32,181 nt of DNA from positions 3,543 through 35,723 of the forward strand of contig PFCD01000004.1 in assembly GCA_002778455.1 (NCBI GenBank), in the 5' to 3' direction. This stretch comes from Candidatus Micrarchaeota archaeon CG10_big_fil_rev_8_21_14_0_10_45_29. GTDB taxonomy: Archaea; Micrarchaeota; Micrarchaeia; Anstonellales; Anstonellaceae. Below are positions 1-32,181 of the stretch, piece after piece. The notes beneath the pieces were generated by a model. That model saw only the letters and a program-made list of their open reading frames with translations. It was not told where the DNA came from and made no database searches. Each line of letters starts with the position of its first letter. The stretch's first letter is position 1. Made by a program: the position numbers and the translations under genes.

Positions 1-348
1 GTTGGCAACGGCCCCTTTGCGGGAGAAGTTTCTGTTGAGGAAGCAGAGAAAGTCGGGATGCAGGAATATGGCACCGTTACAGGCAGGCCTCGCAGGACAA
101 ATCCTTCGCTTATTTGGGAGGAATTAAAGCTTTCCGCGCAAGTAAATTCTGCCTCATGCATCGCGCTCACTAAATTGGATGTAAAATTCCCCTCATGCGC
201 CGGCAAAAGAAAATTTGATGAGCTTCCTGAAGATGCCAAAGCATTTGTAAAAGAGGTGGAGGAAAGAGTTGGCGTGCCTGTGGGGCTTATCGGCACAGGG
301 GCGGATGCAAAAGATATTATAGACAGAAGGGAAGAGATAGGAATCTAA
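1..348 (+). CDS. purA: Adenylosuccinate synthetase, C-terminal part (5' end outside window)
   Basis: The frame is open from the first base and ends at a TAA, giving the last 115 residues of a protein whose start lies upstream of the window. PurA joins IMP and aspartate using GTP in AMP synthesis, in the cytosol. Visible family hallmarks are the segment EYGTVTGRPRR (IMP/aspartate-binding arginine loop) and the ALTKLDV stretch, whose TKLD is the guanine-recognition element. The end, with a VGVPVGLIGTG core, also fits the archaeal enzyme. The ATG inside the frame at base 58 is internal, not the start. The next gene is convergent, two bases away. Family assignment is firm; nothing can be said of the missing N-terminal P-loop. 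Confidence 0.9.
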   Translation, partial: VGNGPFAGEVSVEEAEKVGMQEYGTVTGRPRRTNPSLIWEELKLSAQVNSASCIALTKLDVKFPSCAGKRKFDELPEDAKAFVKEVEERVGVPVGLIGTGADAKDIIDRREEIGI

Positions 349-350
349 TC

Positions 351-740
351 CTATTTTCTTCTTGTATAAATAACAAGCAAAGCAAAAAGCCCAAGAAGCA
401 GGAGAAAATTCAATGCAAAATTTTGGTTTATGAATGCCAATGCCAGTGAAATTATCACTAAGAAGTTGAGAAATGCAATCCAACATGCAATTTTTACCAA
501 TATATTGGGCTTTGGAAACCTTGCCCTGCCAAGCTTTCTTTTTTTGAATTTTATTTTTTTATAATCCTTTTTCTTAACATAGAGGGGCGAGCCGTAATAG
601 CCGCATTTTTGGCATGTGAACACTCCGCTGATGATATCTGTCCCTTGCCATGCAAGCCAGTCACAAGAGGTAAAACTCACGGTGTTTGGAATAAGCCCGC
701 AATTTGGGCAAACCTGGATTTTTTCGCCATTATTAGCCAT
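351..740 (-). CDS. Zinc-ribbon protein with two C-terminal membrane helices
   Basis: A 129-residue protein of unknown function. Residues 11-50 contain CPNCG and, after a loop, CQKCG, a four-cysteine zinc ribbon. A very basic stretch follows (KKKDYKKIKFKKRKLGR). Two hydrophobic helices lie at about residues 80-100 and 105-125, and the protein ends in TRRK. The topology suggests a membrane-anchored protein with a cytoplasmic zinc ribbon. The chosen ATG lies about 28 nt downstream of a TATA-like GTTTATATC (764-772, read on minus), so the mRNA is probably leaderless. It is convergent with purA. The specific role cannot be told; such proteins are common and unassigned in archaea. Confidence 0.75.
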   Translation of the reverse strand: MANNGEKIQVCPNCGLIPNTVSFTSCDWLAWQGTDIISGVFTCQKCGYYGSPLYVKKKDYKKIKFKKRKLGRARFPKPNILVKIACWIAFLNFLVIISLALAFINQNFALNFLLLLGLFALLVIYTRRK

Positions 741-749
741 ATGATATAG
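737..749 (-). promoter_or_regulatory. Start-site element shared with the promoter at 6437-6449
   Basis: CCATATGATATAG (plus strand) occurs here and identically at 6437-6449. In both places it sits about 14-16 nt downstream of a TTTATA box on the minus strand, where transcription should begin. Here the element includes the start codon itself. A shared initiator or operator is possible, but chance cannot be excluded. Confidence 0.35.
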
Positions 750-814
750 AGTATGCTCGAGGCGATATAAACATTTGCCTTAAATTTGTTTTGTATCCAA
801 ATAATACCCTAAAT

Positions 815-886
815 GCCCCTGTAGCTCAGCGGTAGATCGCGTCCTTGGTAAGGACGAGGCCGCGGGTTCGATTCCCGCCGGGGGCT
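815..886 (+). tRNA. tRNA-Thr (anticodon GGT)
   Basis: A full cloverleaf is visible without an intron. The acceptor GCCCCTG (815-821) pairs with CGGGGGC (879-885); T886 is the discriminator. The anticodon stem is CGTCC/GGACG around loop TTGGTAA, anticodon GGT at 847-849, so it decodes ACC/ACT threonine codons. The T arm is GCGGG-TTCGATT-CCCGC. CCA is not encoded. The D stem GCTC/GATC has one C-T mismatch (825/837). An A/T-rich TTAAATTT at about 780-788 is a plausible TATA box 26 nt upstream. Confidence 0.95.
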
Positions 887-904
887 TACTCTAGGATAAG
901 CGTC

Positions 905-1867
905 TTATGCCAGAAATGGCTGCAAAAAGTTAAGCAAATAGCCGGTAAATATTATCGCAAGCGCGGTGATTGCAAAAAAGATAAGTATTAGCTGCAATTT
1001 CATGGCGCGCCTTAGCATTACCGCCTCAGGAATGCTTAGCGCCGCGGTTGCCATCATAAAAGCCAAAGCCGTGCCTAATGGCACCCCTTTCTCAAATAAT
1101 ACTAAAGCTATTGGCACTATTGCGGCGCAGCTTCCATATATGGGCACTCCCAGCAAAGTTGCAATAGGCACTGCCAAAACTCCGCTGCTATTAATTAATT
1201 CCTGAATTAATTCGTTTGGCACAAAGTTGTGAATCAGCGCCCCTATCCCCACCCCTGCAAGCACCCAGAGCCATATTTTTTTTGTGATTGAGGATGCCTC
1301 TTCAAAGCCGAAGAGAAGGCGGTGCCTGATGGTTTTGTATTTTCTCTCTTTTGCCAGTTTTGAATTTGAGGAAATCAGATCCTTTACCAAATATTTCTCA
1401 AGCTTCATTTTTCCCAATACCATGCCTGAGAAAACTCCTATTAAAATTCCGCTTACCACATAGGCGGCGGTGATTTTCCAGCCAAAAAAGCCAAGCATCA
1501 ATATTACCAAATACTCATTTACCAGGGGAGAGGTGATAAGAAAAGAAAATGTTACCCCCAAAGGCACCCCTGCCTCCAAAAATCCCAAAAAGATTGGAAT
1601 TGAGGAGCAGGAGCAAAAAGGGGTTATGGCGCCGAATATGGAGGCTGCGAAGTTTGCAACTCCCCTCTTTTTGCCGCTAAGCAATTTTTTGATTTTTCTT
1701 TGCGGCAAATAGGTGCGCAAAAAGCCGATTGCAAAAATCATGAAAAAGAGAAGTAAGAGGATTTTCACGGAATCATAGATAAAAAAATTCAAAGACTGCA
1801 CTAATGCCGAGGAGGAGTCAAGCCCGAATATGCTATAAAGCATCCAGTCAACTATTTCTTGCAGCAT
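905..1867 (-). CDS. Polytopic permease of the ArsP / DUF318 (UPF0718) family
   Basis: A 320-residue integral membrane protein with about eight hydrophobic helices. The diagnostic motif is [18 protein letters not shown] near residue 82, followed by [14 protein letters not shown]; a second half-repeat has [18 protein letters not shown] and [16 protein letters not shown]. This inverted duplication is typical of PF03773 permeases. The best-known members (ArsP, YraQ relatives) export trivalent organoarsenicals or are linked to heavy-metal resistance; the substrate here is not shown by sequence. It is preceded, 29 nt away and co-oriented, by a tiny Cys-rich protein gene that probably shares its transcript. 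The stop lies 19 nt from the convergent tRNA-Thr. Family call is firm, substrate is inference. Confidence 0.85.
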
Positions 1868-1896
1868 AAAATATCATCTTTGTTTCCAGCCAGCGC

Positions 1897-2013
1897 TTAC
1901 TTGCAGCATGAATCATTATTTTTGTTGCATTTGCATTCCTTGGACTTTTTCTCAAGCTTTTTGTCAAGTTCGCCGAATAAATTTTCAAAAAAACCTTTTT
2001 TCTTCTCAGCCAT
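1897..2013 (-). CDS. 38-residue cysteine-rich peptide, likely permease partner
   Basis: A short open frame encodes 38 residues beginning MAEKKKGFFENLF, continuing with a charged amphipathic helix (GELDKKLEKKSKE) and ending with CKCNKNNDSCCK. The CxC and terminal CC give four cysteines in eleven residues, a plausible soft-metal or zinc site. Support for translation: GGTG lies 6 nt before the ATG (reading CCGGTGTTAATATG), and a TATA-like TTTATAAATTTATA is a little further upstream. The stop is 29 nt before the permease start, so both are probably one operon. A metal-chaperone or regulatory role for the permease is inference. No named family recognised. Confidence 0.65.
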   Translation of the reverse strand: MAEKKKGFFENLFGELDKKLEKKSKECKCNKNNDSCCK

Positions 2014-2059
2014 ATTAACACCGGATATAAATTTATAAAAAATTAAAAAAAGAAAAAAA

Positions 2060-2356
2060 TTAGCATTTGCATATTTTATTGTATACCCATGCCACCAAAT
2101 AGCCGCCTATAAAGCCGTCAACAAAGCCGTATGCCAGCCCGATCAATGAACCCATAAGCCCCGGCCCTGTGCCAAGGTATGTTTCATTTATTATGGACAT
2201 AAACGTGGGTGAGTATCCGGTTGCCGAGAGCATGCTCATCACAAACACAGCAATTGCCCAAATCAGCCCTATTGATAGCCCCAGGCATTTTGGGCAAAGC
2301 ATTGAGCCGCAGCATGATGCCATTGCGGATGCTTTTGCCTTTTTTCTTTTTGCCAA
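2060..2356 (-). CDS. Small holin-like membrane protein with Cys-containing N-terminus
   Basis: A 98-residue protein. Residues 1-25 are basic and contain CC and CPKC. Two membrane segments follow, about 27-47 (LSIGLIWAIAVFVMSML) and 65-92 (MGSLIGLAYGFVDGFIGGYLVAWVYN). The LIGLAYGFVDGFIGG block with a terminal AWVYNK is the pattern of a widespread small membrane family usually labelled 'bacteriophage holin' in archaea and bacteria, despite no phage context. I chose a TTG start at 2356 because a strong AGAGGTGG ribosome site sits 5 nt before it; a GTG nine bases upstream lies inside that site. Function unknown; the protein ends KICKC. Confidence 0.7.
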   Translation of the reverse strand: MAKRKKAKASAMASCCGSMLCPKCLGLSIGLIWAIAVFVMSMLSATGYSPTFMSIINETYLGTGPGLMGSLIGLAYGFVDGFIGGYLVAWVYNKICKC

Positions 2357-2490
2357 ACAAACCACCTCTGTAAAAAAAGGGGCGGGATGTTTTTTAACCT
2401 GCCTTTGCCCATGATTTTTGAAAAATAACCTGATGGGTGCTGGGAGGAGGAGGCAGATAAGAATAATAATGTTGCCAATTAAATAATAAT

Positions 2491-3513
2491 ATGAAGAAAA
2501 CAGCTATTTGTGAATTTATCGCGGCAGGAGAGCATTCCCCGAAAATACCTAACAAAGCCCAAAGATTGATTGCATCCGGCTTTGGAGGCAGGCTTCCGAC
2601 AATTTTAGAGGCAAAGGAGCTTGCAGAAAAGATAATTGATAGCGCCCCCAGAGAAAACCGCCATAAGCTGAATATTTTGTATACTTTTGACGCTCCCGAA
2701 GGCTTTGCTACCGGCAGGTTGATGCTTGATTCATATTGCAATGAGATAATAATGATTGCAAACAGGCTGCCCGGCTCAACCGGAGAGGACATCACCGCAA
2801 ACTACCATTATCTTGGGACAAGCACAAAAATTTTATTGCCAGCATCCGGATACAGGAAATTTTTCTCAAAAAGGGAGTTTGGGGCTGAGAGCATGGCAGA
2901 TGGGAATAAGGTTTGCCTGATAAATCCGTCAGAAATAGAATACTCGGGCAGAGAGTTTGTGATACATATTCAAAACATGTCTTTTGAGCGCGTTGGCAGG
3001 CTTCCTTTAGAGCAGTGCGCCCATGAGATGCGGGCGCCTGATTGGTATTCGCACGGAAAAGCGGTTTCTGTTAAAAAAGAGCTGATGCTTGATAGCAAAA
3101 ATCCCAAATCAGAGAACTTGTTTGACATTCTGCCGATAAAACTTAGCGTTCATGTAGACGCTTCGGGCGAGCCGGAAAAATGCGGGTATGAAATTTGCAA
3201 GGAGAATTGGGATGATGGATTGTTTATGGACTTTAAAATTGCCTTGAATTTTGGCGCGGATGGCATTGGCGGGATAATAGAAAAGCTTGAGAAGATAAGC
3301 GATATAATAAAGAAGAAAACTGAGTTGCGCAAAGAGAGAGAGCATGAGAAAATGCTAAAAGAGATTGAACAGATGCAGGAGGGAACACAGATGCAGAATA
3401 TTGGTGATCCGTCCGTGAGAATTTTGAATAATCTTGCACTAACGCAAATATATGCAAATTGGAGAATAAACAAAATGGACCCGATTGGCACAGGGTTTAT
3501 GCCAAGAGGATAA
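2491..3513 (+). CDS. Uncharacterised protein with C-terminal coiled coil
   Basis: A 340-residue soluble protein that I do not recognise. No signal peptide or membrane segment. Residues 1-250 look like a mixed alpha/beta fold with no clear catalytic motif. Residues 252-300 are rich in K, E and I (IIEKLEKISDIIKKKTELRKEREHEK), strongly predicted coiled coil, followed by a short Met/Gln-rich linker and a conserved-looking end. The ATG follows an A/T-rich leader (AATTAAATAATAATATG) with no Shine-Dalgarno, consistent with a leaderless start. Codon use matches neighbours. Convergent with a small membrane-protein gene 17 bases away. Real coding is likely from length and composition; function cannot be inferred. 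Confidence 0.7.
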   Translation: MKKTAICEFIAAGEHSPKIPNKAQRLIASGFGGRLPTILEAKELAEKIIDSAPRENRHKLNILYTFDAPEGFATGRLMLDSYCNEIIMIANRLPGSTGEDITANYHYLGTSTKILLPASGYRKFFSKREFGAESMADGNKVCLINPSEIEYSGREFVIHIQNMSFERVGRLPLEQCAHEMRAPDWYSHGKAVSVKKELMLDSKNPKSENLFDILPIKLSVHVDASGEPEKCGYEICKENWDDGLFMDFKIALNFGADGIGGIIEKLEKISDIIKKKTELRKEREHEKMLKEIEQMQEGTQMQNIGDPSVRILNNLALTQIYANWRINKMDPIGTGFMPRG

Positions 3514-3530
3514 AAATAGTTTTGCAAAGA

Positions 3531-3746
3531 TTATTTTTTTTGGGCTTTGGCAGTTTCTGCCTCGGGCTTTCGCGAAGGGGTTGCATCATTTACCAAGCTG
3601 ATTTCCCTTATTTGCGCCAACACTATCAGAACTAAGGCGGCCACCATCCGGATTACCCTGTCCTGATTGTCAAGAAGCACGGCCAGGCAGAATGCCATAA
3701 AGAAAAGCAAAACCCACCTTAGGGGAAGCGAGGTGAAAATTTTCAT
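3531..3746 (-). CDS. Small membrane protein, 71 residues
   Basis: The protein starts MKIFTSLPLRWVLLFFMAF and has two hydrophobic helices (about 9-26 and 32-47) separated by the polar turn DNQDRVIR. The C-terminal 22 residues are hydrophilic and lysine/alanine rich (KPEAETAKAQKK), so both termini probably face the cytoplasm. There is no recognisable family. A weak purine-rich stretch precedes the ATG. It sits tail-to-tail with the preceding coiled-coil protein gene. Could be a small membrane subunit or a regulator; the call rests on hydrophobic pattern alone. Confidence 0.5.
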   Translation of the reverse strand: MKIFTSLPLRWVLLFFMAFCLAVLLDNQDRVIRMVAALVLIVLAQIREISLVNDATPSRKPEAETAKAQKK

Positions 3747-3899
3747 AAATATCTTTTTTCCAGCATATCGGCTAAAGCCGCACCCTTGTTAAAGCAGATA
3801 AGGGGGGCGAAATCTTAAAAAAGAAGCATGAATGCAACATAATAGGCAGCCATAAACCCAGGGTTAGCTGTTGCCGGAAAAAACAGGGGGCTGAAAAAT

Positions 3900-5066
3900 A
3901 TGGTGCAAAAAAAATTCCTATTCATAACCGTATTGCTTGCAATGCTTGCAATCCCTTTTGCTGCAACAGATGTTGAGCTAAAAGCGCAGGCAATAAATTA
4001 CACCTTAAAGCAGGCGATAGAGCTTGAGGAGGCGCCTTTGCTTGATAATTTTTTCTCAAATGATTCGCAGGAATATGTTATTGCATATATTGACAGGAAT
4101 CCTGCGTTTTTGCTAAACCTTCTAAAAGTTGATGGAAACTATACGGCAATAATAGTTGATGACAACCAGAGAATAGCAGAGGTTATACAGCGAAGGTATG
4201 ACCAGCAAATAGCTGCAGGAAATGAGGAAGTGCCTTTGCGGGAGCAGCTGCACGAATATGTCCTTATTTTCAACTCCTCGAGGTATTTTGGTGAGGAAAA
4301 ATATAATATGCTTCTTGGGCTTGGCAACAGCACCTGCACAGGCATTGAGGAATGCGGCTTCTTTTGCATAAAATCCTCTGTTTGCAACTTTGCCCATCAA
4401 ATGGACGGGGACGAGCTTCTTTATGCAATGATAACATATTCCACAGGAAAAGAGAATATTGAAAAAATAATGGAGGCTGAAAATGCGCTTTATGCCGCCT
4501 CAGCGGAGAAAACCGACATACAGATAATTGATGCGTATGGGGAGATTTTGCAGCAGCTTAATAATGAAATTTCTCAGATGAAAAACAGCAGCATACTAAA
4601 GGGAACAAGCAGCATCTACTCCGGCGAAATCGGCTATGATGAGGGTGCGCTTGTGGATGCCAACAGCAGAATCGTTATTGCGCTCACCCCGGCGCAGATG
4701 GCGCAGAGCAAGGATGAGATGATAGCGCAAATACAGCAGATAACCGCATTGCATGCTCCAAAAATTCAAGAGCCTGAAGAAGAGGAGGTGCAAAATGTTA
4801 CTGAGGAGATTTTTCCAATAATAAATGAAAGCGTTGCGGCGCAGGAAGAGGAGAATGTAACTGCTCCGCTGGCTCCTGTAAAAGAGGCAAGCGCAAACGG
4901 GGCGGATGAATTTATGCAAAATGCTGCATTTGTTTTGGTTGCACTTCTTATAATTGCGGCAGGAATAACTTTGCTTAAAATTGGCAGAAAGGGCGGCAAA
5001 AAAGGGCTTGAGCACCATAAGGCAAGGCACAAGAAGCAGGTTTACAGCCTTGAGGATTTGGTTTAA
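3900..5066 (+). CDS. Secreted protein anchored by a C-terminal membrane helix
   Basis: A 388-residue protein of unknown function. Residues 1-22 are a signal peptide (K-rich start, hydrophobic core ending PFAATD). The extracellular domain, about 23-285, is helical with several NxS/T sites and four clustered cysteines (CTGIEECGFFCIKSSVC near 142-158) that could form disulfides. An acidic, proline-containing linker runs about 285-335 (EPEEEEVQNVTEE). A membrane helix lies near 340-360 (AAFVLVALLIIAAGITLL), and a basic cytoplasmic tail follows (KIGRKGGKKGLEHHKARHKK). The layout is signal, ectodomain, acidic stalk, helix, basic tail, as seen in lineage-specific archaeal envelope proteins. No enzyme motif seen. 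Confidence 0.7.
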   Translation: MVQKKFLFITVLLAMLAIPFAATDVELKAQAINYTLKQAIELEEAPLLDNFFSNDSQEYVIAYIDRNPAFLLNLLKVDGNYTAIIVDDNQRIAEVIQRRYDQQIAAGNEEVPLREQLHEYVLIFNSSRYFGEEKYNMLLGLGNSTCTGIEECGFFCIKSSVCNFAHQMDGDELLYAMITYSTGKENIEKIMEAENALYAASAEKTDIQIIDAYGEILQQLNNEISQMKNSSILKGTSSIYSGEIGYDEGALVDANSRIVIALTPAQMAQSKDEMIAQIQQITALHAPKIQEPEEEEVQNVTEEIFPIINESVAAQEEENVTAPLAPVKEASANGADEFMQNAAFVLVALLIIAAGITLLKIGRKGGKKGLEHHKARHKKQVYSLEDLV

Positions 5067-5088
5067 AATAAAAAATCCTTGAAAAAAA

Positions 5089-5715
5089 TCATTCCCGCGC
5101 GACTCCCTCTATTGCCTTAAGGGTTATTGAAAAAAACCCTTCCCCTAATTTTTTCATGGGCACAGATGCCTCAAAAGAGAATGGAACCATTATTTTTGCA
5201 ATTTCAAAAAGAGGGGAATGGGAAGCTGTTAAGGATGCGCTTCCCTCCTTGAAAAAAGTTTGCAAATCCTCATAAGTATCAAGCCGCTCGTCAATGCGCG
5301 ATGGGATTCCTGCATTTGAATACGCAAGCTGGGATGCCATCCTTGCAGCCTCTCCCGCGCCGGAAGCGAGGGCGCGATGCATGCGCGACCAGCAAAGCAT
5401 TGTGCCATAAAATTGGGCATCAAGCGCAGATGAGCCAAATTCATGCATTTTGGAAGAAAGTTTTGCCTCAAAAAGAGATGCTGCGGGAATATTTTCTTTT
5501 TTATTATAAAGAAAAAGGATTTCCTGCTTTGATGCAAGAAGCCCTTTTTCATCATTAATTAAAGAGAGGCGAAAATAAGAGTTTGCAAGGCGGGAAATTG
5601 CGCCCTCAATTATTGTTGAGCGCAAGGAAACTCCCATTCCTCCTTGGGTTTTTTGCAAAAGCCCCTCCTCTATCCATGAGGGATGCTGGCGCCTTAGCAA
5701 AGCTTGCCTGTCCAT
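5089..5715 (-). CDS. Uncharacterised mostly helical protein
   Basis: A 208-residue soluble protein starting MDRQALLRRQHPSW. It looks mostly alpha-helical, with leucine/alanine-rich segments at about 35-60, 80-130 and 165-200, and has no signal peptide, membrane helix or known catalytic motif. A TATA-like TTTATATA lies about 26 nt before the ATG (plus strand AGGAGATATATAAACT, 5728-5745), so a leaderless transcript is plausible. It is convergent with the secreted protein gene, 22 bases apart. I do not recognise it; coding is supported by length and an isolated position with no longer competing frame. Confidence 0.65.
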   Translation of the reverse strand: MDRQALLRRQHPSWIEEGLLQKTQGGMGVSLRSTIIEGAISRLANSYFRLSLINDEKGLLASKQEILFLYNKKENIPAASLFEAKLSSKMHEFGSSALDAQFYGTMLCWSRMHRALASGAGEAARMASQLAYSNAGIPSRIDERLDTYEDLQTFFKEGSASLTASHSPLFEIAKIMVPFSFEASVPMKKLGEGFFSITLKAIEGVARE

Positions 5716-5773
5716 AAAAAAGAGAAGGAAAGGAGATATATAAACTATAGCAATTCAGAGAGGCGTTTTAGTT

Positions 5774-6421
5774 TTAAGCTTGCATTCCTTTTTCAAAAGG
5801 CACCGCTAAGCGTGACTCTAAATGATTATCTGTTGCATAGATGCGGCGGCTTCCGCCAGAGGTAGCTCCGAACCATATCATGCCAAAAGCAGGTTCATCC
5901 GAAATATGGGCACTTATTTGCATATCACCGTTGTCGGCAAACAACCCGCGATAGCTCTTCGGAATTTTGAATTGGCTAATTTTCCCATTGAATATGAATT
6001 GCATTTCATATGCCTCCCCCAAGGCATCCAAGGTTAGAATCTGACTGCCTGTTTTTAGGTTTATGAGTTTGAGGTAGTCAGTGTCTCCAGATGTTTCTGG
6101 CTTGCAAATAAGCATGTTACCAGAGTTTCCAGTATGCTCCCCGTTTAGGTTGAAAACGGCGGTCCTTGTTTTTCCCAGATAATAAAATTCTTTTTCTATT
6201 GGCTTTCCAAATGCCCTGCCTTCTTTCTCAACAGCAAAACCCATTCCACTAAACCAAGTAAGAGCATTCCTCTCCTCTTTACCCAAGGGAATTAAGTTTT
6301 CTTTTGAATCTTTGATAAGGAGCATTTTGTCGAAAAATGGATCTAACACCATCGGAGTTTTTTTAGAGTTCATCCTAACGATTGCTTCAAACTGAGTAAG
6401 ATTTTTCTTTACAACTGTCAT
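5774..6421 (-). CDS. Uncharacterised beta-rich protein
   Basis: A 215-residue soluble protein starting MTVVKKNLTQFEAIVRM. Alternating hydrophobic residues and many G/N turns suggest an all-beta fold (KEFYYLGKTRTAVFNLNG, GMIWFGATSGGSRRIYAT). No membrane segment or recognisable motif. The ATG is set by a strong GAGGTG five nt upstream. Further up lie a 13-bp element shared with another promoter (6437-6449) and a TATA-like ATTTATATAC (6461-6470). Codon use is somewhat less G/C-biased than in neighbours, which may hint at later acquisition, but this is a weak impression. Function unknown. Confidence 0.65.
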   Translation of the reverse strand: MTVVKKNLTQFEAIVRMNSKKTPMVLDPFFDKMLLIKDSKENLIPLGKEERNALTWFSGMGFAVEKEGRAFGKPIEKEFYYLGKTRTAVFNLNGEHTGNSGNMLICKPETSGDTDYLKLINLKTGSQILTLDALGEAYEMQFIFNGKISQFKIPKSYRGLFADNGDMQISAHISDEPAFGMIWFGATSGGSRRIYATDNHLESRLAVPFEKGMQA

Positions 6422-6436
6422 AAATACACCTCTTAA

Positions 6437-6449
6437 CCATATGATATAG
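6437..6449 (-). promoter_or_regulatory. Second copy of the CCATATGATATAG start-site element
   Basis: Identical to 737-749 and similarly placed 14 nt downstream of a minus-strand TTTATA box (6461-6470), which is where transcription should begin. Here a proper GAGGTG ribosome site and the start codon follow, so this gene is leadered, unlike the other copy. Confidence 0.35.
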
Positions 6450-6524
6450 TGTTAGAAGATGTATATAAATGTATCTATTAGGATAGAAGCCCCTGAAATA
6501 AAGATTCCCGCAACTGGTAGATAT

Positions 6525-7469
6525 TCACTTAAGCTTTTTCTCAAGGTTGAAAAACATGTCATCCACTATTTTCTCAAGAGAGTATTCATGCTTCCAGCCC
6601 CAGTCATTTCGCGCCGCCGAATCATCTATGCTATTTGGCCATGAGTCGGCAATTTTTTGCCTCTCGTCTGGGGAATAAGTGCATTCAAAGGCAGGCATTT
6701 TGCGCTTTTTTATGTCATCTGCCAATTCCTTTGCGCTAAAGCTCAAGGCGGTAATATTGTAGCTTGTGCGCACGCTTAATTTGGATGCGTCCGCGTCCAT
6801 AAGCTCCATTATTGCGCGTATGGCGTCCGGCATATACATCATGGGCAAAATTGTATCCTCGCGCACAAAGCAATCGTATTTTCCTTTTGTTATGGCATCG
6901 TAAAATATTGCGACAGCATAGTCGGTTGTGCCCCCTCCCGGAGGGGTTTTCCATGATAGAAGCCCGGGGTAGCGCATGCTGCGCACGTCTACTCCGAATT
7001 TGTGAAAATAGTAATTGCACAAAAGCTCCCCCGCAACCTTTGTTACGCCATACATTGTGTTTGGCTCAAGCACTGTGCGCTGGGGGGTGTTGTCGCGAGG
7101 GGTGGTGGGGCCGAAGGCGGCAATTGAGGAGGGCCAAAATACTTTTATTTTTTGCTCTTTTGCAATGTCAAGCACGTGTTTTAGGCTGTTCATGTTTACA
7201 TTATATGCAAGATTTGGGTTTTTCTCACCCGTTGCCGAGAGGATTCCTACAAGGTGGAAAATTTGCGAAATTTCCTCTTTTTTAACAAGGGCTTCGAGCT
7301 TTTCCTTATTTGTTGCATCCATTATTTCAAATGGCCCGTCCGCGATTGCTTCTGCGGGGGGGCGCAAGTCAAGCCCCACCACATTTTCTTTGCCATGCTT
7401 TTCCCGCAATAAGGAAATAAGCTCTGAGCCGATTTGCCCGTTTGCGCCTGTAATTAACATTTTAGCCAT
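6525..7469 (-). CDS. L-threonine 3-dehydrogenase, short-chain (SDR) type
   Basis: A 314-residue extended SDR enzyme that oxidises L-threonine to 2-amino-3-oxobutyrate with NAD+. The N-terminal Rossmann motif is GANGQIG (8-14). The catalytic Tyr140-xxx-Lys144 pair is in NTMYGVTKVAGE, with serines 114-115 in WPSSIAAFGP. The blocks SIAAFGPTTPRDNTPQ, MRYPGLLSWKTPPGGGTTDYA and MYMPDAIRA are those of the GalE-like threonine dehydrogenases, which separates it from general sugar epimerases. The start is set by AAGGTGG four nt before the ATG. No 2-amino-3-ketobutyrate CoA ligase gene is adjacent. A sugar-epimerase label would be the likely misannotation. Confidence 0.85.
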   Translation of the reverse strand: MAKMLITGANGQIGSELISLLREKHGKENVVGLDLRPPAEAIADGPFEIMDATNKEKLEALVKKEEISQIFHLVGILSATGEKNPNLAYNVNMNSLKHVLDIAKEQKIKVFWPSSIAAFGPTTPRDNTPQRTVLEPNTMYGVTKVAGELLCNYYFHKFGVDVRSMRYPGLLSWKTPPGGGTTDYAVAIFYDAITKGKYDCFVREDTILPMMYMPDAIRAIMELMDADASKLSVRTSYNITALSFSAKELADDIKKRKMPAFECTYSPDERQKIADSWPNSIDDSAARNDWGWKHEYSLEKIVDDMFFNLEKKLK

Positions 7470-7604
7470 TTTACCACCTTGAGAAGATGTAAAATATTTG
7501 CAAAAGATAAGTTAAATAAACCAACGTCAGCCTGCCTAAGAATTTACGGCAAAAGGCGAAAAATGAGAAGATGCTGCAAAAAAGAATTAAAATGCTAAAA
7601 AATT

Positions 7605-8858
7605 TTAGTATTGCTTAATCCATGCAACCCGCGCGGCTATGGAGTCGGCATAGCCGGGAGTGCCTCCCCCATTGTAAATGTCTGCCACTTTTTTTATATT
7701 TCCCTGCCCCCATTTTCGAGGGTCCAGCTGGTCAAGATACCATTTTTCAAGCTCTGTGAAATTTTTGCCGCCTATATTTTTCACTATCCTGTTAAGATGC
7801 TCTGCAAGCTTTAGGTAAATTGCCGCGGAGCACAAATAGATTGCGCGGGATTTGTCATGCGTGGCCTGGTTGAACATTTGCCGGTTTTTATTTAGCGGCG
7901 CAAATGAATTTGCTTTTTTCTCATAATATGAAAAAATCCTTTTGTCAAATTTGGAAAAGCCGTAATATGACATGTATGAGTTTATTTTTGCATTCCATTC
8001 CGGCTGGTTTAATCCGGCCAGTGTTATGGGAAGAAGCTGCACTATTCCCTCCCCATAGGACTCTCCGCGCGCGTTTATTTTGGTGCTTGCTTTCTCCTCA
8101 AAATTTGACTCTGTGCTTATTATAGAGAGCATGAGGGAGGGCTTAATTCCGGTAACCGCCTCGTTGAGGTAGCAGATGCATATTGTTTCCATAAGCTCTT
8201 GTGAGGAAATTTTAGGGTTTGTGCCGTTTAGCTTAATGCCTGCAAATTCAAAAGGCTTTGCGCCCCTTTTGCCCCAAAACAGGTTGAAATCGGAGAGGAT
8301 GTTTCGCCACTCTTTTTCCAAAACATCCTTTGCGCGGCTATCGCTTATTATGCGCACTTTGCCGCCCCAGTCTATTTTTTGCACAATAAAATCCTTCACT
8401 CCCGGGCTGGAGAGCATCTGTGAAATTGTGAAAGAGGAGGCGGCTTTTGCTTGCGCAAAATTTCTTTTCTTGCGCAGGGCAGAAGATTCGTCGCCCCGCG
8501 CTTTTTCCCCGGAAAGCGCCTGTGATGCGGGAGTGAGTTTTCTTGGCACGGATGAGATTATCGCTTTTCCCTGCGCGTCCCTGTAAAGCTGGAAAATTTG
8601 CTCATGCATTTTTTGCGCATCATAATTTCCTGCCATTCCCTCGTTTATTGATTTTTCAAAATGCTCGTCTCCCAGCCCCTCAAAAAGGCGCGCCTGCTCC
8701 CCTATGCTTATGTCTTTGCGCGAGAATATGCTTTGAATAGTCTGCTTTGCCCCTTTTATGCTGGTTGCAAGGGAATATGGAAAATAAGCCCTCATCCTCT
8801 GTGCCTGCTTTTTGCCGATATTTTCAGGGTTTTCAAACACCTGAAACAAAAAAGCCAT
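7605..8858 (-). CDS. Lytic-transglycosylase (SLT, lysozyme-fold)-like protein
   Basis: A 417-residue protein. Residues about 225-417 have the order of elements of soluble lytic transglycosylases: KPSLMLSIISTESNF with Glu250 at the catalytic position, SYGEGIVQLLP (usual form SxGLMQ..P) at 268-277, a helix rich in alanine (AIYLCSAAIYLKLAEHL), and IYNGGGTPGYAD at 394-405 (usual YNAGxG). The N-terminal 220 residues are helical and unrecognised. There is no signal peptide or membrane helix, so export is not evident. The family cleaves peptidoglycan, which archaea lack, so the substrate is an open question. The ATG is 22-26 nt from TTTAAAC, suggesting a leaderless mRNA. Confidence 0.65.
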   Translation of the reverse strand: MAFLFQVFENPENIGKKQAQRMRAYFPYSLATSIKGAKQTIQSIFSRKDISIGEQARLFEGLGDEHFEKSINEGMAGNYDAQKMHEQIFQLYRDAQGKAIISSVPRKLTPASQALSGEKARGDESSALRKKRNFAQAKAASSFTISQMLSSPGVKDFIVQKIDWGGKVRIISDSRAKDVLEKEWRNILSDFNLFWGKRGAKPFEFAGIKLNGTNPKISSQELMETICICYLNEAVTGIKPSLMLSIISTESNFEEKASTKINARGESYGEGIVQLLPITLAGLNQPEWNAKINSYMSYYGFSKFDKRIFSYYEKKANSFAPLNKNRQMFNQATHDKSRAIYLCSAAIYLKLAEHLNRIVKNIGGKNFTELEKWYLDQLDPRKWGQGNIKKVADIYNGGGTPGYADSIAARVAWIKQY

Positions 8859-8891
8859 GCAAAGAATAGGGAAGGGAAGTTTAAATTGTTT

Positions 8892-10277
8892 TTATTTGCA
8901 TGCTTTTTTCACTATTTTCTCTATTTTTGAGAAATTTTCCCCCAAAGAGGCTCCGTCCCGCGCTTCCATTGTGATGCGCACATAATTTTCCGTGCCGGAT
9001 GGGCGCACAAGAGCCCAGCCCCATCTCTCTTGGCTGTAGAGCCCGTCGGCGCGCGAGGGTGGGGAGAGGGGCCAATGCTTTGAAATTTGAGCCATTGCTT
9101 TTTTCTTTTTTGAGTTTGCGCATAAAATTTTGGCGCGCTTTATTGGGTATGCTTTTATTTTTGAGGCAAGGGATGAGAATTTTCCCTTTTGGCAAAAGAG
9201 TTGGGCAAAATAAAGCCCTGCCATCAGCCCGTCGGGCGAGCCTGCCCCGTTTTTGAATATATATTCCCCGCAGGGCTCGCCTCCGAAAAGCGCGTTTTTT
9301 TCCCGCATTTTTTTTGCAACATTTAAGCTTCCCACAGAAGTTATCTCAAGCAAGGCGTTGTGCGATTCAACAATTTCGCGCAAAGAGAGGGAGGATTCCA
9401 CTGTGGATACTATTGTATTCTTTTTGCCTGCCTCTCCGGACGCAGAATTTTCTTTTGCGCCTGGTTTTCCTTTTTTTGCGTTTGATAAAATGTCGTCCAC
9501 TATTAGCGCAAGCTGCTTGTCAAGCCCCAGCACTTCCCCTCTCTCATCAGCTATTATTGCCCTGTCAGCATCCCCGTCATGCGCTATCCCAAAGTCTGCG
9601 CCAACCTCGCGGATGCGCGAGGATAGGGCGCTTAAGGTTTCCTGCTTTGGCTCCAAATCCCTGCCAAAAGGCTCGCCGGGGGCGGAATTTATGCTAACCG
9701 CTTCGCACCCTGCCGCTTCCAGTGCTTTTGGCATAAGCGCGCAGGCAGACATATTTGCCAAATCAACCACTATTTTTGGCTTTTTTTGCAAAATTAAATT
9801 TTTATCAATTGAGGAGAGAAGGAGGGAGAGGTGCGCATCCTGCGCTTTTTTCTCATGATTCTCTATTGCGCCGGCATTTTTCCATAAGCAGATTTTTTGA
9901 GTGCGCTTTAGAAGCAGGGATTCTATTTTTTTCTCCTCGCTTTTTTCTATTTCTTTTCCTGCCTCAAAAAGCTTTATTCCGTTGTATTCAGGCGGGTTGT
10001 GGCTTGCGGTTGCCATTGCGCCCCGGCAGTTGAGCTTTTTGCAATAATATGCAAGCGTGGGAGTTGCGCAAAGGGAGATATCTATTACGCGCGCGCCTGC
10101 GCCGGATGCGCCTGCGGCAATTGAAGCCTTTAGCATGTGGGAGGTGCGCCTTGCGTCGCTTCCTATTATTAGAGGGGAATTTTCTTTTGCAAATATTGAG
10201 CCTAAAGAGAGCGCAAGAGCGGGGCTGACCTCCTGCGGGCACAAATTCCTGATTCCCGAAGTTCCAAAAAATTTCAT
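8892..10277 (-). CDS. Phosphoglucosamine mutase / phosphomannomutase family enzyme
   Basis: A 461-residue alpha-D-phosphohexomutase that moves phosphate between C1 and C6 of a hexose phosphate. All four site motifs are present: phosphoserine loop TASHNPPEYNG with Ser92, metal loop DGDADR (234-239), sugar-specificity loop GGEPCGEYIF (332-341) and phosphate loop RPSGTE (425-430). The GEPxG type of sugar loop is typical of the archaeal GlmM/ManB branch; glucosamine, mannose or glucose phosphate cannot be told apart. The start is placed at the ATG of MKFFGTSGIR, where the family begins; the open frame extends 28 residues further, but that part overlaps the divergent pilin promoter. Supplies sugar nucleotides. 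Confidence 0.88.
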   Translation of the reverse strand: MKFFGTSGIRNLCPQEVSPALALSLGSIFAKENSPLIIGSDARRTSHMLKASIAAGASGAGARVIDISLCATPTLAYYCKKLNCRGAMATASHNPPEYNGIKLFEAGKEIEKSEEKKIESLLLKRTQKICLWKNAGAIENHEKKAQDAHLSLLLSSIDKNLILQKKPKIVVDLANMSACALMPKALEAAGCEAVSINSAPGEPFGRDLEPKQETLSALSSRIREVGADFGIAHDGDADRAIIADERGEVLGLDKQLALIVDDILSNAKKGKPGAKENSASGEAGKKNTIVSTVESSLSLREIVESHNALLEITSVGSLNVAKKMREKNALFGGEPCGEYIFKNGAGSPDGLMAGLYFAQLFCQKGKFSSLASKIKAYPIKRAKILCANSKKKKAMAQISKHWPLSPPSRADGLYSQERWGWALVRPSGTENYVRITMEARDGASLGENFSKIEKIVKKACK

Positions 10278-10354
10278 AAGCATATCCCTTGCATCCGCAC
10301 TAAAAAATGAAAACGGCAAACAATTTAATAAGGTTGTATTTGATAGGTTCGCTA

Positions 10355-10816
10355 ATGGCAAATGGACAGGCGGCTATGGAGTATTTGGTATTGCTTGCAA
10401 TAATACTTGTAGTGGCGCTCATAGGCATTGTGATACTTGGAGGCTTTGCGGAGGGAGGGGGAAATGCGATGGAAACTTCCTCAAAAGCATATTGGTCAGG
10501 CTCTGCCATTCCTTTTGGAATAGAGCAATGGGCGCAAATAAACGACACTCTGTATATTACGCTTGTAAACAAAAGGCCCGAGAGATATATTCTGCGCTCC
10601 ATTTCATTGAGCGGGGACGTGAAAACCCTTGGGGTTGGCTGGACTGTGGGGCCTAATGCAAGAAAAAACATTTCAATTTCAGGGCTCACCCAGTGCGACA
10701 GGGCGGCATATGATTATTTCAGCTATGACATGATATTCAATTACACCACCACAAACGGGGTGGACAGGCTGCAGATAGGCGCAAAGCCTCTTGAGGGAAG
10801 CTGCTCTTTCCCGTAA
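10355..10816 (+). CDS. Pilin-like protein with class III signal peptide
   Basis: A 153-residue protein starting MANGQAAMEYLVLLAIILVVALIG. The short leader MANG, followed by Q-x-x-x-EYL and a hydrophobic helix, is the archaeal class III signal peptide (PF04021), cut before Gln by a prepilin peptidase and assembled through the helix into type IV pilus-like fibres. The remaining 115 residues form a beta-rich, glycosylatable ectodomain (NDT, NYT) with two cysteines. The start is the ATG 28 nt after TTTAATAAGG (10324-10333), implying a leaderless mRNA; a longer frame from 10307 would put residues before the leader and is unlikely. No pilus ATPase is nearby. Confidence 0.8.
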   Translation: MANGQAAMEYLVLLAIILVVALIGIVILGGFAEGGGNAMETSSKAYWSGSAIPFGIEQWAQINDTLYITLVNKRPERYILRSISLSGDVKTLGVGWTVGPNARKNISISGLTQCDRAAYDYFSYDMIFNYTTTNGVDRLQIGAKPLEGSCSFP

Positions 10817-10855
10817 AAAGCCCTGCTTAAAAGTTTTCAGGTTTCAAGCTATAAT

Positions 10856-11320
10856 ATGCAGGAGCATTCATGCGGTTTTGTGCTGTTCAGGCAGGTGGAC
10901 AAAAACCATTATTATCTTCTTATGCACTACAAGGCAGGGCACTGGGATTTTCCCAAGGGGCATGTTGAGGAAAAGGAGAGCATTGAGCAGACTGCCAAAA
11001 GGGAGCTTGCAGAGGAGACAGGCATCAGGGACGTGCATGTTTTGCCAGGATTTTTATATGAATATGATTATGAGTTTGGAAAAAGGGGGGGAAGGCAGAA
11101 ATCAAAGAGAGTTACTTTTATGCTTGCAAGCACTTCTGAGAGCGCGACTCGCCTCTCGCACGAGCATAAGGGGGCGAGATGGGTGCCATATGCAAGGGCG
11201 CTAAAAATGCTCACATTTGAGAATGCTGGTAAAATGCTTGTAGCAGCTGAGGCGCATTTGCAAAAATTAAAGGCGGACGAGAGAGCTCAAAAAGAGGGTT
11301 CTGCGGAGCAGGCGCGATAG
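10856..11320 (+). CDS. Nudix hydrolase, Ap4A-hydrolase-like
   Basis: A 154-residue protein. The Nudix box runs from Gly35 to Ile57 with every conserved position present (G-x5-E-x7-REL-x-EETGI), preceded by GHWDFPKG. The start SCGFVLFR and the HYKAGHWDFPKGHVE pattern are those of the diadenosine tetraphosphate (Ap4A) hydrolase-like branch, which clears dinucleoside polyphosphates, for example those made by aminoacyl-tRNA synthetases. The last 25 residues are charged and probably disordered. It follows the pilin gene by 39 nt on the same strand; the ATG (TATAATATGCAGG) has no clear ribosome site. Family firm, exact substrate inferred. Confidence 0.88.
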   Translation: MQEHSCGFVLFRQVDKNHYYLLMHYKAGHWDFPKGHVEEKESIEQTAKRELAEETGIRDVHVLPGFLYEYDYEFGKRGGRQKSKRVTFMLASTSESATRLSHEHKGARWVPYARALKMLTFENAGKMLVAAEAHLQKLKADERAQKEGSAEQAR

Positions 11321-11486
11321 GTGTGCATAAGAGGGGCGGGCGGAAATTTTTTTCTTTGGAATTTGTTTGGGTAGATTTGCTGTTTTTGCCAAAAAACGCT
11401 TTTTTCTCTTTTTCGGCATATGACGCAACCTCCCGTATGGGTTTAAAAAATATGGCTCATTTTCCTAGTTTAGAGGTGTGTTGTTG

Positions 11487-11930
11487 ATGGATTTTAAGAA
11501 GGCTTTTGAGGCTGCAAAAATGCCTATCATGGTTTTGGTGGCTCTAAATATTGTTTTTGCCATCGTCGGAATAATCCCCATGCTGGGCGTTATTGCAGGA
11601 ATATTGTCTCTTTTGATGCTGCCTATCGGGCTGCTTCTATACGCATATGCAGGCTATGAAGGGGCAAAGAAATTCAAGTTTGACCTCTCAGGAGGCGCTG
11701 CTGCCGGAGCAGTTGCGGCGGTTGTTGCGGGAGTAATTAACTCCATAATAAGCTTTGTGCTCATAATGCTCGGCGTTGGCGCTGCGGCGGCAAGCTTGGC
11801 GCAGATGGGCATAGGGGCAGGCGTCGCATCAGTTGCTCTGCTTATTGCACTCGTGATTGGAATAATCTTCGGGGCAGTAATAGGAGCAATTTGCGGCGCG
11901 ATTGGAGCATTTGTGGGAAAGAAAAAATAA
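11487..11930 (+). CDS. Gly/Ala-rich membrane protein
   Basis: A 147-residue protein with four or five hydrophobic helices and an unusually high content of glycine, alanine, isoleucine and valine (for example GGAAAGAVAAVVAGVINS, GAVIGAICGAIGAFVG). It starts with an amphipathic FKKAFEAAKM and ends GKKK. GxxxG-like spacing suggests tightly packed helices. The ATG lies 8 nt after GAGGTG; TTG codons at 11481 and 11484 in frame are alternatives. A TATA-like GTTTAAAAAATATG lies near 11440. Resembles unassigned DUF5518-like small archaeal membrane proteins, but I cannot name a family. Confidence 0.65.
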   Translation: MDFKKAFEAAKMPIMVLVALNIVFAIVGIIPMLGVIAGILSLLMLPIGLLLYAYAGYEGAKKFKFDLSGGAAAGAVAAVVAGVINSIISFVLIMLGVGAAAASLAQMGIGAGVASVALLIALVIGIIFGAVIGAICGAIGAFVGKKK

Positions 11931-11973
11931 ATTTCCCATTTTTTCTCTTTTTTATTTTTATCTTCTCTTAGCT

Positions 11974-12018
11974 TAAGCTTTTTTTGCGGCAAAATATCCT
12001 TTCCTTTCTTTAAAAATA
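11974..12018 (+). repeat. Left copy of imperfect direct repeat flanking the two-gene cassette
   Basis: TAAGCTTTTTTTGCGG (11974-11989) recurs exactly at 12742-12757, and the next 29 bases are about 70% identical without gaps. The copies are 768 bp apart and bracket the wHTH/RelE-like pair. Each lies just after a stop codon and before a promoter; the T7 run could be an archaeal terminator. Confidence 0.6.
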
Positions 12019-12098
12019 AACAGGCGTGAAATTTGCATATGGAACCTTGCGCTACTCCGGATGCAAATGCTTATATTTATCAATTGATTAATTCAGAT

Positions 12099-12404
12099 AT
12101 GAAAAAAAAGAAAAAAAGCTTCCCAAAATTCAAGCCAAGAAACCTTGATAGATACCCAAGGCTGGATACTGTTTTGATGGTGGAAAAGGCGATTTATGAG
12201 GGAAAAAGCGACCTTACAATAACTCAGATTTGGAAAAAATTGCCAAAAAAAGTGCTTTGGACCACTTATACCACTATTTTGGATTATTTGGAATATTCAG
12301 GCAAGATAATGATTGAAAAAGACAGGACAATTACGTGGATTTGGGATCCGGAAGGGATTCGGAAACTGAAAAACAGAGGGCTGGAATGGCATGGGAAAAA
12401 TTGA
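12099..12404 (+). CDS. Winged-helix DNA-binding protein, probable antitoxin
   Basis: A 101-residue protein. After a lysine-rich start (MKKKKKSFPKFKPRN), residues 20-85 form a winged helix: YPRLDTVLMVEKAI, TITQIWKKLPKKVLWTTYTTILDYLEYSG as recognition helices, and the wing KIMIEKDRTITWIWDP. This is a recurrent archaeal wHTH type usually paired with a RelE-fold protein. The start is placed at the ATG 26 nt after CTTATATTTATC; the frame extends 22 residues upstream but those overlap that TATA box. The stop lies inside the next gene (14-nt overlap), implying translational coupling. An autoregulating antitoxin role is inference from gene pairing. Confidence 0.7.
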   Translation: MKKKKKSFPKFKPRNLDRYPRLDTVLMVEKAIYEGKSDLTITQIWKKLPKKVLWTTYTTILDYLEYSGKIMIEKDRTITWIWDPEGIRKLKNRGLEWHGKN

Positions 12405-12744
12405 GCGCAAAAGGCGCGTGATGTTTGTTGATCAGAATGTAAAGGATGCCCTGCAAAAGCTCAAAACAGGCACATTTGAGCAAAAAAGGCTTTTTGACTC
12501 TTTGGAAGAGGCAAGAGATAAATTAGAGAAAAACCCGTTTGTGGGAGTAAGAGTGCAAAAGGCGCTCTGGCCAAAAATTTATGTTAAAAGATACGGGATA
12601 AATAACCTGCGGAAAATGGATCTGCCGGAAGGATGGCGGATTGTTTATACCATTAAGGGAAACGAAATAGAAATTGTGGCAATAATTCTTGAATGGTTCA
12701 GCCACAAGCAGTATGAAAAAAGGTTTGGCTATAAGTCAGGATAA
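12391..12744 (+). CDS. RelE/ParE-fold protein, probable toxin
   Basis: A 117-residue basic protein. Residues 12-60 form two helices (VKDALQKLKTG and LEEARDKLEKNPFVG); the C-terminal half is the beta sheet of the RelE fold with LPEGWRIVYTIKG, EIEIVAIILEWFSHKQYEKRFGY. This LPxGWRxxYT...ILEWFxHxxYEKRFGY pattern marks a common archaeal group related to RelE mRNA-cleaving toxins. Possible functional residues are the R of GWRIVY, H and Y of HKQYEKRF. It overlaps the winged-helix gene by 14 nt. A GTG/ATG at about 12418/12421 are alternative starts. Activity is not shown; a few such proteins act without toxicity. Confidence 0.7.
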   Translation: MGKIERKRRVMFVDQNVKDALQKLKTGTFEQKRLFDSLEEARDKLEKNPFVGVRVQKALWPKIYVKRYGINNLRKMDLPEGWRIVYTIKGNEIEIVAIILEWFSHKQYEKRFGYKSG

Positions 12745-12786
12745 GCTTTTTTTGCGGAAAACCACCCTTTCCCCTCTTTATAAAGC
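12742..12786 (+). repeat. Right copy of imperfect direct repeat
   Basis: Exact match to the left copy over 16 bases (TAAGCTTTTTTTGCGG) and partial over the next 29. It overlaps the end of the toxin-like gene and carries a TATA-like CTTTATAAAG (12775-12784) upstream of the following gene. The cassette may have inserted into, or been duplicated with, this promoter region. Confidence 0.6.
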
Positions 12787-12848
12787 CCTCTTTGAGCTTT
12801 AGAATATGCTAAATCCACCCAAAAAGGATTTGAGCGGAGTTGAGAGAA

Positions 12849-13127
12849 ATGGAAGAGGAAAATTTCGGCGAGGGTGAGATGCCGGAACAGCTTGGCGGGC
12901 ATGAGAAGGGGATAGCGGCTGAAGCTGGGCAGGGCGGCGCGGCTTCAAAACAGCCGGAGTTTCGCATTGTGCAGCCAGAGTATGACACGCGAGAGGGAAA
13001 AACTATTTTCAGGGACGTGGGCGCGATGTGGAAAAATGTTTCCCAAAAGACGGGAAGGGAGTTTTACACCCTTAAAGTGGGAAAGCTTAGGCTTCTGGTG
13101 TTTGCAAACCAGAAGCTGCAGGGGTGA
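12849..13127 (+). CDS. Small uncharacterised protein upstream of radA
   Basis: A 92-residue protein. The first 45 residues are acidic, glycine-rich and probably disordered (EEENFGEGEMPEQLGG). Residues 55-90 form a compact beta unit: IFRDVGAMWKNVSQKTGREFYTLKVGKLRLLVFANQKL. The 'GAMWKN...K...F.TLKVG' pattern recalls DUF736-type small beta proteins and could be a nucleic-acid-binding fold, but I cannot assign it firmly. The ATG is chosen because GGAG lies 9 nt upstream; an in-frame TTG at 12840 is the alternative. It ends 51 nt before radA on the same strand and probably shares its transcript, which suggests a role in DNA repair, by inference only. Confidence 0.65.
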   Translation: MEEENFGEGEMPEQLGGHEKGIAAEAGQGGAASKQPEFRIVQPEYDTREGKTIFRDVGAMWKNVSQKTGREFYTLKVGKLRLLVFANQKLQG

Positions 13128-13177
13128 GGGAAGGGGAGGGAATAGATAGCATAATATTTAGAGAGGGTGATATAGGT

Positions 13178-14194
13178 ATGTCAAAAAAAGATGCGCAAAG
13201 GGCTGTGGTAGTTATGGATGAGGAAGAGGCAATTGCGGCGCCTGCCGGAAAAAAGGCAACCATTTTGGAAGATTTGCCCGGAATTGGCACGGTAACGGCT
13301 GAGAAGCTAAGAAAGGCGGGCTATGTTGATTTTGAGAAGATAGCCTCGGCTTCCCCATACGAGCTTGAGGAAGTGGCGGATTTGGGGCTGGAAACGGCTA
13401 AAAAAGCAATTGGAGCCGCGCGCGACTGCCTTGAGATGGGCTATGAGACGGCGGATAATATTTTGGAGAGAAGAAAGTCTATAAGAAGAATAACCACTGG
13501 CTCCAAAGAGCTTGACGCGCTTATAGGAGGCGGAGTGGAAACGATGGCGATTACCGAGTGCTATGGAAAATTCTCCTCCGGAAAAAGCCAAATTGGCTTT
13601 ATGGTGGCGGTTACGGCGCAAAAAAAGATTGAGGAGGGAGGGCTTGGGGAGGATACCAATGTGCTTATTATAGACACAGAGAGCACTTTTCGCCCTGAGA
13701 GAATAATGCAAATTGCCAAGGCGCAGGGAATGGATGAGGCAAAGGTGCTAAAAAATATCCATGTTGCAAAGGCGATAAATTCGGACCACCAAATAATACT
13801 TGTGGATAAGGCGGATGAGATGATAAGAAAGCATAATATCAAGCTTATTGTTGTGGATTCGCTTACCTCCCATTTTCGCTCGGATTATGTTGGAAGAGGC
13901 GCGCTTGGCGAGAGGCAGCAGAAATTAAATAAGCACGTGCACCAGCTGCAAAAGCTGGCTGACCAGTATAATTTGGCGGTTTATATCACAAATCAGGTGA
14001 TGGATAACCCCGGGCTCATGTTTGGTGACCCGACAACTCCTGTAGGGGGGCACGTGCTGGCGCACGCTGCCACCTATCGCATTTACTTGAGAAAGGGAAA
14101 GGAGGAAAAAAGGATTGCCCGCCTCATAGACTCGCCTTCCATGCCAGAGGGTGAGTGCATCTTCAAAGTAAGGGCAGAAGGGATTGGGGATTGA
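13178..14194 (+). CDS. radA: RadA recombinase (archaeal Rad51/RecA homologue)
   Basis: A 338-residue strand-exchange ATPase of homologous recombination. Residues 28-80 hold the helix-hairpin-helix DNA-binding domain (LEDLPGIGTVTAEKLRKAGY). The linker carries YETA (89-92) at the FxxA polymerisation motif, then TTGSKELDALIGGGVE. Walker A is GKFSSGKS (130-137; commonly GEFGSGKT), Walker B LIVVDSLTSHFR. Loop 1/2 region GRGALGERQQKLNKH, VYITNQV, GGHVLAHAATYRIYLRKGK and the end LIDSPSMPEGE are standard. Start taken at ATG with GGTGAT seven nt upstream; the frame is open 18 codons further back to a GTG overlapping the preceding stop. Identity is firm. Confidence 0.96.
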   Translation: MSKKDAQRAVVVMDEEEAIAAPAGKKATILEDLPGIGTVTAEKLRKAGYVDFEKIASASPYELEEVADLGLETAKKAIGAARDCLEMGYETADNILERRKSIRRITTGSKELDALIGGGVETMAITECYGKFSSGKSQIGFMVAVTAQKKIEEGGLGEDTNVLIIDTESTFRPERIMQIAKAQGMDEAKVLKNIHVAKAINSDHQIILVDKADEMIRKHNIKLIVVDSLTSHFRSDYVGRGALGERQQKLNKHVHQLQKLADQYNLAVYITNQVMDNPGLMFGDPTTPVGGHVLAHAATYRIYLRKGKEEKRIARLIDSPSMPEGECIFKVRAEGIGD

Positions 14195-14327
14195 GCCCCT
14201 TTTCTTATTTTCCTTTTTTTATATTTTTCACATGGCGCGCGCCTCTTTTACCCGTATTTTGCATGCGCCTACTTATTTGTTTATAAATTTCAGCCTGTTA
14301 ATTCCCCTGCGGCCAGGGTGTTTTTAT

Positions 14328-14486
14328 ATGATGAGCATAAAATGCGAAGAATGCAAAAAAGAGATAGCAGACTACAAAAGCATGTCCCAGATAATGGATG
14401 AGGACGGTTTTACCCATGCCTTTTGCACAGGGTGCGGCGAGGAAATAAGGAAAAAAATCGAGGAAAGGGACAAGGCGATAAAATAG
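14328..14486 (+). CDS. 52-residue zinc-ribbon mini-protein
   Basis: Reads MMSIKCEECKKEIADY and later AFCTGCGEEIRKKIEE: two CxxC knuckles 28 residues apart, the plan of a small treble-clef or zinc-ribbon protein. The acidic/basic helical tail ends AIK. The start is supported by AGGGTG 7 nt upstream and a TTTATAAATT TATA-like box at 14280-14289; the longer open frame from 14184 includes promoter sequence and is not used. It sits just after radA and convergent with the Sec61-beta gene. Function unknown; could bind RNA or another protein. Confidence 0.65.
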   Translation: MMSIKCEECKKEIADYKSMSQIMDEDGFTHAFCTGCGEEIRKKIEERDKAIK

Positions 14487-14555
14487 GGGATGAAGCAGAG
14501 CAGGATAAGGGCATTAAGACAAAATAGTGATGGCAGATTAAAATAAGGTTTAAGC

Positions 14556-14720
14556 TTACCCTGCGACTATCTTGTCAAGGATTTTTATTGCAAGCACAAG
14601 AAATACCGCGCCTATTGCAAATATGCGCGGATTCATCTTTATTCCGCCCATGTTGGTGCCTGAGCTGACTCCGAGTATTCCCGCCTGGGACTGGGGCTGC
14701 TGAATTGTCATTTTTGCCAT
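14556..14720 (-). CDS. secG: Preprotein translocase subunit Sec61-beta
   Basis: A 54-residue protein. Its first 24 residues are flexible and rich in Q, S and G (MAKMTIQQPQSQAGILG); then GGIKMNPRIFAIGAVFLVLAIKIL gives one membrane helix with the 'K-x-(N/D)-P' entry typical of archaeal Sec61-beta. The short C-terminus is DKIVAG. The subunit sits beside SecY in the cytoplasmic membrane channel, and works with the SRP whose RNA lies at the other end of this window. Size, single tail helix and the KxNP motif fit the family. A TATA-like CTTAATAAG lies about 26 nt before the ATG. Gene is small and easily missed. Confidence 0.75.
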   Translation of the reverse strand: MAKMTIQQPQSQAGILGVSSGTNMGGIKMNPRIFAIGAVFLVLAIKILDKIVAG

Positions 14721-14787
14721 AAATATGTTCTCTCTTGAAAGCTTATTAAGTTTTTTAAAATAAAATGCCCGCCAAAACGGCGGGAAA

Positions 14788-15060
14788 TTAAAAGTTCGGG
14801 CGCGGGGAGGAGTTTACCAGCCTCCACACGCTCATGTGCGAGACGCCAAAGCGGCGGGCTATTGCGCGCAGGGAAACCGGCTCGCTCCAATATGTTTTAA
14901 GTATTTTGTAGCGAACATCTCCGTTGAGGGCGCTTTTTCTTCCCGCAACTTTTGCATCAGAATCAGGGGCCTGTTTTCGCTGCCCACTATACAGGCTTTT
15001 ATCAGTGTTGCCACCTAAAGGGTGAATGACAAATAAGCCCGTTATAAACAGAATTCGCAT
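14788..15060 (-). CDS. HTH protein of uncertain start, possibly frameshifted
   Basis: A 90-residue frame whose C-terminal half is a helix-turn-helix: VRYKILKTYWSEPVSLRAIARRFGVSHMSVWRLVNSS. The tri-helical HTH with 'SLRAIARRFGVSHMSVWRL' is of the resolvase/transposase type (HTH_28/Hin-like). The first 20 residues (MRILFITGLFVIHP) look uncharacteristic and have no ribosome site. A strong GGAGG with an ATG lies upstream at 15112 in another frame (see next entry), so the true N-terminus may have been lost by a frameshift. May be a remnant of a mobile-element gene or a small regulator. Only the HTH is well supported. Confidence 0.5.
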   Translation of the reverse strand: MRILFITGLFVIHPLGGNTDKSLYSGQRKQAPDSDAKVAGRKSALNGDVRYKILKTYWSEPVSLRAIARRFGVSHMSVWRLVNSSPRPNF

Positions 15061-15112
15061 TAGAGTAATGCAGCTGTGATAGCTCTATTCGGGACTCTTC
15101 TGTTTTTGCCAT
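15002..15112 (-). CDS. Small open frame with strong translation signals, 36 residues
   Basis: Starts MAKTEESRIELSQLHYS and ends at a TGA inside the HTH frame. GGAGG lies 8 nt before the ATG, and a TATA-like CTTATATTTG (near 15160-15169) lies upstream, the best start signals in this stretch. It overlaps the HTH frame by about 57 nt in a different register. Either a separate peptide, or the original N-terminus of the HTH protein separated by a frameshift. Confidence 0.35.
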   Translation of the reverse strand: MAKTEESRIELSQLHYSNANSVYNGLICHSPFRWQH

Positions 15113-15223
15113 TTCACTCTCCTCCATCCTTTGCCTTTTTTGGGCGGTTGGTGGACAAATATAAGTAAGCACCGCAATATTAAAAAGGAGTGTAACAGGA
15201 TGAAGTTCAGTTTTTCTCCGAAA

Positions 15224-16357
15224 TTATTTTCCTTCCTCAAGAAGCGCCCTTGCCTCAATTCCAACCTCCTGGGCTATTTGCGCGGGGGCGCACACAAGAA
15301 GAGTGGCTCTTTTATTGGCTGTTGCCTCCAAAGAGGATGCAAGTGGGGAGCGCTCTCCCAAAGTTTTTGCGCCATCATCCCCTATTACTTTTATTTTTGC
15401 CTCAGAGGAGAATTTGGGAGGCATGTCAATTAGCACACTGCCGTATTTTTCCTGCAGAATAGAGGAGAATTTCTCGCTCTCTGCCATATCCTTTGCGCCG
15501 GCAGTAAGCAAATCCCAGTTTATCTCAAGCGCGCGCTTGAAAAGCCGGCGGGAGAGAAGGGAATCAACCCATTGTTTCGTATCCGGGTATTCCTGCATTT
15601 TAAGAAGAAGCTGCATATCCGAATATGCTGGAAGCTCCTCTTCTATTAATTCCTTGGATTGCATATATTGCATAAGAGATTTTTGCAGCATAAGGCGCGC
15701 TATGCGCACCGCATGATGGAAATAAACCGTGTGAAACATCATAAAGCGCCCAATCATTAAGCTCTCCGCAGCCTCAAGCCCGCGGTATTGCAAAGAGAGG
15801 GTGTTTTGCCAGCAAAGGGTTGCTATTATGCGCGAGTAATCAATAAGCCCGTACGCCACCCCGGTGTAATGCGCGTCCCGCAAAAGGTAATCCATCCTGT
15901 CTGCTCCTATGTCAGAGGTTATTATTTGCCCGAAACCTTCCCCAAACGCAAGGGATGCCACTTTTTTTGCATCATAATTCTCATTTATTATGTCGGCAAG
16001 AGGGGAGGCGAGAATAAGCTTTTTTCCTATTTGCTCGTGTGTCCCGAATTTTTTCTCAAATATTTGCTCCCCGTCATGCGAGAAAGGGGTATGCCCCACA
16101 TCATGCAATAATGCCGAGAGGCGAACCATGTTTTTCTCATCCTCATCCAATGCAAGCTTTTGAGCCATTTCCCCTGCCAGATGCATGGTGCCTAAAGAGT
16201 GCTCAAAACGGGTGTGCATTGCGCCCGGATATACAAGATAGCTCATTGCAAGCTGGCGCACACCGCGCAGCCTCTGAAAATTTTCTGTATCCACAAGGCG
16301 CGCCTCTAAAGAGGAGAGGGTTATTTGCCCGTGCACAGGGTCTCGTATGTTGCGCAT
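15224..16357 (-). CDS. HD-domain phosphohydrolase (dNTPase / SAMHD1-like)
   Basis: A 377-residue metal-dependent phosphohydrolase. The HD site is assembled from HTRFEHS (48-54, first His53), SALLHDVGHTPFSH (81-94, His85-Asp86) and the distant Asp in SDIGADRMDYLLRDAHYTG near residue 155. The opening RDPVHGQITL and 'RLRGVRQLAMSYLVYPGAMHTRFEHS' are the pattern of the dGTPase/SAMHD1-like COG1078 group, which hydrolyses dNTPs or other nucleotides; the substrate here is not shown. The C-terminal third is a variable helical/beta domain. TTTATATATTTTTTATAA precedes the ATG by about 26 nt, implying a leaderless mRNA. Family is firm. Confidence 0.9.
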   Translation of the reverse strand: MRNIRDPVHGQITLSSLEARLVDTENFQRLRGVRQLAMSYLVYPGAMHTRFEHSLGTMHLAGEMAQKLALDEDEKNMVRLSALLHDVGHTPFSHDGEQIFEKKFGTHEQIGKKLILASPLADIINENYDAKKVASLAFGEGFGQIITSDIGADRMDYLLRDAHYTGVAYGLIDYSRIIATLCWQNTLSLQYRGLEAAESLMIGRFMMFHTVYFHHAVRIARLMLQKSLMQYMQSKELIEEELPAYSDMQLLLKMQEYPDTKQWVDSLLSRRLFKRALEINWDLLTAGAKDMAESEKFSSILQEKYGSVLIDMPPKFSSEAKIKVIGDDGAKTLGERSPLASSLEATANKRATLLVCAPAQIAQEVGIEARALLEEGK

Positions 16358-16506
16358 AAATAGAATATGTTATAAAAAATATATAAAGCAGGCACACCTA
16401 AAAACAACCTTAAAATAAAAAAGAGGGCTTTTTCTAAAAACAAAAATGGCATGGCAGGCAAAATCCCGCAGGCGTGCAAAAGATTTGGTTTTGGAAAAAA
16501 TTTGCC

Positions 16507-17322
16507 TTATGCCCTTGCAAATGTGCCTCTTCTTTTCTCTATTGCCTCCCCCTCATCAGCCATTACCATAAGAATTACCATCGCCGCCTCGCGGGTGATA
16601 TTAAGCTTTGGCCCTATCTCATCAGGGGAGCCAAAGCCCTCCTCAAGAAGGGAAAACACCGCCTTTTCATATTCACGCATAAAGGATTTTCGCAAAACAT
16701 AATAATTTTTATCAAAGCCGCGCACGCCCTTAACATCATCCCCTTTTAGCTTTTCTTTTATTATAGGCATCATCTGCTTTGCCTCCCCCTCATTTGAGAG
16801 AACCATATAGCCGAGCGCCGCCAGATGTTCAAATGTGTTTATTGCCAATGCAGGGCCTGCCAATTTTGAGGGGTGTGAAAATTTGGGAACCTGCTTTTTT
16901 TCCCCCAGCCCCCTGCTTGGAAAATATATTTTATTTGGGATGCTATATACTCCCTGCGGATAGCGGCTGTTTTTGAAAATGCCTATTGCTTTTTGCAAAA
17001 GAAGGGTTTTTAGTATCTGCTTCTCGGCATCATTTAAGGAATTTAACACATTCTCCTGCGTGCGCTTGGCAAATGGAATTCGCGCAAGCTTTGAGATTAT
17101 GGCAAGCTCCTCTTTTCCAAGCTCGGATGCGTATGAGCCGCTGTATTCTCCCCCCTGCATGCTGCCGTTTTGGGAAAAAATATTTTTTGCATCCTCTGCA
17201 GGCATAAGAAGGAAAACTTTTTCCCCAAGGCGCGCAGCCTCCAGCTCATCAAGATTTTCAAATATGCCTTTTGGAAGGCACACCCACGTGCCGGAGAGGT
17301 CGGATTTTATTTTTAGCTTCAT
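16507..17322 (-). CDS. Probable winged-helix DNA-binding protein
   Basis: A 271-residue protein I cannot name. The N-terminus MKLKIKSDLSGTWVCLPKGIFENLDEL resembles a short beta-barrel of the AbrB/SpoVT type ('VCLPKGI..L') followed by KVFLLMP. The middle is helical (ILKTLLLQKAIGIFKNSRYPQG). The C-terminal 75 residues form a winged helix (EYEKAVFSLLEEGFGSPDEIGPKLNITREAAMVILMVMADEGEAIE). Start placed at the ATG with GGTG 9 nt upstream; further frame extends through the repeat array and is disregarded. Possibly a regulator, by fold only. Confidence 0.6.
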   Translation of the reverse strand: MKLKIKSDLSGTWVCLPKGIFENLDELEAARLGEKVFLLMPAEDAKNIFSQNGSMQGGEYSGSYASELGKEELAIISKLARIPFAKRTQENVLNSLNDAEKQILKTLLLQKAIGIFKNSRYPQGVYSIPNKIYFPSRGLGEKKQVPKFSHPSKLAGPALAINTFEHLAALGYMVLSNEGEAKQMMPIIKEKLKGDDVKGVRGFDKNYYVLRKSFMREYEKAVFSLLEEGFGSPDEIGPKLNITREAAMVILMVMADEGEAIEKRRGTFARA

Positions 17323-17357
17323 AAATATTTGCACCGCATACAAAACTTCATATTTCA

Positions 17358-17529
17358 CAAGCCCGCTTTTGCAATCCTTTTTCATTCCCGCATTTTCATT
17401 CCCCTGCTTGCCAAGCCCGCTTTTTTAGCAAGCCCGCTTTTGCAATCCTTTTTCATTCCCGCATTTTCAAGCCCGCGCTTTTTGCTTTATTTTCATCTTC
17501 TTAATTTTCATTTTTCAAGCCCGCTTTTT
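17358..17529. repeat. Irregular intergenic direct-repeat array (CAAGCCCGC family)
   Basis: A 41-bp sequence beginning CAAGCCCGCTTTTGCAATCC occurs perfectly at 17358-17398 and 17429-17469. Shorter copies of CAAGCCCGC(TTTT) appear at 17412, 17468 and 17516. Repeats are irregularly spaced and there are no uniform spacers, so this is not a CRISPR. It lies in the spacer between a winged-helix gene and the AMMECR1 gene; it probably arose by tandem duplication. Confidence 0.75.
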
Positions 17530-18138
17530 TTATGCAAAAAGCCTTTTTTGCTTTATTTCCCCCTCGGGAGAGCTTTCTGCGAATATTTGCGCCTCAAATA
17601 AATATATTTTTGCAGAAGGGGAGGTCCACATGTCACGGGGCAAACCGGCTTTTTCGCACACGCATTGCAAAAATTCTTTTTTTGAGAAATTCCACTCTGT
17701 TGCCACCTGAGGCAGCAAAAGCCCGCGCGCCCTGCCGTATTCGATTATCAGCCCGTCTCGCCCTATTTTTATTGCAGATTCCCTCTCTTTTGCGTTTTTT
17801 GCATTTAGCGGCTTTGGAATGGAGAGGATGCTTGCCTCCACTATTATTTTTGAAAATTCCTCTTTTTGCAAAGGGGAAAAGCGCGGGTCGCCAAATGCTG
17901 CGTGAATTGCCCCTTCTTGCGCAAGAATTCCGATAGATTTGGGCGCCTCTATAAAGCCTATGCAGCCGCGAAGCTCGTGCGAGGGAAAAGTTGATAAAGT
18001 TATGAAAATTCCCCTTTTTTCCTCAAACACCCCTCCCATAGGCGCGGGGGGCAGTGCGCTTGAATTAAGTTTTGCCTTTATTGCCAAGCGCGCCGCCTTT
18101 ACAAGGGTTTTTCCCTCCTCGGGAGAAAGGGATGCCAT
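17530..18138 (-). CDS. AMMECR1-domain protein
   Basis: A 202-residue protein covering the AMMECR1 domain. Diagnostic pieces are LRGCIGF (the hallmark hexapeptide near residue 60), GDPRFSPL, and GLPRDMWTSP near residue 180, together with SILSIPKP. The family is conserved in archaea and eukaryotes; biochemical activity is unknown, and in other archaea the domain is often associated with MEMO and radical-SAM proteins. The start was set at the ATG of MASLSPEEG because a TTATAAGG box centred near 18164 lies 26 nt away; an ATG two codons earlier (18144) is also possible. It diverges from the next gene over one TATA box. Confidence 0.85.
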   Translation of the reverse strand: MASLSPEEGKTLVKAARLAIKAKLNSSALPPAPMGGVFEEKRGIFITLSTFPSHELRGCIGFIEAPKSIGILAQEGAIHAAFGDPRFSPLQKEEFSKIIVEASILSIPKPLNAKNAKERESAIKIGRDGLIIEYGRARGLLLPQVATEWNFSKKEFLQCVCEKAGLPRDMWTSPSAKIYLFEAQIFAESSPEGEIKQKRLFA

Positions 18139-18159
18139 GCACATATATGCAAATTAAAC

Positions 18160-18168
18160 CTTATAACA
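18160..18168. promoter_or_regulatory. Shared TATA-like element between divergent genes
   Basis: CTTATAACA centred near 18164 is 26 nt from the ATG of the rightward gene (18190) and 26 nt from the ATG of the leftward gene (18138). One near-palindromic box could therefore drive two leaderless transcripts. Spacing is directly seen; function is inferred from archaeal TATA-to-start distances. Confidence 0.45.
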
Positions 18169-18189
18169 TTGGCGCAACAAATACAAACC

Positions 18190-18660
18190 ATGGAATTTGA
18201 GGATCACATAATAAAGGTTAAAGGGGCGCAAAAAAACATCCTTGAAGAACTTGAGGCGCAATACACGAAAATAGGGGAAAAATTCGGCTATGTGCCTGTG
18301 CAGTCCCCTGTTTTTTTAATGCTTAAAAAAAAGGGCTCCCAGGTGGCAATAGAGGCGCAATTTGGCAGGCAGGATGAAATTGAGCGCTCTCTTGCAAGGC
18401 TTGTAAAATCAGAATCTGATTTGTGCGTATTTGTTACCTCGTCAAATGCAAGAAGCATGCGCCTTGAGGAGGTGCGCGCCCTTCTTTTGAGAAAATTTAC
18501 TATAAAAAGCCAAAAATACATATTTATAGACATAGAGAAGGGAAGAAGCATTCGCACAAAGTCTGAGTGGGAAAAATTTTCCAGGGAAGCAAGCCGCCCT
18601 GAATGGGCAAGGGCAGGCCCTATGCCGCCGCCCCCTCTTTTTAGGAAAAAACAGGCTTAA
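18190..18660 (+). CDS. Uncharacterised protein, 156 residues
   Basis: Begins MEFEDHIIKVKGAQKNILEEL. The protein reads as a compact alpha/beta domain (YVPVQSPVFLMLKKKGSQVAIEAQFGRQDEIERSLARLVKS, DLCVFVTSSNARSMRLEE, KYIFIDIEKGR), a pattern reminiscent of small nuclease- or Rossmann-like proteins, but no catalytic motif is certain. The tail is proline-rich (GPMPPPPLF) and basic. The start is the ATG 26 nt from the shared TATA box; a TTG seven codons earlier is an alternative. No signal peptide. Divergent from AMMECR1, so may be co-expressed. Function unknown. Confidence 0.6.
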   Translation: MEFEDHIIKVKGAQKNILEELEAQYTKIGEKFGYVPVQSPVFLMLKKKGSQVAIEAQFGRQDEIERSLARLVKSESDLCVFVTSSNARSMRLEEVRALLLRKFTIKSQKYIFIDIEKGRSIRTKSEWEKFSREASRPEWARAGPMPPPPLFRKKQA

Positions 18661-18694
18661 TGTGTTTATAAAACAATCCATAGAATTACAATAT

Positions 18695-18705
18695 CTATAA
18701 AAACC
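18695..18705 (+). promoter_or_regulatory. TATA-like box upstream of the structured leader
   Basis: CTATAAAAACC predicts a start near 18725, just before the hairpin-rich stretch. In a window where most starts are leaderless this would give an unusually long, structured leader. Confidence 0.4.
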
Positions 18706-18726
18706 TTCAAGTGCCTAATAATTGCA

Positions 18727-18896
18727 GTAAAAATGGCATCCCTTCCTATGGCTAAAGACCATAGTGTCCTGCCGTGGGGAGGGGGTCGGGATTAAACCTA
18801 AAACCAGGGGGAGGGGTGAAAGCCCTTGTACAAAGTGCTTTGCACTTTGGCATCCCAAATCGCCGAGGCGATTTGTAGGACCCTGCGGTTTAGGTA
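18727..18896 (+). ncRNA. Candidate structured RNA or leader, unrecognised family
   Basis: No protein frame of interest occupies this stretch. Directly visible hairpins: ATCCC(18738)/GGGAT(18788) enclosing CTATGG-7-CCATAG (18746-18764); GGGT-GAAA-GCCC with a GNRA tetraloop (18814-18825); CAAAGTGC-TTT-GCACTTTG (18831-18849); CAAATCGCC-GA-GGCGATTTG (18856-18875). Two longer pairings cross each other: GGGTC (18783-18787) with GACCC (18879-18883), and CCTAAAACC (18797-18805) with GGTTTAGG (18887-18894), so a pseudoknot or two alternative folds are possible. It ends 14 nt before the start of the secreted-protein gene. Lacks features of tRNA, RNase P or SRP. Cis-regulatory leader or independent RNA; covariance search would decide. 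Confidence 0.5.
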
Positions 18897-18909
18897 ATGG
18901 GGGATTTTT

Positions 18910-20637
18910 GTGCAAATAAAATTCATATTTTTGATAACTTTGCTTCTTGCCTCTTTTGCGTTTGCGCAAGGAATGGAAGCGTCCGGAGACGTGAGCGTGC
19001 AGTATGTGCAGGGAGGGCTTGAGCTTGAGAGAATATTGCAAATAAAGCCTGCCACAACTGTTTATGCCGCCACAGGAGCCATGGTGCAGGCATATGAGAG
19101 CCATATTACAATTATTGTGAAAAATGTTGCGCAGGATGCAAAGAAAAACCTTATTTTAGAGGAAGATTTGAGCTATTTGCCCCCGAATGCGAGGATAACA
19201 TATGTGATTTCTCCGGACATCTCTGATGGAAGAGGGGCAAAATGGAATATTGACTCGCTTTTATCCGGAAAAAGCTTTGAGATAAAATTCAGCGTTCCTG
19301 CAATAATTCCTGCGCAGAGGGTAAAGCAGCTTCCTGCGCCAAAGGTTTACTTTGAGAGCGGAGGGTATGAGCTTGTTGTGCCTGCAAAAGTTAGCAAAGG
19401 GGATGGAATAGAGCTTGAGGCAAAGTCTGCGGCAGGGATGCCTGTTCCGGGCGCACTTATTTATGTCACTTACCCCGATGGCAGGGAGAGCGCTGTTGCA
19501 ACAGGGGCGGATGGAAAAGTGAAAATTTTGGCAGAGCTTGAGGGAGAATACTTATTTCAGATGCAAAGCGGCGGGCAGGGCGCAAAAACGATTGCAAGCA
19601 TTATAGAGGAGAGCGTGCCTGTGCAGCCGGATATAAAAGAGGAGGCGCAGGAAGAGGCGGGCTTTGACTTTTTGGGGGCAATAATTTCCGCATTTGCATT
19701 CGCGATAGGCGCGATTGTGATAATTGCAATATTATATTCAATATACAAATACCTCACCGCCCCTGTTGAGGATGAGGAGGGCTCGCCCTTGCCGCCTGCC
19801 CCTGCAACAAAGATGCCTACGCACGAGGTTGATGGAGAGCGGATGCAGATGGCGCAAGAGGATGCCAAAATGCTTGGCAGGCAGGCAGATTATGAGTATG
19901 CGCAAAAAAAGGAGAGATACCCCAAGCCCCCTCAAGAGCCGAGCGAGAGTGAAATTGAGGAGGGCACGCGCGAGCTTTTGCTAAAGAGAAGGGGAAATAA
20001 AATTTACCCGGAAGAGGCGCAGGGAGAGCAGACAATTATATATGAGCCCCCGCACTCGGCTTTTGAGCAAAGCACTGTTGATAAAGAGGAAGAATATTCT
20101 TCGCAAGAGGAAAGTGTGGCGCAAATGCAGGATGGAAGGCAGGAGATGCGAATAGATGATTCGCAGGAAGAGCCACAGATGCATATAGATGACGAGGCGC
20201 GGGCAGAAGCGGCTGAAGAGGAGATGGATGAGGCGCCCGCACCCAAAATGCAGGAGGATATGGAATCTGCCACCCAGGATGATTACTCTGCGCAGGATGA
20301 TGATGCCTCTTTTAAGGAAGAGGATATTGATGATGAGGCAATTCAGAAAACAATTGCAGAGCTTGAGCAGCTTCGCGCCCAGCTAAAAACAGGCATGAAA
20401 GAGGAGAAGTTCCCGCAAGAGGAAGTCTCTGAGAGCGATATTGAGCAGCTTGTTGAGGAAACAGAGGATGAGATGCAAATAATTCGCCCCATAGCAAAAA
20501 AAGCGCCTGCAAAAATTGCTAAAAAAGAGAAGGCGTCAAAAATTGTGAAGAAAGCAAAAGCTGCAAAAAAGGCAAAGCATTCCAAAGAAAAGAAAAAGAA
20601 CACAGAGGCAAAGAAAGGCAAACGCAAAAAACGCTAA
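18910..20637 (+). CDS. Exported membrane protein with large charged cytoplasmic tail
   Basis: A 575-residue protein. Residues 1-20 are a signal peptide (MQIKFIFLITLLLASFAFAQ). The ectodomain, about 21-255, contains beta-rich units; one near 170-220 reads PVPGALIYVTYPDGRES...DGKVKILAELEGEYLF, like a CNA-B/carboxypeptidase-regulatory fold. A membrane helix follows near 257-282 (AFAIGAIVIIAILYSIY). The remaining 290 residues are cytoplasmic and very charged: mostly acidic with D/E/Q repeats to about 525, then a lysine/alanine tail (KKAKAAKKAKHSKEKKKN). Start is GTG, 5 nt after GGGGGAT. Preceded by the structured RNA stretch. Function unknown; tail could bind nucleic acid or ribosomes. Confidence 0.75.
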   Translation: MQIKFIFLITLLLASFAFAQGMEASGDVSVQYVQGGLELERILQIKPATTVYAATGAMVQAYESHITIIVKNVAQDAKKNLILEEDLSYLPPNARITYVISPDISDGRGAKWNIDSLLSGKSFEIKFSVPAIIPAQRVKQLPAPKVYFESGGYELVVPAKVSKGDGIELEAKSAAGMPVPGALIYVTYPDGRESAVATGADGKVKILAELEGEYLFQMQSGGQGAKTIASIIEESVPVQPDIKEEAQEEAGFDFLGAIISAFAFAIGAIVIIAILYSIYKYLTAPVEDEEGSPLPPAPATKMPTHEVDGERMQMAQEDAKMLGRQADYEYAQKKERYPKPPQEPSESEIEEGTRELLLKRRGNKIYPEEAQGEQTIIYEPPHSAFEQSTVDKEEEYSSQEESVAQMQDGRQEMRIDDSQEEPQMHIDDEARAEAAEEEMDEAPAPKMQEDMESATQDDYSAQDDDASFKEEDIDDEAIQKTIAELEQLRAQLKTGMKEEKFPQEEVSESDIEQLVEETEDEMQIIRPIAKKAPAKIAKKEKASKIVKKAKAAKKAKHSKEKKKNTEAKKGKRKKR

Positions 20638-20675
20638 AGCTTCTATTTTTTTAATTTAGGCGTATAAGCTAATTT

Positions 20676-21077
20676 ATGGAAGTTGAGAAGGCGCCCGACA
20701 TACAGGGCGAGGTTGAGAAGATAATAACAACATTGAGCAGCGCGCACCTGAATCAGCACCGCATAATTTGCATGCGAAGCCGCGGCGCCAAGGCAAATGC
20801 ATATGCGCGAATTTGGAATTTTCCCAAAATTTGGCAAAAAGCCCTTGATATTTCCACTTTTTACGTAATAGAGGTCTTGCACGAGCATTTTGACTCCTTG
20901 CCCCAGGATGAGAAAGAGCAGGTGCTAATACATGAGTTGCTGCACATTCCAAAAACGTTTTCCGGCGCCCTTTTAAGCCACGGGCACCCTTCCGCGCCTG
21001 TGAATAAAAAAAGGACTAAAGAGCTTTGGAAAGAGTATAGGAAAAAGCTGGAAGAGGCAAAGCAAAAAAGGCTCTAA
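20676..21077 (+). CDS. Predicted zinc metallopeptidase (COG4900-like)
   Basis: A 133-residue protein. VLIHELLHIPKTFSGALLSHGH (near residues 83-104) has the HExxH zinc site, with two further histidines 12 and 14 positions on as possible ligands. The preceding YVIEVLHEHFDSLPQDEKEQ and the LWKEYRKKLEEAKQKR tail match a small archaeal 'putative metallopeptidase' family. No signal peptide, so intracellular. The ATG follows TTTTTTAATTTAGG by about 24 nt, consistent with a leaderless mRNA. Natural substrate unknown. The gene follows the large membrane protein by 38 nt on the same strand. Confidence 0.75.
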   Translation: MEVEKAPDIQGEVEKIITTLSSAHLNQHRIICMRSRGAKANAYARIWNFPKIWQKALDISTFYVIEVLHEHFDSLPQDEKEQVLIHELLHIPKTFSGALLSHGHPSAPVNKKRTKELWKEYRKKLEEAKQKRL

Positions 21078-21100
21078 TTTTTTACTTAAAAAAGCTTATT

Positions 21101-21709
21101 TTAATCAAATGCGAATTTGCTTAATTTTATCCAGTTGGGCTCATTATTTTGCACATATGCAAGCACAATTTCCATTCTTAGCTGGCGTGCGGCAGTTATT
21201 TGCACCTCAATGGATTTGAGAGATGCTTGCCAATTTTTTGGAAGAAGGAAAATTAGGGTTTGCGCCCTTTCCTGCTCCCGCCCTACTCCTCGCGCATGCA
21301 CCCGCCAGTATTGGGGGGGTGAGGGGGAGAGGCGCACTACCCTTCCCCTCTCTCGCAAATGCTTGAAAAGGGCATATTGCTCTTGCAAAGAAGGCAATTT
21401 GGCAATAACTTCCCCGTTTGCGCCTTTTCTGGCATTTTTTGCGGGCTTGTTTTTTTTATTTTTGGCGGGAGCAGGGCTTTTTTTGTTTTTTTCAGACAAG
21501 TGTTTTTCCCCTTCAATAAGAATTTTTTTAACATCCATTTTATTTTTTCCCTGCATTATCGGCAAAAGTGAAGTTTGGCTGACATATGCAGCTTCTAAAG
21601 GGTGCAAAATTACATCTTTGCCCTCGCGCCTTCCAAGCCCGCACTGCAAAAGCCGCAATGCCTCGCTCTCATTTGAGGAGAGAAATTTGTGTCCCTTATA
21701 TTCTGCCAT
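21101..21709 (-). CDS. tRNA-splicing endonuclease-like subunit without catalytic residues
   Basis: A 202-residue protein with the two-part layout of archaeal EndA. The N-terminal part reads EALRLLQCGLGRREGKDVILHPLEAAYVSQ, like EndA's 'lyerGyGr...LsplEAlYL'. A lysine-rich linker (about 75-100) follows. The C-terminal part is YALFKHLRERGRVVRLSP...YWRVHARG, TLIFLLP, ITAARQLRMEIVLAYV. In active subunits these positions hold Tyr (FRVY), His (HSEYLV) and Lys (RK); here they appear to be His138, Arg148 and Met179. It is therefore probably a structural subunit of an alpha-beta or related enzyme, as in Nanoarchaeum. Divergent from cysS over a shared TATA box. Confidence 0.6.
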   Translation of the reverse strand: MAEYKGHKFLSSNESEALRLLQCGLGRREGKDVILHPLEAAYVSQTSLLPIMQGKNKMDVKKILIEGEKHLSEKNKKSPAPAKNKKNKPAKNARKGANGEVIAKLPSLQEQYALFKHLRERGRVVRLSPSPPQYWRVHARGVGREQERAQTLIFLLPKNWQASLKSIEVQITAARQLRMEIVLAYVQNNEPNWIKLSKFAFD

Positions 21710-21730
21710 GCAATAGTTTGCATAACAACT

Positions 21731-21739
21731 TGTTAAAAG
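21731..21739. promoter_or_regulatory. Shared TATA-like element between cysS and the endonuclease-like gene
   Basis: TGTTAAAAG centred near 21735 is 26-27 nt from both divergent ATGs (21709 minus, 21762 plus). Same geometry as at 18160-18168, so a two-way promoter with leaderless transcripts on both sides is plausible. Confidence 0.45.
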
Positions 21740-21761
21740 AATTTCTGTATCAAATATAGCT

Positions 21762-23174
21762 ATGCTAAGGCTCTATAACACCCTAAGCCGCAAGGTGGAG
21801 GATGTAAAAAAGAGGAAAGGAAAGCCCCTTTTTGTGTATGTTTGCGGCATAACCCCATATGACAACTGCCATTTGGGGCATGCGCGCACCTTTATTGCAT
21901 TTGATATTATGCGAAGGTGGATGCTGCACAGCGGATATAATGTGAAGTATATACAAAATGTCACAGACATTGATGACAAGATAATAAAGAGGGCTAAAGA
22001 GAGGAAAATGCAGCCGCTTGAGCTCTCTTCCAAATACGATAAAAAGGCAAGGGAGGAAATGAAAGCTCTAAATATTTTGGAAGCAGATGAGATGCCAAAA
22101 ATATCCCAAAGCATTGAGCAGACATTGGCACTAATACAAAAGCTTGTTGACAAGAAAATTGCCTATATTACAGCTACAGGCGTATATTATGATATTTCAA
22201 AATTCCCAGGGTATGGAAAGCTCTCTGGGCAGGATTTGCAAAAAATAAAAGTTGGGGCAAGGATAGAGGTTGATGAGCAGAAGAGAAATCCCGAGGATTT
22301 TGCCCTCTGGAAGCTTGAGGAGAGCCCCGGCGCCACCTATGAATCGCCTTGGGGGCGGGGGCGGCCCGGATGGCATATTGAATGCTCTGCCATGTCAATG
22401 CATTCCACCGGAGGAGAGCCGCTTGACTTGCATTGCGGGGCGCGGGATTTGATATTTCCCCACCATGAAAATGAGATAGCCCAGAGCGAGGGGGCAGGAT
22501 ATAAGCCTTTCTCGCGAATGTGGGCGCACACAGGCTTTTTGACTGTGAATAAGGAGAAGATGGCAAAGTCTTTGGGAAATTTTGTAACCATTGCAGAGGC
22601 ATTGAAAAAATGGGATGCAAATGTGCTGCGCCTTTTCTTTTCTTTGGCGCATTACCGCTCGCCGATTGATTTTTCTGAAAATGCGATAGAGGGGGCAAAA
22701 AATGCGCTTGAGAATGTGCGCCGCTCTCTCTCTGTAATGGAGGGGGAAGGGGCAGCGCCAGATGAGATGGAGGAGGGAGATTTGAATGGCGCCACCACAG
22801 CCGCAATAAAAAGTTTCTCAGAGCATATGGATAATGACTTGAACACCCCGCTGGCTTTGGCAGAGCTTATAGAAATTTCCAAGCGCATCGCACGTGTGCG
22901 GGCGATGGGAAAATGCTCGCGCGCATGCCTTGAGAAAAACGCGAAAAAAGTGGCTGAGGCATTTGCGATATTAGGGATAGAAGTTATGCCTGCAGAGGCG
23001 GCGGGAAAAGCTTCCGGAATAGATGAGGCGGAAATAAGCAGGCTTATTGGGGAAAGGGAAGAGGCGCGCAAAAAAAAGGATTTTGCAAAATCAGATGCCA
23101 TAAGAGATGAATTGGCAAAAGCAGGAGTAATTTTGGAAGATGGCAAAGATGGCGTGAAATGGCGCTATGCTTGA
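21762..23174 (+). CDS. cysS: Cysteinyl-tRNA synthetase
   Basis: A 470-residue class I aminoacyl-tRNA synthetase that charges tRNA-Cys. HLGH (37-40, the HIGH motif), GLNVKYIQNVTDIDDK, ECSAMSMHSTGGEPLDLHCGARDLIFPHHENEIAQSE and KMAKS (266-270, KMSKS) are all present. The zinc ligands Cys28, Cys208, His233/234 and Glu238 align with those of the E. coli enzyme, giving cysteine specificity. The C-terminal helical DALR-type region is complete and ends DGVKWRYA. The ATG is 27 nt from the shared TATA box. Presence of CysS shows direct tRNA-Cys charging rather than the SepRS pathway. Firm. Confidence 0.97.
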   Translation: MLRLYNTLSRKVEDVKKRKGKPLFVYVCGITPYDNCHLGHARTFIAFDIMRRWMLHSGYNVKYIQNVTDIDDKIIKRAKERKMQPLELSSKYDKKAREEMKALNILEADEMPKISQSIEQTLALIQKLVDKKIAYITATGVYYDISKFPGYGKLSGQDLQKIKVGARIEVDEQKRNPEDFALWKLEESPGATYESPWGRGRPGWHIECSAMSMHSTGGEPLDLHCGARDLIFPHHENEIAQSEGAGYKPFSRMWAHTGFLTVNKEKMAKSLGNFVTIAEALKKWDANVLRLFFSLAHYRSPIDFSENAIEGAKNALENVRRSLSVMEGEGAAPDEMEEGDLNGATTAAIKSFSEHMDNDLNTPLALAELIEISKRIARVRAMGKCSRACLEKNAKKVAEAFAILGIEVMPAEAAGKASGIDEAEISRLIGEREEARKKKDFAKSDAIRDELAKAGVILEDGKDGVKWRYA

Positions 23175-23234
23175 GATTTTTTCTAAAACACACCCTAATA
23201 AACCTCCTTTTCCTGAAAATAAACAGGTGATAGC

Positions 23235-23450
23235 TTGATTTTGCCAAAAGCGCCTGTAGAGCGGCTTATAAGAAGTTCGGGGGCAGAGAGAGTTGCAAAT
23301 GATGCCTCTATGGAGCTTACCTCAACTCTTGAGAGAATAGGCTACAAAATAGCAGAACAGGCAAAAAGATATGCCCACCATGCAGGAAGAAAAACCGTTG
23401 TAAGCGGAGACATAAAATTGGCTGCAGAGGAATGGGTAAGAAATCTATAG
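23235..23450 (+). CDS. Archaeal histone
   Basis: A 71-residue single histone fold. LPKAPVERLIRSSGAERVANDASMELTSTLERIGYKIAEQAKRYAHHAGRKTVVSGDIKLAAEEW gives helix 1, the long helix 2 and helix 3; RSSGAERV, RHAGRKT-type HHAGRKT and the DIKLA element match HMf-type histones, including the paired loops that contact DNA. No N- or C-terminal tail. The start is TTG with AGGTGA four nt upstream (alternative TTG at 23241). It dimerises and wraps DNA. Three-prime end overlaps the convergent NFACT gene by 6 nt. Firm. Confidence 0.95.
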   Translation: MILPKAPVERLIRSSGAERVANDASMELTSTLERIGYKIAEQAKRYAHHAGRKTVVSGDIKLAAEEWVRNL

Positions 23451-24455
23451 GCTTATTTTAAGGGTTTTGGAATCTGCTGATTCCCCTTTTTCAAATTTTG
23501 GCTTTTGCCCCTCATTTATTGAGGCTATTATTGTCTCAAGGCGGGCTAAATTTTTCTCAAGCCATTGGCAGGCGCCCTCAAGCGTTTGTATTTTTGCCTC
23601 TGTTTTTTTAAGAGCTTTTTTTTGCTCATCAAGGCGATGAAGAAGCTTTTTCTCTTTTTGGCTTAATTCGTTTTGTGTATTCGGGCCCTTGTCAATATGC
23701 TCAATAGCTTGCGAGAGGGTGGAAAATTTATTTCCTTCCTTTCCCTCAAGAGGCATAATGGAGGGCTCTTCTGCATATGCAAAAAAATGCGGATTTTCAA
23801 TTGCTTCCCCCATGCATTTTAGAAGGCGCTTTAATTTTTCCCCTGAAATAGAGGCTGCCGCTTCCTCTTCCCCTATTTTTGCATTTGCAAGTATTTTTGA
23901 GGCATATTGCTTATTTAATGAATTTTTTTGCAATAAGGAAAGAATTTTTGCATCCCCCACCTTTTGCGCTGCCAAAAGAAAGCTTTTCTCATCAGAGAAA
24001 TTAACCCCTTCTCTCCCATCCGACCATTCATAAATTTGCCCTGCGCGAAAATGGCGCTTTTGCGAGAGGTCGTATGTATAAGGGCGGATTATTTTATCGT
24101 TTTCAAGCAAAAGCAAATTTCCGTGGGGAAAAGTCTCAAACACAAGGCGCATGTTGTTGGAAAAATCAAGAAAAAATATAGCGTCATTATTATGCTGGCA
24201 AAAGGCTCGCAAAAATTTATTGCAAAGCTGTTTTCTTAAAAACATTGCATAAGGAGAAGGGTTTTGCGGAGAGGGAGGGGGATTCTCGCTAATATAGAAG
24301 TATTTTCCAATTTGTATTATGAGGGATTTTTTGCCAAACACAAGGCGAAATTTTCCTGGCGCCAATTCATATGCCCTCTCAAGCCTCCCCCCCACTAAAG
24401 ATTGGGCCTCTTTTAGCAATATTGAATATTCTGCGCCGCATAAGGTGCGTTTCAT
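23445..24455 (-). CDS. NFACT-N domain protein, shortened (Rqc2/FbpA-related)
   Basis: A 336-residue protein. Residues 1-130 carry the NFACT-N pattern: LVGGRLERAYEL, AMFLRKQL, QHNNDAIFFLDFSNN, HGNLLLLENDKI. A helix-hairpin-like region follows (about 165-225), then a coiled coil (275-325). Full archaeal NFACT proteins (about 600-700 residues) have a C-terminal NFACT-R RNA-binding domain; here the frame stops after the coiled coil. The Asp-Arg pair of the N domain, needed for peptidyl-tail work in bacterial/eukaryotic relatives, reads Asp91-Ala92. Hence a reduced ribosome-quality-control factor, or a split gene with the rest elsewhere. Start: ATG 26 nt from AATATAAAG. Confidence 0.75.
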   Translation of the reverse strand: MKRTLCGAEYSILLKEAQSLVGGRLERAYELAPGKFRLVFGKKSLIIQIGKYFYISENPPPSPQNPSPYAMFLRKQLCNKFLRAFCQHNNDAIFFLDFSNNMRLVFETFPHGNLLLLENDKIIRPYTYDLSQKRHFRAGQIYEWSDGREGVNFSDEKSFLLAAQKVGDAKILSLLQKNSLNKQYASKILANAKIGEEEAAASISGEKLKRLLKCMGEAIENPHFFAYAEEPSIMPLEGKEGNKFSTLSQAIEHIDKGPNTQNELSQKEKKLLHRLDEQKKALKKTEAKIQTLEGACQWLEKNLARLETIIASINEGQKPKFEKGESADSKTLKISL

Positions 24456-24566
24456 AAAAAGAATATGAGAATGCGCCTTTATATTCCTGCACGCCAAAAA
24501 AACCCCTTACCCCCGCATTCTATTTGTGGCGGGGGCAGAATGGCTGGAAAGAGGCAGTTTACACTT

Positions 24567-27263
24567 TTATGCAATAGAAATTTTTGCGGCTGCGCTTTTC
24601 TCGCGCATTTTGGAAAATAGCTGCCTTGCCTGCGGAATAATAAATGCTGTGGAGGAGACAAGCAATATTGCCACCCACTCACTTACTCCAAGAGGCACTG
24701 TCTTGAATAATGCGTTTAGCGGGGTGTATAGCACAACTATTTGCAATAAAATGGAAATTATTATAGCCAGGCTTACAAATTTGTTTTTTATAAAGTCAAA
24801 GCAGAAATTTTGCGCCTTATAGGTAAGCACATGAAACATCTGGAAAATAATGAGGGCGCTAAATGCCACAGAGTTTGCAATTGCGCTGCCTATTCCGTAG
24901 AGGCTGTAAAGGAAAAGGGTGCCTGCCCCCATAATGCACCCTAAAAGAAGCACATTTTCCACCATATTGGAAGTTATGATATCCTCATGCCTCCTGCGCG
25001 GAGAGGCAGCCATAATGTCTTTTGAGTGGGGGTCAAGCCCTAATGCAAGCCCGGGCAAGCCGTCTGTGAGAAGGTTAATCCAAAGTATTTGTATTGCTAT
25101 AAGGGGCAATGGCCAGCCTATTATTACTGCAATAAATATTACAAGAAGCTCTCCTAAGTTTGAGGAAAGGGTATATTGCACAAATTGGCGTATGCTCTCA
25201 TATACCCCCCGCCCCTCTTCCACTGCGTTTACTATTGAGGCAAAATTATCATCAGTTAAAACCATATCAGAGGCTTCGCGCGCAACATCTGTGCCCATAA
25301 GCCCCATGGCAACCCCTATGTCTGCCTTTTTCAGGGCCGGCGCATCATTTACCCCGTCCCCCGTCATTGCCACAATATGCCCGCGGGCGCGCAAAGCGCT
25401 TAATATGCGCACCTTATGAGAGGGGCTTACGCGCGCAAATATTCTCACCTTCTCAATTATTTTTGAAAGCTTGGAATCATTCATTCTCTCAAGCTCAGAG
25501 CCGTCAATTGCCAAATCCCCCTCTTGCAAAAGCCCTATCTCTTTTGCAATTGCAATTGCTGTTAGCTTGAAATCCCCTGTAACCATTATGGTGCGAATGC
25601 CTGCCTTTTTGCATTTTGCAATTGCTGCCCCGACTTCTGGGCGGGGAGGGTCTATCATTGCCTGCAAGCCGATAAATACAATGGATTGCTCTGCGTTTGC
25701 GCTGGGAGAGGATGCAGGCATCTTTTTATAGGCAAATGCAAGCACCCGCAAAGCAGAGGATGCCATTTTTTCATTTGCTTCCAAAATTTGCCTTCTCTCT
25801 TTTGCATTTATTTTTTTTGCTTTGCCGTTTTTTAAAATATATTTGCATTTTGAGATAATTACGTCCGGCGCGCCCTTTACATATGCTATTTTGCCCTTTC
25901 CTTGCCTGTGAATGGTGCTCATCATTTTTCTTTTTGAATCAAAGGGAATCTCATCTATTCTTGCAAAGCGCGCATCGATTTGCTTTTTGCTTATTTTCAT
26001 TTTGGATGCAGAGGCAAGAAGCGCCGCCTCCGTAGGGTCGCCTAGCATATGAAACTTTCCTTTTTTCTTCTCAAGCTTGGAGTCGTTGCAAAGCGCGCCT
26101 GCAATAAGAAGCTCTCTCAAATCCGCGCCGCCTGCGCTTCCTCCGCCATCATATGAGAATTTTCCGCTAGAGGAGTATCCCTCTCCGCTAACGGAGATGA
26201 ATTTTCCCCCTAAAAATATTTTTCTTACAGTCATTTCATTTTTTGTCAATGTGCCTGTTTTATCTGAGCAGATAATATCTGTGGAGCCGAGGGTTTCGAC
26301 AGAGGGGAGGCGGCGTATAAGCGCATGCCTTTTTACCATGCGGCTGACACCAAGCGCCATGGAAATTGTGACAATCGCGGGAAGCCCTTCAGGCACTGCC
26401 GCAACCACAAGCGCGACAGAGGCTAAAAACAGGCTGCTTATGTTTTCAGCAACAAAAGAGCCTGTGCTAAAGTAATCGCGTATCACCCCTGTTGCAAATA
26501 CTATTGCGCAAAGCGCCAGCACCGCATAGCCTATTGTGCGCCCCATGCGCGAAATTTTTACCTGCATCGGAGTGTCCCTTTCCTTCTCCCCTGAAATAAG
26601 GGACGCGATTTTTCCCATCTCTGTATTCATTCCTGTTGCGCACACCAATGCTTTTGCCCTCCCCCTTGCAACATTTGAGCCCATAAACACCATGTTTGCC
26701 ATATCCTGCAAAGAGGGTGAGCCTCTTATTGCCTCAAAATGTTTTTTGGAAGGGTTTGACTCTCCTGTAAGCATTGACTCATCTATTTGCAATGACGCCT
26801 CCTCCAGAATGCGCGCGTCTGCAGGCACCCTCATGCCTGCCTCTAAAATTATTATGTCTCCTGTAACAAGCTTTCTTGAATCTATTTCAATTTCATGCCC
26901 GTCTCGCAATACCCTTGCTTTTGGCGCGCTTAATTTTCGCAAAGCCTCGATTGCCTTCTCTGCCTTGTATTCCTGCACAAAGCCAAGGACAGCGTTTAGC
27001 ACTACTATTACAAGAATTACTATTGCGTCAAATTCCTCCCCTATTAGCGCGGATACGGCGGCAGCTACAATGAGAATAAGCACCATAAATGATTTGAATT
27101 GCCTTAAAAAAATTGCAATGGGGGAGATTTTCTTGCCTTCCTGCAAAATATTTTCCCCTTCGCGCAAAAGCCTTCTTGACGCCTCTGCAGAGCCAAGCCC
27201 CTCAAATTTGGAATTTAGCTGCTCCAAAGCCTCTTTGGCGCTTATATTATAATAATTCCCCAT
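24567..27263 (-). CDS. P-type ATPase, P2A calcium pump
   Basis: An 898-residue cation pump of the SERCA/PMR1 type. Visible: actuator TGES (166-169), membrane helix 4 VAAVPEGLP with Glu292, phosphorylation loop DKTGT (Asp334), P-loop TGDGVND (634-640), helix 5 NLGE (Asn702, Glu705) and helix 6 NLLTDGLP (Asn730, Thr733, Asp734). Those side chains match the SERCA site II ligands Glu309, Asn796, Thr799 and Asp800, so a Ca2+ substrate is likely; the second-site acidic residue in helix 8 is not evident, as in single-site PMR1-like pumps. N-terminal SAKEALEQLNSK is usual. Ten membrane helices; acts in the cytoplasmic membrane. Confidence 0.93.
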   Translation of the reverse strand: MGNYYNISAKEALEQLNSKFEGLGSAEASRRLLREGENILQEGKKISPIAIFLRQFKSFMVLILIVAAAVSALIGEEFDAIVILVIVVLNAVLGFVQEYKAEKAIEALRKLSAPKARVLRDGHEIEIDSRKLVTGDIIILEAGMRVPADARILEEASLQIDESMLTGESNPSKKHFEAIRGSPSLQDMANMVFMGSNVARGRAKALVCATGMNTEMGKIASLISGEKERDTPMQVKISRMGRTIGYAVLALCAIVFATGVIRDYFSTGSFVAENISSLFLASVALVVAAVPEGLPAIVTISMALGVSRMVKRHALIRRLPSVETLGSTDIICSDKTGTLTKNEMTVRKIFLGGKFISVSGEGYSSSGKFSYDGGGSAGGADLRELLIAGALCNDSKLEKKKGKFHMLGDPTEAALLASASKMKISKKQIDARFARIDEIPFDSKRKMMSTIHRQGKGKIAYVKGAPDVIISKCKYILKNGKAKKINAKERRQILEANEKMASSALRVLAFAYKKMPASSPSANAEQSIVFIGLQAMIDPPRPEVGAAIAKCKKAGIRTIMVTGDFKLTAIAIAKEIGLLQEGDLAIDGSELERMNDSKLSKIIEKVRIFARVSPSHKVRILSALRARGHIVAMTGDGVNDAPALKKADIGVAMGLMGTDVAREASDMVLTDDNFASIVNAVEEGRGVYESIRQFVQYTLSSNLGELLVIFIAVIIGWPLPLIAIQILWINLLTDGLPGLALGLDPHSKDIMAASPRRRHEDIITSNMVENVLLLGCIMGAGTLFLYSLYGIGSAIANSVAFSALIIFQMFHVLTYKAQNFCFDFIKNKFVSLAIIISILLQIVVLYTPLNALFKTVPLGVSEWVAILLVSSTAFIIPQARQLFSKMREKSAAAKISIA

Positions 27264-27353
27264 TTTCTTTCCCGAAAAATCCTATGCTGGCAACATTTAT
27301 AATGTTGAAATAAGGGCAAACTCTTTATTTACTGCGCAGGGCATAATAATTGC

Positions 27354-28949
27354 ATGAGCTACCTTAACGCACAGGCGCCTCTTCCCCGCCAATACCAGAG
27401 CGATATTGCTGATGCAGTAATTAATGGAGGCTCGGCGCTTGTGGTGCTTCCCACAGGAATGGGAAAAACGCTTGTTGCTCTGCTTGTGGCAAATAAAAAA
27501 TTAGATGAGGGAAACGTGCTTTTTCTTGCGCCCACCCGCCCCCTGGCGGCGCAGCATGAGCAGGTGTGCAGAAAATGGCTTAATTTAAAAGAGGAGGAAA
27601 TTTCCCTTGTAAGCGGGCTTATAAGCGCAAAAGAGCGCCCGAAAATATATGCCAAAGAGCCGAAAATTCTCCTCTCCACCCCGCAAACAATTGCAAATGA
27701 TTTGGAGGCAGGCAGGCTTAAGTGGGATTTTTCATTATGCATATTTGATGAGGTGCACCGCGCGGTTGGAAAATATGCGTATACAAAAGTTGCAAAAGAG
27801 GCGCTGGCGCACAATACGATGGTGCTTGGGCTTACCGCATCCCCCGGCGCGCAGAAAAAGAAAATTCAGGAAATTCTGGATGCTTTGGGAATAAAGAATG
27901 TGCAGATTCGCACCCATGAGGATGAGGATGTAAAAAAATACATAAAGCAATTGCAGATAAAATGGATAGAAGTGCCCCTTACTTTGGATATTTTGCAGAT
28001 AAAAATGCTTCTTGAGAAAATGGCTTCCAAATATTCCACCACGCTTAAAAAAATGGGATTTTTTGCAAAGTTTAACACAAAAAAAAGCATGGCAGAGATG
28101 AGGGCGAAAATTCTTGCCTCAAATTCAAAATTAAAGTATTCTGCCATCTCGTTTCATGCAAGCCTTTTTAGCTCGGTGCATATGCTTGAATTGCTTGAGA
28201 CTCAGGGGGTGCAGTCTTTGCGAAAATTCATCTCCCGCGTAAAAGAGAGGGATGAGAGCAAGGCGCAGCAGCGCATTCTCTCTGATGCGAATTTTGCGGA
28301 AGTTGAGAGATTGCTTGAAAAATGCGCAGAGCACCCAAAGCTTGCAAAGCTTGTGCAAATAATAAAAGAGAGGCCTGCGGGGGAGAAATTTATTGTGTTT
28401 TCACAATACCGGGACCAGGTGGATGTAATATGCAAAGAGCTTGGGGATGCCGGGCTTTTGTGCTCCGCCTTTATGGGCAAAAAAGGCGGCGTGACGCAAA
28501 AAATCCAGGCAAAAACAATAGAGCGGTTTAGGGAGGGAAAATTTGACATACTTGTTGCAACTTCCATAGGCGAGGAGGGGCTGGACATCCCGTCTGTTGA
28601 TAATGTGATATTTTTTGAGCCGGCGCCATCTGAGATAAGGGCAATACAGAGAAGAGGGCGGGCTGGCAGGGCAAAAATAGGAAACATGTTCGGGCTTATT
28701 GCAAAAGGCACCCGCGATGAGGCGTTTTTCTGGGCATCGAGGAAAAGAGAGGAGAAAATGCAAAAAATAGTCGGGAAGATGAGCCTGCAAAATTCATATG
28801 CAAAAAAAAGAGAGGAAGAAAGCTGTGGGGAAAAAGAAAAAGAATCCGGAAAAAAAAGGGCGGGGAAAGAAAAAGGCGGGGAAAAAGATTCAAAATTCAA
28901 AAATAAAGGAAAGAAAGCGGCGGGGCAGAGCAGGTTATCTGATTTTTAG
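27354..28949 (+). CDS. Hef/FANCM-type DNA helicase lacking the nuclease domain
   Basis: A 531-residue SF2 helicase. RQYQSDIADAVINGG (Q-type motif), Walker A LPTGMGKT (32-39), DEVH (132-135, motif II), TASPG (161-165), the long helical insert at 215-320 (CxxK-like), motif V SIGEEGLDIPS, motif VI QRRGRAGR (432-439). These match archaeal Hef/FANCM/ERCC4-type helicases that act on stalled forks. The XPF-type nuclease domain with ERKx3D found in full euryarchaeal Hef is absent; instead residues 485-531 are a basic linker ending QSRLSDF, close to a PCNA-binding (PIP) motif. Leaderless-looking ATG about 28 nt after TTTATTT. Nuclease may be encoded elsewhere. Confidence 0.85.
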   Translation: MSYLNAQAPLPRQYQSDIADAVINGGSALVVLPTGMGKTLVALLVANKKLDEGNVLFLAPTRPLAAQHEQVCRKWLNLKEEEISLVSGLISAKERPKIYAKEPKILLSTPQTIANDLEAGRLKWDFSLCIFDEVHRAVGKYAYTKVAKEALAHNTMVLGLTASPGAQKKKIQEILDALGIKNVQIRTHEDEDVKKYIKQLQIKWIEVPLTLDILQIKMLLEKMASKYSTTLKKMGFFAKFNTKKSMAEMRAKILASNSKLKYSAISFHASLFSSVHMLELLETQGVQSLRKFISRVKERDESKAQQRILSDANFAEVERLLEKCAEHPKLAKLVQIIKERPAGEKFIVFSQYRDQVDVICKELGDAGLLCSAFMGKKGGVTQKIQAKTIERFREGKFDILVATSIGEEGLDIPSVDNVIFFEPAPSEIRAIQRRGRAGRAKIGNMFGLIAKGTRDEAFFWASRKREEKMQKIVGKMSLQNSYAKKREEESCGEKEKESGKKRAGKEKGGEKDSKFKNKGKKAAGQSRLSDF

Positions 28950-28951
28950 AA

Positions 28952-29923
28952 TTATTCCATTCCTGCATCAGGGTCAAGCAAAAGGGGAGAGGGAATTCCT
29001 GTAAATATTACAAATGCCTCAAGCTCGCCTTTCTTTGACTCATCAACGCGCGCGCCCCATGAAACATTTACATTGTCAGGAAGCTTTGACATCAAAAGCT
29101 CTCCCGCCATTGTGGCGTCCCCAAGCTTCAAATCATCCCCGCCCGTAAAATGTATGAGCGCGCCGGATGCGGCAGAATAATTCACAGTAAGAAGAGGGTG
29201 CTCAAGCACGTTTGGCACTATGCTGTGCGCCTTCATGGGGCCGGACGCCCAGCCGGTGGACATCATGGATAGCCCCTTGTCGCGCGTTATGGCGCAAATG
29301 TCTGCAAAGTCTATATTCATTAAAGATGGCTCAAGGATTGTTTTGCTTATTCCTGCGACAGCGGTTTCCGCGACCTCATCAGCCATCGCGAATGCCTCCT
29401 CTACAGGGATGTTTCCCATCCAGTTTACAAGCAAGTCGTTCTCTATTACCACCAATGAGTCGCAAAAGTCTGTTAATTTACTTATTCCTATTTGCGCGAT
29501 TCTTATTCTTCCCCTCTCAAGCGCGAAAGGGAAATACACAAAGCCGAGCACCAGCGCCTTTTGCTCTTTTGCTATTTCTGCTATTACTGGCGCGGCTCCG
29601 CTTCCAGTTCCGCCTCCCATTCCTGCCAAAATAAAAACCAAATCAGCGTCTTTTACGCATTCCTCTATTTTTGCTTTGGCGGAGAGGGCGGCGTCCCTTC
29701 CGATATCTATTTTTCCCCCGGCTCCAAAGCCCTCTGTAATGCTTTTGCCTATTATTACCCTCTCTATTCCTTCTGGAAGAATGCCAAGCGCTTTTTTATC
29801 AGTATTAAATGCGATTAATTTTGCGCCCTTAAAGCCTTTTTTTGCAAGGCGGGTTAGGCTGTTGCATCCGCCTCCGCCAACTCCTGCGACTACAAATTTA
29901 AGATTGCCGTCTTTATCAGCCAT
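28952..29923 (-). CDS. ftsZ: FtsZ cell-division GTPase
   Basis: A 323-residue tubulin-family GTPase that forms the division ring. GVGGGGCNSLTRL is motif T1, tubulin signature GGGTGSG at 103-109 (in AGMGGGTGSGAAP), and T7 synergy loop NIDFAD (203-208) with the catalytic aspartates. The C-terminal domain is complete but there is no long linker or conserved C-terminal tail, so its tail ends LLLDPDAGME. FtsZ1 versus FtsZ2 cannot be decided from sequence alone. Three bases separate it from the convergent Hef-like gene. Archaeal division by FtsZ and not by ESCRT-like CdvB is suggested for this organism. Firm. Confidence 0.93.
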   Translation of the reverse strand: MADKDGNLKFVVAGVGGGGCNSLTRLAKKGFKGAKLIAFNTDKKALGILPEGIERVIIGKSITEGFGAGGKIDIGRDAALSAKAKIEECVKDADLVFILAGMGGGTGSGAAPVIAEIAKEQKALVLGFVYFPFALERGRIRIAQIGISKLTDFCDSLVVIENDLLVNWMGNIPVEEAFAMADEVAETAVAGISKTILEPSLMNIDFADICAITRDKGLSMMSTGWASGPMKAHSIVPNVLEHPLLTVNYSAASGALIHFTGGDDLKLGDATMAGELLMSKLPDNVNVSWGARVDESKKGELEAFVIFTGIPSPLLLDPDAGME

Positions 29924-30007
29924 AATCTCACACCAAAAATATTTGATAATTTCAAAATATAACCCTATCTAATACATAAAATTTCACTACTTGCCCCATA
30001 ATAGCAC

Positions 30008-30017
30008 CTATTTAAAG
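30008..30017 (+). promoter_or_regulatory. TATA box of the SRP RNA gene
   Basis: CTATTTAAAG centred near 30012 lies 26 nt before the first paired base of the SRP RNA (30038), the expected archaeal spacing. Confidence 0.65.
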
Positions 30018-30037
30018 GCAAAATACATAATAAATTC

Positions 30038-30309
30038 GGCAGGATAGGTTGGGCGGCTAGGGGCCGCCTGTTAGCGCAAACCCCCTTCAGGCGCAACTAA
30101 AATGCCTTGGGCGTATGAGGTGTTTATTCAGTGCGTGAGACAGCCGGCGTCGAAGCCATGCCTGCATGGGCGGAATTGTAAGCGAACCTGGTCAGACCGG
30201 AAGGAGCAGCCATAAGTTTTGCAGCCCCGTGCTTTGCAGTTAACCTGGTGGAGCTTGGCTTTTCAAAATGCAGGAATAGGCATTTTATGCTACCTTGGCT
30301 CCTCCTGCC
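30038..30309 (+). ncRNA. Signal recognition particle 7S RNA
   Basis: The diagnostic helix 8 segment is seen at 30185-30210: CCTGGTCAGACCGGAAGGAGCAGCC, containing GGTCAGACC, the CGGAAGG tetraloop hairpin and the AGCAGCC asymmetric loop that binds SRP54. The 5' GGCAGGA (30038-30044) pairs with 3' TCCTGCC (30303-30309), forming the terminal helix of an archaeal SRP RNA; the first 50 bases fold into the Alu-like domain (GGGCGGCTAGGGGCCGCC). About 272 nt, near family length. Ends are approximate. Works with SRP54/SRP19 in targeting secreted proteins such as those encoded in this window. Confidence 0.92.
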
Positions 30310-30317
30310 ACTTAAAT

Positions 30318-31970
30318 TTATTTTTCATAATGTTTTTCATATACTATATTATTTCCTTTTTGTGCTATTTTCTCAAAGCAGGCGGCAGGAATAAAATTAT
30401 TTTCACATTCGCCTTCCCTTAGCACTACAAAATCATAATTATCGCATATTAAGCTCCAGTTTATTGAAGAGTAGTATTCTTGCCAGTAAATGCATGCATC
30501 ATTTTCCTTGTTTGAAAATAAGTGCTCTATAAACGCCTCGCCCCATGCGCTTACCTGCTCTCTTGCATGCATATTTTCATCCTTGTATTTTATTGGAGAA
30601 TATTTGTATGCAAACAAATCAGGCGAGTAGATGTTTTTCTCAATTGCCCAATACCCCCAGGTGTGCAAAAGAGAGGAAGGTGGGGATTGGGTTTTTATTA
30701 ATGATGCGAATCCTTCGCCGGTTGCAAATACTGCCGAGCCCTCATGCATAAAAGAGGAGAGTGAATCTATTTCCCCCAAAGTTGGCTGCAATTTCTCCCA
30801 TTGTAAAAATGTAAGGTAGGTGGATGCAAGCAAAAGCAAAAATGAGATTGCCCCTATTTCCAAAAATATATTTTTTGAATTTTTTAAGGAGGCTATGGGA
30901 TGAAAGAGAAATGCGATTAAAAATATAGCGAAAAAAGGCCAAAAACGCAGCTGGATAAACTGCCAGCTTGAAATCATTTCCGGGAGAAGAAGGGAGAGAA
31001 GCAAAAAGAAAATCGCGAAAAGCGCCCAAAGCAGGCACCATTTGGGCAGGTGCATTTTGTTTTTTGAATATAAAATAAGCAAATACGGCGCAAGAATCAT
31101 TGCAAAAAGCGCGGAAGGGACTGCCGGCGCAAGCACAAACAAATACCCTAAATTCCCCTCCAAGGGGTTGAAAATAATATAAGAGGCAGACGAGGAGCCC
31201 TCAAAAAATTCAAGCAAAGAGAGGAGAATCAGCAGGACAGCCGGCAAAAAAGGCGTGAATTTTAGAAAAAAATCCTTTCCAAATATTTCTTTTATTCCAT
31301 TTGCAGCATTTCCAAAACCGATAAATTTTCTTTTTTGCAAGGCAAAATTGTTTTTTTTCTCATTTTCCGCCCTATTTGCAATAAAAGCATAAAAAAGAAA
31401 TGTTGCCGCCGCAAAGCCGATTAATACTATTGCGCTTATTATGTGGGCAGAATATGTGAGAAACGCAAGAATAAGCATTATTGAAAATTCGCGCATGCCT
31501 GTTTTTTTTGGCAATATTTTCATCCAATACCCTGCCGCAAATAAAAATAATGAGATTGAGAGGCAAAAGTTCGCAAAACCCATGCTGAAAAAGAAATTAT
31601 ATGCAAAAAGCGCGCCGATTAGCCCGAGGGGCGCCATATTTTTATTTAAAGAGGAAAAGAAATAGCTTGCGCCCCATGGAAGGGAAATCAATACTATTGA
31701 GAGCGCTATCCTTCCTGCCAAATCAAGCCCTGTTATTTTTGCAAATATTAGCACTATCCAGAAAAACAATGAATTTGTGTTAAATAACCCTAAATTTGAT
31801 TCTATGTAAGTGTTTATGCCTGCATCATTTTGCAAAATAAAATGCATGCTTGCCAGATGGTTGGGGTAGTCGTTGAGGGGAAGGTATTGAAAATAGAAAA
31901 TAGGGAGAATTAGGAGAATGGAGGCGAATGCCTGAAGCCAAATCCATAAAGGGATATTCTTTAGACGCAT
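30318..31970 (-). CDS. Polytopic membrane protein, GT-C-like
   Basis: A 550-residue membrane protein with about 12 hydrophobic helices up to residue 430 and a soluble C-terminal domain of about 120 residues (SSFMHEGSAVFATGEGFASLIKTQ, SSINWSLICDNYDFVVLREGE). LNDYPNHLASMHFI just after the first helix puts an acidic loop where GT-C glycosyltransferases bind metal, which suggests a dolichol-sugar-dependent enzyme or protein O-/lipid-glycosylation; this is inference. The start is set by the ATG 26 nt from TTTTTATACC (31993-32002); the open frame extends 58 residues further across the repeat array and is disregarded. It ends nine bases beyond the SRP RNA 3' end, in convergent orientation. Confidence 0.7.
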   Translation of the reverse strand: MRLKNIPLWIWLQAFASILLILPIFYFQYLPLNDYPNHLASMHFILQNDAGINTYIESNLGLFNTNSLFFWIVLIFAKITGLDLAGRIALSIVLISLPWGASYFFSSLNKNMAPLGLIGALFAYNFFFSMGFANFCLSISLFLFAAGYWMKILPKKTGMREFSIMLILAFLTYSAHIISAIVLIGFAAATFLFYAFIANRAENEKKNNFALQKRKFIGFGNAANGIKEIFGKDFFLKFTPFLPAVLLILLSLLEFFEGSSSASYIIFNPLEGNLGYLFVLAPAVPSALFAMILAPYLLILYSKNKMHLPKWCLLWALFAIFFLLLSLLLPEMISSWQFIQLRFWPFFAIFLIAFLFHPIASLKNSKNIFLEIGAISFLLLLASTYLTFLQWEKLQPTLGEIDSLSSFMHEGSAVFATGEGFASLIKTQSPPSSLLHTWGYWAIEKNIYSPDLFAYKYSPIKYKDENMHAREQVSAWGEAFIEHLFSNKENDACIYWQEYYSSINWSLICDNYDFVVLREGECENNFIPAACFEKIAQKGNNIVYEKHYEK

Positions 31971-32008
31971 TAAACAACCTAATAGATGCAAGGTATAAAA
32001 AGGATTTT

Positions 32009-32181
32009 CGCCGAGGGGGAGAACCACAACCACCTGTGGTTGGGGTGATTTTGCGCTTGCGCAAAACCCCTGAAGGCGCGAGAGAAGAGAGCGCCGAGGG
32101 GGAGACAACCAGCTTTGCTGGTTGGATTTTGCGCTTTTGCGCAAAACCCCTGAAGGCGCGAGAGAAGAGAGCGCCGAGGGG
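32009..32181. repeat. Tandem hairpin repeats at window edge (80-83 bp units)
   Basis: Units start CGCCGAGGGG at 32009, 32092 and 32172 (periods 83 and 80; the third is cut by the window end). Each carries GGGG ... CCCC enclosing two hairpins, then a GGCGC-11-GCGCC hairpin bridging to the next unit. First inner hairpin: CAACCAC-CT-GTGGTTG (32027-32042) in unit 1, CAACCAGC-TTT-GCTGGTTG (32106-32124) in unit 2. Second: TTTTGCGC-TT-GCGCAAAA (32049-32066) versus TTTTGCGC-TTTT-GCGCAAAA (32127-32146). Stems stay complementary while sequences and loops change. Not CRISPR: no distinct spacers. Confidence 0.8.

Follow-up and report, generated by a model that had tools for sequence, protein, structure and literature searches.

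A probable worn copy of a dispersed, putatively triplex-forming DNA repeat upstream of a Micrarchaeota gene

The locus upstream of the 575-aa gene

The stretch of DNA analyzed here (the window) comprises 32,181 nucleotides of contig PFCD01000004.1, from a Micrarchaeota genome bin referred to below as G000. It contains a strongly folded region, located after a TATA-like box and ahead of the start codon of a gene for a 575-aa protein, that was described in an initial annotation as a candidate structured leader RNA. Comparison with other genomes indicated that this region holds a match to a dispersed repeat, which we refer to as element E. The features of the locus are as follows.

18695..18703, + strand: TATA-like box CTATAAAAA, assigned from sequence; TATA-like boxes also lie before several orthologues of the downstream gene
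18734..18775, + strand: type-A 5' extension (CATCCC..GGCTAAA..CTGCC), with partial complementarity to the third strand
18770..18896, + strand: element E, full covariance-model match (model R1, 44.8 bits, E-value 2.5e-10)
18776..18785, + strand: putative G-rich third (reverse-Hoogsteen) strand GGGGAGGGGG, based on mirror covariation
18786..18796, + strand: conserved linker TCGGGATTAAA (family consensus TCAGGANNAA), based on the layout of copies
18797..18805, + strand: 5' side of the basal stem, CCTAAAACC, based on covariation
18806..18816, + strand: hairpin purine arm AGGGGGAGGGG, which mirrors the third strand, based on mirror covariation
18817..18880, + strand: insert in the hairpin loop, with palindromes at 18829-18849 and 18856-18875; similar palindromes lie within other E copies
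18881..18894, + strand: what is left of the C-rich arm (CCCT), then the GCG junction and the basal stem's 3' side, GGTTTAGG (18887-18894)
18894..18896, + strand: right end of E, which in other copies is directly abutted by tRNA genes, stop codons or flanking direct repeats
18910..20637, + strand: downstream gene (575 aa), with a signal-peptide-like N terminus; outside E

All of the motifs on which the leader RNA proposal was built were found in place: CTATAAAAA, CCTAAAACC, GGTTTAGG, GGGTC (18783-18787), GACCC (18879-18883), ATCCC (18738 and 18852) and GGGGGAT (18899-18905). The observation of structure was also sound, based on the fact that 18695-18910, folded as RNA, is much more stable than shuffled sequences (-87.2 kcal/mol versus a shuffle mean of -66.1, z -4.34, with 0 of 200 shuffles equal to it); the fold of 18722-18912 had a z of -3.56. 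As the annotation had expected, the region resembles no family in Rfam, there being no match in Rfam 15 at the gathering threshold and only chance-level matches at permissive thresholds.

The sole domain match of the 575-aa protein was to CarboxypepD_reg, and it was weak and under the cut-off. An orthologue of its gene was identified in 18 of 19 related genomes searched, and in several of these a TATA-like box is situated roughly 25-50 nt ahead of the putative start, as read by eye; this box-to-start distance, in some orthologues of this gene alone, is also the extent to which the premise that most genes here are leaderless was checked. We believe that the 575-aa gene probably has CTATAAAAA at 18695-18703 as its native promoter, and since E is placed between this box and the start codon, it probably lies within the transcript leader. 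No E was detected near the gene in any of the 19 orthologous loci fetched (~1.5 kb flanks, model E-value <=1), the match at 18770-18896 itself excepted. The homologues upstream of the same gene by which the annotation had proposed to verify its leader are therefore lacking, the 18 relatives with an orthologue having loci without E, and a leader RNA dedicated to the 575-aa gene was rejected on this basis. The simplest reading of these sequences is that E lengthened the leader by inserting between the TATA-like box and the start codon, and the exceptional length of the leader would then be due to this lineage-specific insertion.

Distribution and anatomy of element E

A DNA search identified partial copies of E on other contigs of G000 and in related genomes. 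Covariance model R1, which was built from an alignment of nine short-loop copies, had 13 matches in G000 (a few of them weak or antisense), 29 in G014, 34 in G012 and 28 in G032. Under strict filters (R1, E-value <=1e-6), E was present in 43 of the 301 Micrarchaeota genomes searched, with no more than 34 matches per genome, demonstrating its dispersal. Owing to the strictness of the pattern used, a scan of GTDB genome contigs returned three exact matches only, each from Micrarchaeota or from an uncultured archaeon, and there was no match to E among phages, plasmids and viral contigs. As judged from these searches, E is a previously unnamed dispersed DNA repeat of Micrarchaeota of ~70 nt. The structured element seen ahead of the 575-aa gene is thus real, but it is not tied to that gene, since there are many copies per genome, at unrelated sites and in both orientations.

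E is made up of a hairpin preceded by a G-rich third strand and by a TC(A/G)GG linker, and over the 74 copies that were examined with their flanks the consensus runs GGGGGAGGG-TCAGGANNAAC-basal stem-AAACTGGGGAGGGGG-loop-CCCCCTCCGCGGTT-basal stem. In alignment A2, whose counts lean towards structure as it was fitted to the model and includes some antisense partial matches, 14 of the 16 hairpin pairs were changed on both sides and 96.3% of cells were paired; cells with double changes numbered 147, versus 38.5 after shuffling, and there was a clear fall once the partners were slid. The basal stem is imperfect, and its exchanges (GTC/GAC, CGG/CCG, GCC/GGC and AGAA/TTCT) are seen in the raw sequences too. 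Copies in G032, G054 and G056, all of one genus (L175, L176, L079, L188 and others), have in addition a conserved left extension of ~45 nt, TGCGTAAGGAGTACG..GCAAAG..GTGAAGTGGGG.

These comparisons separate the two crossing pairings that had been proposed for the leader. The CCTAAAACC/GGTTTAGG pairing corresponds to the conserved basal stem, with compensatory changes, whereas the GGGTC/GACCC pseudoknot was rejected because it is not conserved among E copies. In the other copies, GGGTC is part of the third strand and linker (GGGTCAGG) and its GACCC partner is absent, while the GACCC at 18879-18883 arises at the junction of the palindromic insert and the damaged C-rich arm. That insert (18817..18880) stands in place of most of the C-rich arm. 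We consider the copy at 18770-18896 to be worn, its loop containing two palindromes that belong to another type of dispersed repeat, and it may no longer form a triplex because only CCCT is left of its C-rich arm. The second palindromic hairpin repeat family (e.g., TCCTACAAA...TTTGGGATCCCAAA...TTTGTAGGA) is found within E loops at 18829-18875 and in copies L007, L067, L163 and L164. Hairpins similar to these palindromes also lie inside the tRNA-Leu gene of G008 (L070).

The type-A 5' extension (18734..18775) is shared with copy L006, which lies upstream of an aldolase-like gene and in which this subtype is intact. Based on this pair, one could argue for a cis-regulatory, riboswitch-like leader RNA that sequesters the ribosome binding site of this gene or of a set of genes, as the fold of 18695-18910 is strong and both type-A copies closely precede start codons, have the same orientation and share a 5' extension. 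The proposed switch, in which ATCCC would pair with GGGGGAT, is not supported, however, as the ATCCC at 18852 is inside the inserted palindromic repeat and GGGGGAT is outside E. Considering also the worn state of the copy, its absence from the orthologous loci of 18 relatives, and the position of most E copies at tRNAs, 3' ends or opposite genes, we regard a leader RNA as quite unlikely, even in the milder form in which the type-A copies were co-opted as leaders after insertion, which is conceivable for the copy at 18770-18896 and L006.

Third strand covariation follows DNA triplex rules

The leading G-rich run of E is a mirror image of the purine arm of the hairpin, and the two vary together. 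An A in the purine arm faces A or T in the mirrored position of the third strand in 40 of 43 cells, versus a shuffle mean of 12 and a maximum of 22. Among 20 distinct copies, 107 of 120 triads were canonical (90 G*G-C, 14 A*A-T and 3 T*A-T). All 17 A-T duplex positions face A (14) or T (3), as compared with a mean of 4.2 and a maximum of 10 in 5000 shuffles, although such shuffles overstate independence because the copies share ancestry. About ten distinct patterns of A positions agree between the third strand and the purine arm, however, and from the alignments it is hard to explain so many matching registers through descent alone.

The third strand is an antiparallel mirror that obeys G*G-C, A*A-T and T*A-T, and on comparative grounds its covariation follows the rules of an antiparallel purine-motif DNA triplex and not those of RNA pairing. 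Based on the fact that the purine arm is mirrored by the G-rich strand that precedes it, single-stranded G-rich DNA of E could fold as a class I triplex. The T residues in the third strand argue against a pyrimidine triplex of the C-rich strand. Purine-motif triplexes have been reported as unable to form in RNA, according to the statement in PMC4666352 citing Semerad and Maher (1994). In our interpretation, it is in DNA that the triplex would form within cells.

The covarying hairpin could alternatively belong to genes for structured small RNAs that act in trans, as a family that has spread by duplication, an expectation with which the tolerance of loop inserts and the A/T-rich, TATA-like sequence upstream of some copies are consistent. 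We think this unlikely, as a small RNA would not account for a third strand that behaves as expected of purine-motif DNA: the 3 of 17 positions at which T faces A fit G-strand DNA, while the complementary strand would need A*A-T, which is outside the pyrimidine-motif rules. In addition, the copies have no fixed promoter or flank, and their right ends are flush with tRNA genes in both orientations.

The common form of E has four G tracts with one-base A loops, and the tracts might therefore be kept for a G-quadruplex and not for a triplex. Copies with GGGGGGAATCAG/CTGAAGGGGGG and GGAGGATCAG/CTGAGGAGG break the tracts but keep an exact mirror and a paired C-rich arm. Such copies exclude a G-quadruplex as the main constraint, and we consider this explanation very unlikely. 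A triplex-capable hairpin is the reading that we prefer for the strand arrangement of E.

Insertion sites and mobility

The right end of E is its precise end and shows a preference for the ends of tRNA genes. In 22 of the 74 copies it is <=8 nt from a tRNA gene boundary (15 at the tRNA 3' end and 7 at the 5' end), whereas the left end is near a tRNA boundary in 0 of 74. Convincing flanking direct repeats were found at 17 loci (for these scores the null 99% value was 30 and the maximum 38, which 12 loci reached), and in 16 of the 17 the right copy of the repeat begins at an offset of -4 to 0 nt relative to this right end; the exception is L007, in which the match is cut by an internal palindrome. 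E is lineage-specific in its presence, and orthologous sites without it were also identified. In G005, the flanks of copy L071 of G008 overlap by a repeat of ~41 nt; in G002, the sequences on either side of L148 adjoin each other at the 3' end of tRNA-His (the left flank ends at 1617 and the right begins at 1619); and in G054, the gene adjoining L177 holds a single copy of the repeated segment. Four minus-strand loci were compared through local alignments.

Based on the direct repeats, the tRNA-flush right ends and the empty sites together, we conclude that E inserts, or has inserted, with one precise end, and we consider E to be mobile, or recently so, as far as genome comparison can indicate. 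The flanking repeats vary in length from 14 to 153 nt. At L069 (G005:C4:324341-324830), E is bracketed by two copies of the glnA 3' end; as compared by eye, the first ~42 nt of the two copies are identical and beyond these there are 20 codon differences, 19 of which are synonymous. The flanking repeats of L177, L157 and L158 resemble this pattern. Simple target duplication is inadequate for flanks of such variable length, some of which differ mainly at synonymous sites, and the L069 type of flank suggests that a diverged homologue was involved, through recombination or import.

A location at tRNA and gene ends would also be expected of a transcription terminator or RNA-processing signal, and several right ends are flush with convergent apparent stop codons as well as with tRNA ends. 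We find this extremely unlikely for E since it is also at tRNA 5' ends (7 of the 22) and in both orientations, has no U tract, and is missing from an orthologous site that retains the tRNA gene. In L140, L151, L155, L160, L166 and L173, a convergent gene has its apparent stop codon exactly at the right end of E, and E may supply this codon. At L165 (G005), E abuts the 3' end of a tRNA-Ala(CGC) gene, and this gene is seemingly inverted between L165 and L237 (G008:C29), which have the same left neighbor.

Proposed mechanism and comparison to other repeats

Insertion of E remains our preferred explanation, and 18770-18896 is likely a worn copy of a non-autonomous dispersed repeat with a triplex-capable hairpin that inserts with its right end flush. 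In the mechanism we propose, the G-rich DNA strand, which precedes and mirrors the purine arm of a hairpin on an imperfect basal stem, would adopt a class I intrastrand triplex of the purine motif once single-stranded. The folded E would be recognized in trans by an enzyme. The right end of E is the exact base of the hairpin, and in new copies this end directly meets the end of a tRNA gene, the end of another gene or a duplicated target; the enzyme and the mode of insertion are parts of the proposal itself. At 18770-18896, insertion between the TATA box and the start codon would have produced the long folded 5' leader as a by-product. We propose more tentatively, as an idea with somewhat less than an even chance of being correct, that in DPANN archaea E represents a class of mobile DNA element not described before, recognized as a folded single-stranded triplex-hairpin and inserting its hairpin base flush with tRNA or gene ends.

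MITEs, ERIC, Correia and RUP are miniature intergenic repeats whose mobilizer is unknown. E is like them in being about 70-120 bp, non-coding, hairpin-forming, dispersed, near genes and lineage-specific, and, as for MITEs, its copies are dispersed, their ends are defined and orthologous sites lacking it exist, although in E the right end is precise and the left is not. Unlike these repeats, E has only one precise end, with neither terminal inverted repeats at both ends of the unit nor a target duplication of fixed length.

The REP/RAYT and IS200/IS605 systems, in which a hairpin is recognized on single-stranded DNA, are the obvious model for E. In contrast to them, no GTAG-type tag was seen in E by eye, flanking duplications occur, and several E-rich genomes have no Y1 transposases. 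The Y1 HUH transposase (PF01797) was absent in G000, G032, G054 and G056, each of which has at least 9 E matches, and reverse transcriptase (PF00078), as a retroelement using target-primed reverse transcription would require, was absent in the incomplete assemblies of G000, G012, G032 and G056. Both were rejected as the mobilizer as there was no correlation with E copy number. No recurrent gene next to E was found as a candidate autonomous partner, and the recurrent ORFs near E seemed, from their coordinates, either to coincide in part with E or to be members of orthologous loci. Conceivably the mobilizer comes from outside or is missing from the incomplete assemblies.

Intrastrand triplex repeats have been described in E. 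coli and other bacteria as TM_ECO, BoxC or PIT (Holder et al., 2015; PMC4666352). TM_ECO is a class II repeat (Y-R-third strand) of 37 nt that is nearly invariant, for which the authors saw no link to mobility, and in E. coli there was no clear in vivo triplex signal (PMC4666352). Similar to TM_ECO, E is a short, G/C-rich, dispersed intergenic multicopy repeat with a predicted purine-motif intrastrand DNA triplex and without an associated enzyme. It differs in being archaeal and class I (third strand-R-Y), with another consensus, in its covarying basal stem, conserved linker and triad-level covariation, and in its flanking duplications, empty sites and preference for tRNA ends. E combines features of miniature mobile repeats and of intrastrand triplex repeats, a combination that is not reported for either in the open-licence literature that we found.

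With respect to a possible cellular role of intrastrand DNA triplexes, the E. coli repeats are too uniform for sequence comparison to separate structure from descent. E has many divergent copies in which three strands change together, the kind of comparative evidence that lies behind established RNA structures. If our interpretation is true, the triad covariation of E would be comparative evidence of natural selection keeping a DNA triple helix. E also points to a mobilization process in Micrarchaeota that lands at tRNA and gene ends, and what look like folded "leaders" in such genomes may turn out to be inserted repeats.

Other features of the window

Archaeal RNase P RNA was rejected as a candidate because RF00373 matches elsewhere (G000:C7:10339-10588, 84.8 bits). 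Downstream of the 575-aa gene, a putative metallopeptidase gene (PF18894; 20676-21077) adjoins a tRNA-splicing-endonuclease-like gene (21101-21709). At 30040-30297 there is an SRP RNA, which matched the bacterial large SRP model (64 bits) despite the archaeal origin of the genome.
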